Source of the DNA: an uncultured Dehalococcoidia bacterium
Lineage (GTDB): Bacteria > Chloroflexota > Dehalococcoidia > Lucifugimonadales > UBA3495
Assembly (NCBI GenBank): GCA_958296385.1
Contig: OY282494.1
Location: 1,409,416 to 1,473,415, forward strand
Reading direction: 5' to 3'
Length of the DNA: 64,000 nucleotides
The translations under genes were made by a program, and so were the position numbers. Below, one piece after another: positions 1 to 64,000 of this stretch (its first letter is position 1; each line of letters opens with the position of its first letter). The notes beneath the pieces were generated by a model. The model saw nothing but the letters and a program-made list of their open reading frames with translations. It searched no databases and was not told the origin of the DNA.

Positions 1-770
1 AGCACGATGGTTTCGGTGGGGCCGAACACGCCGTCGATGTCAACCTGGCCCTGCACCATCCGCTTGGCGTAGGCGACGAACACGTTGCCGGGGCCGCAGA
101 TTTTGTCAACTTTGGGGATGGACTCGGTGCCGTAGGCGAGGGCTGCGATGGCGGGGACGCCGCCGACTTGATACACGGCGTCCACGCCGGCGATGCGGGC
201 GGCGGCGAGGACGGTGGGGTTGAGGGGGCTGCTGCCGATGCGGGGGGTGACGAGGATGACTTCGCTGACGCCGGCGACGCGGGCGGGGATGGCGGTCATC
301 AGGACGGTGGAGGGGTAGGCGGCGGTGCCGCCGGGGGCGTAGAGGCCGACGCGCTGCAAGGGGCGGATCAGTTCGCCGAGGCCGTCGCCGAGGTCAACCC
401 AATCGCGGGGCAGCGTGGCCTGGTGAAAGCGGGTGATACGCTGGGCGGCCAGCTGCAAGGCGGCTTTGAGGTCGTCGGGGGTGCTGTCCCAGGCGGCGTC
501 CAGTTCGGCGGCGGGCACTTGCAGGGTGTCTCGATCCGGGCCGAAGTCGGCGCCGTCGAGCAGCTTGGCGTAGCGGCGGACGGCGGCGTCACCCTCAGCG
601 CGGACGTCGCGCAGCATTTGCAGGACGGCCGACTCCGGGGTAGCGTCCGGGCCAAAGGCGTCGCGGGTGCGTTGCAGGGCCGCCTCGGGCAGGGAGGTTA
701 GGTCAAGGGGGTCGATGCGGGTCAGGACGGACTCGGCGGCGGCCAGTCCGCGAACCAGGTTAAGTTGCAC
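1..770 (-). CDS. hisD: Histidinol dehydrogenase (partial, runs off left edge)
   Basis: Oxidises L-histidinol to L-histidine in two NAD+-dependent steps, ending histidine synthesis in the cytosol. Only the first 256 codons are present; the family is usually about 430 residues. From a GTG at 770 the frame reads MQLNLVRGL, then shows the family hallmark CGPGNVFVAYAKR (about residues 224-236) and GVFGPTETIV at the window edge. The start lies 11 bases inside the end of the preceding gene, so translation is probably coupled to it. It is the last visible member of a minus-strand string hisZ, hisG, a phospholipase-like orf and hisD. Identification is secure; the exact start codon is less so. Confidence 0.93.
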   Translation of the reverse strand, partial: MQLNLVRGLAAAESVLTRIDPLDLTSLPEAALQRTRDAFGPDATPESAVLQMLRDVRAEGDAAVRRYAKLLDGADFGPDRDTLQVPAAELDAAWDSTPDDLKAALQLAAQRITRFHQATLPRDWVDLGDGLGELIRPLQRVGLYAPGGTAAYPSTVLMTAIPARVAGVSEVILVTPRIGSSPLNPTVLAAARIAGVDAVYQVGGVPAIAALAYGTESIPKVDKICGPGNVFVAYAKRMVQGQVDIDGVFGPTETIV

Positions 771-1521
771 TGAGGTACTCCCGGGCGTGGGCTTTGGTTT
801 CGTCAACGACACGACGGCGGTATGTATCAATCAAATCGCGGGGAATCCGGTCGTACACGCGGTCAAGGCTGGCGGGCATATCGGAGAGAAAGCCGTCAAC
901 CACCAGCTGGACGTCGGCGTCATCGCGGTACATCCGATTGAGGGCGCGCTTGAGGCGTTCCCAGGTGAAATCCCAACCCAGCAGGCGGGCCACCCAGCCG
1001 CGCCATTCGTCGATGAGTTCATCCTGGAGGAATTCGAGGGCGGGCATATCAGCGACGGCGGCGATGGCGTCGTTCTGTGCGGTCAAGCCGCCGTTGGCGC
1101 TCAAAACGCGGTTGTCCATGTCAAGTTGCAGAGCTCTATCCCAGATGTGGGCCTCAACTTCGCTGTCGGTAACGCGGCCGGCGTCGGCGAAATGGGGGCG
1201 AAACATGGTGGTAATCCACACTTCGTCGGCAACGAGATGGCTGACGTAGCCGAGGAGGAACGCGCGGGTGTTGGGGGTTAGCGCGTTAGCGGAGCCGGCC
1301 AGATGGGGATGCAGCTCAAACATCCGGCGGACGCCGGCGCCGACTTCGCTGACGGATAAATCGGAGAAATGGGTGCGGGCGCGGTCCCACTTGGTCATGG
1401 CGCGGATGTCGGGGGTGGTGGAGCCGAGGTAGGCGGCGCCGGGGTGGTCGTGGGCGTAGCCCCAATCCAGCTCCTGGGCGACCTGCTGGCACAGGTAGAT
1501 GTGCATGGGCAGATTAGGCAT
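760..1521 (-). CDS. Zinc-dependent phospholipase C-like protein inside the his operon
   Basis: A 253-residue protein resembling the zinc-dependent phospholipase C-like superfamily. Visible metal-ligand candidates are the early His in PMHIYL, the Asp in TTPDIR, the His in RTHFSD, and a His/Asp pair in YVSHLVADE, in the order expected for an alpha-helical tri-zinc enzyme. The ATG at 1521 was chosen because GGAGAG lies about 9 bases upstream and the frame before it is low-complexity. It overlaps the end of hisG by 8 bases and the start of hisD by 11. No histidine-pathway role is known for this family. The substrate is unknown and hydrolytic activity is inferred only from the residue pattern. Confidence 0.7.
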   Translation of the reverse strand: MPNLPMHIYLCQQVAQELDWGYAHDHPGAAYLGSTTPDIRAMTKWDRARTHFSDLSVSEVGAGVRRMFELHPHLAGSANALTPNTRAFLLGYVSHLVADEVWITTMFRPHFADAGRVTDSEVEAHIWDRALQLDMDNRVLSANGGLTAQNDAIAAVADMPALEFLQDELIDEWRGWVARLLGWDFTWERLKRALNRMYRDDADVQLVVDGFLSDMPASLDRVYDRIPRDLIDTYRRRVVDETKAHAREYLSAT

Positions 1522-2536
1522 GGTGGGCAGGCTCTCCGGAGCGGACGGCGTCGGCCTGGTCAAGGAAATTGCGGAAAGCGACGGATTCACCCTTGAACAG
1601 GTACGAAAGCTGGGCAGCGGCGATGTCAACGCCGCCGCACTCGCGCAGGTGGGCAACGGCGTCAAGCAGGCGGTCTTTTTTAATCAGCAGGGAAACGGCG
1701 TACCAGTCCTCCTCGGCAAGGCTGAACACGCGGGCCACCGTGGGGCCGCGGATGCCGGCGACGTCGGGGCGGGCCAGAATCATGGCGCTGACGTCCTCGG
1801 CGGAACGGCCCTGGACGTTGGCGGTGATGCGGTAGTAGGGTTCGGCGCGGAGGTGGGCTTCGAGGGTTTCGGTGAGGGCCTGGGCCAGGCGGAGATGTTC
1901 GGCGCTGGCGGCGAGGGCGGCCGGGTTGGCGATGAGGCACGCCTGCGAGGTCAGGACGGTGCCGCCGTCGAGGGTTTTGAGGCGGTTCTCGCGCAGGGTG
2001 GTTCCGGTGGCGGTGAGGTCGGCGATGAGGTCGGCGTAGCCGGCGGCGGCGGCGGCTTCCAGGGCGCCGCTGGCCGGCACCAGGGTGAAGTAGTTGATGC
2101 CGCGCTCAAAGAGGTAGCGGCGCAGCAGGCGGGGGTACTTGGTGGCGATGCGCAGCTGGCGCCCCTGCTCGTGAAACTCCAGGGCCAGGTCGGCCAGGTC
2201 GTTGATGGAGGTAACGTCAAGCCAGGCGTCGGGGACGGCCAGCACGTACTCGCAGCGGCCATACTCCAGGTCGTCCAGGACGGACAGCACGGCGCCGTCG
2301 TCGTGGCGGTATTCGAGGAGGCGGTCGAGGCCGGTGATGCCCATTTCGGCGCTGCCCTCCTCGACTTTGGCGGTGATGTCGGCGGTGCGCTGAAAGAGGA
2401 CGTCAACGCCGGGCAGCGACGGAATGGAGCCGGTGTAGCGTCGGGCGTTGGGGCGGCTGACCCGGACGCCGCAGGCCGCGAGAAAGCTGCGGGTGGGGTC
2501 GCCAAGTTCGCCGTCGCTGGGTATTACGAGTCGCAC
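1514..2536 (-). CDS. hisG: ATP phosphoribosyltransferase, long form
   Basis: Catalyses the first step of histidine synthesis, joining ATP and PRPP. The 340 residues comprise a periplasmic-binding-protein-like catalytic part (about 1-225, beginning MRLVIPSDGEL with the segment EEGSAEMGITGLDRL). A C-terminal ACT-like regulatory domain follows (about 230-320), recognisable by IRGPTVARV and the segment WYAVSLLIKKD. This makes it the long, histidine-inhibited form. The start is GTG at 2536, 13 bases inside the end of hisZ. A HisZ-like protein next to a long-form HisG is unusual, because HisZ normally serves the short form, which lacks the ACT-like domain. Confidence 0.92.
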   Translation of the reverse strand: MRLVIPSDGELGDPTRSFLAACGVRVSRPNARRYTGSIPSLPGVDVLFQRTADITAKVEEGSAEMGITGLDRLLEYRHDDGAVLSVLDDLEYGRCEYVLAVPDAWLDVTSINDLADLALEFHEQGRQLRIATKYPRLLRRYLFERGINYFTLVPASGALEAAAAAGYADLIADLTATGTTLRENRLKTLDGGTVLTSQACLIANPAALAASAEHLRLAQALTETLEAHLRAEPYYRITANVQGRSAEDVSAMILARPDVAGIRGPTVARVFSLAEEDWYAVSLLIKKDRLLDAVAHLRECGGVDIAAAQLSYLFKGESVAFRNFLDQADAVRSGEPAHHA

Positions 2537-3981
2537 CGCTGTACCGTCCGGATATTTGCGGGTTTGCCATTGTGGGCCGGGGGGCCGCCGACGTCCAGCA
2601 CTGCGATGCCGCCGTTGCGACGGACATTGCCGGCGGCGCGCAGGGCGGCGCGGTAGGCGTCGGGGCCGGCGGGCGTGATGACGGTTGGGGCGTCGTCGGC
2701 CGGGGTATCATCGGCCGTGGGGGGGATAGCCGACAGCAGTTTTTCGAGGGTGCAGGCGAATCCCAAAGCGGGGACGTTGGATGGACTGCCCAGGGCGCGG
2801 GCCAGCGCATCGTAGCGGCCGCCGCCGCCGAGATTGGCGCCGGCGGGGCCGGCAACGATGTCAAAAATGATGCCGTTGTAGTAGGCGATGCCGCGGGCCA
2901 GGGAGAAATCTATGGACAAATGGTTGGCGATGGCGGGGTCGTCGCTAACTACGTCAAGCAGGGCGGCGAGGCGTTCGGCGGCGGCGGGGGCGGCGCCGTT
3001 GGCGGACACGATGGCGCGCACCTGGGCGAGGGCGGCGTCGGGCGGGCCTTTGACGGCGGCCAGCTGGCCGGCCAGTTTGAGGCCGTGGGCAACGGCGTCC
3101 GGGGCGTCGCCGCCGCGCAGCTTGCGGAGCAGACGGTTGACGATTTCGTCCGGGGTGCGCTGGCCGGCGGCGGAAGCGGCGGAACCGTTCCAGCGCATAA
3201 ATCCAAAGAGGACGGCGCGGGCGTCGGCGTCGGGCAGGCCGGCAACGGCGGCGGCCAGCACGTTCGCATCGTCGGGCAAGTCGTGGCCGGCCATTACGTG
3301 GAGTTGGCGGGCCTGCTCCAAAGCGGCGGCGATGCTGTGGGCATCCGGCCCGATGGAGTTCATGCTGGCGACGATGAACGAACGGGCACGGTCGGAGAGG
3401 CCGACGGTATCGAGGACGCTGTCGAGGACGTCGAGGTCGGCCAAACGCAGTTGGCAGCCGGGGATGCCGAGGGCGGCGGGAGCGGCGGCGGCCAGGGAAA
3501 GCAGCTCGGCATCGGCAAGGATGCTGTCGGAACCGATAAGCTCGGCGCCAATTTGCGTGAACTGCCCGCTGCCGGCGGCGTCGGCGGTGTCGTAGCGAAA
3601 GACCGGGCCGGCGTAATGCCAGCGAGCGACGGGGGGCGCGGATGGGCCGGCGGCAGCAGCGGCGGCAGCGTCGGCGGCGGTTTCGAGGTAGCGGCGCATG
3701 ATGGCGGAGGTGAACTCCGGGCGGAGGCTGACGGCGTTGGAGCCGGGGTCGATGAACGAGTACATCCGGGAGGCCAGAGAGCCGCCGGACTTGCGCATGA
3801 ACAGCTCGGTGGATTCCAGGATGGGCACGTCCATAGGGAGGTAGCCGTAGCGGGCCACCAGGGCAGCAAAACGCTGCTGAACGGCCCGGGCATCCCGGCA
3901 CGCGTCGGCAGACAAATCGCGCATACCGGGCAGACGGCGGACCGACGTTATATCGTTTGGAGAAACATTAGCGGCGGACAT
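2524..3981 (-). CDS. hisZ: HisZ / histidyl-tRNA synthetase-like protein
   Basis: Class II aminoacyl-tRNA-synthetase fold related to HisRS, probably the regulatory HisZ subunit of ATP phosphoribosyltransferase. The N-terminus RRLPGMRDL and the motif-2 segment GPVFRYDTADAAGSGQFTQIG are HisRS-like. Motif 2 carries FRYD where synthetases have FRYE, and the HisA motif reads LARGIAYYNG rather than RGLDYY. The LGGGGRYDALA segment is retained. The C-terminal anticodon-binding-like part is short. Position at the head of the his genes favours HisZ over hisS. ATG 3981 is preferred over the adjacent TTG 3984. A TACAAT box at 3990-3995 would place transcription within a few bases of the start, suggesting a leaderless message. 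Confidence 0.75.
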   Translation of the reverse strand: MSAANVSPNDITSVRRLPGMRDLSADACRDARAVQQRFAALVARYGYLPMDVPILESTELFMRKSGGSLASRMYSFIDPGSNAVSLRPEFTSAIMRRYLETAADAAAAAAAGPSAPPVARWHYAGPVFRYDTADAAGSGQFTQIGAELIGSDSILADAELLSLAAAAPAALGIPGCQLRLADLDVLDSVLDTVGLSDRARSFIVASMNSIGPDAHSIAAALEQARQLHVMAGHDLPDDANVLAAAVAGLPDADARAVLFGFMRWNGSAASAAGQRTPDEIVNRLLRKLRGGDAPDAVAHGLKLAGQLAAVKGPPDAALAQVRAIVSANGAAPAAAERLAALLDVVSDDPAIANHLSIDFSLARGIAYYNGIIFDIVAGPAGANLGGGGRYDALARALGSPSNVPALGFACTLEKLLSAIPPTADDTPADDAPTVITPAGPDAYRAALRAAGNVRRNGGIAVLDVGGPPAHNGKPANIRTVQRCDS

Positions 3982-3987
3982 CAAGCG

Positions 3988-4356
3988 CTATTGTATCACC
4001 AATAGGCTCAGTAGTTGGCTGACTAAGCGGCCTACTTTGGGACGGTCGCGCGCGATCTGGCGGTCGGTTAACCGCCCGTGATAGAAATGGATGTGAAAAC
4101 GCTCCGCCGTGCTAAAATCGGAAAGCCACTGCGGGCTACCGTGATTCGATTCCAAGCGTTTGGCAACATCGCGCAACGCTCGGTGGCTGTTGGAATCCCA
4201 ACCGTTCTCCTGTGCTACCGCAATCAGAGCATGGGCGGTTGCTCCCCATAACAGTTCGGCGCCATTGAGGGCGTCGCCAGCAGCGAATTCACTGGCCGAT
4301 TTTTCCAGAAAGGTCCCGGCAATGCTAACGTGCTGATTTTGCGGGAGTGTGGTCAT
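3988..4356 (-). CDS. PaREP1/HEPN-like small protein A
   Basis: A 122-residue helical protein resembling the PaREP1/HEPN-like group. The N-terminal part has the amphipathic pattern FLEKSASEFAAGDAL..ELLWGATAHALIAVA. SHRALRD follows, then the family-like segment AERFHIHFYHGRL. An R-x4-H string (RLESNH) matches the spacing of the HEPN ribonuclease motif, although in PaREP1-type proteins this may be coincidental. Its start overlaps the end of the next upstream gene by 32 bases, and the two proteins are diverged paralogs. Function is unknown; substrate binding or RNA cleavage are only guesses. Strings of this type often occur with nucleases, and one lies directly upstream here. Confidence 0.6.
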   Translation of the reverse strand: MTTLPQNQHVSIAGTFLEKSASEFAAGDALNGAELLWGATAHALIAVAQENGWDSNSHRALRDVAKRLESNHGSPQWLSDFSTAERFHIHFYHGRLTDRQIARDRPKVGRLVSQLLSLLVIQ

Positions 4357-4723
4357 AGCGTTGGGCTAATTCCTGGGTCAGGTTGATCACGGCGTTGGCA
4401 ATCAAGCGCGCGTCGTCGTCGCAGCCGTCGTTCATGTCAAAGAATCCGTAGCGCACCTTGTCCGGTTGGTAGGATGCTGCGGAGAAGCCGCTGAGGATGA
4501 ACTCATTGGGGTCGTCATCCAGTTCGTTCAGGCGTTCGGCTACGGCGTATAGCTCATCCTCGTTGGCGTGGGGCCAAGCGTGGAGTTCGGCTACTGCCGA
4601 TAGGTTGCACACTACGGCATCCCACAACCGTTCGGTAGCGGCAAGGGGGTCGCCGGCGGCGAACTCGCGGTCGGCGGCGTCCAGGTAGGCTTGGGTTTTT
4701 TGCTTTTGCTGTGCGGTAATCAT
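4325..4723 (-). CDS. PaREP1/HEPN-like small protein B
   Basis: A 132-residue paralog of the following gene. Both open with a helix of the form AAxREFAAGDPLAATERLWDA, followed by an Ala/Leu-rich second helix. The segment aligned with the LH-x-FY motif of its neighbour reads YQPDKVRYGFF, and the candidate HEPN histidine is absent (RLNELD), so any catalytic function would have to lie in the partner. ATG 4723 is used. The 3' end overlaps the paralog by 32 bases, implying coupled translation and equimolar production. A heteromeric pair is therefore plausible, but this is inferred from gene arrangement only. Confidence 0.6.
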   Translation of the reverse strand: MITAQQKQKTQAYLDAADREFAAGDPLAATERLWDAVVCNLSAVAELHAWPHANEDELYAVAERLNELDDDPNEFILSGFSAASYQPDKVRYGFFDMNDGCDDDARLIANAVINLTQELAQRYDHTPAKSAR

Positions 4724-4741
4724 TTTGGTCCACCCGCTTTC

Positions 4742-5920
4742 TCAGATGTCTTCTTCGTTGTCTGCATCCTCTAAATCATTCACAGCCGGCGTAATTGCCT
4801 CGATGACTGTCCGTACCGTTTCGGCAATCCGGTCGCCAAAATCATCGTTGAGCGTATCGCTCCCCATCTCTACTACGAAGCCATCATCGTAATTTTCCAG
4901 GCCCAGGGCGGCCGGGATACGGTCGTGAAAGGCGATGTCATCCAGTATTTTGCGCAAGCCGTTCTGGTCGTGCCTGAATTCTACATACGCTCGCCATTCA
5001 CCCGATTCTCCTTCCGGGAACAAGTTGACCCGGTATGACATATCCCAGTTACTCCAAGGATGACGGGAATACCAAAGGTGGTAGTAACGCATATTTCCGC
5101 CACCCACGCCGCTCCATCTGCTCCGCTTATCGGGCTTGATTTCGTCCGGCAGTCCCTCAATAGCCAGGTCACCTACTCGTTTGAGGAAAGGAGTGGTTGG
5201 ATGGATTCGGCTCTCTGCGAAGGAGCGGGCCAGATTTGCACCACGAGCGTTGCCGCCAACGTTGCCGATTTCCTGTATGCTATCGCCAACCCGGACAAGA
5301 TAGTCGTCAACGCCGGGCAAGGGAATGATGGTGGAGGCTTGCACGTACAGGGTGCCTTGCTGCTGGTCATGGTAGGGCATCAGCTGAATACAGGTTATCA
5401 GGTTCGGGGATTTTTCATTCAGCCAGAGGACGGCTGTGGTTACTTCCCGGGCAAAGCGGTGGCTGGCCAGGATGATGCGCTGGTCGTTGTTCAGGATGGT
5501 GAAGTCGTCGGCTTGCAGATGGTGCAGCAGTCGGTTGATTGCCTCGCTTTTGGGTATTTGGGCGTAGTTGGCCAGCATACCGACAATTTCGTCAGCGTTG
5601 GCGTGGCGTAGGTAGCTGGCGTATTTGATGGCTTGCCAGTGGGCGTCGGCTCCGGTGTCGTCGCGCTTTAGCTCGATGATTACCAGATTGCCGTCATAGT
5701 CCACGGCCAGCAAGTCCAGGCGTTCGTTGGTGCGGTCAAAACCCCTGAACTCTTTGCTGATAATCAGCAAGTCATCGCCGAGGATGCCGGGGTTGGCGGC
5801 GATCCATTCCTGGATGTCGGTGACTTCTCGCAGGCCGAGGTTGGCAAAGTCAACGTGGGTAATTTTTTCGGAGGCCCGGTTTTCTGGGTTGATGCGGAAC
5901 ATCTGCGGTTCGCCGCTCAT
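4742..5920 (-). CDS. PD-(D/E)XK nuclease-like protein (NucS/DUF91-like N-terminus)
   Basis: A 392-residue protein. Residues about 60-120 carry the PD-(D/E)XK core: NERLDLLAVDYDGN followed by VIIELKRD, giving Asp, Glu and Lys at the spacing expected of a metal-dependent nuclease. The rest, including an aromatic-rich segment MRYYHLWYSRHPW and an acidic tail, is not recognised; it could be a DNA- or nucleotide-sensing half. ATG 5920 was chosen because AAGGAT lies 9 bases upstream. Only 18 bases separate it from the PaREP1/HEPN-like pair, so the three genes probably form a transcription unit. A defence or repair role is possible but unsupported beyond context. Confidence 0.6.
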   Translation of the reverse strand: MSGEPQMFRINPENRASEKITHVDFANLGLREVTDIQEWIAANPGILGDDLLIISKEFRGFDRTNERLDLLAVDYDGNLVIIELKRDDTGADAHWQAIKYASYLRHANADEIVGMLANYAQIPKSEAINRLLHHLQADDFTILNNDQRIILASHRFAREVTTAVLWLNEKSPNLITCIQLMPYHDQQQGTLYVQASTIIPLPGVDDYLVRVGDSIQEIGNVGGNARGANLARSFAESRIHPTTPFLKRVGDLAIEGLPDEIKPDKRSRWSGVGGGNMRYYHLWYSRHPWSNWDMSYRVNLFPEGESGEWRAYVEFRHDQNGLRKILDDIAFHDRIPAALGLENYDDGFVVEMGSDTLNDDFGDRIAETVRTVIEAITPAVNDLEDADNEEDI

Positions 5921-5940
5921 CGCGCTTATCCTTTCTATAC

Positions 5941-6029
5941 GGGCCGTTCTATACTTGCTGGCAGTTAGCATTTTAGCCGATTGGCGTAGTAGCGGTCAAG
6001 CGGGCCGGTCTATATGGATTGGCGGTTAG
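5941..6029. repeat. Diverged direct repeat spanning an SDR stop codon (period 61)
   Basis: A segment of about 28 bases starting gggccg(g/t)tctata occurs at 5941 and again at 6002. The second copy runs to the stop codon of the degenerate SDR; the first lies downstream of that stop. Mismatches show the duplication is older than the perfect ones elsewhere in the window. Confidence 0.6.
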
Positions 6030-6829
6030 GGGTGGGCGTTGGCGCCGCCGTCGATGTAGGTGGGTTGGCCGGTGGGGTAGTCGCAGTGGGGGGAGGCTAG
6101 GAATACTAGCAGGGCGGCTATATCGTGGGGGGTTCCTTTGCGGCGCAGGGGGGTGTAGCGTACCAGTAGCTCGGAGCGCTGGGTTTCGAGGGGGATGTCG
6201 TCGGCGGTGGTCCAGCCGGCGCCGATGGCGTTGACGCGGATTTCGTGGCGTCCCCACTCGACGGCCAGGGAGCGGGTTAGGGAGAGGACGGCGGCTTGGG
6301 TGGCGCTGAACGCGGAGCAGTTGTGCAGGCCGCGCTCGGCCAGGTTGGAGATGACGTTGACGATGCGCCCGTACTGCTGGGCCAGCATCCGCGCGCCGAC
6401 GGCCTGGCTGAGCATAAAGGTGGCGCGGACGTTGCGGGCGTGCAGTTCGTCCCACTCGGCGGCGGTAATCTCCGGGGCGGGTTTGGCAAAAAAGCTGCGG
6501 GTGTCGTTCACCAGAATGTCGGCGCGGGCGTGGGCGGCGTCAAAGGCGGACAACACCGCCGCCGCACCGTCGGGGGTGTCCCAGCGGCCGGCGTAGCCGG
6601 GGTAGGCGGGCGCGGACGGGACGGGGGCGGGCCGGCCGGTGACGTTGGCTACGGCGTCAAGGATGGCGGCGGTGGCATCAGGATGGCGGGCGACGGCGAA
6701 TATCTGCGCGCCGGCCTCGGCCAGGGCAGCGGCCAGCAGGGGCGTTTCGGCGCCGCCGGCGCTGGCGACGATGGCGGTTTGGCCGGTGAGGTCGTATTCT
6801 ATCGGCAGAGTCAGGCTGGGCAGCGTCAT
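6026..6829 (-). CDS. SDR-family protein lacking the catalytic motif (pseudoenzyme candidate)
   Basis: A 267-residue Rossmann-fold protein of the short-chain dehydrogenase/reductase family. The fold is well preserved (VNVISNLAERGL, RVNAIGAGW, the C-terminal TYIDGGANAHP). The active-site YxxxK is replaced by FSATQ (Tyr to Phe, Lys to Gln), and the cofactor loop TGxxxGxG reads ASAGGAET. The NNAG motif is NDTR. Loss of Tyr and Lys together should abolish normal SDR catalysis. It lies 22 bases downstream of an intact SDR, so a non-catalytic partner in a mixed oligomer is one reading. ATG 6829 follows a perfect 15-bp duplication of the neighbour's stop region. Confidence 0.85.
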   Translation of the reverse strand: MTLPSLTLPIEYDLTGQTAIVASAGGAETPLLAAALAEAGAQIFAVARHPDATAAILDAVANVTGRPAPVPSAPAYPGYAGRWDTPDGAAAVLSAFDAAHARADILVNDTRSFFAKPAPEITAAEWDELHARNVRATFMLSQAVGARMLAQQYGRIVNVISNLAERGLHNCSAFSATQAAVLSLTRSLAVEWGRHEIRVNAIGAGWTTADDIPLETQRSELLVRYTPLRRKGTPHDIAALLVFLASPHCDYPTGQPTYIDGGANAHP

Positions 6830-6831
6830 GC

Positions 6832-6861
6832 GGGGTTACGGCTCCAGGGGTTACGGCTCCA
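6832..6861. repeat. 15-bp x2 tandem duplication spanning a stop codon
   Basis: The unit ggggttacggctcca occurs twice without mismatch. On the minus strand it contains the last four codons and TAA of the upstream SDR; the second copy lies after that stop and 3 bases before the next ATG. Confidence 0.95.
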
Positions 6862-7660
6862 GGGGGGCAATCGGGGCGTGGCCGGTGGGGGCGATGCCGG
6901 CGGCCAGACCGCCGCCGTCCAGAATGAACATCTCGCCCGTCATGTAGTCGGATGCGTCGGAGGCCAGGAATACGGCGATGGGGCCGAGTTCCTCGGGGCG
7001 GCCCAGCTTGCCGGAGGGCAGAAAGTCGCCGGTTTGGGGCAAGGTTCGGTTGATTTCGGCGGTGGGGTCGATGGTGGGGATGAACCCCGGCACGATGCTG
7101 TTGGCGGTGATGCCGTAGCGGGCGAGGCTGAACGAGAGGACGCGGGTGAGGTTGATGACGCCGCCTTTGGAGGTGCAGTACATATAGATGTCGCGGCCGC
7201 CGCGCAGCCCAAAGCCGGAGGCTACGTTGATGATTTTGCCCTTGCCGGCGTCGGCCATGGGCTTGGCGGCGGCGCGGGCGCAGTAGAAAGCGCCGGACAG
7301 ATTGATGGTCATTGCCGTCTGCCACTCGTCATCGGTGATGTCCCAGATGGGCTTGAGGACGTTCTCGGCAACCATGGCGGCGTTGTTGATTAGCACGTCA
7401 ACCTTGCCAAAGTGGGCTACGGCGGCGTCAATCAAAGCGTTGGCGTCGGACGAGCTGGCAACGTCGGTGGGGATGGCGATGGCGTCGCTGCCGGCGGCGA
7501 TGGCCTCGTCGCGGGCGTCGGCGATGGGGCCGGGGCGGCGGCCGGCGATGGCGAGGCTGGCGCCGGAACGGGCCAGCGCGCGCACCATTTCCAGCCCCAG
7601 GCCGGTGCCGCCGCCGGTGATGACCACGACTTTGCCGTTAAGATGGAGGTTTTCAAGCAT
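6851..7660 (-). CDS. Short-chain dehydrogenase/reductase
   Basis: A 269-residue classical SDR with complete motifs. The cofactor loop TGGGTGLG is at about residues 15-22, NNAA comes after the central strand, and Ser in NVASGFG with YCTSK forms the catalytic set. A PGFIPT segment and a C-terminal DGGGLAAG follow. It should reduce or oxidise a carbonyl/alcohol with NAD(P)H; the absence of a basic residue after the glycine loop makes NAD or NADP preference uncertain. It lies 12 bases downstream of birA and 22 bases upstream of the degenerate SDR, all on the minus strand. Substrate is unknown. Confidence 0.9.
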   Translation of the reverse strand: MLENLHLNGKVVVITGGGTGLGLEMVRALARSGASLAIAGRRPGPIADARDEAIAAGSDAIAIPTDVASSSDANALIDAAVAHFGKVDVLINNAAMVAENVLKPIWDITDDEWQTAMTINLSGAFYCARAAAKPMADAGKGKIINVASGFGLRGGRDIYMYCTSKGGVINLTRVLSFSLARYGITANSIVPGFIPTIDPTAEINRTLPQTGDFLPSGKLGRPEELGPIAVFLASDASDYMTGEMFILDGGGLAAGIAPTGHAPIAPLEP

Positions 7661-7672
7661 GGCGGGGGTGTC

Positions 7673-8467
7673 TCATTGCGGGGAGTGATTAGGGGTTCGC
7701 AGGGTAATATCTCCGGCGGTTAAGGTCAACAGGGCGCCGTCGTCGGTGCGGAGGAGGAGGTTGCCGGAGTCGTCGACGTCCTCGGCGATGCCGACGGTGG
7801 TTTGGCCGTGGTGGGTTACGGTTACGCGCTGGCCGAGGGTGTTCAGCCAGCGGCGCCATTCGGGGATGGGCGATTTGCCGCGGGCGACGTCAAGGTAGAT
7901 GGCGTCCATGTCTTGCAGGATGCGGCGGAGCAGTTCGGCGCGGTCAACGGGGTTGGCGGCGAAGTGGTTGAGGCTGGCGGCGGTGGCGGCGATTTCGGGG
8001 TCGGCGGCAACGTCCAGGGCTACGTTGACGCCGATGCCGACGACGGCGTAGTCAACACGGGGGCCGGTCAGGGCGCTTTCGGCAAGGATGCCGGCTACTT
8101 TGAGGCCGTCAATGGTGACGTCGTTGGGCCACTTGACGGCGGGGGTGATGCCGGCTGCCCGTCGGATAGCGCGGGCTACGGCTACGCCGGCCAGTGGGCT
8201 AAGCAGGGGCAGGGCGCTGACGTCGGGGCGGAAAAGCACGGAGAAGTAGAGGTTGCCCGGTTCCGACCGCCAGCGGCGGCCCACCCGTCCCCGGCTGGCG
8301 GTTTGCGTTTCGGCAACGATTACCATGCCCTCGTCGGCGCCAGCGCGGGCCAGCTCCGCCGCATCGTCCATTGTGGAGGCGGTGGACTGGCAGTAGCGGA
8401 CGCGGCGGCCGATGATGCGGGTGTACAGGCCGCTGCGGAGCATTTGGGCAACGATGCTGCGGGGCAT
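7673..8467 (-). CDS. birA: Biotin--[acetyl-CoA-carboxylase] ligase
   Basis: Activates biotin with ATP and transfers it to the lysine of biotin carboxyl carrier protein. Family motifs are present: STASTMDDA for biotin contact, the nucleotide loop ASRGRVGRRW, KWPNDVTIDGLKVAGIL, and GIGVNVAL. A C-terminal SH3-like domain follows (about 215-260, QRVTVTHHGQTTVGIAEDVD). The protein has 264 residues and starts directly with the catalytic domain. It therefore lacks the N-terminal helix-turn-helix of repressor-type BirA and is not expected to regulate transcription. ATG 8467 is 21 bases from the glyS stop, consistent with co-transcription. Confidence 0.93.
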   Translation of the reverse strand: MPRSIVAQMLRSGLYTRIIGRRVRYCQSTASTMDDAAELARAGADEGMVIVAETQTASRGRVGRRWRSEPGNLYFSVLFRPDVSALPLLSPLAGVAVARAIRRAAGITPAVKWPNDVTIDGLKVAGILAESALTGPRVDYAVVGIGVNVALDVAADPEIAATAASLNHFAANPVDRAELLRRILQDMDAIYLDVARGKSPIPEWRRWLNTLGQRVTVTHHGQTTVGIAEDVDDSGNLLLRTDDGALLTLTAGDITLRTPNHSPQ

Positions 8468-8488
8468 CAGGATGGCCCGGCGGCTGGA

Positions 8489-9808
8489 TTACCAGCCGTG
8501 GTCGTAGCGGTCTTGCAGGATGTTGAGGAGGTTGGAGATGGGGACGCGCTGTTGGGACATGGTGTCGCGGTCGCGGATGGTAACGGCGTGGTCGTCGAGG
8601 GTGTCAAAGTCAACGGTTACGCAGTAGGGGGTGCCGATTTCGTCCTGGCGGCGGTAGCGGCGGCCGATGCTCTGGGCGTCGTCAAACTGGCTGTTGAAAC
8701 GGCGGCGCACGAGGTCATAGACGGAGCGGGCGGTGGGCACGAGGCGTTCGTTGCGGCTGAGGGGCAGGACGGCGACGGCTACCGGGGCCAGGGCGCGGTG
8801 CAGGTGCAGCACGGCGCGGACGTCCTTGCCGTCGGGCTCCTCATCGTAGCTGTCCAGCCAGAACGCGAGGGTTGCGCGGTCAACGCCGCCGGAGGGTTCA
8901 ATGACGTAGGGGACGTAGCGTTCGCGGGTTTCGTCGTCAAAGTAGGACAAGTCTTGCCCGCTGAACTGGGTATGGCGGGTCAGGTCAAAATCGGCGCGGT
9001 TGGCGATGCCTTCCAGCTCGCCCCAACCCCAGGGGAAACGGTACTCAATGTCGTAAGTGGCTTTGGCGTAGTGGGCCAGCTCATCGCCGGCGTGTTCGCG
9101 GAGGCGCAGGTTCTCGGCGCGGATGCCGTAGCGGACGTACCAGTCAAACCGGGCCTGCACCCAGCGCTGGAGCCATTCGTCGTCGGTGCCGGGCTTGACG
9201 AAAAACTCGACTTCCATCTGCTCGAACTCGCGGGTGCGAAAGGTGAAGTTGCCGGGGGTGATTTCGTTGCGGAAAGCCTTGCCAATCTGACCGATGCCGA
9301 AGGGCAGCTTTTTGCGGGTGGACGTCTGCACGTTCTCAAAGTTGACGAATATGCCTTGCGCGGTCTCCGGGCGCAGGAATACTTCACTGCCGGTGTCCTC
9401 GACGGGGCCCATAAAGGTGCGGAACATCAGGTTGAAACGGCGGGGTTCGGTGAAAGCGCCGCCGCACTCGGGGCATTGGTCAACCTCAATCTGGTCGGAG
9501 CGAAAGCGGCGGTGGCAGCTGCGGCACTCAACGAGGGGGTCGGAGAAGTTCTCAACGTGGCCGCTGGCCTCCCAGACGCGGGGGTGCATCAGGATGGCGG
9601 CGTCCAGGCCAACGACGTCATCGCGCTCGGAGACTACGGCACGCCACCAGGCTTCCTTGACGTTGCGCTTGAGTTCAACGCCGAGGGGGCCGTAGTCCCA
9701 GGTGGAGCCGAGGCCGCCGTACACTTCGCTGGATTGAAAGACAAAGCCCCGCCGCTTGGACAGGGACAGGATTTTATCCATATCAGCGTAAGGGAGAGTG
9801 CGCGCCAT
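8489..9808 (-). CDS. glyS: Glycyl-tRNA synthetase, dimeric (alpha2) type
   Basis: Charges tRNA-Gly with glycine. The 439 residues match the bacterial/eukaryote-like single-chain enzyme. The N-terminal [18 protein letters not shown] precedes motif 1. A zinc-binding [16 protein letters not shown] insertion is followed by motif 2 ([19 protein letters not shown]) and motif 3 ([13 protein letters not shown]). The C-terminal anticodon-binding domain ends [13 protein letters not shown] 9808 is supported by the upstream purine run. It lies downstream of the cobalt chelatase genes on the same strand, separated by 71 bases. Confidence 0.97.
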
Positions 9809-9879
9809 CGTAAAGCCTCGCTGCGCGGTGGAATGGCCGGCGTTGGCGCCGGCGCCCGCATCACATCGTATCGTAGGAA

Positions 9880-12006
9880 TTATGTTACCACAGGGGGGCG
9901 GGCCGGGCTTGACGTGCCGTTGTTATCGGACGGGAGCTGCTGGGACGGGAGCTGCTGGCGGATTGCGCTGGCCAGGGTTTCGGCGGCGAGGTCGTCCAGC
10001 TTGATGTATTGGGCGGACATTGCCTGGGCGATGGGTTCGGCGAGGCCGAGTTGGATGAAATCCTGCTCGGTGTCCACTACTACGGCGGGGATGCGGGCGT
10101 CGGCTACCATCCGGGCCAGGCTGCATACTTCGTCGGATGCCGCCGGGCCGCGTGCGGCGGGGGCGCCGGATAAGGCTACGTTGGCCCGGCCATCGGACAG
10201 GATGACCAGCAGGGGGAGGACGTCGCGGTCTTTGAGGCGTTCGCGTTCGAGGGTTTCCAGGGCGAGATAGAGGCCGCTGGCGAGGGGGGTGCGGCCGCCG
10301 GTGGGCAGGTCCTGCAAGAACCACTGGGCCATTTCCACGCTGCCGGTGGGGGGCAGCAGCAGTTGGGCGGTGGTGCCGCGAAACGCAATCAGGCCCACGC
10401 GGTCGCGGCGCTGGTAGGCGTCCAGCAGCAGGGACATTACGGCGCCCTTGACGGCAACCATGCGGCGCTGGGCGCCCATGGAGCCGCTGGCGTCCACGAC
10501 GAACAGGATGAGGCTGCCGGTGTGGGTTTCGCGAACTTTCTCGCGGACGTCCCAGGGTTCGATGAGCAGGGCGGCGGCGTCCGGGCCGGCGGCGGCGCGG
10601 CGGGACTGCTGGTGAGGAGCGGCGGCGCGCAGGGTGGCATCCAGGGCCAGGTCGGTTACCGGGCCTTGCGGTTCGCGGGCGGCGATATAGCGGCCGGAGG
10701 AATCGCTGCTGACGGTGGTGGCCCGGCGGCCGGAGGCCCGGCGGGCCCGGCGGTCGGGGGGCTGGACTTGCAGGTTGCGGACGGCGTAAGGGTCGCCAAT
10801 CTCGTACCACTCATCGGAGACGTCGGCGCTATCAGATGACGGGGGTTCGGGGCCGTCGTTTTCGGCGTCCGGTTCGGGCGGTTCGGGGGTACTGTCAGGC
10901 TCCGCGTCGCCGGTGTCATCGCCGCCGGAATCGTCGTGGGATGATGATTCGCGGTCGTGGGACTGGTTTTGGAACTCGTCCAGCATATTGTCCAGCTGTT
11001 CGGTTACCAGATGGGGCTGCTGGAAGGGCTGGCGGCGCTGGCGGTGGAGCAGGGCCAGCAGGGCAGCCTCGCGGACGTCGGCGACGTTGACGACGGTGCG
11101 GCCCTCGTAGGCGGCGATGGTGCTGGCGGTTTTGTACATCACGATGTCGCCGCGCAGGCCGTCAACCTGGTATTCGGCGCAGATGTCGGTAATCAGCTCG
11201 AGGACGTCATCGGGGACAATGACGTTGGGGAGGAGCTGCTGGCTGCGGATGATGCGGTTGCGTTCCGACTGTTCGGGGTCGTCCCAACCGTCCATAAAGG
11301 CAAAGGGGTCATCCTCGTAGGCGATGCGGCGGCGGACGACTTCGCGGCGTTCGGCCGGCTCAAACACGCCGTCAACTTCAACGGCCAGTCCGAAACGGTC
11401 CAGCAGCTGGGGGCGCAAGTCGCCCTCCTCCGGGTTCATGGTGCCGACGAGCATGAACTCGGCCTCGTGGCTGACGGATACGCCCTCGCGCTCAACGTAG
11501 TTGCGGCCCAAAGCGGCGGCGTCCAGCAGCACGTCAACCAGATGGTCGTTGAGCAGGTTCACTTCGTCAATGTAGAGGATGCCGCGATGAGCGACGGCAA
11601 TCAGGCCGGGCTCAAAGTTTTTCGCGCCGGTTTTGATGGCCTGCTCAATGTCCAGCGAGCCAACCAGTCTGTCCTCAGTAGCGCCGACGGGCAAATCAAC
11701 GATACGTACCTGGCGGGTGGCCGGGGCGGTGCCGGCGGCCGGGGCTTGCTGGCAGCGGTCGCAGACGGGCTGGGGGACGTGGGGGCGGCAGCTGTACTGG
11801 CAGCCGGGGACGACGGGAACTTGCGGCAGCAGGGCGGCCAGCGAGCGCACGGCGGTGCTTTTGGCGGTGCCTTTTTTGCCGCGAATCAGCACGCCGCCGA
11901 TGCGGGGGTTGATGGCGTTAAAGAGCAGCGCCCGCTTCATCGACTCTTGCCCGACGATGGCGGTAAAGGGAAAGCGCGGCTCGCGGCCCGGTGCGGTCTG
12001 GGTCAA
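9880..12006 (-). CDS. ChlI-ChlD fused chelatase motor subunit, probably for cobaltochelatase
   Basis: A 708-residue fusion of the AAA+ and von Willebrand A parts of metal-chelatase motors. The AAA+ domain (about 10-330) has Walker [11 protein letters not shown], Walker [12 protein letters not shown] and a Cys-rich segment [17 protein letters not shown]. An acidic/proline-rich linker (about 345-430) is followed by the VWA domain (from about 500) with the MIDAS motif DASGSMG. It powers ATP-dependent metal insertion by a CobN/ChlH-type subunit. CobN in the same operon and the absence of bacteriochlorophyll genes argue for cobalt rather than magnesium. The start is TTG 12006. The C-terminus contains a duplicated QQLPS encoded by a 15-bp repeat. 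Confidence 0.88.
9928..9957. repeat. 15-bp x2 in-frame tandem duplication near a gene end
   Basis: The unit ggacgggagctgctg occurs twice without mismatch and encodes [10 protein letters not shown] about 15 codons before the stop of the chelatase motor gene. Confidence 0.95.
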
Positions 12007-12066
12007 GTGGACACTCTACTTAAAGGCGTGGGGTGAGGTGATTAGCAGCTGATGGATGGGTGAGTA

Positions 12067-12825
12067 TCAGCGGGCGGTGGTTGCGGAGGGGGGGTAGGCG
12101 TGGATGCCGCGCTCCCGGTAGCGCAGGAACCCGACGGTGGCAAAGGCGATGCCCATCCAGAGCAGGAAATGGCCGGCGGCAGTAATGCTGCGGAACATGA
12201 TGGTAAGTTCGGGGGGCAGCCAGTCGGGGGCCGGGTCGCGGACGCCGGGGATGGCGTAGGCCAGCAGCAGGGCAACGACGGCGTAGGCGATGCCGATGAC
12301 GGCGTAGCGGGGCCAGCGGGCGGCGCCGGCGGCGGTGCGGTTGACGATGCCGGCGGCGTACAGGACGGCGGCTACGGCTATCGTGGATACGACGATAAAG
12401 AGGAACTGGAACCCCTGGCGGGCCAGCAGCGTAGCCTCATCGCCGACGCCGGGGGGGTTCAGGGGGAACTTAATCTGGGTGTACATTGACACGCCCCAGA
12501 AACCGAGCAGGCCGGCGATGGCGGCCCAGGCCCAGGGGCTCCAGCCGGGGGTGGCGCGGCGGGCCAGGTGGTACAGTCCGGTAAAGACGGCGGCGTACAG
12601 GACGCCGACGACGGCTAATCCGACGCTCAATCCGATGCGCTGGCCGGCCAGGCCGGCGAGGAAATCGAGGGGCAGCGCGCCGTCATCGGCAGCGCCGGCG
12701 GCGGCCCGGCTTTCCAGATTGATGGCCCATTCGATGACGGGGACGTTGATGATGTTCATGTAGGCGGCGACGAGCAGGCCGACGATGACGCCCATAACCA
12801 GAGCGGTTGGGAGAACGCGGGCCAT
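12067..12825 (-). CDS. cbtA: CbtA, predicted cobalt transporter subunit
   Basis: A 252-residue polytopic membrane protein with about six hydrophobic helices, the first being TALVMGVIVGLLVAAYMNII. The CbtA-like segment FWGVSMYTQIKFPLNPPGVGD joins two helices. CbtA with CbtB is a predicted cobalt uptake system commonly controlled by cobalamin riboswitches. ATG 12825 has a strong GGGAGGT 6 bases upstream. It lies between cbtB and the chelatase motor, as expected for a unit coupling cobalt import to cobalt insertion. Transport itself is inferred from the family; no metal site is obvious in this subunit. Confidence 0.88.
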   Translation of the reverse strand: MARVLPTALVMGVIVGLLVAAYMNIINVPVIEWAINLESRAAAGAADDGALPLDFLAGLAGQRIGLSVGLAVVGVLYAAVFTGLYHLARRATPGWSPWAWAAIAGLLGFWGVSMYTQIKFPLNPPGVGDEATLLARQGFQFLFIVVSTIAVAAVLYAAGIVNRTAAGAARWPRYAVIGIAYAVVALLLAYAIPGVRDPAPDWLPPELTIMFRSITAAGHFLLWMGIAFATVGFLRYRERGIHAYPPSATTAR

Positions 12826-12937
12826 CAGATACCTCCCAACGCTCCGGTGCGGGGAGCGTCAACGCGGCGAAACCAAGCCCTGGGGATTGATTGACTGCCC
12901 GACGCCCGGCGCAGCGCGCCGGGCGGGGGACGTTTGC

Positions 12938-13138
12938 CTAGTGGCACATAAAGGCGACGTGGCGGGCGTGGTGGAAGAACTCGTGGACGGTGCCGAGGAC
13001 GCCGGGGGCGCCGACGGACGCAGCGTGCACGCCGCCGTCAACGTAGCCGACGACGTAGAGGGCCAGTGCGCCCATCACGAGCCACGGCGCCCAGGCAGCG
13101 GTATCGGTAGCGGACAGGAAACGGTTGATGTAGGACAT
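12938..13138 (-). CDS. cbtB: CbtB, predicted small cobalt transporter subunit
   Basis: A 66-residue protein with one transmembrane helix (WLVMGALALYVVGYVDGG). It has the characteristic His-rich C-terminus HEFFHHARHVAFMCH, thought to bind cobalt and hand it to CbtA. Size and architecture are typical of CbtB. ATG 13138 has AGGAG about 8 bases upstream. cbtA follows after 112 bases. The position after cobN in a riboswitch-controlled string supports cobalt rather than another divalent metal. Confidence 0.9.
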   Translation of the reverse strand: MSYINRFLSATDTAAWAPWLVMGALALYVVGYVDGGVHAASVGAPGVLGTVHEFFHHARHVAFMCH

Positions 13139-13277
13139 GGTGTTGCTCCTTTTGCCCCAGCGGGCGGTGTGCGGCGCAGCGGGACGGCTGCTTATTTTAC
13201 GACTATGTTGGGGGTATCACAACCGGCGGCAAGCGGCGGCGGCGTTTGGTTTCGCGGGGGTTTGACGCATTAGCTAA

Positions 13278-13697
13278 TCAGCGCTGGACGAACAGCAGGT
13301 TATCCTCCTGGCCGACCCAGCGGTCGCGGGCGTCCTCAAAGGCGCGCAGTTTGTCGGGCTGCATCTCGGTGCGGTTTTCGTCGTCGTCCAGCAGGGGGTT
13401 GGGGAAGTAGCAGCGGACTAGCGTTTCATCCCAGTTGCGGGAGAAACGGACGTAGTAGGATTTCAAGTCGCCGTGGCTGACGGCTTCGACGAACTGGATG
13501 CCGTCGATTTGCTCCAATTGGAGGTGGAAGTGCCAGTTGTCGGCTTCGATGGTGGCCCAGCCGTTATGGACTTCGGGCGGTTTGATGCCGGCGGCGTGGT
13601 TCTCGCTGACTACGGAGCCGCCGCCGACGACCCACATCATGGCGGGGTTGCTGGCTAATTCCTGCAACAGGGGCAGTGTGTTTTGCATCGCGGGCAT
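13278..13697 (-). CDS. Unknown protein in cobalamin operon
   Basis: A 139-residue soluble protein not recognised with confidence. It is rich in His, Trp and Tyr in the middle (NGWATIEADNWHFHLQLEQ, YYVRFSRNWDETLVRCYFPNP). That pattern of a His pair on a beta strand followed by a second strand with Arg recalls ChuX/HutX-type heme- or tetrapyrrole-binding folds, a weak guess only. ATG 13697 is preferred to GTG 13706 because AGGGTGA lies just before it. It starts 10 bases after the cobN stop. Tight placement between cobN and cbtB suggests an accessory role in cobalt or corrin handling. Confidence 0.6.
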   Translation of the reverse strand: MPAMQNTLPLLQELASNPAMMWVVGGGSVVSENHAAGIKPPEVHNGWATIEADNWHFHLQLEQIDGIQFVEAVSHGDLKSYYVRFSRNWDETLVRCYFPNPLLDDDENRTEMQPDKLRAFEDARDRWVGQEDNLLFVQR

Positions 13698-13707
13698 TTT
13701 ATTCACC

Positions 13708-17643
<3,936 letters not shown>

Positions 17644-17662
17644 TGGTTTGCCAGTCGTCAAA

Positions 17663-17686
17663 TTACGCGTCGTCTTACGCGTCGTC
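17663..17686. repeat. 12-bp x2 tandem duplication spanning the cbiE stop codon
   Basis: The unit ttacgcgtcgtc occurs twice without mismatch. On the minus strand it reads GAC GAC GCG TAA: the last three codons and stop of cbiE, copied immediately downstream. Confidence 0.95.
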
Positions 17687-18349
17687 AGGTTCGGGGGGTT
17701 TGGGGAACACCATTATGGACAAGTCGCTGAACTCGTCGGGGAGGGCGGCGCATTGGGCCAGGGTGCCGTCCCAGCGCTGTTCGTCGGGGAGGGTGAGGCG
17801 CTGGAATACGGTAACGGGCTGGCCGGGGGCGGCGCCGTCGGCGATGGCGTTGGCGGCGATGGCCGGGGGCATAAAGTCGTAAGGCCGGGGCAGCAGGATG
17901 ACGTTGCGGCGGCCCTGATTGAGCAGCTCCACCAGCTCGCCAAGCTCGGAGCCTCGATCCCAACGCTGGTGCAGGGTGATGAAAACCGATTCCTCGAGGG
18001 ATATGCCGGCGCGGGAGCAGGCAATCTGGATGCTGCTGACGCCGGATATAAGCTCTACGGTATCGGCGCGGCGGCGCACCCGGTTCAGCAGCTCTTTGGC
18101 CGATACGTTAAGGTCGCCCCAAACGCAAACGACGCAGGACTTGCCCTGTTGGGCCTGCTCCTGGGCAAAGTCAAGGACGGCCTCCTGGTCGCGGTAGGCC
18201 ATGGGGCGGATGTCGGCGGCGCCGGTTTTGCCGGCCACTACGTCAAGGACGGTTTGGAAACCGACGACGACGTCGGCCTGCTCCAGGGCCTGGCGTCCCT
18301 TGATGGTAAGCAAGTCGGGGTCGCCGGGGCCAACGGCGACTACGGTCAT
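17675..18349 (-). CDS. cbiE: Cobalt-precorrin-7 (C5)-methyltransferase
   Basis: A SAM-dependent tetrapyrrole methylase of the CbiE/CobL N-terminal type, methylating C5 of the corrin ring. The start MTVVAVGPGDPDLLTIKG is the family glycine-rich entry. CVVCVWGDLNVSAKELL, VELISGVSSIQIACSR and LLPRPYDFMPP follow at expected places. From ATG 18349 it has 224 residues. Two upstream in-frame ATGs (18391, 18376) arise from a 15-bp duplication encoding MTIPDMTSPD, and none of the three has a clear ribosome-binding site. It is the first gene after the cobalamin riboswitch and terminator, so its transcription should fall when adenosylcobalamin is high. Confidence 0.88.
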   Translation of the reverse strand: MTVVAVGPGDPDLLTIKGRQALEQADVVVGFQTVLDVVAGKTGAADIRPMAYRDQEAVLDFAQEQAQQGKSCVVCVWGDLNVSAKELLNRVRRRADTVELISGVSSIQIACSRAGISLEESVFITLHQRWDRGSELGELVELLNQGRRNVILLPRPYDFMPPAIAANAIADGAAPGQPVTVFQRLTLPDEQRWDGTLAQCAALPDEFSDLSIMVFPKPPEPDDA

Positions 18350-18361
18350 TCGGATTGCGGT

Positions 18362-18391
18362 ATCGGGGCTGGTCATATCGGGAATGGTCAT
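18362..18391. repeat. 15-bp x2 imperfect tandem duplication at the cbiE start
   Basis: On the minus strand ATGACCATTCCCGAT is followed by ATGACCAGCCCCGAT, duplicating a start-codon context in frame with cbiE and leaving three candidate ATG starts. Confidence 0.85.
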
Positions 18392-18402
18392 GTCGGAAAT
18401 GC

Positions 18403-18433
18403 AAAAACCCTGGGGCAAATTGCTTACCAGGGT
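18403..18433 (-). terminator. Intrinsic terminator of the cobalamin riboswitch expression platform
   Basis: On the minus strand a 7-bp stem ACCCTGG/CCAGGGT (18433-18427 with 18413-18407) encloses a loop with a further GCAA/TTGC pairing, followed by a T5 run (18407-18403). It lies about 100 bases after the aptamer and just before cbiE, as expected for premature termination when the aptamer is ligand-bound. Confidence 0.8.
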
Positions 18434-18534
18434 CGGGCCGCCGTCGTGTTGGCGGCGCTGGCGTCCGAATCCGATGGGGATGCAAGCGGACGCCGGGAAC
18501 GACCCTGTTGGGCGCAGAGTGGGGTTCCAAGCAA

Positions 18535-18667
18535 CACCGGGTAGGTTTCCTGACTTGCGGGGGCGGCCAGCAGAGCTGCCGGCAAGTTCCCCGTTCACAG
18601 TGGCGCAACCGCGGCGGAATTACACCGCCTTCCCCATTAAGCCTGACAGGGATTGAGGCGCCCGGTG
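18535..18667 (-). promoter_or_regulatory. Cobalamin riboswitch aptamer
   Basis: Minus-strand sequence has the conserved blocks of the AdoCbl riboswitch. These are TTAATGGGGAAGGCGGTG, then the B12-box-like GCGCCACTGTGAACGGGG, then CCCCGCAAGTCAGGAAACC. A closing P1 helix CACCGGG/CCCGGTG pairs 18667-18661 with 18541-18535. It precedes cbiE and, through it, the cobN-cbtB-cbtA-chelatase string. Confidence 0.9.
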
Positions 18668-18860
18668 CCTGGGATTTGGCTGTTAAGGTTTTGCGGCAGA
18701 TGCCGCTGGCACAATGTAACCCGGCGGCGGTACGGTGTCAACCGGGGCCGGTCACTTGGGGCCAATCATTGTGGGGAATCCAGTCGCTGCGGGGGAAATC
18801 GGGGGCTTGTGGTAAAGTGGAGGTATGGTCAATCGGATTGGTTGATTGGAGGTATTTGAG

Positions 18861-20696
18861 ATGTTGATAAAAGTTGTTGGCGCGATAGTTGCCGCCGTTG
18901 TGGTTGCCGCCGTGGTGGTGGGCGTGGGGATGTGGCGGGGGCTGATTCCGGCGCCGGGGCCGCTGGCGTTTTTGATGATGGCCGGGGAGGAACCGGAATA
19001 CTCGGCGCGGTTTTACCCGGAGGATACGCTGGCCTACTCGTGGTTCACGCTGATGCCCGGCGGCGGGCAGCTCAGCGAGATGCGGGCGATTTGGAATCGG
19101 TTCAACGAGTACCCGGCCTTTGAGGACTTGATTGCCGAGGTGAAAGATGACTTTGACGCGGAAACGGGCATCGACTTTGACGCGGACGTGATGCCCTGGA
19201 TTGGCCCGGAGATTGCCGGCGGCCTGATTTCAATTGACTTTACGGAAAGCGAGGCCGCGCCGGACGAGGGTATGGAACCCTGGGAGGAGGTGCGGGCCGC
19301 CTTTACCATTGGCGTGCGCGACCGGGAGGCCGCCGCCGCGTTTATGGATAAATGGATAATCTACCTGCAAGATTCGGAGGGGACGACTTTTACGGCCGGC
19401 GCCGACCGGGGATTCAGCACCTGGGTTGACGAGGCCGACCGGCAGGCTTACGGGCTGTCGGATGAGTGGCTGGTGTTCGCGACCAGCGCAAGCACGCTGC
19501 AAGACATGATTGGCCGCATCGCCAGTGCCAGCGACGGAGCCGGCGCCGGCTCGCTGGCGGCCAATCCGAACTTTACGGCGGCGCGGGCGGCTTTGCCGGA
19601 ACGCCGGTTCAGCTCCGGCTACGTTGACCTCCAGCGGGCGAGTGAATCGCTGGAGGGGGATTTCTTTCCGGGCGGCGGCTTTGGAACTTTCGGGATGGCG
19701 GCTTTTGCCGACCAGAACGCCGAATGGGGCGCGGTCGCGGGGACGTGGGTGGAGCGGGGCGTGACTATGGAGATGGTGACGCCGGCGATTGCAGCGGCGG
19801 GCGGCGCCGGGCTGGATGGGCGCGTTTTGAGCGACCCGTCGCGTCTGCTGCCCGATGACACGCTGGGGTTTGCGGCGGCGGCTTACGACCCGGACGTTGA
19901 CAACTGGCGCACGGCGCTGCGGGAGTACCGGCTGGCCGACGTGCTGCCCTATCCGGGAATTGTGGAGCAAATCAACGCCGGGCTGGCCGGAATGACGCCG
20001 GGCGAGGCGGAGCTGGCCGACGACGCTACGCTGGCCGACGTGCTGGACTTGGGCTTTGAGCTGGCCAAAGACTTTACCGGCATTGACCTGGAGGGCGGTT
20101 TCTTTGACCATCTGGCCGGCGAACTGCTGCTGGCCGTCCGGGAGTTTAACTTTGACGCGGTGGAGGATGACCCGGCCAACAATCCGGTTCAGGCGATGCT
20201 GCTGCTGTCGTACCGGGAGGATGGCGCGGCCGGCTTGCAGGATACGATGAATGACATTACCGAGCTGGTGGACGGGTATCTGGCGCCGTTCGTGGAGAGC
20301 GGCACGGCCGACGTGGGCGGCGCGTCTGATGCGACGGTGTTCCGGGTGGACGGCGCGGGCTATTCGCCGGGGTACGTGCTGCACGACGGCTATCTGACCA
20401 TGGGCAGCACGACGGGCGCGCTGGCGGCCATCGTGGAACGGCAGAACGGCGGCGGGGCGGCGCTGACGGCCGAGGCCGAATATCAGCGCGCGGTGGGCTA
20501 TCTGGCCGAGGAACGGCAGTTTCTGGGCTACGTGAACATCAACCGAATTATCGGGCAGCTGGACCCGGACGACCTGGATATGGACCGGGACGAGTACCGG
20601 ATACTGGCCGAGGGGCTGGGCGTAGCGGCAATGGACGCCCGCAGCGACGGGGCTTACGACCGGGCAACGGCGGTGCTGACGCTGTTTCCGGAGTAG
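18861..20696 (+). CDS. DUF3352-type membrane-anchored protein
   Basis: A 611-residue protein with an N-terminal membrane anchor (VVGAIVAAVVVAAVVVGVGMW, about residues 4-24) and a large extracytoplasmic part. The pattern of paired domains with PEDTLAYSWFTLMPGG, WIGPEIAGGLISID and a later FDHLAGELLLAV matches DUF3352 proteins, common in Chloroflexota and of unknown function. ATG 18861 is supported by GGAGGT 7 bases upstream. The domain seems duplicated: PEDTLAYSWF and PDDTLGFAAAAYDP open the two halves. It is divergent from the riboswitch-controlled operon. No catalytic residues are evident. Confidence 0.75.
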   Translation: MLIKVVGAIVAAVVVAAVVVGVGMWRGLIPAPGPLAFLMMAGEEPEYSARFYPEDTLAYSWFTLMPGGGQLSEMRAIWNRFNEYPAFEDLIAEVKDDFDAETGIDFDADVMPWIGPEIAGGLISIDFTESEAAPDEGMEPWEEVRAAFTIGVRDREAAAAFMDKWIIYLQDSEGTTFTAGADRGFSTWVDEADRQAYGLSDEWLVFATSASTLQDMIGRIASASDGAGAGSLAANPNFTAARAALPERRFSSGYVDLQRASESLEGDFFPGGGFGTFGMAAFADQNAEWGAVAGTWVERGVTMEMVTPAIAAAGGAGLDGRVLSDPSRLLPDDTLGFAAAAYDPDVDNWRTALREYRLADVLPYPGIVEQINAGLAGMTPGEAELADDATLADVLDLGFELAKDFTGIDLEGGFFDHLAGELLLAVREFNFDAVEDDPANNPVQAMLLLSYREDGAAGLQDTMNDITELVDGYLAPFVESGTADVGGASDATVFRVDGAGYSPGYVLHDGYLTMGSTTGALAAIVERQNGGGAALTAEAEYQRAVGYLAEERQFLGYVNINRIIGQLDPDDLDMDRDEYRILAEGLGVAAMDARSDGAYDRATAVLTLFPE

Positions 20697-20706
20697 CGGG
20701 CGGGCA

Positions 20707-20979
20707 TTATGCTCCGCCGCCGATGGCGGGCAGGAAGTGCATTTCGCTGTCCGGGCCGACGCGCTCGATTAGACCGAGCTGGCTGACTTCGCCATCAACG
20801 ATAACGGCCAGCCCGGGGGTTACGTCGTCGGTTTCGGCATCGTAGAGCAGGTCTTTGAGGCCGGGATGCAGGGTCTCGAGGGCGTTGATGACCTGGCGCA
20901 CGGTGGCGCCGTCGGCTTGCACGCGCTCCGGGGTTCCGACAATGCGCTGCATTTGCGGGGGTATCCAAACGTCAGCCAT
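20707..20979 (-). CDS. MoaD/ThiS-family ubiquitin-like protein with GGGA terminus
   Basis: A 90-residue beta-grasp protein of the MoaD/ThiS sulfur-carrier family. The Rub-like core is recognisable in ATVRQVINALETLHPGL and GLAVIVDGEV, and the C-terminus is HFLPAIGGGA. Active carriers end in Gly-Gly for adenylation and thiocarboxylation. Here an Ala follows the glycines, so either a protease trims it, as reported for some MoaD-like carriers, or the protein is not a sulfur donor. It lies 106 bases downstream of a molybdopterin-dependent oxidoreductase on the same strand, suggesting a role in molybdenum cofactor supply. Confidence 0.75.
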   Translation of the reverse strand: MADVWIPPQMQRIVGTPERVQADGATVRQVINALETLHPGLKDLLYDAETDDVTPGLAVIVDGEVSQLGLIERVGPDSEMHFLPAIGGGA

Positions 20980-21026
20980 TTTCAGCGTCTCGCCATTGTG
21001 TGGTGTCGGGGTAACTGGTAGGTGGT

Positions 21027-21065
21027 TTTGAGCGCCCCCCTGGTGTTGCAGGTTGGGCGCTCAAA
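21027..21065. terminator. 11-bp perfect inverted repeat downstream of the molybdoenzyme gene
   Basis: tttgagcgccc (21027-21037) pairs with gggcgctcaaa (21055-21065) across a 17-base loop. It lies between the molybdoenzyme stop and the MoaD-like start. There is no T-run on the minus side, so it may be an mRNA-stabilising or partial-termination hairpin. Confidence 0.5.
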
Positions 21066-21085
21066 GTTGCCGGTTGGAGTGGGGG

Positions 21086-23413
21086 TTAGCTGCCGTCTTT
21101 GGCCCAGAGGGCTTCCAGTACGTTGCCGGGGTTCATGGGGAGTACGGTGAGGCGGACGCCGATGGCGTCGTAGATGGCGTTGGCGATGGCGGCCATGGGG
21201 GGGACGATGGGCACTTCGCCCACGCCGCGCACGCCGTAGGGGTGGTTGGGGTTGTCCACTTCCACGATGACGGTGTCAATCATGGGCAGGTCCAGGCTGA
21301 CGGGCATCCGGTAGTCGAGGAAACTGGAGTTGACCATGTGCCCCTGGTCGTTGATGTAGTATTCCTCGTTGAGGGCCCAGCCGATGCCTTGCACTACGCC
21401 GCCCTGGATTTGGCCCTCTACGTAAGAGGGGTGGATGGCCTTGCCGGCGTCCTGGATGGCGGTGTAGCGGATGATTTCCACCTTGCCGGTGTCCACGTCA
21501 ACCTCTACGTCCACGATGTGGCAGGCGATGGCGGGGCCGGCGCCGCCGGGGTTGACGCCGCCGCGCCCGACGATGGGGCCGCCGGTGGGCACCTGCCGGG
21601 CGGCCAGCTGCTGGAAAGTCAGCCGGAGCTGGTCGTCGGCCCGGTGAGTGAACACGCCGTCCTCAAAAACGACGTCATCCTCGGTAACTTCCCAGATGCG
21701 GGCGGCGCGGCTCATCATCTGCTGCTTGACGTCCTGGGCGGCGGTGTAGGCGGCGAATCCGGTCTTGAAAGTGACGCTGCTGCCGCCGGTGTTGGAGGTA
21801 AAGCCGATGCTGTCGGTGTCGCCAATCTGGGGGTTGACGTCCTCAACGGGGATGCCGAGGACTTCGGCGAACTGCTGGGCGATGGAGGCGCGGGTGCCGC
21901 CGATGTCGGGGGAGCCCTCGGTGAGGCTGACTTTGCCATCGGGGGCAACTACGGCGACGGCGGCGGAGGGGCCGGTGTTGTTGCCCCAGAACCCGGCGGC
22001 GAACCCGCGCCCGCGATACTTGCCGTCTTTTGGCGCAGTGTAATGAGGGTGGGCTTTGGACGCCTCCAGGGTTTCGACGTAGCCGACTTTGGGCGTTAGC
22101 GGGCCGGTGGGCCGGCGGGTGCCCTCTTTGGCGCTGTTCATCAGGCGCAGGTCGATGGGGTCGATGCCCAGCTTTTCGGCCAGTTCGTCCAGGGCAACTT
22201 CCACGCAGTAGGCGGCGGCGGGCGAGCCGGGAGCGCGGTAGGCGGCCGTTTTGGGGCGGTTGACTACGATGTCGTAGCCCTCAATGTGAGTGTTGGCGAT
22301 GTCGTAGGCGGCCAGCACGCAGTTGGCGGCGCCGGGGACGGGGGAGCCGGGAAAGGCGCCGGCCTCAAATATCATCTGCACGTCGGCGGCGGTAATCTTG
22401 CCGTCGGAGGTGGCGCCAATCTTGCAGTATATTTCGGTGCCGGAGGTGGGGCCGGTGGCCTCGAATACTTCGGTGCGGTTCATGGAAACCTTGACGGGGG
22501 CGTGGCACTTGCGGGCCAGCAGGGCGGCCAGGGGTTCCATATAGACGGCGAGCTTGGCGCCGAAGCCGCCGCCGATTTCCATGGGGATGGCCTTGACGCT
22601 GGACACGGGGACGCCAACCAGCCGGGCGGTGTGGTCGCGGACGGTGAAATGGCCCTGGCTGCTGGACCAGATGGTCAGCGAACCATCGTCGTGCCACATG
22701 GCGGTGCCGCTGTGGGGTTCAATATAGCCCTGGTGCACTGCTGATGTCTGCACGGAACGCTCGACGATTATCTCGGCGGCGGCAAAGCCGTCGTCCAGGC
22801 TGCCCATGTTGAACTCAAAGTGGTTGGCGATGTTGGTGCCGGCGGCGGCGTCGTCATCGTCCAGCACGCCGCCGGCGCGGGTGGCCGGGGTGTTGAGGGC
22901 GGCCAGGCGCTCGTGAACCAGGGTGGCGCCGTCGGCCATGGCGTCGCTGGCGTGCATCACCGGGGGCAGCACTGCGTAATCAACGTCAATCAGGGCCAGG
23001 GCTTCCTCGGCGACGTGGGCGTTGACGGCGGCGACGGCGGCGATGGCGTGTCCCTTGTAGAGGGCCTTGTCCTGGGCCATTATGTTGTTGCTGAGGAACT
23101 TGAAGTTAATCATTGCGCCCTCGGCCAGGTCGGAGGCGCGCCCGGTGGGTTCTACGATGTCGGCGCCGGTGACGATGGCGCGGACGCCGGGGAGGGCGGC
23201 GGCGCGGGCGGTGTCAATGGAGTTGATGCGGGCGTGGGCGTGGGGGCTGCGCAGCACCTTGCCGTAGAGCATCCCCGGCAGGTTGAGGTCGGCGCTGTAA
23301 CGGGCCAGGCCGGTAACCTTGTCGGCGCCGTCGTGGCGCACCGGGCGAGTGCCGACGACCTTGTATTCGCGGTCGTTGGCCAGCACAATGTTGGGCTTGT
23401 AATCCAGCGTCAT
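21086..23413 (-). CDS. Xanthine dehydrogenase/aldehyde oxidase-type molybdopterin-binding subunit
   Basis: A 775-residue large subunit of the xanthine oxidase family, a molybdenum hydroxylase of unknown substrate. Visible landmarks are the N-terminal GTRPVRHDGADKVTGLARYSAD, the Mo-pterin-contact segments SSQGHFTVRDHTARL and EIGGGFGAKL, and PGSPAAAYCVE. The C-terminal GVGEVPIVPP holds the catalytic Glu. ATG 23413 has GGAGGA about 6 bases upstream; an upstream in-frame ATG is less likely. The FAD and 2Fe-2S partners are not adjacent, so they must be elsewhere or the enzyme uses another partner. Confidence 0.88.
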   Translation of the reverse strand: MTLDYKPNIVLANDREYKVVGTRPVRHDGADKVTGLARYSADLNLPGMLYGKVLRSPHAHARINSIDTARAAALPGVRAIVTGADIVEPTGRASDLAEGAMINFKFLSNNIMAQDKALYKGHAIAAVAAVNAHVAEEALALIDVDYAVLPPVMHASDAMADGATLVHERLAALNTPATRAGGVLDDDDAAAGTNIANHFEFNMGSLDDGFAAAEIIVERSVQTSAVHQGYIEPHSGTAMWHDDGSLTIWSSSQGHFTVRDHTARLVGVPVSSVKAIPMEIGGGFGAKLAVYMEPLAALLARKCHAPVKVSMNRTEVFEATGPTSGTEIYCKIGATSDGKITAADVQMIFEAGAFPGSPVPGAANCVLAAYDIANTHIEGYDIVVNRPKTAAYRAPGSPAAAYCVEVALDELAEKLGIDPIDLRLMNSAKEGTRRPTGPLTPKVGYVETLEASKAHPHYTAPKDGKYRGRGFAAGFWGNNTGPSAAVAVVAPDGKVSLTEGSPDIGGTRASIAQQFAEVLGIPVEDVNPQIGDTDSIGFTSNTGGSSVTFKTGFAAYTAAQDVKQQMMSRAARIWEVTEDDVVFEDGVFTHRADDQLRLTFQQLAARQVPTGGPIVGRGGVNPGGAGPAIACHIVDVEVDVDTGKVEIIRYTAIQDAGKAIHPSYVEGQIQGGVVQGIGWALNEEYYINDQGHMVNSSFLDYRMPVSLDLPMIDTVIVEVDNPNHPYGVRGVGEVPIVPPMAAIANAIYDAIGVRLTVLPMNPGNVLEALWAKDGS

Positions 23414-23440
23414 ATCATCCTCCGGATGCAAAAATTAGCC

Positions 23441-23464
23441 AATGGCAATCAGAATGGCAATCAG
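23441..23464. repeat. 12-bp x2 tandem duplication upstream of the molybdoenzyme
   Basis: aatggcaatcag occurs twice without mismatch in the divergent spacer between the molybdoenzyme and BKACE genes. Confidence 0.95.
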
Positions 23465-23641
23465 GCGGAGGGGCGCCGGGCGGCCCGGCCTCCGTCGGGT
23501 GGGTATGATAGCATACGGCAGCCCGCGCCGGTATTAACCGGATGTTACATCCTGATTACGGCCAGGGGCCGGATTACGGCGGCGGGCCGGGCGAAACGCA
23601 CATCCGAACCGGGATACATTGATTGATTGAGGGTTGAACGA

Positions 23642-24529
23642 ATGGACACTATCATTATTAAGGGGTGCCTGAACGGGAGCCGGGGGCGGGAGCAGAATCC
23701 CAACGTGCCGTGGACGCCGGAGGAGGTGGCGCAGGAGGCGGTGCGCTGCTACGAGGCGGGGGCATCCATCGTGCACTTTCACGCGCGCACGCCGGAGGGG
23801 GGCATCAGCTACGACCCGTCGTGGTACGCGCAGACGGACGCGATGATACGGGCGCAATGCGACCTGGCGCTGAATCACACGACGGCGCGGCAGGCGCACG
23901 TGCCGGTGGAGGCGGTGACGCGCTACCTGCTGGAAACGCCGCAGCCGGTGGAGATGGTGTCGCTGAACCTGGGAATGGCGGTGCGCTGGCCGGTGAACCC
24001 GCAGACCGGGCGGCGGCAAACGGCCATCACGCCCAACTCCTTTGAGGACATCACCGCCACGCTGGACGCCTGCTACCAGCGGGGGACGTTTCCGGAGCCG
24101 GCGGTGCACGACAGCGGGGAGCTGAACAACGCCTTTACGCTGATGGCGGAGGGGTACATCAAGGACAGCCGGTATTTTCTGGTGGAGCCGGGGGCGCACT
24201 GGGGCGACGGGCGGCAGGCGATGGTGGGTTCGCCGCGCAACTACGCGCTGGTGGCCGAAACCATCAGGGAGCGCTATCCGGAGGCAACCTGGCTGGCGCA
24301 CAGCAGCATGGCGCAAACCTTCCCGCTATGCGCCATCGCCATCGCAACCGGGGCGCACATCAGAGTAGGCTTTGAGGACAGCCCATTTCTGCCCAACAAC
24401 CCACAGCCGACGTCCAACGCGCAGTACATAGAATGGGCGGTAACGATGGCCCGGCTGCACGGGCGGGAACCGGCCACACCGCAGCAGGCGCGGGATATGC
24501 TGGGGCTGATACCGTTTCCGGAGGCGTAG
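23642..24529 (+). CDS. 3-keto-5-aminohexanoate cleavage (BKACE) family protein
   Basis: A 295-residue TIM-barrel enzyme of the BKACE family, which cleaves beta-keto acids with acetyl-CoA using a zinc ion. The entry IIIKGCLNGSRGREQNP and the metal motif VHFHART (HxH) are present. The second half gives NLGMAVRWPVNP, VHDSGEL and HIRVGFEDSPFLP. ATG 23642 fits the family start and follows a GAGG-containing leader; an in-frame ATG 15 bases earlier is less likely. The acyl substrate differs between subfamilies and cannot be told from sequence. It is transcribed away from the molybdoenzyme and converges on the PIN gene. Confidence 0.88.
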   Translation: MDTIIIKGCLNGSRGREQNPNVPWTPEEVAQEAVRCYEAGASIVHFHARTPEGGISYDPSWYAQTDAMIRAQCDLALNHTTARQAHVPVEAVTRYLLETPQPVEMVSLNLGMAVRWPVNPQTGRRQTAITPNSFEDITATLDACYQRGTFPEPAVHDSGELNNAFTLMAEGYIKDSRYFLVEPGAHWGDGRQAMVGSPRNYALVAETIRERYPEATWLAHSSMAQTFPLCAIAIATGAHIRVGFEDSPFLPNNPQPTSNAQYIEWAVTMARLHGREPATPQQARDMLGLIPFPEA

Positions 24530-24552
24530 GGGGCGGGGGAAATGCCGGAGGT

Positions 24553-25023
24553 TCAGCCGGCCGCCATATACTGCCGGAAGTTCACTGCGGCGTTTTCGTC
24601 TTTGACTAAGGCCGCCGAGCACAAATCCGAGTCAACGGTGATTACCGGGGTTTGGGCGCTGGCGGCCTCTAACAGGACGGCATCGGTGAGGCCGGCGGTC
24701 CGGAAAGCAGGATTGTTGGATGCTTGCGCGCTGGCGATGACGACTTCCTCGCTTTGCTCAATCAGGTACTGGAAGCGGGCCATCAGGAGGGAACGCTCCG
24801 GTTCGCGGTGCTGGCGGAGCAGGTTGGAGGCTTCGGTAAGGGTGTTCGGGGTTACCAATACGCGATTGTCCGGCCGGACGTACAGCAATTCCAGCAGCGT
24901 TTTGTAATCGTCATCGGTATATTCATCCAACCGCCGATGCTTGGCGATGATGCTCGTATCAACGTCACCGGAGACCAGCAGGACGAGCAGGTTGGCATCG
25001 ACGAAAGAACCGGACAGTGGCAT
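24553..25023 (-). CDS. PIN-domain ribonuclease-like protein
   Basis: A 156-residue PIN-domain protein. The acidic set expected of a metal-dependent RNase is visible: FVDANLL (first Asp), TEASNL (Glu), GLTDAVLLEAA (Asp) and ITVDSDL (Asp). ATG 25023 overlaps the stop of the preceding small gene (TGATG), so the two are translationally coupled. PIN proteins in such bicistrons are usually toxins of toxin-antitoxin pairs. The partner here does not look like a classical VapB/AbrB/MazE-type DNA-binding antitoxin, so a TA function is only a hypothesis. Confidence 0.8.
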   Translation of the reverse strand: MPLSGSFVDANLLVLLVSGDVDTSIIAKHRRLDEYTDDDYKTLLELLYVRPDNRVLVTPNTLTEASNLLRQHREPERSLLMARFQYLIEQSEEVVIASAQASNNPAFRTAGLTDAVLLEAASAQTPVITVDSDLCSAALVKDENAAVNFRQYMAAG

Positions 25024-25304
25024 CAGCGTTTCACATCGGGCAAGAGACGGTCGGTGAGGGCGATGATTTTGCCGTTGTCGTTGTCGATGTGGACTATTTT
25101 GTAGGAGCGCGGGGTTTTCAGGCCGAAGTTTTGGGCCACGGTGTTTTTCTTGTCCCAGGGGCGGACAAAGCCGAAGGTGATGAGCCAACGCTCATCCTCA
25201 TGGTCGTACAGGACTTCCTCGAGTCCCACTTGCGAAACATCCTCGCCGGTGTACACGTAGGATATGTACTCCCGCGCTATGTCCATAGCTTTTTGCACAT
25301 CCAT
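25023..25304 (-). CDS. Small PepSY-like protein coupled to the PIN gene
   Basis: A 93-residue acidic protein. An N-terminal helix (MDVQKAMDIAREYIS) is followed by beta strands rich in charged residues (EEVLYDHEDERWLITFGFV, SYKIVHIDNDNGKIIALTD). That layout of one helix and a strand pair ending in a DxDxGK turn resembles PepSY-type folds, but without a signal peptide. The start at 25304 has a strong TAAAGGAGG. Its stop overlaps the start of the PIN gene. It occupies the antitoxin position but has no recognisable DNA-binding motif. Not confidently assigned. Confidence 0.6.
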   Translation of the reverse strand: MDVQKAMDIAREYISYVYTGEDVSQVGLEEVLYDHEDERWLITFGFVRPWDKKNTVAQNFGLKTPRSYKIVHIDNDNGKIIALTDRLLPDVKR

Positions 25305-25382
25305 TGGAGTCCCTCCTTTATTCTCTGGTGCCAGTTGATTGTACGGCAGGGGGGCGATAGCGGCAATGGGGCGGCGGTCAGC

Positions 25383-25417
25383 CAGTCAATCAATCCGTCG
25401 GCAATCAGTCAATCAAT
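25383..25417. repeat. Direct repeat (period 23) spanning the rhomboid stop codon
   Basis: cagtcaatcaat occurs at 25383-25394 and 25406-25417. The second copy contains the rhomboid stop (TGA on minus) and the first is its downstream duplicate; the rest of the 23-bp unit has diverged. Confidence 0.85.
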
Positions 25418-26221
25418 GCGGCGGCCGCGCCAGTATTGGGGGGGTTGGTTGCTGCGGCCCCGGTTGGGGCGCGCGCCGGGCGGGCCGTCGGGGCGGCGGG
25501 GGAAAGCTTTGTAGATTGCGCCGATTGCCACGCCGACGGCGAAGCCGCCGATGTGGGCGAAGAAGGCGGTGCTGACCTGGCTGCTGACGCCGATGGACAG
25601 CAGTCCCTGGATTACTTGCAGGCCAATCCAGATTAGCAGCAGCCAGGTGGCGCGCAGGTTCACTACGGTAATCAGGAAGTAGATAATCAGCGTGCGGATG
25701 CGGTTGCGGGGGTAGAGCAGCAGGTAGGCGCCCAGGACGCCGGAGATGGCGCCGCTGGCCCCCACCAGCGGGGTTTGCGAGCCGGTGTCAATGGCGAAGT
25801 GGGCCAGCGTGGCCAGTATGCCGGCAATCAGGTAAAAGGCCAGGTATTTCAGATGGCCGAAGGTGTCCTCAATGTTGTCGCCGAAGACCCACAGGAAGAG
25901 CATATTGCCGATGAAGTGCATCAGCCCGCCGTGGATGAACATGGCCGTGAACATCGTTGCCCAGGTGGGGATGGGCGATGCGATGTCAATGCCGCCGCCG
26001 ATGGGGGCGATTTCGTAGGGTGCGCCGGACGAGAGTTCGGCGGGGATGAAGCCGAACTTGAGGAAGAAGACGAAGATGCCGAGGCTGTCGGCGCCAAAGA
26101 GGAATCCGATGCCGCCAACGGCAATCTCGTAAAGAAAGACCAGCCCGTTCAGGGCCAGCAGGACGGTGTTGACGACTGGAAAGGAACCCCGCGGACGCCC
26201 GCCGTCGGATATGGGAATCAT
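25409..26221 (-). CDS. Rhomboid family intramembrane serine protease
   Basis: A 270-residue polytopic membrane protein. The rhomboid catalytic dyad is clear: Ser in VGASGAISGVLGAY (about residue 152) and His in AHIGGFAVG (about residue 223). The conserved HGGLMHFIGNMLFLWVFG loop supplies the oxyanion-side residues. A basic, proline-rich cytoplasmic tail follows the last helix. It cleaves transmembrane segments of other proteins within the bilayer; substrates are unknown. ATG 26221. Transcribed with the cytidylate-kinase-like gene upstream. Confidence 0.95.
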   Translation of the reverse strand: MIPISDGGRPRGSFPVVNTVLLALNGLVFLYEIAVGGIGFLFGADSLGIFVFFLKFGFIPAELSSGAPYEIAPIGGGIDIASPIPTWATMFTAMFIHGGLMHFIGNMLFLWVFGDNIEDTFGHLKYLAFYLIAGILATLAHFAIDTGSQTPLVGASGAISGVLGAYLLLYPRNRIRTLIIYFLITVVNLRATWLLLIWIGLQVIQGLLSIGVSSQVSTAFFAHIGGFAVGVAIGAIYKAFPRRPDGPPGARPNRGRSNQPPQYWRGRRID

Positions 26222-26308
26222 GGTGGGCTACTCGTCAGGCGGGCCGCGCAAACCGGGCAGCTTTGCTGCGCCCGGAGCGCTGGCGATGACGGTTGCGGTG
26301 GGGGATGG

Positions 26309-27019
26309 TTAGTCGGCGGGGGCGGCGGCGATGTCGGCGGCGGCGTGGCCGATGATTTCGGCGGCCGTGCTTTGGGAGATGCGGCCGATGTTGAGCATCA
26401 GGTGGAACCGATCCGGGTCGTTGGCGCCGGTGCGGAAGAACTTGCGGTAGAAGGTTACGCGGGCGTTCTCCAGCTCCTCGGCGTAGGCTCGGGCCTCGTC
26501 GGGGGTGAACATCTCCCGCTTGGCCATGGTGTCAATGCGGACGTCCATGGGGGCGACGAGGCCGACGTGGACTACGCCGGGGGTGTCGGCGAGGATCATG
26601 TTGCTGCCGCGTCCGATGATGACGACGTTATCGGCGGCGGCCAGTTCTTTGATGACCGAGGTGGTGGCGTTGATAAAGGCGCGGTCGTGGACGGGGGAGG
26701 TTGAGGCGGTGTCGGAGACCAGTTCGGTGTAGGCTTCGGCGGGGAGCATCTCGATGCCGCGGCCAAAGTAGGGTTCGGCGCCGGCGCCGGCCACGGCGGA
26801 GCGTTCCAGGACGGTTTGCATAAAGCGGGCGACACGCTGGCCGAAAGGCACGACGCGCTGCTCTTTCTCGATGAGCTGGGAGATGGGGGAACCGACCAGC
26901 CGGGCCGCTTCGGAAAAGATGTAGCGGTCAACGTAGTTGAGGCCCATGTTCTGGGCAACCAGATGGCCAATCTCCAGGGTGCCGCTGCCGATAACGCCGT
27001 TGATGGTGATAACTGGCAT
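26309..27019 (-). CDS. Cytidylate kinase-like family protein
   Basis: A 236-residue P-loop protein of the cytidylate-kinase-like group. The phosphate-binding loop reads ITINGVIGSGTLEIGHLVA, as in this family, where the canonical lysine position is not conserved. VDRYIFSEAARL, NVVIIGRGSNMIL and HVGLVAPMDVRID follow, the usual core strands. A nucleotide or phosphosugar kinase role is inferred, but the substrate of this subfamily is not established. ATG 27019. It precedes rhomboid by 87 bases on the same strand. Confidence 0.75.
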   Translation of the reverse strand: MPVITINGVIGSGTLEIGHLVAQNMGLNYVDRYIFSEAARLVGSPISQLIEKEQRVVPFGQRVARFMQTVLERSAVAGAGAEPYFGRGIEMLPAEAYTELVSDTASTSPVHDRAFINATTSVIKELAAADNVVIIGRGSNMILADTPGVVHVGLVAPMDVRIDTMAKREMFTPDEARAYAEELENARVTFYRKFFRTGANDPDRFHLMLNIGRISQSTAAEIIGHAAADIAAAPAD

Positions 27020-27078
27020 GGTTCGTTCAGTCCTCCGCCGCCGGCCGGTGGCTGCTGGGGGCGGCTGCGGGTGGGGTT

Positions 27079-27098
27079 GGGTCAGGTCAGGGTCAGGT
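27079..27098. repeat. Direct repeat (period 11) spanning the GNAT stop codon
   Basis: gggtcaggt at 27079-27087 and again at 27090-27098. The latter contains the TGA stop of the GNAT gene and the former repeats it downstream. Confidence 0.8.
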
Positions 27099-27680
27099 GG
27101 CGTACTGGGCCAGCACCCGGCTGCGGCGGCGGCTGTACTCGTCGCTCAACAGGCCCATGGCAAAGGAATCGTACCAGTTGCCGTCCTTGCGGTGCGTGCG
27201 GCGCAGGTGTCCCTCCAGCACGAAACCGAGGTGCCGGAACATCTGCAAGGCGTGTTCGTTGTACTCCGGCACGTCAACCCAGATGCGATGCAGTTCCAGG
27301 TTGACGAACGCCTCATCCAGCAGGGCTACGAGGGCGGCGGTGCCGTAGTGGTGGTGCCAGAGGTCTTTGCGGCCAATCAGGATGAACAGCTGGGCTTCCT
27401 CGAGGGGCCACTCGACAAGGAGCTGGCCTTCGCCGATGTGGGCTTCGGCGGCGGCGTATATGGAGTAGATGCGGCGTTCGTCCTGGTGGAACACCTGGTT
27501 CCACGCGGCCTCGTCGGCGGTTTGCATCTGCTCCGGCGCGTAGCCGATGTGGAGGGCGTGGCCGTCGCTGTCGTCGGTGCCGTACCAGAGGGCGCTGACT
27601 TCCGGGTCGCGCAGCCAATCCCGCATCCGCGCAACGTCATCACGGGAAACGTCGGACGTGAGGCTAACCTGTGGGAACAT
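27093..27680 (-). CDS. GNAT-family N-acetyltransferase (RimJ/RimL-like)
   Basis: A 195-residue acetyltransferase. The acetyl-CoA region is recognisable from LFILIGRKDLWHHHYGTAAL, close to the R/Q-x-x-G-x-G/A loop. NLELHRIWVDVPEYNEHALQ and MFRHLGFVLEGHLRR follow, typical of RimJ/RimL-type enzymes. ATG 27680 has GAGGAGG about 8 bases upstream and starts exactly where family similarity begins. Acceptor unknown; protein N-terminal or small amine substrates are both possible. It lies on the same strand as the cytidylate-kinase-like gene, 73 bases away. Confidence 0.85.
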   Translation of the reverse strand: MFPQVSLTSDVSRDDVARMRDWLRDPEVSALWYGTDDSDGHALHIGYAPEQMQTADEAAWNQVFHQDERRIYSIYAAAEAHIGEGQLLVEWPLEEAQLFILIGRKDLWHHHYGTAALVALLDEAFVNLELHRIWVDVPEYNEHALQMFRHLGFVLEGHLRRTHRKDGNWYDSFAMGLLSDEYSRRRSRVLAQYAT

Positions 27681-27822
27681 CTGCTGGCCTCCTCTGGCAA
27701 GAAAGACGGGTGGAAAAAACGAATGGGATTTGCCGGGGCGTCCGGCAATACACCGCAACGGCGGCCTTTGGGGAATTATATCACGTGGCTGAACGGGGGC
27801 GGGGGCGCTGGCGGGTGACATT

Positions 27823-27851
27823 ACCCCTGCCCCGGCATCCGGGACAGGGGT
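27823..27851 (-). terminator. Hairpin downstream of aroG
   Basis: An interrupted stem of 7 bp (ACCCCTG/CAGGGGT) plus 5 bp (CCCGG/CCGGG) with a 3-base loop lies 31 bases past the aroG stop. No T-run follows, so it may be a Rho-assisted or 3'-protecting hairpin. Confidence 0.55.
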
Positions 27852-27881
27852 ATGCGCTGCGCTGCGGGATGGGGCGGGGTG

Positions 27882-28931
27882 TTAGCCGAGTTCCGCGTAG
27901 GCCCATTCCAGGAGGTTGACGGTTTCGTCCCAGCCGATGCAGGAGTCGGTTATGGAGATGCCGTATTCCAGGGCGGCGGGGTCGTCGCTGAGCTTTTGGG
28001 CGCCGGCGTTGATGTTGCTTTCCAGCATCACGCCGAGCAGGTCGCGGTTGCCGGCGGTGCGCTGGGCGATTACGTCCGCAAAGGCGATGTGCTGGCGGGT
28101 GTGGTCTTTGTTGGAGTTGCCGTGGCTGCAATCGACGACGACGTGGCCGGGGCGGTTGGCCTTGCGGAGGGCGGCCTGCGCGACGGCGATGGAACGGGCG
28201 TCGTAGTTGGTGCCACCGCGCCCGCCGCGCATCACCAGATGGCAGTTGGCGTTGCCTTTGGTTTCAACGATGGACGCCTGGCCGTCGTGGTCGATGCCGA
28301 GGAAAGCCTGGGGGGTGCTGGCGGCGACCAGGGCGTCAACGGCGGTTTGGGGGTCGCCGTCGGTGCCGTTCTTGAAACCGACGGGCATGGAGAGGCCGGA
28401 GGCCATCTGGCGGTGGGTCTGGCTCTCGGTGGTGCGGGCGCCGATGGCGGCCCAGGTGACCAAATCGGAGAGGTACTGCGGCACGATGGGGTCGAGGAAT
28501 TCAGTAGCGGAGTAGAGGCCGGCTTCGGCGATTTCCAGCAGCAGGGTGCGGGCGCGGCGCAGGCCATCCTCAATCTGGTAGGTGTCGTTGAGGTTGGGGT
28601 CGTAGATGAGGCCCTTCCAGCCGACGGTGGTGCGGGGTTTCTCGAAATAGACGCGCATAACGATGAGGAGGCGGTCGCTGAGCTGCTCGGCCAGAGGCTT
28701 GAGGCGTTTGGCGTAATCCAGGGCGGCCGGCTGGTCGTGGATGGAGCAGGGGCCGACGATTACGGCAAAGCGGTCGTCGGCGCCGGAGAGCACGGACTCC
28801 AGCTGGCGGCGTCCCTCGAGGACGGAGGCTTCGGCCGGTGGGGAGAGGGGGATTTGGGCTTCGAGTTCGGAAGGTCGGATGAGGGCGTTGTTGCTCGTCA
28901 CGTTTACGTCCTTAGCGGGTGAACTAACCAT
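27882..28931 (-). CDS. aroG: 3-deoxy-7-phosphoheptulonate (DAHP) synthase, AroG type
   Basis: Condenses phosphoenolpyruvate and erythrose 4-phosphate, the entry step of aromatic amino acid synthesis. The 349 residues match class I-alpha enzymes: FAVIVGPCSIHD with the metal-binding Cys, MRVYFEKPRTTVGWKGL, GARTTESQTHRQMASGL, GNANCHLVMRGG and VVVDCSHGNSNKDH. ATG 28931 has AGGAGG 9 bases upstream. A complete transcription attenuator with a Tyr/Phe-rich leader peptide sits 70-270 bases upstream, so expression should rise when charged tRNA-Tyr or tRNA-Phe falls. That predicts a Tyr- and/or Phe-responsive gene; allosteric specificity cannot be read. Confidence 0.96.
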   Translation of the reverse strand: MVSSPAKDVNVTSNNALIRPSELEAQIPLSPPAEASVLEGRRQLESVLSGADDRFAVIVGPCSIHDQPAALDYAKRLKPLAEQLSDRLLIVMRVYFEKPRTTVGWKGLIYDPNLNDTYQIEDGLRRARTLLLEIAEAGLYSATEFLDPIVPQYLSDLVTWAAIGARTTESQTHRQMASGLSMPVGFKNGTDGDPQTAVDALVAASTPQAFLGIDHDGQASIVETKGNANCHLVMRGGRGGTNYDARSIAVAQAALRKANRPGHVVVDCSHGNSNKDHTRQHIAFADVIAQRTAGNRDLLGVMLESNINAGAQKLSDDPAALEYGISITDSCIGWDETVNLLEWAYAELG

Positions 28932-28999
28932 GGTGTCTATCCTCCTGGTGGCAAGCCGGGTGCAGCGGGCGGGGTGGGGTGGTGCGTTGCGGTGCGGTC

Positions 29000-29035
29000 A
29001 AAAAAAAGACTCCAGCCCGTGTCCGGCTGAAGTCT
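29000..29035 (-). terminator. Attenuator terminator of aroG
   Basis: Minus strand: AGACTTCAGCC (29035-29025), a 7-base loop, then GGCTGGAGTCT (29017-29007) and eight T (29007-29000). The stem is 11 bp with one G-T pair. It ends about 70 bases before the aroG start. Confidence 0.92.
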
Positions 29036-29079
29036 GCGAAATCGGTTTAAACCGGGTTATCGGGCTTCGCACACCGGAC
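29021..29079 (-). promoter_or_regulatory. aroG antiterminator pairing
   Basis: GTCCGG..TGCGAA (29079-29066) is complementary to TTCGCA..CCGGAC (29040-29021), which includes the 5' arm of the terminator stem. Forming it excludes the terminator. A ribosome stalled on the aromatic codons would leave the first strand free; one reaching the leader stop at 29057 would cover it. Confidence 0.8.
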
Positions 29080-29161
29080 TTGCGCCAACCGTACTGCGGT
29101 AAGCGTAAAAGTAAAAGGGCCGATAATAGCCCGGCGAGACCAAGCGGCGTGCGGCACACAT
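29057..29161 (-). CDS. Tyr/Phe-rich leader peptide of aroG
   Basis: A 34-codon frame MCAARRLVSP... with the core YYRPFYFYAY: five Tyr and two Phe codons within ten residues (codons 12-21, 29128-29099). Its stop lies on top of the first antiterminator strand. The upstream -10 box TAACAT ends 10 bases before the ATG, so transcription should begin within about 4 bases of the start codon and the message is probably leaderless. No Trp codons are present. Translation should sense charged tRNA-Tyr and tRNA-Phe. Its role is inferred from composition and the overlapping alternative RNA pairings. Confidence 0.85.
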   Translation of the reverse strand: MCAARRLVSPGYYRPFYFYAYRSTVGASPVCEAR

Positions 29162-29171
29162 AACGCACAAA

Positions 29172-29200
29172 ATGTTACCCCCGCCCAGCGCCATTGTCAA
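29172..29200 (-). promoter_or_regulatory. Promoter of the aroG leader transcript
   Basis: Minus-strand TTGACA (29200-29195), a 17-base spacer, and TAACAT (29177-29172): a near-consensus housekeeping promoter. Expected start near 29165, only a few bases from the leader-peptide ATG at 29161. Confidence 0.8.
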
Positions 29201-29361
29201 CAGGCCGGGGCGGAGCGGCGGCGTTGCGTTTTGGGTAGTGTGGTTGCAGGATGGCTGAAACGGAACGCTGCCCGCCGGCAAGCCGCAGTTCCCGGTTCTC
29301 GGGCGCAGCATGGACTTTTACGCCCGGCGCGTATCCATCTCGCCCACCATCGCCCACCGGC

Positions 29362-29694
29362 TTACTGCGGGATGGTAAATACGATGCGCCCATCGGCGTC
29401 GTGGCCGTGAGTGGCCAGCGCCGCCAGCGTCCGGTTGCTTTGCTGCATTTCTGCGCGCAACGCCGCCATATCGTCGCGCAACGCCATCATATCGTCGGCC
29501 ATCCGGTCAAACTTCGTGTCAAACCGATCAGCCAGCGCGTCCATTTTCGCGTCAATCCCGTCAACCCTTGCATTCAGGTTAGTAACGTTGTTAGACATGA
29601 TACCCAGCATAAAGGTGCCTCTGACCAGCAGCACTATCAGCGTGAGGCCGACGCCGGCTACGGTGGCGATGGCAATGGCGGTTGGGGCGTCCAT
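29362..29694 (-). CDS. Membrane-anchored coiled-coil protein, dispersed copy
   Basis: A 110-residue member of a four-copy paralog family in this window (others at 61.4-63.1 kb). It has an N-terminal transmembrane helix (AIATVAGVGLTLIVLLVRG). A heptad-rich coiled coil follows, built from VDGIDAKMDALADRFDTKFD-like units, then the family tail GHDADGRIVFTIPQ. It is the shortest copy and its middle is MADDMMALRDDMAALRAEM. GGAGAA lies 8 bases before ATG 29694, and TTGACA sits at 29777-29772. The flanks are copied with the gene: sequence on both sides (about 29262 to 29777) recurs around the 61.4-kb copy. Function unknown; a membrane scaffold or tether is possible. Confidence 0.8.
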   Translation of the reverse strand: MDAPTAIAIATVAGVGLTLIVLLVRGTFMLGIMSNNVTNLNARVDGIDAKMDALADRFDTKFDRMADDMMALRDDMAALRAEMQQSNRTLAALATHGHDADGRIVFTIPQ

Positions 29695-29807
29695 AAAGTT
29701 CTCCCGGCGTAACGGCGGATGCTTTGTGTCGGGGCAGCCGTAGCCGAAGGCTACATTCGCCCTGCATACGCTGTCAAGGATGCGTGTTCGCGCGGCAGCG
29801 TTCCGTT

Positions 29808-30626
29808 TCAGGGGTTGCGGCCGGCCAGGGTGGATACTATGGCGGCGGCTCGGGCTCCGGCGGTTGCGGGGGGGCCGTCGGCCAGGGCGCGGACTAGTAC
29901 GCTGCCTACTGCGGCGGCGTCGGCGCGCTGGCCGACGTCCAGGACGTGCTCGCGGGTGGAGATGCCGAATCCGATGGTTAGCGGCAGGTTGGTGTGCTGG
30001 CGGACGCGTTCTACCAGCTCCAGGCCGCGATTGGATACCTCGGTGCGGGCGCCGGTTACGCCGGTTACGCTGGTGCAATAGACGAAACCGCCGCCGATGC
30101 GGACGGACTCGGCGATGCTGGCGTCGGTGCTGGTGGGGGCCAGCAGGGGTATCAGGTGGATGCCGTGGGGGGACAGGCTGCCGACCAGCGGGGCAGCCTC
30201 GGTGGAGGGCAGGTCAACCACTATCAGGCCGTCAATGGTGGCGTCGGCGCACGCCTGGGCAAATTGGGGCAGGCCGCGGGCGAGGATGGTGTTGTAGTAG
30301 CCCATCCAAATCAGGGGGGTGTCGCCGATTTGGGGGCGCACGGCGGCGGCGGTGTCAAAGCAATCCTGCGGCGTAGCGCCGTTTTGCAGGGCGCGATAGC
30401 TGGACTCCTGGATGACGGGGCCGTCGCCCATGGGGTCACTGAACGGGGAGCCGAGCTCAATGGCGTCGGCGCCGGCGGCTACGAGTTGGGGGATTATCTC
30501 CCGCGCGGCGTCTTTGTAGGGATGGCCGACGGTCATAAAGACCAGCAGGGCCGGCCGGTTCTGGGCTTTGACGTCCGCAAATCGTTGGGCGATGCGGTCG
30601 CGGCCGGTGGGCGGGTTGGCGGGCAT
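29808..30626 (-). CDS. trpA: Tryptophan synthase alpha subunit
   Basis: Cleaves indole-3-glycerol phosphate to indole and glyceraldehyde 3-phosphate. The 272 residues show the TIM-barrel landmarks: FMTVGHPYKDA, the catalytic Glu in AIELGSPFSDPMGDGPVIQ, the Asp in that loop, and LAPTSTDASI. VYCTSVTGVTGAR and the phosphate site IGFGISTREHV follow. ATG 30626 has GGAGAG about 7 bases upstream. No trpB or other trp gene is adjacent, which is unusual because trpA normally follows trpB. Nearest relatives by pathway are aroG 0.9 kb downstream. The enzyme needs TrpB encoded elsewhere. Confidence 0.95.
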   Translation of the reverse strand: MPANPPTGRDRIAQRFADVKAQNRPALLVFMTVGHPYKDAAREIIPQLVAAGADAIELGSPFSDPMGDGPVIQESSYRALQNGATPQDCFDTAAAVRPQIGDTPLIWMGYYNTILARGLPQFAQACADATIDGLIVVDLPSTEAAPLVGSLSPHGIHLIPLLAPTSTDASIAESVRIGGGFVYCTSVTGVTGARTEVSNRGLELVERVRQHTNLPLTIGFGISTREHVLDVGQRADAAAVGSVLVRALADGPPATAGARAAAIVSTLAGRNP

Positions 30627-30692
30627 GGCTATCTCTCCGTGATGCGGCGCGGGTCAATCACTGCGGCAGTCTATCTTACAGTACGGGCGGCG

Positions 30693-31556
30693 TTAGGATG
30701 CGGTGAATATGAGGTAGAGGGCGATGCTGTTTTGGATGGCGTGGACGATTATGGACGGCCAGATGGACTTGGTGTAGAGGTAAAGGCCGCCGAGGAGGAG
30801 GCCGGTTACGAATATGGGAATCATTATGGCGATGGAGAAGTGCATTGCGGCGAATATGACGGCGGACAGCACCAGGCTGACGCCGGGGCCCCATTGGTTC
30901 CAGAGGCCGCGCATTACGAAACCGCGAAAGAACACTTCCTCGACCAGGGGCGTCCAGAGGGCCAGGCTGAATACGCTGATGATGACCAGTGGGCCGCGGG
31001 GGAGGAGGTTGGTATCGGGCGGCGGCGGTATCAGCATTTCCCAGCCCAGGGCGGTGGTGGCCAGGCCGTAGATGTAGGAGAAGCCCAGGCTGACGAACAC
31101 GGCGCCCAGGGTCGCGCCGGCGGATACGCGCATTGAGCGCCCGAGGGGGCGGAATCCCAGCTGCGGCGGCACGGGGCGGAAACTCTGGAAGGCGAACAGC
31201 AGCACCAGGCCGCTTTGCAGTCCGTTGACGGTTGCCGAGGCCAGCATGGTCAGTTGGGGGACGGTGGGCCGCAGGAACAGGAGAAAGCTGCGGCAGCTGC
31301 CGCCGTTGGCCGGCGCCGGTTCGCAGGCCGGGAGCATGGCCCAGGCGGCCATGCCGGCGATGATGAGGGTGCCCAGCAGCAGGAGTACCAGGGAGGCGGC
31401 GATGTGCCAGGCCCGCCAGCGGGCCACCCGGCGGCTGGTGGGCTCGGGATACAGCCCGCACAAGGGGCAAACGGTATGCCACGAGCCGATAATGCCGCCG
31501 CACCGGATACAGGAATCGCCAATCAGCGCTCGTATGCCATCGTTGGGAGTAGGCAT
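30693..31556 (-). CDS. CPBP intramembrane metalloprotease with N-terminal zinc ribbon
   Basis: A 287-residue protein. The first 35 residues hold two CxxC pairs (CIRC and CPLC) separated by 10 residues, a zinc ribbon. Several transmembrane helices follow, with the CPBP/Rce1-like motifs EEVFFRGFVMRGL (about residue 206) and FAAMHFSI. The Glu-Glu, Arg and His residues are the expected metal-protease set. CPBP proteins process prenylated or lipid-embedded substrates or serve in bacteriocin immunity; nothing nearby selects one. ATG 31556. It lies 66 bases upstream of trpA on the same strand. Confidence 0.85.
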   Translation of the reverse strand: MPTPNDGIRALIGDSCIRCGGIIGSWHTVCPLCGLYPEPTSRRVARWRAWHIAASLVLLLLGTLIIAGMAAWAMLPACEPAPANGGSCRSFLLFLRPTVPQLTMLASATVNGLQSGLVLLFAFQSFRPVPPQLGFRPLGRSMRVSAGATLGAVFVSLGFSYIYGLATTALGWEMLIPPPPDTNLLPRGPLVIISVFSLALWTPLVEEVFFRGFVMRGLWNQWGPGVSLVLSAVIFAAMHFSIAIMIPIFVTGLLLGGLYLYTKSIWPSIIVHAIQNSIALYLIFTAS

Positions 31557-31712
31557 GATAGATGCCAGTATAGTATAGCCGGCAACCGGCGAAACTACAT
31601 TGGGCCGGGCCAGAATCCGGCGGCCACGGCAATAAATGGGGGCCGCTCTCGTTGAGAACGGCCCGGAGCTAAGCAGGGGGGCGGCCGCCAGCGCTCCCGC
31701 CGGCGGCCGGGT

Positions 31713-31732
31713 TGGGTTGGTTTGGGTTGGTT
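31713..31732. repeat. 10-bp x2 tandem duplication at the surface-protein stop
   Basis: tgggttggtt occurs twice without mismatch; the second copy overlaps the first two bases of the stop codon of the giant gene. Confidence 0.9.
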
Positions 31733-34700
31733 AGTATGCGGGGCGGCGGCGCCGGCGGTACATCAGGATGAGGATGATGAGGATGCCGAGGCCCAGCAGC
31801 CCGGCGTAGGCGATGAGGATGAGGCTCATCCCGGAAAGGCCGTCCGAGCTGGACGGGTCCAGGCTCCCGACGGCGGCGCCGGGAGCGCTTTCCGCAGGGG
31901 CGTAGTCCAGGGGTGGCGGGTCATCGCCAACGGCGGCGGCGGTGCAGCACTCGTCGGCCGGGGCATCGCCGGCGGCGGGGTGGCCGGCGGGCGGCGCCGG
32001 GGTGGGCGTGGTGGTGAGCGCGGGGAACGACAACCCGGAACCGGACGCGGAGGCCGCCCCTGCTGACTGGATCGCGGACGATCCCACCGGCACACGGGCG
32101 AACACCCGCGTGGGCATAGTCATCGGCGGTGGCGCCACCGTCGGGGCCGGCGTTGGGGCTGGCGTGGACATCGGCGGGGGCGTCGGTGTAGGCATCGGCG
32201 TGGGCGTCGGCCTCCAGTCGTCATCGTCGTCGTCATCATCATCGTTAACGGTTGGCGTCGTCGTCGCGGTCGGCGTCGTCGTCGCGGTTGGCGTTGGCGT
32301 GTCGGTTGGCGTTGGCGATGGCGTGGGCGTGGGCGTCGCGGTTGGCGGGGCCGCCGGCAAAACCCGAGTGTGCGGCTTGTCACGGTCGTCATCGTCGTCA
32401 TTGTCATCGTCATCGTCGTTGCTATCGTCGTCATCATCATCGATGTCGATCACGATGTCGCTGGGGGCGATGCTGTAGCTGCGGGCCGGGCCGTAGCTGG
32501 CGCCGGCGATGGCGTTGGCGGCGGGGGCGGACAGCGTGACGGTGAAATGCTCGGCGCTTTCGCTGTTGGCGTCGTGGGCTACGGTGAAAACGCAGCTGCT
32601 GGCGGTGTCGGTTACGGTAAAGCTGGCCGTTGCGGTCAGGCTGGCGAAGTCGGATGCGTCGGTTCCGGCCTGGCCGCCGGCGGTGTTGGGGGTGATGCTG
32701 CATTGGACGCTGCCGGCGGCGGCGGGGGCCTTGCTGCCGGCTACGCCGACGGTAAGGGTGCGGGCCGTTGCGTCGCCATCCTCGTTCAGCACAGCGCCGG
32801 CCGCCGGGCTGCTGATGGTGTAAGCGGGGCCGTCGCTATCGTCCGTCGGGGTGTCGTCATCGTTCGTCGGGGCGTCGCTGGCGGCGATGCGGTAGCTGCG
32901 GGCGGGGCCGTAGCTGGCGCCGGCGATGGCGCTGGAACTTGGCGCCGACAGCGTTACGGTGAAATGCTCCGCGCTTTCCGTATCCGTATCATCCGACACG
33001 GTGAATACGCAGGCGCCGGCGGTGTCGCTTGACGCGCCGGATGCGGTAAAGCTGGCGGTTGCGGTCAGGCTGGCGAAGTCGGCTGCGTCGGTTCCGGTTT
33101 GGCCGCCGGCGGTGTTGGGGGTGATGGCGCATTGGACGCTGCCGGCGGCGGCGGGCGCGCTGCTGCCGGTTACGCCGACGGTTAGCGTGCGGGCCGCGGC
33201 GTCGCCGTCCTCATTAAGGGCGGTATCGGCAGCGGGGCTGGTGATGGTGTAGGTGGGGGTGGGGGCGTCGCTGGCGGCGATGCGGTAGTTGCGCGCCGCG
33301 CCGTAGCTGGCCCCGCTGATGGCGTTGGCGGTTGGGGCCGACAGCGTAACCGTGAAATGCTCCGCGCTTTCCGTATCCGTATCAGCGGACACGGTGAATA
33401 CGCAGCTGCCGGCGGTGTCGGTTGCCGCGCCGGATGCGGTAAAGCTGGCCGTTGCGGTCAGGCTGGCGAAGTCGGCTGCGTCGGTTCCGGTTTGGCCGCC
33501 GGCGGTGTTGGCGGTGATGGTGCACAGCACGTTGCCGGCGGCGGCGGGCGCAATGCTGCCGGTTACGCCGACGGTTAGCGTGCGGGCCGCCAGGTTGCCA
33601 TCCTCATCAAGGGCGGTGTTGGCGGCGGGGCTGCTGATGCTGTAAGCGGGGCCGGCGTCGTTGTCCGATGAGTCGTCGTCGTCGTCCGCGGAGCCGTCGC
33701 TGGCGGCGATGCGGTAGCCGCGCGCCGCTCCGTAGGTGGCGCCGGCGATGGCGTTGGCCGTTGGCGCCGACAGCGTTACGGTGAAGTGCTCCGCGCTTTC
33801 CGTAGTGGAGTCATCGGACACGGTGAACACGCAGCTGCCGGTGGTGGTGGTGGTAAAGCTGGCCGTTGCGGTCAGGCTGGCGAAGTCGGATGCGTCGGTT
33901 CCGGCCTGGCCGCCGGCGGCGTTGGCGGTGATGGTGCACTGCACGCTGCCGGCGGCGCGGGGGGCCTTGCTGCCGGTTACGCCGACGGTTAGCGTGCGGG
34001 CCGCTGCGTTGCCGTCCTCGTCAAGGACGGCGCCGGCGGCCGGGCTGGTGATGGTGTAGGTGGGGCCGTCGCTGACGGCGATGCCGAAGTTGCGGGCCGC
34101 TCCGTAGCTGGCGGCGGCGATGGCGTTGGCAGTTGGGGCAGACAGCGTTACGGTGAAATGCTCGGCGCTTTCGTAGTCGGTGTCATCGGACACGGTGAAA
34201 ACGCAGCTGCCGGCGGTGTCGGTTGACGCGCCGGATGCGGTGAAACTGGCCGTTGCGGTCAGGCTGGCGAAGTCGGATGCGTCGGTTCCCGTCTGGCCGC
34301 CGGCGGTGTTGGCGGTGATGGCGCACTGGACGTTGCCGGCGGCCAATGGAGCTACACTGCCGGTTACGCCGACGGTTAGCGTGCGGGCCGCCAGGTTGCC
34401 GTCCTCGTCAAGGGCGGTATCGGCAGCGGGGCTGGTGATGGTGTACGTGGGGCCGTCGCTGATGGCGATGCCGAAGTTGCGCGGTGCGCCGTAGTCGGCG
34501 CCGAGGATGGCGCCGGAACCCGGGGCATCCAGCGTTACGGTGAAGTGCTCGGCGCTTTCGTAGTCGGTGTCGTCGGACACGGTGAATACGCAGCTGCTGG
34601 CGGTGTCGGTTTTGGTAAAGCTGGCGGTGGTGACGAGGCTGTCGAAGTCGTGTTTGTCGGTTCCCGTCCGGCCGCCGGCGGTGTTGGGGGTGATAGTGCA

Positions 34701-37700
34701 GCGCACGTCGCCGCTGCTCCCGGAGGGGGGCTCCCGGTCGCCGGTTACGCCGACGGTTAGCGTGCGGGCCGCCAGGTTGCCGTCCTCGTCCAGCACGGTA
34801 TCGGCGGCCGGGCTGGTGATGGTGTAGGTGGGGCCGTCGCTGGCGGCGATGCTGAAGTTGCGCGCCGGGCCGTAGCTGGCGCCGAAGATGGCGTTGCTGG
34901 CGGGAGCGGACAGCGTTACGGTGAAATGCTCGGCGTTTTCCACGTCGCTGTCGTCGGAAACGGTGAATACGCAGCTGCCGGTGGTGGACGAGCTGTTCGG
35001 GAAGTTGGCGGTTGCGGTCAGGCTGGCGAAGTCGGCTGCGTCGGTTCCCGTCCGGCCGCCGGCGGTGTTGGCGGTTATGGTGCATTGAACTTTGCCGGTA
35101 TCGGAGGGGCCCTCGCTGCCGGTTACGCCGACGGTCAGCGTGCGGGCCGTGGCATCGCCGTCCTCATCCAGCACGGTATCGGCGGCCGGGCTGGTGATGG
35201 TGTAGCGGGGGCCGTCGCTGGGGGCGATGCTGAAATGGCGGGCCGGGCCGTAGCTGGCGCCGGCGATGGTGTTGGCGTTGCTGGTGGGCGCAGACAGCGT
35301 TACGGTGAAGTGTTCGGCGCTTTCCACAGCAGAATCGTCGGCTATGGTGAACACGCAGCTGCCGGCGGTGTCGGTAGTGGTAAAGCGGGCGGTTGCGATG
35401 GGGCTGGCAAAGTCGGAGACGCTGGTTCCACTGCGCCCGCCGCCGGCGTTGGGGGATATGGTGCACAGCACGTCGCCGGCGGCGGCCGGCGTCTTGCTGC
35501 CGGTTATGCCCACGGTCAGCGTGCGCGCCGCCAGGTTGCCGTCCTCATCAATCGCGGTATCAGCGGCCGGGCTGGTGATAGTGTAGGTGAGGCCATCGCT
35601 GAGGGCGATGCTGAAGTTGCGCGCCGGACCGTAGCTGGCGCCGGTGATGCCGTTAGTCGTGGGGGAAACCAGCGAGACCTGGAAATGCTCGGCGCTTTCG
35701 TAGTCGGTGTCGTCGGACACGGTGAACACGCAGTTGGCGGCGGTGTCGGTTGACGCGCCGGATGCGGTAAAGCTGGCGGTGGCGGTCAGGCTGGCAAAGT
35801 CGGCGGCGTCGGTTCCGGTGCGGCCATCGCCGGGACGGGACTTGATGCGGCACAGCACGTCGCCGGCGGCGTCGGGGGCCTTGCTGCCGGTTACGCCGAC
35901 GGTCAGCGTGCGCGCGGCCGCGTTGCCGTCCTCGTCAATCACGGTATCGGCGGCGGGGCTGCTGATGGTGTAGCGCGGGCCGTCGCTGGGGGCGATGCTG
36001 AAGCTGCGGGCCGGGCCGTAGCTGGCGCCCGGGACGGCGCCGCTGCTGGGCGCAGACAGCGTAACGGTGAAATGCTCGGCGCCTTCAACGGTGTCGTCCT
36101 CGCTTACGTTGAATACGCAGATGCCGGCGGTGGCAGTGGTAACAAATCGCTGGGCGTTGGTGAGGCTGACAAAGTCGGCCGCGTCGGTTCCGGCCCGGCC
36201 GCCGGCGGTGTTGGCGGTGACGGTGCACTTGACGCTGCCGGCGGCGGAGGGGCCCTCGCTGCCGGTTATGCCGACGGTCAGCTTGCGGGCCGTCTCGTCC
36301 CCGTCCTCGTTCAGCGCGGTAGCAGCGGCCGGGCTGGTGATGGTGTAGTGGGGGCCGTCGCTGGGGGCGATGCTGAAGTTGCGGGCCGGGCCGTAGCTGG
36401 CCCCGGTGATGGCGGTGCCGCCGGTGATGTCTCTGGAGGGCGCGGACAGGGTGACGGTGAAGTGCTCGGCGTCCTCTATAATGGTGTCGTGCTGGATGAT
36501 GAATATGCAGTTGGCGGCGGTGTCGGTGGCGGAAAAGCTGGCGTTCGCGGTGAGACTGCTGGAAAAGTCGGCGTTGGAGGTTCCGGTTATCCCGCCGGCG
36601 GTGTTGTGCGTGAGAGTGCACCGCACGTGACCGTCGGCGCCCGGCGCCTTGCTGCCGGTTACGGTGACGTAGAGCCAGCGTCCCTGCGGGTTGCTGTCGT
36701 CCTCATTTATCACAGTATCAGCGGCCGGGCTGGTGATGGTGTAGCGCGGGCCGTCGCTGGGGGCGATGCTGAAGTTGCGGGCCGGGCCGTAGCTGGCCCC
36801 GGCGATGGCGGTGCTGCCGTCGATGGCAAGCACGGGCGCGGACAGCGTGATGGTGAAGTGCTCGGCGCCTTCTACAATGGTTTCGTCGGTGATGACAAAC
36901 CGGCAGGTGCTGGCGGTGTCGGTTGACGCGCCGCTGGCGGTAAATTGGGCGTCCGAAAAGTTGAGGATGCCGTCATTGAGACGATGGTCAGCTTCAATGT
37001 CGGATGTGGAGATGCCGGTTCTCCCGCCGGCGGTGTTGGACGTGAGCGTGCACCGCACGGCGCCGGCGTCGGCCGGCGCCTTGCTGCCGGTTACGCCGAC
37101 GGTCAGCGTGCGCGCCGCCTGGTTGCCGTCCTCGTCAATCGCGGTATCAGCGGCCGGGCTGGTGATGGTGTAGCGCGGGCCGTCGCTGGGGGCGATGCTG
37201 AAGTTGCGGGCCGGGCCGTAGGTGGCCCCGGCGATGGCGTTGCCGCCGATGGCAAGCAGGGGCGCGGACAGCGTGATGGTGAAGTGCTCGGCGCCTTCTA
37301 CAATGGTGTCGTGGGCGATGACAAACCGGCAGGTGCTGGCGGTGTCGGTTGACGCGCCGCTGGCGGTAAAGCTGGCGTCATCAAAGTTGAAGTTGCCTTG
37401 AAGGTCGTCGGATGTGGAGATGCCGGTTCTCCCGCCGGCGGTGTTGGACGTGAGAATGCACCGCACGACACCGGCGTCGGCCGGCGCCTTGCTGCCGGTT
37501 ATGCCGACGGTCAGCGTGCGCGCGGCCTGGTTGCCGTCCTCGTCAATCGCGGTACCAGCGGCCGGGCTGGTGATGGTGTAGCGCGGGCCGTCGCTGGCGG
37601 CGAGGCGGTCGTGGGGGCCGGGCGCAGCGTCGTAGGCGGCGCCGGCGGCAGTCTGCGCCTGGGCCTGGGCCGGGGGTGCGCCTCCGGAGAGCAAACCGGC

Positions 37701-37901
37701 AAAGAGGACGACGGCGGCCAGCAGGAACGGGGCGGCCAGCCACGCCAGCCGGGGCAGCCGGATATACCGGCGCAAGCGGGGTATGTCTATGTGATGACGG
37801 TAGGCGGCTATGGGGCGCGCCGTCGCGGGGCGCGTGCGGTCAGTGTCGGCAGTGGCCGGGGCAGCGGAAATAATCGGGGACGCAATAACGCTCCTGTCCA
37901 T
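31731..37901 (-). CDS. Giant surface protein with 13 Calx-beta-like repeats
   Basis: A 2056-residue surface protein. A basic N-terminus and signal anchor (LAWLAAPFLLAAVVLFAGLL, about 52-71) with a possible cleavage after AQA precede 13 repeats of about 125-145 residues (107-1814). Each repeat opens YTITSPAA..(D/N)EDG, contains two conserved Cys and ends ESAEHFTVTLSAP..YGPARNFSI, a Calx-beta-like beta-sandwich probably closed by a disulfide. Long Asp runs and a TP/TA-rich stalk follow. A C-terminal helix (MSLILIAYAGLLGLGILIIL) with an RRRRR tail stops transfer. Adhesion or a surface layer is inferred. ATG 37901 has GGAG 10 bases upstream; two partial copies of the 5' end lie upstream. Confidence 0.88.
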   Translation of the reverse strand: MDRSVIASPIISAAPATADTDRTRPATARPIAAYRHHIDIPRLRRYIRLPRLAWLAAPFLLAAVVLFAGLLSGGAPPAQAQAQTAAGAAYDAAPGPHDRLAASDGPRYTITSPAAGTAIDEDGNQAARTLTVGITGSKAPADAGVVRCILTSNTAGGRTGISTSDDLQGNFNFDDASFTASGASTDTASTCRFVIAHDTIVEGAEHFTITLSAPLLAIGGNAIAGATYGPARNFSIAPSDGPRYTITSPAADTAIDEDGNQAARTLTVGVTGSKAPADAGAVRCTLTSNTAGGRTGISTSDIEADHRLNDGILNFSDAQFTASGASTDTASTCRFVITDETIVEGAEHFTITLSAPVLAIDGSTAIAGASYGPARNFSIAPSDGPRYTITSPAADTVINEDDSNPQGRWLYVTVTGSKAPGADGHVRCTLTHNTAGGITGTSNADFSSSLTANASFSATDTAANCIFIIQHDTIIEDAEHFTVTLSAPSRDITGGTAITGASYGPARNFSIAPSDGPHYTITSPAAATALNEDGDETARKLTVGITGSEGPSAAGSVKCTVTANTAGGRAGTDAADFVSLTNAQRFVTTATAGICVFNVSEDDTVEGAEHFTVTLSAPSSGAVPGASYGPARSFSIAPSDGPRYTISSPAADTVIDEDGNAAARTLTVGVTGSKAPDAAGDVLCRIKSRPGDGRTGTDAADFASLTATASFTASGASTDTAANCVFTVSDDTDYESAEHFQVSLVSPTTNGITGASYGPARNFSIALSDGLTYTITSPAADTAIDEDGNLAARTLTVGITGSKTPAAAGDVLCTISPNAGGGRSGTSVSDFASPIATARFTTTDTAGSCVFTIADDSAVESAEHFTVTLSAPTSNANTIAGASYGPARHFSIAPSDGPRYTITSPAADTVLDEDGDATARTLTVGVTGSEGPSDTGKVQCTITANTAGGRTGTDAADFASLTATANFPNSSSTTGSCVFTVSDDSDVENAEHFTVTLSAPASNAIFGASYGPARNFSIAASDGPTYTITSPAADTVLDEDGNLAARTLTVGVTGDREPPSGSSGDVRCTITPNTAGGRTGTDKHDFDSLVTTASFTKTDTASSCVFTVSDDTDYESAEHFTVTLDAPGSGAILGADYGAPRNFGIAISDGPTYTITSPAADTALDEDGNLAARTLTVGVTGSVAPLAAGNVQCAITANTAGGQTGTDASDFASLTATASFTASGASTDTAGSCVFTVSDDTDYESAEHFTVTLSAPTANAIAAASYGAARNFGIAVSDGPTYTITSPAAGAVLDEDGNAAARTLTVGVTGSKAPRAAGSVQCTITANAAGGQAGTDASDFASLTATASFTTTTTGSCVFTVSDDSTTESAEHFTVTLSAPTANAIAGATYGAARGYRIAASDGSADDDDDSSDNDAGPAYSISSPAANTALDEDGNLAARTLTVGVTGSIAPAAAGNVLCTITANTAGGQTGTDAADFASLTATASFTASGAATDTAGSCVFTVSADTDTESAEHFTVTLSAPTANAISGASYGAARNYRIAASDAPTPTYTITSPAADTALNEDGDAAARTLTVGVTGSSAPAAAGSVQCAITPNTAGGQTGTDAADFASLTATASFTASGASSDTAGACVFTVSDDTDTESAEHFTVTLSAPSSSAIAGASYGPARSYRIAASDAPTNDDDTPTDDSDGPAYTISSPAAGAVLNEDGDATARTLTVGVAGSKAPAAAGSVQCSITPNTAGGQAGTDASDFASLTATASFTVTDTASSCVFTVAHDANSESAEHFTVTLSAPAANAIAGASYGPARSYSIAPSDIVIDIDDDDDDSNDDDDDNDDDDDRDKPHTRVLPAAPPTATPTPTPSPTPTDTPTPTATTTPTATTTPTVNDDDDDDDDDWRPTPTPMPTPTPPPMSTPAPTPAPTVAPPPMTMPTRVFARVPVGSSAIQSAGAASASGSGLSFPALTTTPTPAPPAGHPAAGDAPADECCTAAAVGDDPPPLDYAPAESAPGAAVGSLDPSSSDGLSGMSLILIAYAGLLGLGILIILILMYRRRRRPAY
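32150..32460. repeat. Low-complexity Asp-run and Thr-Pro coding tracts
   Basis: Trinucleotide-like gtc/atc runs (32220-32250, 32385-32455) encode Asp runs of the giant protein, and ggcgttggcgt-like hexamers between them encode its TP/TA stalk. Such tracts are prone to slippage and could vary stalk length. Confidence 0.85.
32460..37583. repeat. 13 tandem ~390-bp repeats inside the surface-protein gene
   Basis: Thirteen consecutive in-frame units with similar DNA as well as protein sequence, on average 394 bp. Units in the C-terminal half (for example those around 33.2-34.5 kb) are most alike, suggesting recent duplication or gene conversion there; the first three from the N-terminus are more diverged and longer. 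Confidence 0.9.
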
Positions 37902-37969
37902 CGTAGATGTGCTCCATCCAGGGTATGCGCCGGCCAGGCCGGCAACCCGTTACTCGGATAGGCTGTTGT

Positions 37970-38000
37970 GGAGGGCCGTTGCGTCTAGAGCAAGCCCTCC
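37970..38000 (-). promoter_or_regulatory. Leader hairpin, unit 1
   Basis: GGAGGGC (37970-37976) pairs with GCCCTCC (37994-38000) 69 bases upstream of the giant gene's ATG. Followed by the conserved GTTTAGG (CCTAAAC on minus). Function unknown; member of a set of three. Confidence 0.7.
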
Positions 38001-38281
38001 GGTGGTTTAGGGATGGACAGCAGGCCGGGGACGGCCGTTGGGGCGTGGGCCGGGGACGCGTCGCCGGAGGGCAAGTCGGCAAAGGGGACGGCCGGGGCAA
38101 CGAGCCGGCAAGCCGGCGAACCGCACGCACGGGCCAGCCGGTGCCGCCAGGCCAGACGGCGCAAGCGGGAGTGCCGGCGCGGGCAGTAGGTGCGGCGCCG
38201 CGCCGCCGGGGGGCGCGTCCGCGTCAACGGAGATGCGTAGGTGGCAAAGATGATAGGGGATGCTAAAGCTCCCGTTTCCAT
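37985..38281 (-). pseudogene. Truncated second copy of the surface-protein N-terminus
   Basis: A 98-codon frame starting METGALASPIIFA, aligning with MDRSVIASPIISA of the giant protein and continuing through the Arg-rich segment (HSRLRRLAW versus RYIRLPRLAW). The hydrophobic core is interrupted by Arg (RHRLARACGSPACRL), and the frame ends inside unit 1's hairpin as PKPPEGLL. No repeat domain follows. The upstream sequence (GGAG, ATCTGCG before ATG) also matches unit 1. It is most likely a remnant of a tandem duplication of the leader and signal region; expression as a short peptide cannot be excluded. Confidence 0.6.
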
Positions 38282-38358
38282 CGCAGATCGGGCTCCATAC
38301 TGGAGAAGGGATACCGGCCAGGCGGCGGTCGGCGGCCCGGTAAGGGAAAGGCTGTCGG

Positions 38359-38391
38359 GGAGGGCCTCTGCGGTTCTAGAGCAGGCCCTCC
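38359..38391 (-). promoter_or_regulatory. Leader hairpin, unit 2
   Basis: GGAGGGCCT (38359-38367) pairs with AGGCCCTCC (38383-38391), 78 bases upstream of the truncated copy starting at 38281. Loop sequence ttctagag resembles unit 1. Confidence 0.7.
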
Positions 38392-38822
38392 GGCCGTTTA
38401 GGGATGGCGTGGCCCGAGTCATGCCGGGGAGGGACGCCGAACAAGACGTCTGCGATGGATGGGCCGCCCGCAATAGGGACGCGGGTCGCCGGCCGGTCAA
38501 AGGCCGGGGCGAAGTGAAAGCGAGGACGGAATCCGGGGCCGTGGCCGGCACACAAGGGGTCGTCGTCGCGCAGCTCAATGGCGGCAGTGGCATTGCCGGC
38601 GGGGGTTTGCGCTGGGGCCGGGGGCGTGTCGTCGGGCAGCCGGTCGGCAAAGGAAAGGGCCGGGGCCAGCGGACGCGGCAATGCGGTCAGTTGGGGCCGG
38701 CGAGTAGGGGGGCGCAAACGGGGCTTACTGTGCCGGGATGAAGATTGGGGGCGCTCCGTCAGGGAACGGGTCGGAGAGGGAGTAATAGTACAATACGGGG
38801 GTACAATACCATCCTTGTCCAT
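38376..38822 (-). pseudogene. Truncated third copy of the surface-protein N-terminus
   Basis: A 148-codon frame starting MDKDGIVPPY. Similarity to the giant protein is clear later: RLRPPTRRPQLTALPRPLAP aligns with RRYIRLPRLAWLAAPFLLA, and DDTPPAPAQTPAGNA with GGAPPAQAQAQTAAGAA. The signal-anchor core is weakened by Pro and Arg. It ends in unit 2's hairpin as PKRPEGLL, the same terminal sequence as the second copy. Its 5' context TGGAG..ATCTACGATGGAC is nearly identical to unit 1. Interpreted as the oldest of three tandem leader/signal copies, probably decayed. Confidence 0.55.
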
Positions 38823-38889
38823 CGTAGATCTACTCCATTCAACGAGGAGGGGCGGCCACGCGGCGGCCCGGGATCGGACAGGGTATTGG

Positions 38890-38920
38890 GTAGGGCCACT
38901 GTGCTAAGCGCAGGCCCTAC
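38890..38920 (-). promoter_or_regulatory. Leader hairpin, unit 3 (compensatory change)
   Basis: GTAGGGCC (38890-38897) pairs with GGCCCTAC (38913-38920). Relative to units 1 and 2 the G-C pair has become T-A on both sides, preserving the stem. 68 bases upstream of the third copy's ATG. Confidence 0.7.
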
Positions 38921-39142
38921 TGTGGTTTAGGTATAGCGTGCAGCGTTACAGTTCGGTTCAGCGTATCGTACTCGGTGGCGTGGCTGCTGTGGTCGCGATA
39001 ATTCCGGCCAGATTTATAGTGGTGCCGACAGCGTTCGCTGCGGCGTATTCTCCGGCTAGTTGATGTGGATTTGTCAAGCAGCATCGGTAACGAAATTCAG
39101 CGTAATCGGGGCAAGTAAAGCGCACTTTGGCGCATAGGCCGG

Positions 39143-39171
39143 ATTGTAGGGGGTGGATTGCGCCGTGTCAA
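39143..39171 (-). promoter_or_regulatory. Promoter upstream of the triplicated leader region
   Basis: Minus-strand TTGACA (39171-39166), 17-base spacer, TACAAT (39148-39143): near-consensus. It points toward the three leader units and the giant gene, 1.24 kb before the latter's ATG. The stretch 38930-39136 in between shows no gene. Confidence 0.7.
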
Positions 39172-39189
39172 TACTAAATATCGGGCATT

Positions 39190-39268
39190 TTCAGATCAAT
39201 TTTGCGGACATTCTGTCAACCGGAACCGCCGGAACCGCCGGCCGCCGCAAAACCCCGCTATAATACGC
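39190..39268 (+). promoter_or_regulatory. Conserved upstream block of Uma2 copy 1
   Basis: Block caattttgcggacattctgtcaaccgg is shortened here to its key parts: caattttgcg, ttctgtcaaccgg, ccgccggccgccg and TATAAT at 39259-39264. The same order recurs before copy 2, so the promoter was duplicated with the gene. Confidence 0.6.
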
Positions 39269-39302
39269 CCCACCGCACCCCGCCAAACCCCAGAGGTTCA
39301 GC

Positions 39303-40127
39303 ATGACCACCACCATCGCAAACCCCAGCACCCCCATCGCCGTCAAAACGCCGCCACCGCCGGCCCCGGAACCTTTCCGGTTTCCGGAGCCGCCCGACCG
39401 TGAGATTGATGAGTCAATGACTAACCAGCGACAACTGACCTATACGGGCCACTGCCACCACCTCGTCCGGTATCTCGGCAATGAGGAGACCACTCTGGTC
39501 ACCACGGACCTTTGGATTGCGCGCGGGCCGCGCCCCGGCACTAGCGGCTTGCGCCGCCCCGATTTGCTCGTCGCTTTTGACGTTGACCCGCAGGCTTACC
39601 ACTCCACCCGGGGTTATCTAATCTCGGAGCAGGGCAAGCCGCCGGATTTTGTGCTGGAGGTAGCATCGCCAAGCACGGCGAAGGTGGACGTTGAGGAGAA
39701 GCCGGCTGATTACGCGGGGCTGGGCATCCTGGAGTACTGGCGCTTTGACGAGACGGGGGATTCTCACGGAGTGCGGCTGGCTGGAGACCGTTTGGTGAAT
39801 GGCCGGTATGAGCCCATCCCCATTGTGGAATTGCCGGACGGTTCTTTGCAGGGCTACAGCCCCGTGCTAAACGTGTACCTGCGGTGGGAGCCCGTGCAAG
39901 GGGAGCAGGGTATGTTGGGCTGGTACGACCCGGAAACGGGCCAACACATCCCGACGTTTGACGAGCGGCAGGAAGCTTTCCTCCGCGAGCGGGAGGACCG
40001 CCTCCGAGCCGAGGCCCGCACCGAACAAGCCGAGGCCCGCGCCGAGCAGGAACGCGACGCACGCTTGCAGGCTGAGGCCCAGGTTCGCGAAATGCAGGAG
40101 GAGCTGCGGCGGCTGCGCGGCGGTTAG
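39303..40127 (+). CDS. Uma2-family (DUF820) PD-(D/E)XK protein, copy 1
   Basis: A 274-residue Uma2-family protein, a restriction-endonuclease-like fold of unknown cellular role. The catalytic constellation is present: LRRPDLLVAFDV (Asp), PDFVLEVASPST (Glu), then EEKPADYAGLGILEYWRFD (Lys and the family's YxxxGIxEYW). The last 60 residues form an Arg/Glu/Ala-rich coiled coil (RLRAEARTEQAEARAEQE). ATG 39303 follows a GAGG leader. It is 69 percent-like in layout to copy 2 directly downstream, with the promoter block also copied. Such proteins are often numerous in cyanobacteria and Chloroflexota; nuclease activity here is inferred. Confidence 0.85.
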   Translation: MTTTIANPSTPIAVKTPPPPAPEPFRFPEPPDREIDESMTNQRQLTYTGHCHHLVRYLGNEETTLVTTDLWIARGPRPGTSGLRRPDLLVAFDVDPQAYHSTRGYLISEQGKPPDFVLEVASPSTAKVDVEEKPADYAGLGILEYWRFDETGDSHGVRLAGDRLVNGRYEPIPIVELPDGSLQGYSPVLNVYLRWEPVQGEQGMLGWYDPETGQHIPTFDERQEAFLREREDRLRAEARTEQAEARAEQERDARLQAEAQVREMQEELRRLRGG

Positions 40128-40135
40128 TCGGGGAT

Positions 40136-40205
40136 GTTCAGGGCAATTTTGCGAACGTTCTGTCAACCGGCACCGCCGGCCGCCGCCAAACCCGCTATAA
40201 TGCGC
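40136..40205 (+). promoter_or_regulatory. Conserved upstream block of Uma2 copy 2
   Basis: Same elements as the block before copy 1: caattttgcg, ttctgtcaaccgg, ccgccggccgccg and TATAAT at 40196-40201, starting 8 bases after the copy 1 stop. Confidence 0.6.
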
Positions 40206-40274
40206 CGCAAGCATCCCGTCCCATCCGGCGCAACGGCCCATCCACCCCGCCGGTTTCCAGAGGTGAGGTTCAGT

Positions 40275-41177
40275 ATGACCACCACCACAAACATCACTAC
40301 CGCCAAAACGCCGCTGGCGCCACCGTCCCCGCCGCCGCTGCCGCCAGCCCCGGGCCCTTTCCGGTTCCCGGACCCACCCGAACGCGAGCTCGATGAAATG
40401 ACCAGCTTCAGACAACTGCACAAGACCGGCCACAGCCACCACCTGAGCCAGCACCTGGGCAACGAGGATACCACCCTGGTGGGCGCCGACCTTTGGATTG
40501 CCCTCGCGCCCCGCTCCGGCACCAGAGGACTGCGCCGCCCCGACTTGCTCATCGCCTTTGACGTCGACCCGGCCGCCTACGATGCCACTGGGGGTTATCT
40601 AATATCGGAGCAGGGCAAGCCACCGGACTTTGTGCTGGAGGTGGCATCGGTAAGCACGGCCCGCGTGGACGTGGAGCAAAAGCCGATTGACTACGCGGCG
40701 CTGGGTATCCTGGAATACTGGCGCTTTGACGAAACCGGGGCGTTTCACGGCAAGCGGCTGGCCGGCGACCGTTTGGTGAATGGCAAGTATGTGCCCATCC
40801 CCATTGAGGAACTGCCCGACGGCTCTTTGCAGGGGTACAGCCCGGCGCTGAACCTGTACCTGCGAGCGGAACACGGCCAGCTGGGTTGGTACGACCCGGA
40901 AACCGGACGCCACATCGCAACCTTCAACGATGAACGAGCCGGCCGCCTCCGCGCCGAAGCCCGCGCAGACCAGGCCGAAGCCCGTGCGGACGAGGAACAC
41001 GAAGCCCGCCTCCAGGAACGCGAAGCCCGCACCCAGGCTGAGGCCCGCAGCGAACAGGAACGCGAAGCCCGCCTCCAGGAACGCGAAGCCCGCGTACAGG
41101 CTGAGGCCCGCACCCAGCAGGCTGAGGCCCAGGTTCGCGAAATGCGGGAGGAGCTGCGGCGGCTCCGCGGCGGTTAG
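40275..41177 (+). CDS. Uma2-family (DUF820) PD-(D/E)XK protein, copy 2
   Basis: A 300-residue tandem paralog of the preceding gene. It keeps the nuclease-like residues (LRRPDLLIAFDV, PDFVLEVASVST, EQKPIDYAALGILEYWRFD). Its C-terminal coiled coil is longer, with extra units of REARLQEREARxQAEARxEQ, and the DNA at about 40960-41140 is correspondingly repetitive. ATG 40275 has AGGTGAGG about 8 bases upstream. Change in coiled-coil length is the main difference between the copies, so the domain may set oligomer or partner spacing. Cellular role unknown. Confidence 0.85.
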   Translation: MTTTTNITTAKTPLAPPSPPPLPPAPGPFRFPDPPERELDEMTSFRQLHKTGHSHHLSQHLGNEDTTLVGADLWIALAPRSGTRGLRRPDLLIAFDVDPAAYDATGGYLISEQGKPPDFVLEVASVSTARVDVEQKPIDYAALGILEYWRFDETGAFHGKRLAGDRLVNGKYVPIPIEELPDGSLQGYSPALNLYLRAEHGQLGWYDPETGRHIATFNDERAGRLRAEARADQAEARADEEHEARLQEREARTQAEARSEQEREARLQEREARVQAEARTQQAEAQVREMREELRRLRGG

Positions 41178-41307
41178 GATGTCCCTCGTGAACTGCCCAA
41201 CCCGGCGGCCGGGGGGCGTTTGCCAATCGGGGCGGGTTGCGCCATAATACGGCGACTGCCGGGCCTTATCAGACTGCCGCTGGCCCGGCCGCAGGGGCAT
41301 TATCATT

Positions 41308-41514
41308 ATGTCGTCGATTGATGCTGGGGCCGAACTTTCTCTTGACGTGTTTTTGCATTTGGCCGCGGACGCCGGGCTGGACGTTTCCGATACCGCGCGG
41401 ATGGATGACTTGCGCCGTCGCGTCAACATGATGCGGGGCGGGTTTGCCGCGCTGCACGAGATTGACGTCAGCAAGGCCGAATCGCCGGCGGCGTTTGTGC
41501 CGGACGCCGGGTAG
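41308..41514 (+). CDS. Small AtzG-like (DUF4089-type) partner of the amidase
   Basis: A 68-residue helical protein ending AALHEIDVSKAESPAAFVPDAG. Size, two-helix layout and the terminal E-x-P-A-A-F-x-P segment resemble AtzG/DUF4089 proteins, GatC-like small subunits that wrap amidases of the AtzE type. It lies 48 bases before the amidase on the same strand, which is the main support. ATG 41308. Sequence similarity is weak, so the assignment rests on context. Confidence 0.55.
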   Translation: MSSIDAGAELSLDVFLHLAADAGLDVSDTARMDDLRRRVNMMRGGFAALHEIDVSKAESPAAFVPDAG

Positions 41515-41562
41515 CGCCGTCCGGCAGCCCTCCGAATTAACTTAACGCCGCCGAGGAACGCA

Positions 41563-42987
41563 ATGCCTGCCAACGAACTGCATTATCTGTCGGCCTGGGA
41601 ACTGTCGGGCCTAATCCGCAGCCGGGAAATCTCTCCGGTGGACGTGGTGGAGGCTTGCCTGGCCCGGATTGAGGCTACGGAGCCGACGCTGAACTCGTTT
41701 ATTACGCTGCTGCCGGAGCAGGCGCGGGCCGCCGCGCAGCGGGCCGAGGCGGAGATTGGACGGGGCAGCTACCGGGGGCCGCTGCACGGCATTCCGGTGG
41801 GGCTGAAGGACTTGTTCAATACGGCGGGGGTACGCACGACGTCCGGCACGCGCATTTACGATACGCACGTTCCCGATGAGGATTGCACGGTGGCGGCCCG
41901 GTTTAACGCGGCGGGGGCGATTTTGCTGGGCAAGCTGAATATGCACCCGCTGGCCTTTGGGCCGACGGGGGAGAACGCCGATTACGGGCATATGCACAAC
42001 CCCTGGAACCCGGAGCGGATTACCGGCGGTTCCAGCGGGGGCAGCGGCTCGGCGACGGCGGCGGGGCAATGCACCATCACCATGGGCAGCGACACCGGCG
42101 GCAGCGTGCGGATTCCGGCGGCGTTGTGCGGCATCGTGGGCCTGAAACCCACCTACGGGCGCATCAGCCGGGCCGGATTGACGCCGCTGTCGTGGTGCCT
42201 GGACCATCCCGGCCCGATGACGCGCACCGTTGAGGACGCGGCTTTGGCGATGAACGCCATCGCCGGGCCGGACCCGAAAGACCACGTTACCGCGCCGGGG
42301 CCGGTTCCCGACTACACGCAGGCGCTCACGGAGGACGTGCGCGGGCTGCGTATCGGGGTGGTGCGGGAGTTTTTTGACGGGCCGCTGGATGGGGAGGTGG
42401 CAAGTCTGGCGCAGCAGGCCATCAGCGCGCTGGGCGAGATGGGGGCGGAAATCGTGGAAGTGTCGCTGCCGATGTTCCAGTACGCGCAGCCTATCAGCAA
42501 CGTGATACTCAGCGCGGAGGCTACCGCCGCGCATCGGGACATCCTGCTCAGCGACGGGGACCAGCTGTATCCGCAGGTGCGCGACCGGCTGGAAGAGGGG
42601 CTGTTCATCACGGCGTCGGAATATCTGCGGGCGCAGCAGGGGCGGCAGGTGTTCTGCCAGCAGGTGGGGCGGCTGTTGCAGGACGTGGACTTGCTGGCGG
42701 GGCCGGTGGAGCCGGTGACGGCGCCGGAAATACTGGCGCGGCGGATTGAGATTGACGGGTCACTCGACGGGGCCGGAGAGCCGGCGGTGCCGCTGCTGAC
42801 GCGGTACACGCGGGTGTACAACATCACGGGGTCGCCGGCCATCTCGGTGCCGTGCGGGTTCGCCAGCGACGGGCTGCCGGCGGCGCTGCATCTGGCGGGG
42901 CGCAACTTTGACGAGGCCACCGTGCTGCGGGCCGCCTACGCCTACCAGCAGGCCCACGACTGGCACCGCCAGCGGCCGCCAATCTAA
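41563..42987 (+). CDS. Amidase signature family protein (GatA/AtzE-like)
   Basis: A 474-residue amidase-signature hydrolase. The Ser-cisSer-Lys triad is visible: Lys in VGLKDLFNTAG (about residue 87), the cis-Ser in GGSSGGSGSATAAG, and the nucleophile Ser in GSDTGGSVRIPAALCG. GLKPTYGRISRAGL follows as in GatA and relatives. The upstream small gene looks like an AtzG-type subunit, and no gatB or gatC is present, so a small-molecule amidase or biuret-like hydrolase is more likely than Glu-tRNA amidotransferase. ATG 41563 has GAGG 9 bases upstream. Confidence 0.88.
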   Translation: MPANELHYLSAWELSGLIRSREISPVDVVEACLARIEATEPTLNSFITLLPEQARAAAQRAEAEIGRGSYRGPLHGIPVGLKDLFNTAGVRTTSGTRIYDTHVPDEDCTVAARFNAAGAILLGKLNMHPLAFGPTGENADYGHMHNPWNPERITGGSSGGSGSATAAGQCTITMGSDTGGSVRIPAALCGIVGLKPTYGRISRAGLTPLSWCLDHPGPMTRTVEDAALAMNAIAGPDPKDHVTAPGPVPDYTQALTEDVRGLRIGVVREFFDGPLDGEVASLAQQAISALGEMGAEIVEVSLPMFQYAQPISNVILSAEATAAHRDILLSDGDQLYPQVRDRLEEGLFITASEYLRAQQGRQVFCQQVGRLLQDVDLLAGPVEPVTAPEILARRIEIDGSLDGAGEPAVPLLTRYTRVYNITGSPAISVPCGFASDGLPAALHLAGRNFDEATVLRAAYAYQQAHDWHRQRPPI

Positions 42988-43000
42988 ATCTAATCTAATC
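42982..43000. repeat. 6-bp tandem duplication at the amidase stop
   Basis: atctaa atctaa tctaatc: the Ile codon and TAA stop are repeated, giving a second in-frame TAA directly downstream. Confidence 0.85.
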
Positions 43001-43043
43001 AAGCCCCGCCAACCGAGCGCTCTGCGACTGCCAGGAACCTATC

Positions 43044-43814
43044 GTGCCAGCAATAACCGCCGTTACTTTTGACCTGTGGCAAACCCTCATCCTGGACAAC
43101 CGGGAGCTGGGGCAGCGGCGCGCGCAAGTCCGGCTGGACGGGGCGCGGGAGCTGCTGCTGGCCCAGGGCGAGGAATATGACCCGGCCGGCATCCGGGAAG
43201 CCTACCGGGGATGCTATCAGACTTGCCGGGCGGTGCGGAATACGAACCGGGACGTCAGCTTTCGGCGGCAGGTGGAAATCTTTATCAACCTGATTAGCGA
43301 CGGGCTGGCGGAACGGCTGCCGGAAACGACGATTGCCGAGATTGAACGGGTCTATGCCGAATCGTTTTTTGTGTATCCGCCGGTGTTTCACGACGCGACG
43401 CGGGCGACGCTGGAGGCGGTAAAGGAGCTGGGCCTGCGGGTGGGGCTGATTTCCAACACCGGGATGACGCCGGGCTACACCTTCCGGGAGTTTCTGGGGC
43501 AGCACGGGTTCGTGGATTACTTTCAGACGATGATTTTCTCGGATGAGGTGCTGCTGGCCAAGCCGTCGGATGAGATTTTTCTGATGACGGTGCAGGCGCT
43601 GGGCGCGGAACCGGGGGCCAGCATCCACATTGGCGACCACGTTACCAACGATGTGGTGGGGGCCAACCGGGTGGGGATGAAGTCGGTTTGGATCAAGGGC
43701 TTTTACGAACCGGACGACCCGAACGACCCGGAGGCGCAGGCCGACGCCGCCGTTGACGACCTGTCCGGGGTTGCGGACGCCGTGCGCCGGCTGGTCAACG
43801 GGCAGCCGGACTAG
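43044..43814 (+). CDS. HAD-superfamily hydrolase
   Basis: A 256-residue haloacid-dehalogenase-like hydrolase (subfamily IA). Motif I is FDLWQTLI with the nucleophile Asp; the second Asp is Trp, as in a known subset of the family. Motif II is LISNTG, motif III the Lys in LLAKPSDEIF, and motif IV HIGDHVTNDVVGA. A helical cap lies between motifs I and II (about 20-100). It probably dephosphorylates a small metabolite. GTG 43044 is the start, 56 bases after the amidase stop. Confidence 0.88.
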   Translation: MPAITAVTFDLWQTLILDNRELGQRRAQVRLDGARELLLAQGEEYDPAGIREAYRGCYQTCRAVRNTNRDVSFRRQVEIFINLISDGLAERLPETTIAEIERVYAESFFVYPPVFHDATRATLEAVKELGLRVGLISNTGMTPGYTFREFLGQHGFVDYFQTMIFSDEVLLAKPSDEIFLMTVQALGAEPGASIHIGDHVTNDVVGANRVGMKSVWIKGFYEPDDPNDPEAQADAAVDDLSGVADAVRRLVNGQPD

Positions 43815-43846
43815 CGCCGGGCCAACCCCCGGCGTACTCCTTAACT

Positions 43847-43877
43847 AACTCCATCCGGGCAACAACTCCATCCGGGC
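43847..43877. repeat. Direct repeat (period 17) between HAD and orf
   Basis: aactccatccgggc occurs at 43847-43860 and 43864-43877 in the short spacer after the HAD gene. Confidence 0.9.
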
Positions 43878-43914
43878 AGTCTATGGCCGGCCGTCAACCA
43901 GCAGGAGGGCAGCG

Positions 43915-44490
43915 ATGTTTGAGGAACTGACCGGCGGGCCGCTGCCCAGCGGGCGCCGTCCGGACATCACCCTGGCCATATTCCCGCACTTGCAAGAGTT
44001 TATCGCCGTTGACTTGCGCCGCTCTCCGGCCGCCGTGGCGCTGGTAGCGACGGGAGAGGTGTTTAACGAGGAGTATTTCCGGGCGGTGGAAAGCGAGTTC
44101 GCGGCAACGCTGCGGGCGGGGCAAGACCATCCTTTTGCCCATCTGATGAATATGCCCACGCAGGTGGACGACATCGTGCGGGGCGTGGCAATGAACGTCA
44201 TTCTGGACCGGCTGGGGGTGGATTTTCACGATGAGGACAACTTGCCGGAGGTAGTGGTGTTCGTCATCTCCGGGCCGATACTGGCGGCGCCGGTTGACCA
44301 GCTGGTCGAGGGGTTCTCCGATTTGCTGTCGGGGCGGGCCGAGCCGGCCGACGTAGCGCAGTGGAGCGAGAAAGTACGGGAGCTGGTCATCCAGGAATCG
44401 CAAGCCTACCCGGTAACCAGCGACGCCCTGGGCGAATCGCTCACCGGGGACGCCCTGGACCCGTACATCATCTGGCAGAACCGGAACTAA
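43915..44490 (+). CDS. Unknown conserved-looking protein
   Basis: A 191-residue soluble protein not recognised. It has a regular alternation of hydrophobic strands and amphipathic helices (ITLAIFPHLQEFIAVDL, VALVATGEVFNEEYF, VVVFVISGPIL) and an acidic C-terminal half. Composition and codon use match its neighbours, so it is probably a real gene. ATG 43915 has GGAGGG 6 bases upstream. It sits between the HAD and LLM oxidoreductase genes on the plus strand, followed by a perfect inverted-repeat element. Confidence 0.6.
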   Translation: MFEELTGGPLPSGRRPDITLAIFPHLQEFIAVDLRRSPAAVALVATGEVFNEEYFRAVESEFAATLRAGQDHPFAHLMNMPTQVDDIVRGVAMNVILDRLGVDFHDEDNLPEVVVFVISGPILAAPVDQLVEGFSDLLSGRAEPADVAQWSEKVRELVIQESQAYPVTSDALGESLTGDALDPYIIWQNRN

Positions 44491-44520
44491 CGCCAACGGG
44501 CGCAGGCTTGAATACCATTC

Positions 44521-44635
44521 CCCCAATGTCATTCTGAGCGCAGCGAAGAATCTCGATAGCGTAGCAATGTCGTTGCCCCTCAAAGTCTGCGTTACCCCGT
44601 CGAGATTCTTCGCTGCGCTCAGAATGACATTGGGG
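44521..44635. repeat. 36-bp perfect inverted repeat (non-coding mobile-type element)
   Basis: ccccaatgtcattctgagcg... (44521-44556) is repeated exactly inverted at 44600-44635 around a 43-base core. The arms contain the string tcattctgagcgcagcgaag, which I recall as a widespread short interspersed repeat in several bacterial phyla. A half copy is at 62072-62125. Confidence 0.9.
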
Positions 44636-44703
44636 GAGGGGGCCAGAATTACATTTGGGGAATGGCAAGGTTTAGTAAGGGTGAATCAGGTAAAGGAACC
44701 GAC

Positions 44704-45717
44704 ATGGAATCAATTGCACTTACGTTCAGCAGCCGGGATAACAACGACGACGGGGATTTGATTGCGCTGGCACAGGCGGCGGACGGGTTGGGGTATCATT
44801 CGTTCTGGACGGGGGAATCGTGGGGGCGGGATGCGTTCACGGTTTTGACGATGCTGGCGTGCCACACGGAGCGCATCGGGCTGGGGACGGGAATCGTTAC
44901 GGTGTACAGCCGCACGCCGGGGCTGATTGCGCAGAGCATCGCCTCGCTGGACTGCATCAGCCAGGGGCGGGCGATACTGGGGCTGGGCAGCAGCGGGCGC
45001 ATCGTCATTGAGGACTGGCACGGCGTCAAGTTTGACCATCCGGTGGCCCGGACGCGGGAATACATGGACATCGTGCGGCTGGCGCTGTCCGGCGGGCGGG
45101 TGAATTACGAGGGGCGGTTTTACGACCTGAAACGGTTTCGGATGGGCGTGGCGCCGGTGCAAGAGAACATTCCCATCTACATAGCTTCGCTGGGGCGGCG
45201 CAACCTGGAACTGACCGGACAGCTGGCCGACGGCTGGCTGCCCATCTGGACGCATCGGGAGAAACTGCCGGAAATCCGGCAGCCGCTGGCGGATGCGGCG
45301 GCGGCCGCCGGGCGGTCAATTGACGATATAACCACCGCGCCGCAAATCCTGTGCTGCGCCAGCGACGACGGCGCGGCGCTGGCGGCGGCAACGGCGCAGG
45401 CGCGGGCGCACATGGCCTTTTACATCGGCGGGATGGGGCAGTATTACTACGACCTGTTCTGCCGCTACGGATACCGGGCGGCCGGCGATGCGATACGGGC
45501 GGCGTGGGCCGAGGGAGACCGGGGCAAAGCGGCGGCGGCCATCACGGACGACATGATTGACAACATCACGGTAATCGGCTCGCCGGCCGACTGCCGGCAA
45601 AAGATGGCGCGTTTTCGCGCCAACGGGGTTGATATGCCCATCGTAGCGTTCCCGCACGGCACAAATCGCGCCACGATGCTGGGCACGTTAGAGGCGCTGG
45701 CGCCGACGGCCGGCTAG
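44704..45717 (+). CDS. LLM-class flavin/F420-dependent oxidoreductase
   Basis: A 337-residue luciferase-like TIM-barrel oxidoreductase. ALTFSSRD begins the barrel, then GYHSFWTGESWGRDAFTVL, RIGLGTGIVTVYSRTP, AILGLGSSGR and IYIASLGRRNLEL mark the F420/FMN-binding strands. The C-terminal part has the usual substrate-binding insertion and GSPADCRQKMARF. ATG 44704 has AAGGAA about 9 bases upstream; a longer frame from 44662 is rejected because similarity starts at 44704. Substrate unknown. F420 versus FMN is not decidable from this alone. Confidence 0.88.
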   Translation: MESIALTFSSRDNNDDGDLIALAQAADGLGYHSFWTGESWGRDAFTVLTMLACHTERIGLGTGIVTVYSRTPGLIAQSIASLDCISQGRAILGLGSSGRIVIEDWHGVKFDHPVARTREYMDIVRLALSGGRVNYEGRFYDLKRFRMGVAPVQENIPIYIASLGRRNLELTGQLADGWLPIWTHREKLPEIRQPLADAAAAAGRSIDDITTAPQILCCASDDGAALAAATAQARAHMAFYIGGMGQYYYDLFCRYGYRAAGDAIRAAWAEGDRGKAAAAITDDMIDNITVIGSPADCRQKMARFRANGVDMPIVAFPHGTNRATMLGTLEALAPTAG

Positions 45718-45726
45718 TCTGACGCC

Positions 45727-46284
45727 GTGAACATCGGCCTGCTTTCCGATACGCACTCCGCCGGCAGCGGCTGGGACTTGCCGGCGGCCGTCCTGGACGC
45801 GCTGCGCGGCTGCGAGTTGATACTGCACTGCGGCGATTTGGAGTGCCTGGGCGTGCTGGACTGCCTGGAACAAGTCGCGCCGGTGCTGGCCGTGCGGGGC
45901 TACGAGGATCCACGGGAACCGGGGCCGCGCCTGGCCGACACGACGCGCATCGTAGAGGCGGCCGGCGTCCGCATCGGGATGGTGCACGACATCCAATGGC
46001 CGGCGCCGCCCATCCTGACCACGCCGGACGGGATGGGGCTGCAATACCCGGCAGCGGGGCTGGCCGACATCGTGCGGCGCAAGTTTGGCGGGCCGGTGGA
46101 CGTGGTGGCTTTTGGCGATACGCACGAGGAACTGGCCGAATGGCGGGACGGCGTGTTGTTCGTCAATCCGGGCAGCCCGACGTACCCCGGCCGGCGGCAC
46201 GCTGCCGGGTCGCTGGGCACTATTGCTTTGCTTGATATAGATAATTCCGGCATCAAAGTGCACATCGTGAATCTGGCGGGGTAG
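45727..46284 (+). CDS. YfcE-like calcineurin phosphoesterase with altered metal site
   Basis: A 185-residue single-domain phosphoesterase of the YfcE/MJ0936 type. SDTHS, HCGDLE and NPGSPTYPG are intact. The third motif GNxD/E reads RGYED, so the bridging Asn is missing, and the final GHTH motif reads GDTHE, losing the first His. Two metal ligands are therefore absent and the usual two-metal hydrolysis may be lost or changed. GTG 45727 is 9 bases after the LLM gene, suggesting a common transcript. A nucleotide- or diester-binding role is possible; function unknown. Confidence 0.8.
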   Translation: MNIGLLSDTHSAGSGWDLPAAVLDALRGCELILHCGDLECLGVLDCLEQVAPVLAVRGYEDPREPGPRLADTTRIVEAAGVRIGMVHDIQWPAPPILTTPDGMGLQYPAAGLADIVRRKFGGPVDVVAFGDTHEELAEWRDGVLFVNPGSPTYPGRRHAAGSLGTIALLDIDNSGIKVHIVNLAG

Positions 46285-46329
46285 GCGCAACGGCCTTGCG
46301 CCCAATGGCATTGGGTGACGCCCGGTTCA

Positions 46330-46358
46330 TTGACAGCGAAATAACCATCTGCTAATTT
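46330..46358 (+). promoter_or_regulatory. Promoter of hppA
   Basis: TTGACA (46330-46335), 17-base spacer, TAATTT (46353-46358); expected start near 46365, about 38 bases before the hppA ATG. Confidence 0.55.
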
Positions 46359-46402
46359 CGCAATGTTTGCCGGGTATATTAACCGAAAACGGAGAGGAGA
46401 GA

Positions 46403-48484
<2,082 letters not shown>

Positions 48485-48507
48485 GCCGCAGCACGCATAG
48501 CAACAGT

Positions 48508-48540
48508 CCCCTCTCCCCTGGCGGGAGGGGGGATTTTAGA
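48508..48540 (+). terminator. Intrinsic terminator of hppA
   Basis: cccctctccc (48508-48517), loop ctggc, gggagggggg (48523-48532), then attttaga: a 10-bp stem with one G-T pair followed by four T. Confidence 0.75.
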
Positions 48541-48570
48541 TTGGGGAAACGGCGCAACGGGAGATGACTT

Positions 48571-49350
48571 ATGACCAGCGGCAGTAACGGTTTGTTTGAC
48601 TTGACCGGGCGGGTGGCTTTGATTACCGGCGGCAACGGCGGGTTGGGATTGGGGATGGCGCTGGGGCTGGCCGAGGCCGGCTGCGACATCGCCATCGGCG
48701 CGCGCAACGCCGAGAAAAACGCCGCCGCCGTGTCCGCTATTGAGGCGGTCGGACGGCGGGCGGTTTCAATTCCGGCGGACGTTACCAGCGATTCGGACAT
48801 TGACGATATGGCGGCCCGGGCGATGGCGCATTTCGGGCGCATTGATATTCTGGTGAACAACGCCGGCGCTACCGTCCGCAAGGCGCCGGAGGATATTACC
48901 GCTGCCGAGTGGGACAACGTGCTGGACGTGAACTTGCGGGCGGCGTTTCTGTCCTGCCGGGCGGTTTATCCGCACTTCAAGGCGCAGGGCGGGGGCAAAA
49001 TCATCAGCATCGGCAGTATGTTCAGCATCTTTGGCGGCGGCGGCAGCGGCGTGCCTTACGCATCCAGCAAGGGCGGCGTGGTGCAGCTGGCCAAGAGCTT
49101 TGCCGTCGCGTGGGCGCCCGACAACATCCAGTCCAACGCCATCCTGCCCGGCTGGTTTATGACCGAGCTGACGCAGGCCATCCCGGAAACGCAGCCGGAA
49201 CGCTACGAGCTAATCAACCGCCGCATCCCGATGGGGCGATGGGGCGCGGCCAGCGAGCTGCAAGGGGCGGCAGTGTTCCTCGCCAGCCGCGCCTCCGACT
49301 ACGTAACCGGCGCCGTGCTGACGGTGGACGGGGGGTATTCCGTAGCGTAA
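48571..49350 (+). CDS. Short-chain dehydrogenase/reductase (FabG-like)
   Basis: A 259-residue classical SDR. TGGNGGLGLG is the cofactor loop, NNAGATVR the adenine-side motif, and Ser in ISIGSMFSIFG with YASSK the catalytic set. LPGWFMTELTQAIPE and the terminal VDGGYSVA close the fold. It probably acts on a hydroxyacyl or sugar-acid substrate; gluconate-5-dehydrogenase-like enzymes are close in pattern. ATG 48571 has GGGAGA about 8 bases upstream. It converges on the formamidase gene with 21 bases between stops. Confidence 0.9.
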   Translation: MTSGSNGLFDLTGRVALITGGNGGLGLGMALGLAEAGCDIAIGARNAEKNAAAVSAIEAVGRRAVSIPADVTSDSDIDDMAARAMAHFGRIDILVNNAGATVRKAPEDITAAEWDNVLDVNLRAAFLSCRAVYPHFKAQGGGKIISIGSMFSIFGGGGSGVPYASSKGGVVQLAKSFAVAWAPDNIQSNAILPGWFMTELTQAIPETQPERYELINRRIPMGRWGAASELQGAAVFLASRASDYVTGAVLTVDGGYSVA

Positions 49351-49360
49351 GCGGGCCCGG

Positions 49361-49380
49361 TTCAGAGCTGATTAGAGCTG
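49361..49380. repeat. 10-bp x2 tandem duplication spanning the formamidase stop
   Basis: ttcagagctg / attagagctg (two differences): the second copy holds the TAA stop on the minus strand, the first repeats it downstream. Confidence 0.8.
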
Positions 49381-50244
49381 CTCCAGCGCCTGTCGGGAGA
49401 GCATCATCTTGACCGGGCTGATGGGGCGAAAGGTACGGGATACGCGGACGTCGCCGGCCAGGCTGCACAGGGTGTAGGCGTCGTAGGGTTCCAGCCCCTT
49501 TTCGGTTATCAGGAAATCCACCATCGCGCGGACGGCCTGTTTCATTGCCGGGCCGAGGTCGTCGCCGTGGGACAGGACGACGTAATGCTCCGGGGTGACG
49601 GCGCGTGGGCCGGACAGGTTCATGCCCTTTTCAACGGTGACGCGGATGTGGGTGTCGGCGGAACATTCGGCGCCGGTGCCGGCGACGGCGCCATCGCCAA
49701 CGACGGCGTGGCAATCGCCCAGGGCCAGCAGGCCGCCGGGGACGAACACCGGCAGATAAAGGACGCTGCCGGCGGTTAGTTCTTTCATATCAATATCGCC
49801 GCCGTAGGGGCCGCTGTCGCTGGCGGTTTCCTGCGGGTAGGTAGGCGTGGTAGCCACCAGCCCCATAGACGGGTTCAGGGGCAGACGCACGCCGCTGGGC
49901 AGCACCAGTTCGCCGCCGTCCAAAGTCATTACCGTCGGGTAGCCCTCGGTGAACTCAGCCTCCAGAAAGCCGCGCCCCGGCATCACCATGTGGGCCGGCC
50001 GCTCCTTGGGAGTAATGCTGACAAACTCCACGCGCAACGCATCGCCCGGCTCGGCGCCGTTAACATGGATAGGGCCTGTAGCCGGGCCTTTCAGCGACTT
50101 CTCCTGCAACACGCCGGGGTCGCGGATACCCTCAAAAGCATCCCAGGTTTCCACCATCAAGTCATCGCCGTCGTTGATGGTGATGGCCGGTTCGTTGTCG
50201 GGATGCAGGACGTAAATGCGCTTATCACGGGACAGGGTTTGCAT
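49372..50244 (-). CDS. Acetamidase/formamidase family protein
   Basis: A 290-residue amidohydrolase of the FmdA/AmdA family, which releases ammonia from formamide or short amides. Landmarks are PATGPIHVNGAEPGDALRVEF, GDIDMKELTAGSVLYLPVFVPGGLLALGD near residues 155-185, and CHAVVGDGAVAGTGAE with metal-ligand His and Asp. ATG 50244 is used. Its substrate range is unknown. The gene ends 21 bases from the convergent SDR stop, and its own stop region is tandemly duplicated. Confidence 0.9.
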   Translation of the reverse strand: MQTLSRDKRIYVLHPDNEPAITINDGDDLMVETWDAFEGIRDPGVLQEKSLKGPATGPIHVNGAEPGDALRVEFVSITPKERPAHMVMPGRGFLEAEFTEGYPTVMTLDGGELVLPSGVRLPLNPSMGLVATTPTYPQETASDSGPYGGDIDMKELTAGSVLYLPVFVPGGLLALGDCHAVVGDGAVAGTGAECSADTHIRVTVEKGMNLSGPRAVTPEHYVVLSHGDDLGPAMKQAVRAMVDFLITEKGLEPYDAYTLCSLAGDVRVSRTFRPISPVKMMLSRQALEQL

Positions 50245-50307
50245 CGGTTAATCTCCTGATATGCGGATGACTTATTTTAAACCACCAATGGGGATTGGGG
50301 AGGGCAA

Positions 50308-51039
50308 TCAGAGTGGCAGCTGCGCTTGCGTTACGCTTACGGCTGGGGTTGCCGTCGGGTCTAAATCCACTACGTTGACGGCTACCTGGCCGCGTTCGGT
50401 GGCGGCGCCCATTGGGGAGCCGGAGTAGTAGGCGGTTACGCGGCCCTGGCTTACGTTCTCAAAGCGCTCCCAGTGGCCCAGGGCGAGGTAGTCGCAGGGG
50501 GCGGCGGCGACTTGTTGGCCGTAGATGGGGGAGGAGCGTTCCTCGGTGTCGTCGGGGAAGTGGAAGTGGCCGTGGGCCATGGCCACCCGCCAGTGGCCGT
50601 TGCGTTCCGGGGGCATACCGGCCAGCGGGCGAAACGACGGCGTGTGATTGTCCATCGCCCGGCCCCAGACGTCCAGCGTCAACGCGTTAAAGGCGATGGT
50701 TTCGCCCGTCGTTTTGCTGATGACGTGCAGGTTGGGCGGGGCGTTTTCAAAGGGCGCGCGGCGGTACAGGGTAGCGGCGTCGTAAAGGTCGTGGTTGCCG
50801 GGCAGGATGATGGCGGGCACGGCGGCGCGGGCCATCTCGCCGACGAAAAACTCCAGGGTGCTGTCCGGGATGCGGGCGTTGTCAAAGACGTCGCCGGCGA
50901 TGAGCAGGGCGTCGGCGTCCAGGGTGCGTATGCCGTTGACGACGGCCGACAGGGCGCGCGCGGCGGCGGCGGGGTTCCAGTCATCGCCCAGATGGGTGTC
51001 CGAGGTGTGTAGCAGCCGGATTTTGCGTCGCTGATTCAA
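50308..51039 (-). CDS. SbcD-like metallophosphoesterase
   Basis: A 243-residue calcineurin-type phosphoesterase. HTSDTHLGDDWN, AGDVFDNARI, LPGNHDLYD and MAHGHFHF supply the metal set, resembling SbcD/YkuE-type nucleases. The last motif is GHWER rather than GHxH, so one terminal ligand differs. No SbcC-like ATPase is adjacent and there is no C-terminal extension, so it is a stand-alone enzyme rather than a complete SbcD. ATG 51039 overlaps no other gene and lies 24 bases after hflX. Confidence 0.85.
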   Translation of the reverse strand: MNQRRKIRLLHTSDTHLGDDWNPAAAARALSAVVNGIRTLDADALLIAGDVFDNARIPDSTLEFFVGEMARAAVPAIILPGNHDLYDAATLYRRAPFENAPPNLHVISKTTGETIAFNALTLDVWGRAMDNHTPSFRPLAGMPPERNGHWRVAMAHGHFHFPDDTEERSSPIYGQQVAAAPCDYLALGHWERFENVSQGRVTAYYSGSPMGAATERGQVAVNVVDLDPTATPAVSVTQAQLPL

Positions 51040-51063
51040 GGCGTTTCTCCGGAGGTAATCGGG

Positions 51064-52251
51064 TTAGACGGCGGCGGTGTCGGCGGCCGGCAGCCCTTTG
51101 CCGACGTGTTCCTGCACCGCCGCCAGCAAGGGGTCAAGGTTCCAGCCCTTGATGGCCGAAACGAATACCCGCCCGCCAACGGCCGGGGAGTCGGCGGCTT
51201 CCAGATCGGGCAGGGCGGCCAGCGCGTCGGCGGTGATGCTGGCCGGGTCGTCGGTGAGCAAGTCCATCTTGTTGATGACCAGCAATCTGGGCTTGCCGCC
51301 GAGCTCCAGGTCGGCCAGGGTTTGCTCGACGACTTCCGCCTGCTCCGGGGCTTTGGGGTGGGTTATATCGATGACGTGGAGCAGCAGGTCGGCTTCGTGC
51401 AGTTCCTCCAGGGTAGCGCGGAACGCGGCCACTACCATTGGCGATAGTTTCTGGATGAATCCCACCGTGTCGCTGAGCAGCAGTTCGCCGCCGTTGGGCA
51501 AGTTGATGCGGCGGGTTACCGGGTCCAGGGTGTTGAACAGGCGGTCCTCCGCGGGGACGCCGGCGTTGCTGAGGGCGTTGAACAGGGTGCTTTTGCCGGC
51601 GTTAGTGTAGCCCACCAGGGTGGCCATAGGCACGGCGGCGCGGCGGCGGCGTTCCATGTACTGGCTGCGGCGCTGGCGCACTTTGTCCAGCTCCTCCTGG
51701 ATTTTCTGGATGCGGCGGCGCACCAGCCGGCGGTCGGTTTCCAGCTGCGTTTCGCCGGGGCCGCGGGTGCCGATGCCGCCGCCCAATCGTTCCAGGTGCG
51801 ACCACTGGCCCACCAGCCGGGGCAGCAGGTATTGATGCTGGGCCAGCTCAACCTGCAACTGCCCCTCGCGGGTGCGGGCGTGCCGTCCGAACACGTCCAG
51901 AATCAGGGCGGTGCGGTCAATTACCTTGACTTGCAGCGCCGTTTCCAGGTTGCGCTGCTGGGTGGGGGTAAGTTCGTCATCGCAGATAACGACGTCGGGG
52001 CGTTCCTCGGACAGCAGCTCTTGCAGTTCCTGCAACTTGCCCTTGCCCACGTAGGTGGGGGTGATGCGTTCGGCTTTCTGCTGGATGACGCTGACCACTT
52101 CGGCGCCGGCGGAGCGGGTCAGGTAGTCCAGCTCGACCAGCGAATCCTCCAGGCCCCACAGGTTATCGCCGCGCTTTTTGACTTCGGCGGCGACCAGCAC
52201 GGCCCGCTCAGTTTGCGGGCCGGTGGGCCGGGGTTGACGGGATTTTGGCAT
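51064..52251 (-). CDS. hflX: Ribosome-splitting GTPase HflX
   Basis: A 395-residue GTPase that binds the 50S subunit and splits stalled ribosomes. The N-terminal HflX domain shows ERITPTYVGKGKLQEL and the coiled RGPGETQLETDRRLVRRRI. The G domain has G1 GYTNAGKSTLFN, G3 DTVGFIQKL and G4 NKMD. ATG 52251 is the only start that fits the family; the long open frame before it has no similarity. It is part of the minus-strand housekeeping string, 35 bases after dapL. Confidence 0.96.
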   Translation of the reverse strand: MPKSRQPRPTGPQTERAVLVAAEVKKRGDNLWGLEDSLVELDYLTRSAGAEVVSVIQQKAERITPTYVGKGKLQELQELLSEERPDVVICDDELTPTQQRNLETALQVKVIDRTALILDVFGRHARTREGQLQVELAQHQYLLPRLVGQWSHLERLGGGIGTRGPGETQLETDRRLVRRRIQKIQEELDKVRQRRSQYMERRRRAAVPMATLVGYTNAGKSTLFNALSNAGVPAEDRLFNTLDPVTRRINLPNGGELLLSDTVGFIQKLSPMVVAAFRATLEELHEADLLLHVIDITHPKAPEQAEVVEQTLADLELGGKPRLLVINKMDLLTDDPASITADALAALPDLEAADSPAVGGRVFVSAIKGWNLDPLLAAVQEHVGKGLPAADTAAV

Positions 52252-52286
52252 TGACCGGGTTGCTCTCCAAATCAGGGCGGGCCGGG

Positions 52287-53465
52287 TTAAGACCGGGGGG
52301 AGGGAATCGTCCAGCTTTCCAGACGCTGGCAGCCGGTTTCCACCCGCTCGTCGGGGGTAGTTAGCGACAGGCGGATGTACCCCTCTCCGTACTGGCCGTA
52401 GGATGAGCCGGGGGTAACTACGATGTCGGTTTCCTCCAGCAGGCGGGCGGCGAACTCGGCGGAGGTAAAGCCCGCCGGCACCGGCGCCCACACGTACAGG
52501 CTGGCCCGGGGCACGTCCACCGGCAGGCCCATGCGGGTTAGCGCCTGGATGACCCGGTCGCGCCGCCAGGTGTAAGTCGTTACGTTGTCGTCAATGCAGT
52601 CTTGGGGGCCGGTGAGGGCGGCGATGGACATTTCCTGAATGGCCTGGGGGATGCCGGAGTCCAGGTTGGCCTTGATTTGGAACAGGGCCTTAATCATGTC
52701 GGCGTTGCCCACCGCCATGCCCATCCGCCAGCCGGTCATGTTGTAGGTTTTGGACAGGGAGTGAAACTCCAGGCTGATGTCTTTGGCGCCGTCAATCTGC
52801 ATGATGCTGCCGGCGCGGTAGCCGTCGTAGCCGACTTCGGAATAGGCGGCGTCGTGGAGCATGGCGATGTCGTGTTCACGGCAGTAGCGCAGGGCCGTGT
52901 CCAAATCCTCTTGCGAGGCAACGGCGCTGGTGGGGTTGTTGGGGTAGTTCAGCCACATCACTTTGGCGGCGCGGGCGATGTCGTCGGGAATGGCGTCGTA
53001 TTCGGGCAGCCAGCCGTTGCGATGATGCAGCGGCATCACGTGGCTTGCGGCGCCGGCGAACATCGTGCCGACGGCATAGACGGGATAGGCCGGGTCGGGA
53101 ACCAGGGCAACATCGCCGGGGTCAAGGAAACAAAAGGCGGCGTGGCCGATGCCCTCTTTGGCGCCAATCAGGGGCAGCACTTCGGTATCGGGGTCAAGGT
53201 CAACGTCAAACCGCTGCCGGTACCAGTGGGCGATGGCCCGGCGCATCTCCGGCAGCCCGTCGGTCTCCGGGTAGCGGTGATTGGGCGGGTCTTGCGAGGC
53301 GGTAAGCAGCCGGTCGATGATGGGCTCCGGCGTGGGAATGTCGGGGTCGCCGATGCCAAAAGTAACCACGTCGGCCCCGGCGGCGCGCTTCTCGGCGATG
53401 ATGCGGGAAATCTCCACAAAAGGATAGGGGGACAGCTTGCCGAGGCGGTTTGAGAAAGTGGGCAT
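52287..53465 (-). CDS. dapL: LL-diaminopimelate aminotransferase-like
   Basis: A 392-residue PLP-dependent class I/II aminotransferase. Residues 1-40 (SNRLGKLSPYPFVEI..VVTFGIGDPDIPTP), the N-x-P-N-N-P segment NYPNNPTSAVAS and the PLP-lysine motif SLSKTYNMTGWRMG fit LL-DAP aminotransferases. Those enzymes convert tetrahydrodipicolinate directly to LL-diaminopimelate. dapF lies two genes upstream, supporting lysine and cell-wall DAP synthesis by this route. Related alanine/aspartate aminotransferases share the fold, so substrate is likely but not certain. ATG 53465. Confidence 0.85.
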   Translation of the reverse strand: MPTFSNRLGKLSPYPFVEISRIIAEKRAAGADVVTFGIGDPDIPTPEPIIDRLLTASQDPPNHRYPETDGLPEMRRAIAHWYRQRFDVDLDPDTEVLPLIGAKEGIGHAAFCFLDPGDVALVPDPAYPVYAVGTMFAGAASHVMPLHHRNGWLPEYDAIPDDIARAAKVMWLNYPNNPTSAVASQEDLDTALRYCREHDIAMLHDAAYSEVGYDGYRAGSIMQIDGAKDISLEFHSLSKTYNMTGWRMGMAVGNADMIKALFQIKANLDSGIPQAIQEMSIAALTGPQDCIDDNVTTYTWRRDRVIQALTRMGLPVDVPRASLYVWAPVPAGFTSAEFAARLLEETDIVVTPGSSYGQYGEGYIRLSLTTPDERVETGCQRLESWTIPSPRS

Positions 53466-53499
53466 TGTCGCGTTGCTCCTGGGGGCGGTTGAAAGGAAT

Positions 53500-54186
53500 C
53501 TAGACGGCGACGGTTTCCGGCTGGTAAGCCAGGCCGCGCTCGAGGGTTAGCCAGTTGTATTCGTCGATGAACTTGGCCAGGCTGAAAGGCGGGTTGACGC
53601 CGCACTGTTCGGACAGCCGGCCGGCGGGGTCGGCGATGCCATGTTCGCTGCGGGCGTCGGCGGCGATGGTGAAGGCGGCCATGCGCATTACGCTGAGGAA
53701 CTGGCCGTAGGTGGCGCCGCTGGCCGGGTCGTTGGGGAAGTAGGCCGCTTTGATGCCGCCGCTCCACGACACGAACAGCTGCGGGTTCAGGGCGGTCAGG
53801 ATTGCGGACGCCGCCGTTGGCCCGATGCCGCTGGCGTCCGTCAGGCCGTCAAAAGCGCTTTCAATCGCGCCCAGCGTGGAGCAGCGCAGGTCGTCAAACT
53901 CCAGGGCCGATGCCGCCAGCGGCGCCAGCTGCGGGGCGATTGCGCCCACGGCGGCGGCGATGCCGTCGGCCTTGCCCTGCGGGATGCGGCAGCCCCACTG
54001 ATTAACGTACTTGACCAGGGCCGGCCAGTCGGCTTGCGCCGTGCCATGCAGCAGCGCCTGACTGAAACCGGGGGCGCGGACGGCAATGCCGAGGCCGTCG
54101 TCGGCCAGTTCCCGAAAGGCTTGCGCTGACCATCGGATATGGCCGTAGGTGTTGGGGCCGGATACAAAGTTGCTCATTTGTCCCAT
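53500..54186 (-). CDS. Helix-hairpin-helix-like protein of unknown function
   Basis: A 228-residue protein not firmly recognised. The middle carries a DNA-glycosylase-like helix-hairpin-helix string, DASGIGPTAASAILTALNPQLF, followed by an aromatic segment SWSGGIKAAYF. That resembles HhH-GPD repair proteins or predicted DNA-modification-associated proteins, but no catalytic Lys/Asp pair is certain. Several ATGs cluster at 54192, 54186 and 54177 because of a 15-bp duplication over the dapF stop. 54186 is used. It lies between dapF and dapL, suggesting co-transcription without pathway relation. Confidence 0.6.
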   Translation of the reverse strand: MGQMSNFVSGPNTYGHIRWSAQAFRELADDGLGIAVRAPGFSQALLHGTAQADWPALVKYVNQWGCRIPQGKADGIAAAVGAIAPQLAPLAASALEFDDLRCSTLGAIESAFDGLTDASGIGPTAASAILTALNPQLFVSWSGGIKAAYFPNDPASGATYGQFLSVMRMAAFTIAADARSEHGIADPAGRLSEQCGVNPPFSLAKFIDEYNWLTLERGLAYQPETVAV

Positions 54187-54201
54187 GCTCATTCGTCCCA
54201 T
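54172..54201. repeat. 15-bp x2 tandem duplication at the dapF stop/next start
   Basis: gctcatt(t/c)gtcccat occurs twice with one mismatch. The copy at 54187-54201 contains the dapF stop; the copy at 54172-54186 provides the ATG starts of the following gene. Confidence 0.95.
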
Positions 54202-55046
54202 ACTCCGGTAAAAACTTCGGCGGCGGGGCCTTCCAGATAGACTTCGCCGGCGCCGTCCCAATCGATGGTAAGGGCGCCGCCGGGGAGGTTGACGGTTACG
54301 CGGTCGCCGGTGTGGCCCAGCAGTCGGGAGGCCACGCCGACGGCGCAGGCGCCCGTGCCGCAGGCCATGGTCTCGCCGGAACCGCGCTCCCACACGCGGG
54401 CGTCCAGGTTGCCGTCGTCGCGCACGTTCACAATCTCAAAGTTCACCCGGCGGGGAAAGATGGGATGGCGTTCCACCAGCGGGCCGATGTTGTGCAGGGG
54501 GAACTGCTCAACGGGCTGGTCAATAAAGGTTACGGCGTGGGGGTTGCCCATTGAAACAAAGGTCATCGCCAGGCGAAAATCGCCGGGTTGCAGCGTGTAG
54601 TTGACGATGGGGCCGGCGCGGCGGCTGATGGCGGGGTCAAGGTCAACGGGAATGTCCTGCGGCCGGAAACGGGGTTCGCCCATGCTGACGCGGGCCGAAT
54701 CTACGGCGGCCCCGGCGAAATGCGGCACGACGGTGCGGACGCCGGCCAGCGTGTCAATGGTGACGCTGCCGGCCGAGGACGGCACGATGCCGCGCTCAAT
54801 GGCGTACTTGGCGAAACAGCGGATGCCGTTGCCGCACATCTCGCCCTCGGAACCGTCGGCGTTGAACATCCGCATCTGCAAGTCGGCAACGTCAGAGTCC
54901 ATCACCAGAATCAGGCCGTCGCTGCCCACGCCGAAATGCCGGTTGGAGATGGCGCGGGATAAAGACGCCCAATCCCGTTCGGGCAAACGCCGGGCGTCAA
55001 CGTACACGTAATCGTTGCCGGCGCCGTGCATCTTGGTGAACTCCAT
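54189..55046 (-). CDS. dapF: Diaminopimelate epimerase
   Basis: Epimerises LL- to meso-diaminopimelate for lysine and peptidoglycan. The 285 residues carry both catalytic cysteines: MCGNGIRCFAKYA (about residue 73) and ACGTGACAVGVA (about 220). KMHGAGNDYVYVD opens the fold. ATG 55046 has GAGGGGG about 10 bases upstream and matches the family start; the extra frame upstream is not similar. Its stop is embedded in a tandem duplication giving the next gene's start. Together with dapL it points to the aminotransferase variant of the DAP pathway. Confidence 0.96.
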   Translation of the reverse strand: MEFTKMHGAGNDYVYVDARRLPERDWASLSRAISNRHFGVGSDGLILVMDSDVADLQMRMFNADGSEGEMCGNGIRCFAKYAIERGIVPSSAGSVTIDTLAGVRTVVPHFAGAAVDSARVSMGEPRFRPQDIPVDLDPAISRRAGPIVNYTLQPGDFRLAMTFVSMGNPHAVTFIDQPVEQFPLHNIGPLVERHPIFPRRVNFEIVNVRDDGNLDARVWERGSGETMACGTGACAVGVASRLLGHTGDRVTVNLPGGALTIDWDGAGEVYLEGPAAEVFTGVWDE

Positions 55047-55068
55047 AACTGCAACCCCCTCGGGCAGG

Positions 55069-56043
55069 TCAGCCGCCTCCCGAATCTGGCGCAATTGTAT
55101 CACACGGCAGACGGGATTCCAGGAACCGCCGGATTAGGGCGTCGGCCGGCGCAATGGGTTCGGCGTCGGCCGCGTCCAGCCAGCGGATGCGCGCGTCGGC
55201 GGGCTTGAACCAGTTGTACTGGCGGCGCACCAGCCGGTGGGTTTGCGTCTTGGTGCGGGCAATCGCATCGTCCAGCGACAGTTCGCCGGCCAGATGCTGG
55301 CCCAGCTGCGTGTAGCCAACGCCGGACAGCGGCCCGGCGCCGAGAACGTAGCCTTGATTGGAAAGGCGGCGGGCCTCGTCCAGAAATCCGTCGGCCATCA
55401 TCCGGTCAACGCGCCGGTCAATGCGGCAGTACAGGCGGGGGCGGTCGGCGGTCAATCCGATTAGCAGCGCGTCATACGGCGGCGCATCCGACTTGCGGGC
55501 CGCCGGAACCGGGGCGGCGTCGCTCTGCCGATGGATTTCCAGCGCGCGGATGATACGCCGGACATTCTGCGGGCCGATGGCGTTGGCCCGGACGGGGTCG
55601 ATGGCGTTCAGTTCGTGCCACAGCGCAAGGCTGCCCTCAATCCGGGCGCGCTGCTCGGCGGCGTTCCGAAAGGCGGCGTCGGGTAGGATGGCAGGGACGT
55701 TCCAGCCCTCCAGCAGCGCCCAGACGTACTGGCCGGTGCCGCCGCAGAGGATGGGCAGCCGGCCGCGCGCCGCAATATCGGCGATGGCCGCCTGCGCCAG
55801 CGGCAGAAACTCGCCCACGCTGAACGGCTCATCCGGCGGGCGCACGTCAATCAGATGATGACGGGCGGCGGCCTGCTCCGCCGGCGTGGGCTTGGCGGTG
55901 CCAACGTCCATACCGGCATAAACCTGCCGGCTGTCCGCGTTGACAATCTCGCCGTTGAACCGCCGGGCCAGATTGACGGCCAGGGCAGTTTTGCCAACGG
56001 CGGTAGGCCCCACCACGGCAACCAGTCGGATGGGCGCCGACAT
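55069..56043 (-). CDS. miaA: tRNA dimethylallyltransferase
   Basis: Transfers a dimethylallyl group to N6 of A37 in tRNAs reading codons starting with U. The 324 residues show the P-loop GPTAVGKTALA, DSRQVYAGMDVGTAKP, HHLIDVRPPDE, PILCGGTGQYVWALL and the C-terminal TKTQTHRLVRRQYNWF. ATG 56043 is the family start. It follows tpiA by 22 bases and precedes dapF by 22 bases, in the same minus-strand string. Confidence 0.96.
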   Translation of the reverse strand: MSAPIRLVAVVGPTAVGKTALAVNLARRFNGEIVNADSRQVYAGMDVGTAKPTPAEQAAARHHLIDVRPPDEPFSVGEFLPLAQAAIADIAARGRLPILCGGTGQYVWALLEGWNVPAILPDAAFRNAAEQRARIEGSLALWHELNAIDPVRANAIGPQNVRRIIRALEIHRQSDAAPVPAARKSDAPPYDALLIGLTADRPRLYCRIDRRVDRMMADGFLDEARRLSNQGYVLGAGPLSGVGYTQLGQHLAGELSLDDAIARTKTQTHRLVRRQYNWFKPADARIRWLDAADAEPIAPADALIRRFLESRLPCDTIAPDSGGG

Positions 56044-56065
56044 CAGGTTCAAGCCGTGCCAGAGG

Positions 56066-56839
<774 letters not shown>

Positions 56840-56876
56840 CGCACACATCCGTTAGGTCGGTGTCGTCATGTTTATG

Positions 56877-56912
56877 TCGTCGCCAGGGCCGTCGCCAGGG
56901 TCGTCGCTAGGG
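56877..56912. repeat. 12-bp x3 tandem repeat spanning the apgM stop
   Basis: (t/c)cgtcgc(c/t)aggg units occur three times. The last, 56901-56912, contains the TAG stop of apgM on the minus strand, and two copies follow downstream. Confidence 0.95.
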
Positions 56913-58112
56913 GCCGTACTTGCCGAGTTTGCCGGCGTGGGAAAGGGCCAGCAGCATTATGGTTTGGGCGGGGATGCGGCCCAGGGCGCCTTGCCCGCAG
57001 GCCCGCTCGCTGAACCCGTCCACGCCCTCGCCGATGGTGTAGCGGGAGTGCAGCAGGAACGGCACCGGGTGCCAGCTGTGGGCGGCCATTATCGCCGGCG
57101 TGGCGTGGTCGCCGGCAACCATCAGCACGTCGGGTTGCAGGGCCAGGATGCTGGGGATGTGGGCGTCCAGCTCCTCTAAGGTTTGCACTTTGCCGTCAAA
57201 ATCGCCATCCTCGCCGGCGGCGTCGGCGGGCTTGTAATGGATGAAAAAGAAATCGTGGCCGTGCCAGTTGTCGCGGAGGGTGTTGACTTCATCGCCGAAA
57301 GTTTTGCCGGTGGGGATGACCTGCATATTGGCGACGGAGGCCAGCCCGCGATACATGGGATAGGCGGCGATGGCGGCGGGGTTGAGGTGATAGACCTGGC
57401 CAAAGTCGGGCAGATTGGGCAGCTGCGCCCAGCCCCGCAGCAGCACCATGTTGGCCGGCTCGTCCTCCGCCAGCAGCCGGCCGGCTTCGTCAACGAACTG
57501 CTGCACGATGGCGGCGGTGCGCTCGGCTTCCGGAGACAGGGCGCGGACGAGACGGGGGGCCATACCCTCGCGCTGCGGGTCGGTTTCCTCGAGCAGTTCC
57601 GACAGGCCCGTGCCGCGCAAGCGGAGTACAAAGCGATAGTCCTGCACGGGAAAGACGTCCAGCCGGACGCCGGGAATCTCAATGCGGTTCAGGCGTTCGC
57701 AGATGGGGGCGCTCAGTTCGGTGGGGATGCGGCCGGCGCGCCGGTCGGTGAGGAGGCCGTCGTCGTCAACGGCGCAAAAATTGCCCCGTGCGGCAACGTC
57801 GCCGGGCAGCAGTTCTACGTCGATGCCCAGGGCTTCCAGCGCGCCCCGGCCGATGAGGTATTTCAGGGGGTCGTAGCCAAAGAGGGCCAGATGGCCCGGC
57901 CCGCTGCCGGGCGCAACGCCGACTTCAACGGGGGTGGTGAGGCCGCAGGCGCTGCGCCGGGCCAGGGCGTCCAGGTTGGGGATGCGGGCCGTTTCCAGTT
58001 CGGACCGGCGCGTCTCCGGGTGGGCCAGCCCGCCCAGCCCGTCGGCCACCAGCAGCACAATCTTGGACGGCGTGGCGGCGATGCTGTCGTGTATCTGGGT
58101 CAAGTCAATCAT
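56907..58112 (-). CDS. apgM: Cofactor-independent phosphoglycerate mutase, archaeal type
   Basis: Interconverts 3- and 2-phosphoglycerate without 2,3-BPG. The 401 residues resemble ApgM enzymes. The metal site begins LLVADGLGGLAHP, the phosphoserine loop is GSGPGHLALFGYDP, and GRGALEALGIDV and HYKPADAAGEDGD follow. The C-terminal alkaline-phosphatase-like part shows VAGDHATPAIMAAHSWHPVPFLL. ATG 58112 is used, 36 bases after pgk across a TGA-rich hexamer repeat. The cluster order is pgk, apgM, tpiA. Confidence 0.94.
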   Translation of the reverse strand: MIDLTQIHDSIAATPSKIVLLVADGLGGLAHPETRRSELETARIPNLDALARRSACGLTTPVEVGVAPGSGPGHLALFGYDPLKYLIGRGALEALGIDVELLPGDVAARGNFCAVDDDGLLTDRRAGRIPTELSAPICERLNRIEIPGVRLDVFPVQDYRFVLRLRGTGLSELLEETDPQREGMAPRLVRALSPEAERTAAIVQQFVDEAGRLLAEDEPANMVLLRGWAQLPNLPDFGQVYHLNPAAIAAYPMYRGLASVANMQVIPTGKTFGDEVNTLRDNWHGHDFFFIHYKPADAAGEDGDFDGKVQTLEELDAHIPSILALQPDVLMVAGDHATPAIMAAHSWHPVPFLLHSRYTIGEGVDGFSERACGQGALGRIPAQTIMLLALSHAGKLGKYGP

Positions 58113-58118
58113 ATTTGC

Positions 58119-58151
58119 TCCGTATCAGAGTCATAGTCAGAGTCAGGGTCA
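58119..58151. repeat. Hexamer repeat giving tandem in-frame stops after pgk
   Basis: On the minus strand TGACCC TGACTC TGACTA TGACTC TGA: the pgk stop is followed by four more in-frame TGA codons at 6-base spacing. Confidence 0.9.
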
Positions 58152-59345
58152 GGCGTCGGGCAAGGCGGCGATGCCGGGCAACTGGCGGCCCTCGAGAAAC
58201 TCCAGCGCTGCGCCGCCGCCGGTGGATACGTGGGTCATACCGTCAACGAGCTGCAAAGACTCGATGGCCTCAGCGGTGGAGCCGCCGCCCACCACCGTAG
58301 TTACGCCGGGCCGCCCGGCGATGGCCTCGGCGATGGTGCGGGTGCCGGCGCGGAACCGTTCCATCTCAAACACGCCCATCGGGCCGTTCCAGATGATAGT
58401 TTGGCAAGCGGCCAGCGCAGCGGAGAAAGCACGGGCGGTTGCGGAACCGACGTCCATTATGTACCAATCATCGGGTACGGCAGCAACGGATACGGTTTGG
58501 ACGCGGGCGGGTTCGGGGGCGAATTCGCTGGCGGCGGCAACGTCCTGGGGCAGATGCAGCGCAACACCGGCGGCGGCGGCGCGGGCGATGACGGCGCGGG
58601 CGAAATCAAGGCGGTCGGTTTCCACCGGCGATGCGCCGACGGGCTTGCCCTGCGCGGCCAGAAAAGTAACCGCCATACCGCCGCCGATGAACAGATGGTC
58701 CAGGCGTTCCAGCAGGTTTTCCAGCACGAGTATTTTATCGCTGACTTTGGCGCCGCCCATCAGGGCCGCCAGCGGACGGCGGGGCGCGGCCAGTGCCTGG
58801 CCCAAGGATTCCACCTCCCGCTGCGTGAGCAGGCCCATGGCGGCGGGCAGTATAGATGGGACGCCTACCGTGGAGGCGTGGGCCCGGTGGGCGACGGCGA
58901 AAGCGTCCATCACAAAGCAGTCGGCAAGGGATGCCAGCTGTTGGGCAAAGCCGGGGTCGTTGCTTTCCTCGCCGGGGTGAAAGCGCAGGTTCTCCAGCAG
59001 GCACACCTGCCCCGGCGTCATTGCGGACACCGCCGCCGTTACCGCATCGCCCACGCAATCGGCCAGGCTCAACACCGGACGGCCCAGCAGGGCCGCCAGC
59101 CGGTCGCCGACTGGGGACAGGCGCAGGGTTTCGTGAACTTGTCCGGCGGGCCGGCCCAGATGGGAGCAGAGCAGCACCTTGCAGTCTTGGGCCAGCAGAT
59201 GCTCAATGGTGGGCAGCGTAGCCCGCAAGCGCTGGTCGTATTGGTCAATGACGTCAACGCCCTGCTCGATGGGGACGTTGAAATCAACGCGAACCAGTAC
59301 CGTCTTACCGGCAACGTCCAGTTGGGACAGGGTGCGCTTGGCCAT
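58149..59345 (-). CDS. pgk: Phosphoglycerate kinase
   Basis: Produces ATP from 1,3-bisphosphoglycerate. At 398 residues it has normal length. LVRVDFNVPIEQG, the basic SHLGRPAG, LLENLRFHPGEESND and the ATP-site strings GGAKVSDKI, NGPMGVFEMERFRAGT and GGGSTAEAI are complete. ATG 59345 has GGGAGC about 9 bases upstream; an ATG 21 bases earlier is unlikely. It lies 52 bases after the prenyltransferase-like gene. Its stop is followed by repeated in-frame TGA codons. Confidence 0.97.
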   Translation of the reverse strand: MAKRTLSQLDVAGKTVLVRVDFNVPIEQGVDVIDQYDQRLRATLPTIEHLLAQDCKVLLCSHLGRPAGQVHETLRLSPVGDRLAALLGRPVLSLADCVGDAVTAAVSAMTPGQVCLLENLRFHPGEESNDPGFAQQLASLADCFVMDAFAVAHRAHASTVGVPSILPAAMGLLTQREVESLGQALAAPRRPLAALMGGAKVSDKILVLENLLERLDHLFIGGGMAVTFLAAQGKPVGASPVETDRLDFARAVIARAAAAGVALHLPQDVAAASEFAPEPARVQTVSVAAVPDDWYIMDVGSATARAFSAALAACQTIIWNGPMGVFEMERFRAGTRTIAEAIAGRPGVTTVVGGGSTAEAIESLQLVDGMTHVSTGGGAALEFLEGRQLPGIAALPDA

Positions 59346-59379
59346 GGCGATGCTCCCGGTTTCCAATCTTTAAAGGGGC

Positions 59380-59407
59380 GATTAGACCAGGACTTGATTA
59401 GACCAGG
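59380..59407. repeat. 16-bp-period duplication spanning the prenyltransferase-like stop
   Basis: gattagaccagg occurs at 59380-59391 and 59396-59407. The second contains the TAA stop on the minus strand; the first is its downstream copy. Confidence 0.9.
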
Positions 59408-60309
59408 GCCGCAATGTTGCCGGCGGTTACCAGTTGGGCAGCCCATTCCAGCGACGGCGGGTTGGTGAGGGCGGCAGCGTCCGCAACCGACGGGGCGGCG
59501 GCGGCAATCAGGGCTTGGGCGGCGTCCTCGGCGTAGCGGCGGGAATCCTGCTCGTCCAGAATGGCTACGATGCGCCGGGCGTCGTCGGGTTCCAGTACGC
59601 GTTTCATATAGATGCCGCCGAGTTCCCGCTTGGTGGCGGTGGGCGCGCGCTCGAGGCTGTGGATGAGGGGGAGGCTTTTCTTTTTGTTGAGGACGTTGCT
59701 GGGGGTAAAGCCGTCGCCGCGCGCCCCCCACAAGTCGGCAACGTCGGCGTAGATTTGCAGGGCCATGCCCAGACGGGCGCCCCATTGCCGCAGGGCGGCG
59801 CCGGTGTCGGCGCCGGCGGCCAGCGCGCCCAGCTCGGCGGCGCAGCCGGCCAGCGCGCCGGCCTTGCGCTCAATCATGTCCAGATAGGCCGCCTCGGTCA
59901 CCATCAACTCGTCCTGGTGCATCAAGTCCATGTACTGCCCCTCGCACAGGGTGAGGCAGGCCCGGTCCAGCGCGCGCAGGGCGGCCAGCACGGTCTCGTC
60001 GGGGCTGCCGGATTCGGACAGACGCATCAGGACGGAGCGGGCCAAAGCGTGCAGCCCATCGCCGGCGTTGATGGCCTGCGACGGCCCCCAAACCCACCAG
60101 ATGCTGGGGCGGTCGCGGTTGGGGTCAACCCGCCCGGCCTGCACGTCGTTATGCACCAGCACAAAGTTGTACACCAGCTCAATAGCGGCGGCGGCGGGCA
60201 CGGCGGGACGGTAATCGCCGGCCACGGCGTCGGCGGCCGCCAGCGTCAAAGCGGCGGGAAAATGCAGAGGCGTAACGCTGGCGTCGGCGGGATTGCCCCG
60301 CTCGTCCAC
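59398..60309 (-). CDS. Polyprenyl-synthetase-like protein with degenerate Asp motifs
   Basis: A protein of the polyprenyl synthetase fold (FPP/GGPP synthase relatives). Context strings are preserved: ELVYNFVLVHNDVQAG, WWVWGPSQAINAGDGL, GKSLP-like KKKSLPLIHSLE. The first Asp motif DDxxD reads NDVQA and the second reads ADVAD, so both lose key magnesium ligands. Coding similarity clearly continues upstream of the GTG at 60309 (AFESRAGLLYDILRYHLGW) to a TAA at 60466-60468, but no ATG, GTG or TTG lies in that 51-codon stretch. A non-standard start (for example CTG 60456) or a disrupted 5' end is needed. Possibly a non-catalytic subunit. Confidence 0.8.
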   Translation of the reverse strand: MDERGNPADASVTPLHFPAALTLAAADAVAGDYRPAVPAAAAIELVYNFVLVHNDVQAGRVDPNRDRPSIWWVWGPSQAINAGDGLHALARSVLMRLSESGSPDETVLAALRALDRACLTLCEGQYMDLMHQDELMVTEAAYLDMIERKAGALAGCAAELGALAAGADTGAALRQWGARLGMALQIYADVADLWGARGDGFTPSNVLNKKKSLPLIHSLERAPTATKRELGGIYMKRVLEPDDARRIVAILDEQDSRRYAEDAAQALIAAAAPSVADAAALTNPPSLEWAAQLVTAGNIAALV

Positions 60310-60436
60310 CCAGCCCAGATGGTAGCGCAGGATGTCGTAAAGCAGGCCGGCGCGGGACTCAAAAGCGCTCCGCAGGTAGCCGTCAACCGCAACGCGGCAG
60401 GCGTCGTATGTAAGTGTGCCGGTGATGATGTTCCCG

Positions 60437-60468
60437 CCAGTGCGTTGCGTTACCAGTACGTTGCGTTA
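60437..60468. repeat. 16-bp x2 tandem duplication at the tsaC/prenyltransferase junction
   Basis: ccagt(g/a)cgttgcgtta occurs twice with one mismatch, just before the coding similarity of the prenyltransferase-like gene; it introduces a TAA in that frame. Confidence 0.9.
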
Positions 60469-60484
60469 AAGGTATGGCCCGTCG

Positions 60485-61096
60485 TTATGATAGCGTCGCC
60501 AGGATGTCGGAGTAAGCCAGTGCGCCCTCCCGGAGTAAGGACAGGCCGGTATCCGACACGGCTACGATGGTGCTGGCCTGGCCCTGAGGCGCCGGGCCAC
60601 AGGTTATCATACCATCAACGAGATGGCCCAGACGGCGGCGCAGTTCGGCGGCGTCGGTGACGTCGGGTTCGCCGGAGGGATTGGCGCTGGTGCCGGTGAT
60701 CGGCCGCCCCAACCGCCGGCACAACGCCAGCGGCGCCGGATGGTCGGGCATCCGCACGGCAATGGTATCCCGCCCGGCAGTCAACCGCACCGGCAAGCCG
60801 GCCATCGCCGGCAGCACCAGCGTCAGCGATCCGGGCCAGAAACGACTTGCCAGGCGGCGGGCCAACCCGCCAACGGAATCGCCAAGATTTGCCACCTGCG
60901 CCACCTGCGCCCAATCCGACACCAGAACGGGCAAAGGCAGATCAGCCGGCCGGCCCTTGACGGCAAACACCCGCTCCACCGCATCAGCATTAAGCGCGTC
61001 CGCCGCCAGCCCGTACAGCGTATCAGTAGGAATCGCCGCCACACCGCCGCCGGCAATGCAGGAAACAGCATCGGCTATTTGAGCATCCATAGACAT
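60485..61096 (-). CDS. tsaC: L-threonylcarbamoyladenylate synthase
   Basis: Makes threonylcarbamoyl-AMP for the t6A modification at position 37 of ANN-reading tRNAs. The 203 residues carry the YrdC/Sua5 motifs: AAIPTDTLYGLAADA, FAVKGRPADLPLPVL (KxR), FWPGSLTLVL, IAVRMPDHP and TGTSANPSGEP. It is single-domain, without the Sua5 C-terminal part. ATG 61096. First gene of the minus-strand housekeeping string as seen here. Confidence 0.95.
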   Translation of the reverse strand: MSMDAQIADAVSCIAGGGVAAIPTDTLYGLAADALNADAVERVFAVKGRPADLPLPVLVSDWAQVAQVANLGDSVGGLARRLASRFWPGSLTLVLPAMAGLPVRLTAGRDTIAVRMPDHPAPLALCRRLGRPITGTSANPSGEPDVTDAAELRRRLGHLVDGMITCGPAPQGQASTIVAVSDTGLSLLREGALAYSDILATLS

Positions 61097-61448
61097 GGCG
61101 CAAAGATTTTATCATTTACCGGCCATCATCCCAATGTTGTTATGCCCCCTTTGGCCGCGTTCCAGTTCAGTCGGTTTGGCGGTAGGATGGCTGCAACTAC
61201 CTACTTCGGCCTGCAATCGGCGGGAGGACATTGGCAGTTGGCATGGGATTGCTGTACGATTTGGAAACCCGGCCGGAGCAAAGGATGGACGCCGCCAATC
61301 TGTTGGCGCAGCTCCAAAACCGGCACTGCTAAACCAAACCGACTGCAACGGAACGCGACCCGCCGGCAAGCCCCAGTCCCCGGTTCTCGGTCAACACATG
61401 GACTTTTACGCCCGGCGCGTATCCACCTCGCCCACCATCCCCACCGGC
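61097..61448. other. Gene-poor spacer with copied flank
   Basis: No convincing gene. From about 61343 the sequence repeats the flank found at 29262 onward (gaacgc.., cccggttctcgg, atggacttttacgcccgg). A 29-codon frame at 61243-61332 (plus) has coding-like composition but no support. The 5' part may hold the tsaC promoter. Confidence 0.5.
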
Positions 61449-61913
61449 CTACTGCGGGATGGTAAATACGATGCGCCCGTCGGCATCGTGGCCGTGATTG
61501 GCCAGCGCCGCCAGCGTCCGGTTACTTTGCTGCATTTCCGCGCGCAACGCCGCCATATCATCGGCCATCCGGTCAAACTTAGCGTCAACCCTGTCGGCCA
61601 ACGCGTCAATTTTCGCGTCAAACCTTATGTCCATAGCGTCAAACTTCCTGTCCATCGCATCAAACTTAGCGTCAACCCGATCGGCCAACGCATCAATTTT
61701 CGCGTCAACCTTATCGGCCAGCGCGTCAACTTTCGCGTCAACTCCGTCAACCCTTTTGTCCAGCCCGTCAAACCTTACATTCAGGTTGTTAACGTTGTTG
61801 GACAGGGTGCCCAGCATAAAGCCGCCTCTGACCAGCAGCACTATCAACGTGATGCCGACACCGGCTACGGTGGCGATGGCAACGGCGATGGCAATGGCGG
61901 TTGGGGCGTCCAT
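61449..61913 (-). CDS. Membrane-anchored coiled-coil protein, tandem copy 1 (longest)
   Basis: A 154-residue family member. N-terminal helix AIATVAGVGITLIVLLVRGGF, then a long regular coiled coil of 7- and 14-residue units (VDAKVDALADKVDAKIDALA..., RFDAKIDALADRVDAKFD), then the common tail MAALRAEMQQSNRTLAALA and GHDADGRIVFTIPQ. It has the largest number of heptads of the four copies. ATG 61913 follows GGAGAA; TTGACA lies at 61996-61991. A small IA-dipeptide run near the start also differs in length between copies (AIAIAVAIATV here). Function unknown; length change appears to come from unit gain and loss. Confidence 0.8.
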   Translation of the reverse strand: MDAPTAIAIAVAIATVAGVGITLIVLLVRGGFMLGTLSNNVNNLNVRFDGLDKRVDGVDAKVDALADKVDAKIDALADRVDAKFDAMDRKFDAMDIRFDAKIDALADRVDAKFDRMADDMAALRAEMQQSNRTLAALANHGHDADGRIVFTIPQ

Positions 61914-62071
61914 AAAGTTCTCCCGGCGTAACGGCGGATGCTTTGTGTCGGGTCAGCCGTAGCCACAGGCTACATTCGCCCTTTATCCACTGTCAAGGAT
62001 GCGTGTTCGCGAGGCAGCGTTCCGTTTCAGATGGTCTAGTTTGCCCAACGCCGGCCATTTTGCCATCCCTG

Positions 62072-62125
62072 ATGTCATTCTGAGCGCAGCGATGAATCTC
62101 GACAGCGTAGCAACGGCGTTGCCCC
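62072..62125. repeat. Half copy of the inverted-repeat element
   Basis: atgtcattctgagcgcagcg..atctcga..agcgtagcaa..cgttgcccc matches the left arm and part of the core of the element at 44521 (a few differences); the right arm is missing. Confidence 0.85.
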
Positions 62126-62174
62126 AAAGCGTATGGACTTTTACGCCCGGCACTTATCCATCTCTCCCACCGGC

Positions 62175-62585
62175 TTACTGCGGGATGGTAAATACGATGC
62201 GCCCGTCGGCGTCGTGGCCGTGATTGGCCAGCGCCGCCAGCGTCCGGTTGCTTTGCTGAATTTCCGCGCGCAACGCCGCCATATCATCGGCCATCCGGTC
62301 AAACTTAGCGTCAACCCTATCAGCCAACGCGTCAATTTTCGCGTCAAACTTCCTGTCCATCGCATCAAACTTCGCATCAACCTTATCGGCCAGCGCGTCA
62401 ATTTTCGCGTCAACCCCGTCAACCCTTTTGTCCAGCCCGTCAAACCTTACATTCAGGTTGTTAACGTTGTTGGACAGGGTGCCCAGCATAAAGCCGCCTC
62501 TGACCAGCAGCACTATCAACGTGATGCCGACACCGGCTACGGTGGCGATGGCAATGGCGATGGCAATGGCGGTTGGGGCGTCCAT
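62175..62585 (-). CDS. Membrane-anchored coiled-coil protein, tandem copy 2
   Basis: A 136-residue paralog with the same transmembrane helix and tail as its neighbours. It keeps the segment VRFDGLDKRVDGVDAKIDAL found in copy 1 but lacks one set of units between KFDAMDRKFDA and ALADRVDAKFD. The IA run is AIAIAIAIATV. ATG 62585, SD GGAGAA, TTGACA at 62668-62663. Flanks and 5' leader (GTAGCC, cgacacaaagcatccgccg) are nearly identical to those of the other copies, indicating recent tandem duplication. Confidence 0.8.
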   Translation of the reverse strand: MDAPTAIAIAIAIATVAGVGITLIVLLVRGGFMLGTLSNNVNNLNVRFDGLDKRVDGVDAKIDALADKVDAKFDAMDRKFDAKIDALADRVDAKFDRMADDMAALRAEIQQSNRTLAALANHGHDADGRIVFTIPQ

Positions 62586-62768
62586 AAAGTTCTCCTGGCG
62601 TAACGGCGGATGCTTTGTGTCGGGTCAGCCGTAGGCACAGGCTACATTTGCCCTTTATCCGCTGTCAAGGATTCGTGTTCGCGAGGCAGCGTTGCGTTTC
62701 AGATGGTTTAGTTTGCCCAACGCCGTATGGACTTTTACACCCGGAGCGTATCACCATCGCCCACCGGC

Positions 62769-63125
62769 CTACTGCGGGATGGTAAATACGATACGCCCGT
62801 CGGCGTCGTGGCCGTGATTGGCCAGCGCCGCCAGCGTCCGGTTGCTTTGCTGAATTTCTGCGCGCAACGCCGCCATATCGTCGGCCATCCGGTCAAACTT
62901 AGCGTCAAACTTCCTGTCCATCGCATCAAACTTAGCGTCAACCCTGTCGGCCAGTGCGTCAATTTTCGCGTCAACCCCGTCAACCCTTACATTCAGGTTG
63001 CTAACGTTGTTGGACAGGGTGCCCAGCGTAAAGCCGCCTCTGACCAGCAGCACTATCAACGTGATGCCGACACCGGCTACGGTGGCGATGGCAATGGCGA
63101 TGGCGATGGCAATAGGGGCGTCCAT
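62769..63125 (-). CDS. Membrane-anchored coiled-coil protein, tandem copy 3
   Basis: A 118-residue paralog. The segment RFDGLDKRVD present in the other two tandem copies is absent, and the coiled coil is VDGVDAKIDALADRVDAKFD followed by AMDRKFDAKFDRMADD. The start reads MDAPIAIAIAIAIATV, with Thr5 changed to Ile. ATG 63125 with GGAGAA; TTGACA at 63208-63203. It is divergent from guaA, whose start is 156 bases away, so the promoters of the two share this spacer. Confidence 0.8.
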   Translation of the reverse strand: MDAPIAIAIAIAIATVAGVGITLIVLLVRGGFTLGTLSNNVSNLNVRVDGVDAKIDALADRVDAKFDAMDRKFDAKFDRMADDMAALRAEIQQSNRTLAALANHGHDADGRIVFTIPQ

Positions 63126-63280
63126 AAAGTTCTCCCGGCGTAACGGCGGATGCTTTGTGTCGGGTCAGCCGTAGGCACAGGCTACATTTGCCTTTCAACC
63201 GCTGTCAAGGCTGCATCCGCATTGGTTGGGGGGTGTGCTATATTGGGGTGGCGATTTTTGCTGATGTTTGGCAGGAGTTT

Positions 63281-64000
63281 ATGAGCAGCGCTGCGCCGCC
63301 TGACGCTATTGTTGTCGTCGATTTTGGCTCTCAGTACACCCATCTTATCGCGCGACGGGTTCGGGAACTTAACGTGTATTCCGAAATTATCCCGGCGTCG
63401 GCGGGCCGGGAGGCGGTGCGGCATCTGAACCCTAAGGGCATCATCCTGTCGGGCGGGCCGGCCAGCGTTTATGATGCCGGGGCGCCGGTTATTCAGGACT
63501 GGATTATGCGCAGCGGCCGGCCGGTGCTGGGGATTTGCTACGGGATGCAGGCGCTGGTGCAGCGGTTGGGCGGCGTGGTGACGGCGGGCGCGCGGCGGGA
63601 GTACGGCCACGCCGATTTGCAAATCGGCGAGCATGACGCCGGCTTGCTGGCCGGCCTGCCCGATTGCATCCCGGTCTGGATGAGCCACGGCGACCGGGTG
63701 GACCAGCTGCCGCCGGGCGTCCGCCGGCTGGCCGGCACTGAGAACACCGACTGCGCGGCCATCACCGACGGCCGGCGCTGGTACGGCTTGCAGTTTCACC
63801 CCGAAGTGCAGCACACGCCCGACGGTATGGCCATCCTGCGCAACTTTGTCCGGGATGCCTGCGGGTGCGCCGGGGACTGGACGCCGGGCAATTTCGTATC
63901 CGATACGGTCGCGCAGATTCGGGAGCAGGTGGGCAGCGACCGGGTAATCTGCGGATTGAGCGGCGGCGTGGATTCGTCGGTGGCGGCGGTTTTGCTGCAA
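63281..64000 (+). CDS. guaA: GMP synthase, glutamine-hydrolysing (partial, runs off right edge)
   Basis: Amidates XMP to GMP. Visible are the class I glutamine amidotransferase domain and the beginning of the ATP-pyrophosphatase domain. The amidotransferase domain opens VVVDFGSQYTHLIARRVREL; the nucleophile Cys is in PVLGICYGMQAL, and the His and Glu in GLQFHPEVQHT. The ATP-pyrophosphatase P-loop is ICGLSGGVDSSVAAVLL at the edge. ATG 63281 has AGGAG 4 bases upstream, slightly close. A TATATT at 63239-63244 may be its -10. The remaining roughly 280 residues lie outside the window. Confidence 0.96.
   Translation, partial: MSSAAPPDAIVVVDFGSQYTHLIARRVRELNVYSEIIPASAGREAVRHLNPKGIILSGGPASVYDAGAPVIQDWIMRSGRPVLGICYGMQALVQRLGGVVTAGARREYGHADLQIGEHDAGLLAGLPDCIPVWMSHGDRVDQLPPGVRRLAGTENTDCAAITDGRRWYGLQFHPEVQHTPDGMAILRNFVRDACGCAGDWTPGNFVSDTVAQIREQVGSDRVICGLSGGVDSSVAAVLLQ

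Follow-up and report, generated by a model that had tools for sequence, protein, structure and literature searches.

The aroG gene, which encodes a type I (AroFGH-type) DAHP synthase, lies on the minus strand of the window, the 64,000-nucleotide stretch of DNA analysed here (Table 1). It is the single match to PF00793 in the 3.30-Mb single-contig genome. The solved structures nearest to its product are Tyr- and Phe-sensitive DAHP synthases, and its closest named relative is an 85% identical DAHP synthase from the Chloroflexi MAG SB0662_bin_27. The gene trpA (PF00290; 29808-30626, minus) shares the strand of aroG and lies upstream of it, separated from the aroG locus by a small DUF2730-like coiled-coil ORF. 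Another gene of the window (31731-37901, minus) encodes a surface-type protein of 2056 residues. It is built from numerous repeats that are almost identical and look Calx-beta-like by eye, has Asp and Pro/Thr-rich stretches, and carries a membrane helix at its C terminus.

Ahead of aroG, a promoter is followed by a 34-codon reading frame with the translation MCAARRLVSPGYYRPFYFYAYRSTVGASPVCEAR, whose ATG lies 10 nt past the -10 hexamer and ~2-4 nt past the expected transcript start. Inside these 34 codons is the aromatic stretch GYYRPFYFYAYR. The window has 897 ORFs between 10 and 60 codons long, and the leader is the sole one with at least 5 Phe/Tyr per 10 residues, itself reaching at least 7 within 10; in Markov-shuffled windows (14,034 ORFs), one ORF reached 5 per 10 and none reached 6. 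The leader region ends in an intrinsic terminator with a stem of 11 pairs (29035-29025/29017-29007, −18.4 kcal/mol) and a T run that reaches 29000. An earlier note on this DNA had described a TTGACA-17-TAACAT promoter with an ATG just past the expected start, the 34-codon frame carrying YYRPFYFYAY, and an 11-bp terminator with a T run; inspection of the sequence and a promoter scan placed each of these on the minus strand as listed in Table 1.

Table 1 Features of the aroG locus, in window positions.
Feature	Position	Strand	Basis or remark
aroG, type I (AroFGH-type) DAHP synthase	27882..28931	minus	PF00793, TIGR00034
aroG Shine-Dalgarno site AGGAGG	28941..28946	minus	sequence; present across most of the genus
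-35 hexamer TTGACA	29195..29200	minus	sequence and scan; invariant in 12/12 genus loci
-10 hexamer TAACAT (genus form TAnnAT)	29172..29177	minus	sequence and genus comparison; 17-nt spacer to -35
Leader ORF, 34 codons and TAA	29057..29161	minus	ATG 29161-29159, TAA 29059-29057; no Shine-Dalgarno site
Control codons 12-21, YYRPFYFYAY	29099..29128	minus	retained in 12/12 genus loci barring a few substitutions
1:2 hairpin (anti-antiterminator), CGCT.ACCG / CGGT.GGCG	29083..29105	minus	predicted folds; strand 1 and first part of strand 2
Strand 2, antiterminator 5′ side (CGGTTGG, GTCCGG, TGCGAA)	29066..29091	minus	duplex with strand 3; covariation over 23 genera
Strand 3, TTCGCAGACTTCAGCCGGAC	29021..29040	minus	common to antiterminator and terminator
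Intrinsic terminator 3:4, AGACTTCAGCC-GGACACG-GGCTGGAGTCT then T run	29000..29035	minus	stem covaries between genera

Conservation of the leader in the genus and order

For comparison we used the sequence upstream of DAHP synthase at 87 loci, drawn from the genus, family and order to which this genome belongs. Within the genus, the promoter, 34-codon leader, aromatic core and terminator are all present in 12 of 12 orthologous loci (aroG 82-100% identity), and the ATG lies 7-10 nt after the -10 hexamer in every one. The core of the peptide is GY(Y/C)RPF(Y/W)(F/L)YAYR, with the control-codon substitutions Y13C (two loci), Y17W (one) and F18L (two). Codons 2-10 and 23-28 are freely variable, and third bases within the core change synonymously. 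In a thirteenth genome of the genus, G007, the only copy is divergent (50%) and lacks the leader; G004 has no match.

Across the order, an aromatic leader and terminator were found at about 49 of the 87 loci, 44 of them scored automatically and 5 by eye (L060, L068, L071, L073, L078). Outside the genus the leaders are unlike in sequence but remain aromatic, as in RYAYYYYYF, YGYYYYFF, WFFGYYWNF and YGYWYFF; 34 leaders of the order together contain 145 Tyr, 80 Phe and 14 Trp residues. The element is not universal, since no aromatic leader was detected at roughly 36 of the 87 loci. Nearly all of these also lack such a terminator, which suggests that the parts are gained and lost together. At two loci the promoter and terminator are kept but the aromatic codons, read by eye, are diluted: L026, with GYCCYIF, and L020, with two Trp and two Tyr. 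Because leader and terminator come and go together in the order, a hairpin kept after the aromatic codons have gone, the pattern that the earlier note set against its own reading, is at most an exception.

Alternative pairings, covariation and folding

The predicted 1:2, 2:3 and 3:4 pairings of the aroG leader overlap one another. The 1:2 hairpin starts inside the control codons and is also predicted by folding in the other loci of the genus, and the duplex of strands 2 and 3 has an energy of −21.8 kcal/mol in this genome. GTCCGG (29079-29074) can pair with CCGGAC (29026-29021) and TGCGAA (29071-29066) with TTCGCA (29040-29035), as the earlier note had proposed, but the TGCGAA:TTCGCA half is peculiar to this genome; the part of the antiterminator conserved in the genus is CCGG...GAAG against CTTC..CCGG.

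Covariation was assessed by a swap test on 44 loci from 23 genera, in which the best 2:3 duplex and the terminator arms were compared with pairings exchanged between genera. Native 2:3 duplexes averaged −24.65 against a null of −18.53 ± 0.74, and native 3:4 stems −18.07 against −11.64 ± 0.64; for both, the native pairing was better in 23 of 23 genera and none of 20,000 permutations was as good. True and swapped antiterminator pairs differed by a mean of −6.4 kcal/mol over the 23/23 genera (p = 2e-7). The helices switch as whole units, for example GCCGGT:ACCGGC, GTCGGC:GCCGAC, TGCCGA:TCGGCA and AAGGGC:GCCCTTT. The swap test gave no signal (p 0.40) for a control segment preceding the control codons. 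The 1:2 hairpin, predicted in most loci and starting within or just past the control codons, showed weak covariation (p about 0.03), and that of an additional pairing upstream of the terminator arm was not significant in the swap test (p 0.07). The earlier note had suggested comparing related genomes for conserved Tyr/Phe runs and compensatory pairing changes; the runs are kept in 12/12 genus loci and the covariation extends over 23/23 genera.

With a ribosome set on each leader codon in turn, we modelled how the RNA downstream of it folds, with or without strand 4. When strand 4 was omitted, predicted antiterminator pairing of strand 3 averaged 0.76 with the ribosome at the best Phe/Tyr position versus 0.20 at the stop codon, and was higher at the former in 44 of 44 loci; for this genome the values were 0.68 at the control codons and 0.22 at the stop. 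The model agrees in direction with the proposal of the earlier note that stalling at codons 12-21 would free the antiterminator strand and arrival at the stop would mask it. An untranslated leader gave an antiterminator pairing of 0.47 in the model, so that no strong termination is predicted in that state. With strand 4 present at equilibrium, the terminator prevailed in the genus; in this genome it dominated wherever the ribosome was placed (about 0.99 for the control codons), and a plain equilibrium fold with the ribosome masked did not separate the two states in the genus; they separated once strand 4 was omitted. Since the terminator wins at equilibrium when strand 4 is present, the switch would have to be kinetic, set by the order of synthesis, which is the usual mode of operation of leader-peptide attenuators.

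Start of the leader and alternative explanations

At the 34 loci with a TTGA[CT]-TAnnnT promoter, the leader start codon lies 6-10 nt after the -10 element (median 9). A Shine-Dalgarno-like 4-mer precedes 5 of 34 leaders versus 43 of 44 aroG starts, and no Shine-Dalgarno site before the leader was seen in the genus alignment. Our best estimate from the sequence is a leader 5′ UTR of about 0-4 nt. This genome has 36 cases of a promoter with an ATG 5-12 nt further on, versus 6 of the reversed pattern, one of the 36 being ahead of a purF-like gene (L206), and leaderless mRNAs appear to be common in it. Leaderless genes were reported at about 5% in some Chloroflexi genomes, and the same study places the TANNNT box of leaderless genes about 12 bp before the start (PMC3160421). 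Three loci from another family in another class of the phylum (L188, L189, L190) carry the aromatic leaders FFYFWFSYF or FWGYFWFSYF before DAHP synthase, behind TTGAC-type promoters; as their ATG lies 16-18 nt past the -10 element, these leaders are not leaderless.

The conserved parts, covarying antiterminator, promoter spacing and scarcity of Shine-Dalgarno sites lead us to read the aroG leader as a ribosome-mediated transcription attenuator that would sense charged tRNA-Tyr and tRNA-Phe (probability about 0.9), with a leader peptide that is near-leaderless as judged by its sequence. The earlier note had proposed such control, and the aromatic codons, covariation, promoter-ATG distance and missing Shine-Dalgarno site strongly support it. 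The leader, its control codons, the promoter spacing, the lack of a Shine-Dalgarno site and the covarying 2:3 and 3:4 pairings are all established by sequence and comparison; we infer the exact start site, translation of the leader, stalling, termination and the amino-acid response. The transcript would begin about 6-8 nt past the -10 hexamer, and a ribosome would initiate on the ATG, no more than ~4 nt from the 5′ end. When Tyr or Phe is scarce, the ribosome would halt in YYRPFYFYAY and cover strand 1, allowing strand 2 to pair with strand 3; the terminator would then come too late to form and aroG would be transcribed. Antitermination would depend on strand 2 capturing strand 3 before strand 4 emerges. 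When both amino acids are abundant, the ribosome would reach the stop codon and cover or pass strand 2, leaving strand 3 free for strand 4, and transcription would end at the T run.

The same attenuator could have a longer 5′ end and not be leaderless, through an upstream promoter or through initiation without a Shine-Dalgarno site behind a real 5′ UTR. We consider this unlikely, while granting it a small share of the probability: the 5′ end was placed from sequence, the 10-nt spacing here is a few nucleotides above that of a strictly leaderless gene (TANNNT ~12 bp before the start, PMC3160421), and the leaders of L188-L190 start further from their -10 elements. However, TTGACA and TA..AT are held 6-10 nt from the ATG across many genera while the sequence upstream is unconserved, and upstream in-frame starts fall within the promoter. 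It is also conceivable that the terminator is constitutive or controlled by a protein and that the small ORF is incidental, its aromatic run having no sensing role. The terminator is indeed by far the stablest structure at equilibrium, but retention of the run over many genera in otherwise dissimilar peptides, its occurrence in 1 of 897 window ORFs, the covarying antiterminator and, in the model, the placing of control codons such that stalling releases strand 2 make this explanation very improbable.

A T-box or metabolite riboswitch in place of a leader peptide can be given almost no weight, although trpE of the same genome has a T-box-like leader. The aroG leader region is only ~160 nt long and coding for the most part, and an Rfam search at a permissive threshold over the aroG region and the loci of its relatives returned no family at the leader; a T-box identity was rejected on this ground. 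The T-box-like leader upstream of trpE (L229:209-446; G000:C1 about 855208-855445) scores 60.4 bits (E 4e-11) against RF00230, short of the 93 required by the gathering threshold of that family. Together with the putative attenuator at aroG, this would therefore place two different RNA switches in one pathway.

Relation to known attenuators

Attenuation of this type at a DAHP synthase gene is already known from Corynebacterium. In C. glutamicum, the leader peptide aroR, with Phe-Tyr-Phe, precedes the aroF (DAHP synthase) operon (PMC11802643; PMC4046766); stalling raises transcription under Phe limitation and Tyr is without effect (PMC11802643). RNA-seq revealed the aroF leader along with other attenuator leaders, in a set in which half of the small ORFs are leaderless (PMC4046766). 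The aroR/aroF attenuator (Neshat et al. 2014) is described in both PMC11802643 and PMC4046766. In the aroG leader, too, aromatic codons follow one another ahead of a DAHP synthase gene, and stalling is likewise proposed to enhance transcription. It differs in belonging to another phylum and in its run, FYF in aroR against YYRPFYFYAY or YYYYYF here, and Tyr codons predominate in the present leaders whereas Phe, not Tyr, is reported to act in C. glutamicum. Attenuator leaders of C. glutamicum include leaderless ones, and a near-leaderless start is suggested here by the sequence. In the study by Neshat and colleagues, all tested C. glutamicum attenuators were reportedly leaderless.

With enterobacterial pheL-pheA and trpL, the aroG leader shares alternative 2:3 and 3:4 pairings, control codons and an intrinsic terminator, together with a 1:2 pairing that is predicted here, but the enterobacterial leaders are initiated at Shine-Dalgarno sites and control other genes. 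The DAHP synthase genes of E. coli are not known to be under leader-peptide attenuation and are regulated by TyrR/TrpR instead. The Sinorhizobium trpL is leaderless. That attenuator (PMC7298713) and the leaderless polycysteine attenuators of mycobacteria, said to act at translation (Canestrari et al. 2020, as cited in PMC13236596), resemble the arrangement proposed here in that a leaderless short ORF senses an amino acid, but they sense other amino acids and control other genes. In 2005, a comparative study of actinobacteria did not turn up any RNA element for Phe or Tyr (PMC1262725). The earlier note knew of no such control of DAHP synthase with a leaderless sensor peptide in this kind of genome. 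For Chloroflexota this stands, in that we found no description of such an element in the open-access literature; as a general claim of novelty it does not, given aroR/aroF and the leaderless attenuators of corynebacteria and mycobacteria. The new points are the phylum, conservation across the order and leaders rich in Tyr.

A second candidate lies elsewhere in this genome (L212; G000:C1:1097228-1097267, minus), where a TTGACA-17-TATAGT promoter is followed by a leaderless-type Cys-rich ORF, MHSNCKLTRFHAPACSCTCTPKRGAG, and a terminator with T7, upstream of a nitrite/sulfite reductase-like gene (PF01077, PF03460). From its sequence it looks like a cysteine attenuator. On the strength of this ORF and of the aromatic DAHP synthase leaders in another class, we tentatively suggest, at somewhat less than even odds, that these Chloroflexota make general regulatory use of leaderless sensor peptides, which may be old in the phylum or may have arisen independently of the actinobacterial ones.

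The aroG leader element is one that Rfam misses. It would extend amino-acid-sensing attenuation of the first enzyme of the shikimate pathway to an order of uncultured Chloroflexota, and its near-leaderless leaders would offer a naturally varied set for asking how a ribosome initiating at the extreme 5′ end stays in step with the polymerase.

Follow-up and report, generated by a model that had tools for sequence, protein, structure and literature searches.

The region upstream of the giant surface-protein gene contains three units in tandem, and we favor, with a probability of roughly 60%, an origin in a captured RNA leader that was tandemly duplicated, with unit C as the one working copy and units A and B as upstream relics. 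The units would be diverged copies of the 5' end of a single surface-protein gene, each comprising a leader and a signal-coding start. The leader would descend from a genus-specific element with the hairpins P2, P3, and P4 (the SAR202 P2-P3-P4 element), whose last loop carries the anti-Shine-Dalgarno sequence CCCUCCUCCC and whose intact forms adjoin SBP_bac_6-type genes. Replacement of the terminal anti-Shine-Dalgarno hairpin by a ribosome-binding site would have turned the element into an ordinary 5' untranslated region. Unit C would thus serve the giant gene as a functional leader of ordinary type, while A and B would stem from two rounds of tandem duplication. Both have the promoter at 39171-39143 on their 5' side and the gene on their 3' side, and they are probably transcribed with it.

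The window, i.e., the whole stretch of 64,000 nucleotides analysed here (G000:C1:1409416-1473415), belongs to a genome assembled as a single contig of 3.30 Mb. Its amidase gene shares 81-83% identity with the amidase of SAR202 / Dehalococcoidia MAGs. In the same-genus genomes examined, which are close relatives with a readable neighbourhood, the slot between trpA and the amidase gene lacks the giant gene, so the gene and its units are a local insertion of this lineage. The region consists of the following features.

39303-41177, plus strand: pair of neighbouring Uma2-family genes that flank the units and are oriented divergently from them
39143-39171, minus strand: promoter-like TTGACA-17-TACAAT reading into unit A (11/12 consensus matches, 0.3 expected by shuffling)
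38823-38940, minus strand: unit A leader with CCTAAAC, P2, P3, a C-rich CCCCTCCTC remnant, ATGGAG, and ATCTACG; the best match of leader D in the window
38890-38920, minus strand: hairpin P2 of unit A, GTAGGGCC/GGCCCTAC
38376-38822, minus strand: frame A, 148 aa, probable relic without a hydrophobic signal core, closing with PKRPEGLL inside unit B's P2 loop
38282-38411, minus strand: unit B leader, ATCCCTTCTCC remnant kept
38359-38391, minus strand: hairpin P2 of unit B, GGAGGGCC/GGCCCTCC
37985-38281, minus strand: frame B, 98 aa, probable relic without a hydrophobic core, closing with PKPPEGLL inside unit C's P2 loop
37902-38020, minus strand: unit C leader, preceding the intact gene; start codon predicted to be paired, fold z = -5.2
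37970-38000, minus strand: hairpin P2 of unit C, GGAGGGCT/GGCCCTCC
31731-37901, minus strand: giant surface protein, 2056 aa, with signal peptide, 13 Calx-beta-type repeats, Pro/Thr/Asp low-complexity stalk, and C-terminal membrane anchor

The leaders of units A, B, and C start at 38940, 38411, and 38020 on the minus strand, resulting in a spacing of 529 and 391 bp, and their ATG start codons lie at 38822, 38281, and 37901. This confirms the original prediction of three tandem copies of leader, hairpin, and coding start upstream of the giant gene, of which only the proximal one leads into the 13-repeat protein. All units share CCTAAAC, the hairpin, the purine-rich ATGGAG, and ATCTnCGATGGA, and they are 66-82% identical to each other. 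The leaders (74-82% identity) are closer than the coding parts (66-76%) in all three pairs: 77.5 versus 66.2%, 74.1 versus 67.3%, and 81.6 versus 76.0% (p = 0.04, 0.25, and 0.27). A scan of the 3.3 Mb genome with two unit patterns gave no matches beyond the three units, and a DNA similarity search of the genome gave no strong matches besides them, the copies matching each other with E 1.6e-16 and 9.8e-10. Among 60 relatives, a DNA search with the leader returned nothing exceeding chance.

The P2 stem reads GGAGGGC/GCCCTCC in units B and C and GTAGGGC/GCCCTAC in unit A. The predicted pairing with one two-sided compensatory change (G-C to U-A) thus holds, and is accompanied by one wobble change (G-C to G-U). 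Stems of 8 bp with loops of 12-20 nt are found at 0.35% of window positions, yet one occupies the same place in all three units. Stem columns are variable in 3/16 cases, compared to 49/109 columns in the rest of the leader (p = 0.06). A search of the units against Rfam 15 gave no match up to E 5; relaxing the limit to E 10 added nothing but a chance miRNA match, on the opposite strand. A GEMM riboswitch, suggested by the CCTAAAC start, is likewise without Rfam support. An intrinsic terminator or attenuator was also rejected, as P2 of none of the units forms a G+C-rich hairpin followed by a U run.

A covariance search for the hairpin elsewhere, proposed along with the original prediction, led to a family of related elements. 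A covariance model of the three unit leaders (R1) gave one further match in 60 genomes, namely leader D (G000:C1:2676623-2676741, at 2.677 Mb; 25.8 bits, E 0.028). Leader D is strongly structured (fold z = -5.5) and located directly 5' of an SBP_bac_6-type ABC binding-protein gene. On the flanks of ABC binding-protein orthologues R1 detected D only, and the family was revealed by R2, which was built on the three units plus D, and by R3, a model of the 13 natural members alone with the window units left out. R2 clearly matches relatives (E down to 1.2e-12) but is mostly driven by D, and the link between the units and D was therefore tested separately. When D was compared with 1064 window tiles of 240 bases, units A, C, and B occupied the top three places with scores of 54, 47, and 45, the best non-unit tile reaching 37. 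R3 finds the units in place and in phase, if weakly, at 11.2, 7.8, and 4.4 bits, where the score of unit A is not significant alone and C is borderline (E 0.04 in 1.6 kb); all of these models rest on few sequences, and their E-values are rough. R3 also gives a weak match at 7818-7923 of the window, minus strand (15.5 bits, E 0.037 in 477 kb), which is probably due to chance. The units are homologous to leader D and, as far as the alignments indicate, to the natural members of the family. In all three, the invariant UAGCGGC loop of P2 and the complete P4 with its AYCCCUCCUCCC loop are altered, and the units are derived, not intact, members.

The natural element spans about 110 nt and is composed of an A-rich start, P2, a small P3, and P4. 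The P2 loop carries the invariant UAGCGGC, the P4 loop corresponds to AYCCCUCCUCCC, an anti-Shine-Dalgarno motif, and some leaders feature a C-rich P3 loop too. The P2 and P4 helices covary, with two-sided changes in 11 of 22 pairs across the 13 natural members; the observed score was reached by 0/500 shuffles, and sliding the helix partners abolishes the covariation. Within our sample of 14 genomes of the genus, a clear copy is present in 11, and two more (G007, G009) carry it weakly. The proposed selection on the hairpin is thereby borne out, and its occurrence in other genomes holds at the level of the family, while the exact unit is species-specific.

The element occurs in two settings. 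As a 5' leader (D in G000, and in G001, G003, G005, G006, and G012), it usually starts 35-39 nt past a TTGACA-17-TAATTT-like (sigma70-like) promoter, which is weak in G005, and is followed by the binding-protein gene (D) or by an operon led by an LPG-synthase/phosphodiesterase/glycosyltransferase fusion gene. As a 3' tail (G001, G002, G004, G005, G010, G011, and G013; weakly G007 and G009), it overlaps the final codons of a binding-protein paralogue, and in the cases read the stop codon of this gene is the P2-loop TAG. An intact element of G003 (G003:C57; L184:2443-2555) lies between genes, with a wholly different but paired P2 stem and no adjoining binding-protein gene seen, which means that the structure does not simply follow from coding. 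The usual partners of the hairpin are SBP_bac_6-type ABC binding-protein genes and their operons. The predicted surface-protein leader is a duplicated leader at this locus, but the hairpin is not specific to surface proteins. Under strict filters that may miss diverged copies, 393 genomes of the class, few of them members of the genus, gave no further clear copy outside G000. Matches in other genera at 19-24 bits are probably chance, and the one inspected (L185) falls within a coding frame. A conserved leader peptide M-K-x-I-G-G-L-L, noted by eye in the 5'-type leaders, has a start codon in only some of them and is unsupported.

Compared to this element, the window units retain the P2 and P3 pairing, while the 3' arm of P4 is missing from all three and replaced by ATGGAGnnnATCTnCGATGGA, a new ribosome-binding site. 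What remains of the C-rich loop is CCCCUCCUC in unit A and AUCCCUUCUCC in unit B; unit C has neither. On the minus strand near the units, 39171-39143 is the sole good promoter, with none between the units, and transcription may run from there through all of them. The hairpins might act on translation or transcript stability. Burial of the ribosome-binding site in cis was rejected, as 31, 45, and 91 of 200 shuffled leaders were at least as buried, which is not beyond chance. If the proposed replacement took place, the units would provide an example of such an RNA element turning into an ordinary gene leader.

The frames downstream of leaders A and B were predicted to end in matching tails, PKRPEGLL and PKPPEGLL. 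These tails are real, but they do not constitute independent evidence: IPKRPEGLL and IPKPPEGLL are the following unit's leader (ATCCCTAAAC..GGAGGGC..CTCTAG) read in frame, and they match because each frame continues into the unit that follows, as far as the TAG in its P2 loop. The 17-residue hydropathy maximum is 1.26 in A, 1.10 in B, and 2.58 in C, so that a normal signal core is found in C only. Lacking this core, A and B look like duplication relics, which supports the suggested remnant of leader duplication. In a MAFFT alignment, every indel in the coding parts of the three units has a length divisible by three, and dN/dS (NG86) is near 1 for A-B, about 0.8 for B-C, and about 0.5 for A-C. 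These patterns point to A and B as former coding starts now in decay, with B the clearer case. Frame A may have been coding long after the duplication, given the multiple-of-three indels and the A-C ratio.

The genome encodes a further surface-type frame of 7915 aa (G000:C1:2203993 onward; L109, 2.20 Mb), in which a cadherin-like domain at the N-terminus is accompanied by one or more Calx-beta-like repeats; a related leader was looked for upstream of it and none was found. The tail of frame A aligns to its cadherin-like start with a score of 47, reached by 1/1000 shuffles. A cadherin-like identity of this tail, suggestive in the pairwise alignment, was rejected, as a two-sequence profile ranks A second of 2001 with a non-significant E of 1.2.

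A second, truncated copy of the element lies at 1.68 Mb (L176; G000:C1:1679683-1679827). This 116-nt piece of leader D is 94% identical, reaches the start-codon region, and sits about 440 nt 5' of a surface-type gene with He_PIG repeats. The element thus does become duplicated 5' of surface-protein genes, and capture is a reasonable explanation for how the window array arose. Fused to the piece is a Uma2 region; one of the two Uma2 genes next to the window units lies in sequence 90% identical to it, and the region 39303-41177 matches it at 77-90% identity. The Uma2 genes may travel with the element sites or target them.

The C-rich-loop small RNAs ar14, ar7, sX13, and CcsR1 give sub-threshold Rfam matches in register with the intact elements. 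To our knowledge, riboregulation in uncultured Chloroflexota has hardly been described. Metatranscriptomics has a concrete target here in an RNA element that shows covariation, carries a loop with complementarity to ribosome-binding sites, is not represented in Rfam 15, and is linked to transporter genes across a single genus. The ar14 model (RF02344) aligns over the whole intact element (31.4 bits, E 1.6e-4 for 201 nt). This best score is below the gathering cut-off of 58.8, and the window units are unmatched. Among known systems, the alpha-r14 sRNAs (NfeR1) and the 'cuckoo' RNA family, both alphaproteobacterial, come closest; alpha-r14 carries the anti-Shine-Dalgarno motif CCUCCUCCC in the loops of hairpins with variable stems (PMC10746234; PMC3927594). 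The SAR202 element resembles them in its consecutive hairpins, variable stems, and CCCUCCUCCC in the last loop. In contrast, alpha-r14 is defined by three hairpins each with the motif (PMC10746234), whereas the SAR202 element, from a different phylum, has three hairpins with the motif invariant in P4 only and UAGCGGC in the P2 loop. By score and motif number, the element falls outside alpha-r14.

CcsR1-4 of Rhodobacter sphaeroides (RF02791) share the CCUCCUCCC loop motif and form a processed operon with tandem homologous copies in one transcript (PMC10253847); SAR202 elements reach 18.4 and 14.5 bits against a cut-off of 65.3, and the window units differ in being fused to coding starts and mostly lacking the motif. 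Among the silencing targets of NfeR1 are mRNAs of periplasmic ABC components (PMC10746234), and the AbcR RNAs, tandem homologues with anti-Shine-Dalgarno loops, repress ABC binding-protein mRNAs (PMC3712013), the kind of gene that SAR202 elements adjoin. AbcR1/AbcR2 show no sequence or model match to the SAR202 element, which lies beside the gene (cis) and not elsewhere (trans). By analogy, we postulate that the element probably acts like these anti-Shine-Dalgarno RNAs, in cis or trans. If so, the anti-SD-loop design of alphaproteobacteria would also exist in a distant phylum, where it may have arisen independently.

Several other readings assign the units a different role. The genus's own anti-Shine-Dalgarno RNA could have been copied at least twice in front of giant surface genes, in the window and at 1.68 Mb, bringing the same RNA control with it and leaving the tandem units active; we regard this as unlikely. 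The single good promoter 5' of all units, the retention of P2 in 3/3 copies, its reduced stem variability, and the C-rich loop parts in A and B would also suit the serial RNA suggested originally, with three co-transcribed hairpin units working in series, whether as repeated regulatory RNAs, for which CcsR1-4 offer a precedent (PMC10253847), or in controlling the giant gene. Such a serial RNA is unlikely, however, as unit C has no C-rich loop, the ribosome-binding sites are no better buried than in shuffled leaders, the family's invariant loop is not kept, and the stem conservation is borderline. The weak R3 scores of the units, the loss or alteration of the invariant TAGCGGC loop and the P4 hairpin, and the signs of prolonged coding in frame A speak against the captured leader that we prefer.

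The coding history indicated by the frame-preserving indels and the A-C dN/dS, together with the resemblance of the A tail to the 7915-aa protein, could also stem from an array of three surface-protein genes in which deletions removed the bodies behind A and B, as opposed to duplication of the 5' end only. We consider this unlikely: the profile result for A is not significant, no body sequence lies behind A or B, and with the locus absent from relatives no intermediate is visible. A silent store of leader/signal cassettes for recombination could draw on the other surface-protein genes of the genome, at 2.20 Mb and, with the truncated element upstream, at 1.68 Mb. This part of the original prediction is very improbable, as no second locus in this genome or the searched relatives carries the N-terminal segments, and a copy divergence of 18-34% implies that gene conversion is not active. 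Chance or an assembly artefact is refuted here for practical purposes by the one-contig genome, the same divergence, and the E-values between the copies.

Tandem duplication of a captured leader, our preferred reading, concerns a gene that resembles surface proteins with Calx-beta repeats (PF03160) in its 13 such repeats but differs in its N-terminal segment. In the genus and in 393 genomes of the class, this protein segment was found in G000 only, bar one marginal match. Searches of phage records and viral contigs gave no match. A 38% match to the N-terminal segment at window position 18873 lies in an unrelated gene and is due to chance similarity between hydrophobic stretches. The sole Rfam riboswitch match elsewhere in the window is a cobalamin riboswitch (RF00174) at 18523-18680 on the minus strand, with 67 bits.

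Follow-up and report, generated by a model that had tools for sequence, protein, structure and literature searches.

A polyprenyl synthetase homolog of SAR202-type Dehalococcoidia with a probable AUC start codon

Introduction

The gene infC starts with ATT in E. coli and with ATC in Streptomyces (PMC5472188), and both its unusual start and the autoregulation exerted by IF3 are described in PMC5472188 and PMC13009471. Other reported cases include ccpN (AUA) and cvfC1 (AUU) of S. aureus, which carry conserved non-canonical starts of the class AUC, AUU or AUA (AUH) and for which reporters yielded ~10% of the AUG output in poor medium (PMC13009471), and Streptomyces sigR, whose GTC start is repressed by IF3 (PMC5472188). 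In vitro, IF3 reduced the yield of full-length product when a CAU anticodon was decoding AUU (PMC10158994). Conserved non-canonical starts outside infC are described as rare in these papers, and the literature searched named neither a prenyltransferase with an AUH start nor any SAR202 start codons.

Here we describe a prenyltransferase-like gene that shares its rare codon class with infC, the classic example of a non-AUG start, whose own-genome copy starts with ATC, preceded by GGAGGT and, further up, by an in-frame TAG, although infC encodes a translation factor and the present gene an enzyme homolog. Both ccpN and cvfC1 have a conserved AUH start behind a Shine-Dalgarno (SD) sequence, as in the prenyltransferase family, but those two starts were shown by ribosome profiling and reporters and have strong extended SDs, whereas the present start is read from sequence alone and follows a weak SD. 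The likeness to sigR would lie in a clade-conserved non-canonical start holding down one protein; the sigR codon is GTC rather than ATH, and its regulation was shown genetically. An AUH class kept across a marine bacterial family, with infC as an in-genome comparison, offers a test case for whether IF3 discrimination can serve as metabolic dosage control.

The locus and its reading frame

The window (the whole stretch of 64,000 nt analysed) holds tsaC (L-threonylcarbamoyladenylate synthase; 60485–61096, minus strand), the prenyltransferase gene and pgk (phosphoglycerate kinase, ATG start; 58149–59345, minus strand) consecutively on one strand, with a 58-nt spacer after tsaC. A consensus search found one promoter-like site above tsaC on the strand of the gene and none between tsaC and pgk, with region-wide counts of 2 promoter-like sites (0.8 in shuffles) and 3 terminator-like sites (5.0 in shuffles), which is consistent with a single transcript for all three genes.

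The prenyltransferase frame is open over 59398–60465 (minus strand) and is bounded by TAA codons at 60468–60466 and 59400–59398. As the original prediction stated, no ATG, GTG or TTG occurs between the upstream TAA and the GTG at 60307–60309, which is number 52 when the codons of the open frame are numbered from 0; this GTG is merely the earliest canonical codon and not the only GTG, as further GTG and TTG codons lie downstream. The claim that coding similarity extends 51 codons above it holds for the codon-usage signal, but protein similarity begins only at about the ATC at 60426, so that the GTG sits 39 codons inside the homologous protein, at residue 40. We propose, at a probability of about 0.86, an intact gene with its start at this AUC (60426–60424), yielding a divergent polyprenyl synthetase of 342 residues (59398–60426, minus strand; 342 codons plus stop). 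This ATC is the most likely start on its position in the ortholog alignment and its identity within the genus; the adjacent ATC (60427–60429), which other members of the genus do not conserve, is a less likely one. A rare start had been anticipated, an idea that is supported here, with ATC 60426 as the most likely codon rather than the CTG at 60456 that had been named.

The 16-bp duplication described earlier is real. Its two tandem copies (60437–60452 and 60453–60468, 15/16 identical) lie in the tsaC spacer, a short way above the proposed start; the first is next to the start within the leader, and the second overlaps the upstream in-frame TAA. The best duplex between the leader and the 16S tail (-5.9 kcal/mol) forms at GGCGGG (60433–60438), a weak SD-like element, and the leader measures 58 nt compared with 8–25 nt in 13 same-genus relatives. 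It is possible that the duplication shifted the SD in the window out of place or made it weaker.

Protein family and Asp motifs

The window protein matches PF00348 with a score of 113.7 bits, where the gathering cut-off is 27. Its best NCBIfam match is NF041169, the family 2 encapsulin cargo polyprenyl transferase, at 208.5 bits and below the cut-off of 450, and membership in that family was rejected on this score. The encapsulin shell model NF041162 had no match in the same genome, but the search was silent in every control genome too, so the absence of a shell gene is not established by it. An AF2 model built with 40 sequences reached a pLDDT of 90.3 and a pTM of 0.91, and the closest solved structure is 3nf2 (Foldseek TM 0.83, 30% identity; phmmer 1.9e-38). 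The protein shares fold and sequence with short-chain polyprenyl synthetases (PF00348; PDB 3nf2, 4gp1/4gp2 and 5jfq) but, unlike them, keeps the first Asp in neither of its DDxxD motifs.

Typical trans-isoprenyl diphosphate synthases carry two complete DDxxD metal-binding motifs. In the window protein, HNDVQA (60136–60153) stands in place of HDDxxD and ADVAD (59734–59748) in place of DDxxD, as had been noted from the sequence, and with both motifs incomplete it was not accepted as a catalytically typical member. None of the 47 family members has the first Asp in the first motif, whereas 19 of 43 orthologs outside the family keep it. All 47 have D or E at the second position, and the last position of this motif is A, S, N or I in the family. 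As for a paralog, the genome encodes two other PF00348 genes with the Asp pair kept in both motifs, one second motif reading DDYLG. The window protein probably represents the isoprenyl diphosphate synthase fold in a specialised or regulatory form whose metal binding is altered, and it may be a non-catalytic subunit.

Start codons across the family and order

Matches to the gene were obtained in all 147 genomes searched, and loci were taken for 90 orthologs, 47 belonging to the family of the window and 43 lying outside that family but within its order. The family comprises 50 listed genomes; three of them (G027, G043 and G047), where even the best match was weaker and resembled a paralog, were left out. 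Named relatives are metagenome bins of the SAR202 cluster, Dehalococcoidia and other Chloroflexota. Orthologs were registered on a conserved L-L-Y-D block, with the start codon taken 27 positions before it, and measured from there 88 of the 90 are 334–353 codons long; the exceptions are L049, cut by a contig end, and L081, which is mis-framed and was left out of the tree and the start counts (non-family n = 42), while remaining among the 43 non-family rows of the Asp-motif count.

At the aligned codon, 32 of the 47 family members, the window gene included, carry ATH (17 ATC, 10 ATT and 5 ATA), four carry ATG, GTG or TTG and 11 have other codons. The corresponding figures outside the family are 0 of 42 for ATH, 26 for ATG, GTG or TTG and 16 for other codons, with a canonical codon within three codons of the aligned start in 38 of 42 loci. 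No canonical codon lies within eight codons in 24/47 family orthologs versus 1/42 others, a looser measure than the exact-codon count because such codons often occur there by chance. Under the same measure, pgk has a canonical codon in 46/46 family and 40/40 other loci, counting those where its start could be placed. The tsaC control was noisy: it lacks one in 5/43 family and 9/33 other loci (8 skipped), although in all but one of these 14 a canonical codon occurs at a greater distance upstream. The exception, L028, is an observation in its own right: its tsaC has an in-frame TAG above an ATC, no clear SD and no canonical start upstream of the homology.

An AUC, AUU or AUA start is thus read as common to most of this SAR202-type family. 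Judged by eye, 13 of the 47 members apparently use ATG, GTG or TTG at or near the aligned place and two more (L018 and L037) have ATH after a small shift; the trait is therefore not universal, and the 13 all fall outside the genus of the window. A quick tree of 71 rows, built without L081 and with weak inner branches, implies six changes of the trait, which leaves the order of gain and reversion uncertain. In L009, L012, L030, L033, L036, L047 and L049 an in-frame stop lies 1–7 codons above the ATH with no canonical start between. A canonical codon is found near the ATH in 9 of the 32 AUH loci; GAGG precedes the ATC by 5–6 nt in eight of these nine, and in L006 a GTG adjoining the ATC is also at usable SD spacing. 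An SD 4-mer is present 4–11 nt upstream of 30/32 AUH starts, compared with 44/392 ATH codons that lie in frame inside these genes, the two loci without a perfect 4-mer being the window and L031.

Within the genus, all 13 relatives examined have ATC at the aligned codon, although eight of them also carry a canonical codon no more than 8 codons away from it, and over the 14 sequences in ungapped register the three bases are identical in 91/91 pairs. The codon before differs at 38–66% of sites and the four codons after at 46–66%, with constrained codons resuming five codons after the ATC.

For comparison, infC was searched in 60 genomes, of which 56 gave a match, and 31 loci across the order were read (L094, L135–L164). 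All 31 carry an ATH codon at the aligned start or one codon away from it (ATA in 25, ATC in 4 and ATT in 2), several also having ATG, GTG or TTG within 14 codons above the ATH, whereas the prenyltransferase has AUH at the aligned codon in one family only. The infC start region in the genome of the window reads TAG-CAC-AAA-TCC-AGC-GGA-GGT-GTC-GCC-ATC.

Translation from AUC and alternative explanations

The gene is most likely functional, with IF3 limiting, and perhaps tuning, its translation. The initiator tRNA would read AUC inefficiently and IF3, judging from infC, sigR and published work, would discriminate against it, and the two together would give a low, IF3-sensitive protein level in the apparent operon with pgk. 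The AUC start thus probably holds the protein at a low, controlled level, an AUH start being expected to keep it below the level of its neighbours. More tentatively, SAR202-type Dehalococcoidia may have placed this divergent synthase under IF3 control by changing AUG to AUC, AUU or AUA, with output following free IF3 or ribosome state and staying far below that of pgk, for example to dose a non-catalytic subunit modulating one of the two other prenyl synthetases.

The AUH start might instead be real and have no regulatory role, as a weak but tolerated start that is aided by reinitiation from tsaC and drifts among AUH codons. The short distance between tsaC and the start in many relatives, including the 13 same-genus leaders, fits this, as do the 13 family members that appear canonical. 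We consider it the less likely reading, since ATH at the exact codon in 32/47 members and an ATC that is invariant in the genus while the DNA around it has diverged argue for selection, and the SD is maintained in 30/32 AUH loci.

Translation from another codon, whether CTG 60456, GTG 60309, or by frameshift or read-through from tsaC, is very improbable. CTG can act as a weak start codon, and tsaC lies directly upstream on the same strand, but in the 14 same-genus sequences coding conservation is absent above the ATC, and the tsaC-stop-to-start distance ranges from -10 to 185 nt in 44 family loci and falls in all three frames (19/15/10), so the DNA above the start is not a coding extension. 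CTG 60456 was rejected because it lies above the point where coding conservation and protein similarity begin, and by eye no SD precedes it. GTG 60309 was rejected because a start there, well within the homologous protein, would remove two predicted helices (residues 7–22 and 28–36 of the AF2 model, whose first four ten-residue blocks have mean pLDDT values of 77, 97, 91 and 91).

Constraint on the protein was assessed by aligning 42 rows of the family. Measured against the other 41 rows, the window protein agrees at all 89 sites with 95% conservation and departs at one of the 119 sites with 90% conservation, a Tyr to Cys change at residue 10; 24 of the 42 rows have no deviation at columns conserved in all but one row, which makes the window protein as good as its relatives and not better. 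Least probable of all is a pseudogene that lost its start to the duplication, as suggested earlier, and whose Asp motifs are in decay. Although the duplication beside a non-canonical start, the weak SD and the Tyr to Cys change would suit a pseudogene, decay was rejected on the conserved residues and the codon-position divergence, the whole 342-codon frame is open, the first-motif change is family-wide and the 13 relatives with short leaders carry ATC as well. A relative with an ATG start and intact motifs, which would have spoken for simple pseudogenisation, was sought, and none of the 47 family members has an intact first motif, those with canonical starts lying outside the genus.

With AUC 60426 as the start, an apparently startless gene can be intact, and gene callers limited to ATG, GTG and TTG would truncate the prenyltransferase-like protein.

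Genome-wide scan and other observations

A codon-score scan of the genome containing the window covered 2,063,585 bp (about 63%) and 1,759 gene-like ORFs. A start deficit over 8 bits was found in 16 of them, with the window gene ranked 6th, and several of the 15 others look antisense or stop-interrupted by eye; in a smaller scan of 863,585 bp and 752 ORFs the window gene ranked first. Owing to a canonical codon 11 codons into the gene, infC came only 298th; the scan is insensitive and therefore gives no rate of AUH starts.

Several frames seen along the way are recorded here. At about 239870–240452 of contig G000:C1 (plus strand; L106/L107), a frame that we take to be DsbA/FrnE-like is broken by a TGA at the first Cys of its CxxC motif (DYV-TGA-PWC) and is a possible selenoprotein. 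On the same contig, at 42521, 129949 and 373477 (L097, L101 and L113), strong-coding frames start directly after an in-frame TAG and may represent either interrupted genes or read-through. Within the window, three tandem paralogous small ORFs at 61449–63125 (minus strand), reading MDAPTAIAIAIAIATVAGVG... and containing VDAKFDAM/VDAKIDAL repeats, perhaps encode membrane-anchored coiled-coil proteins.
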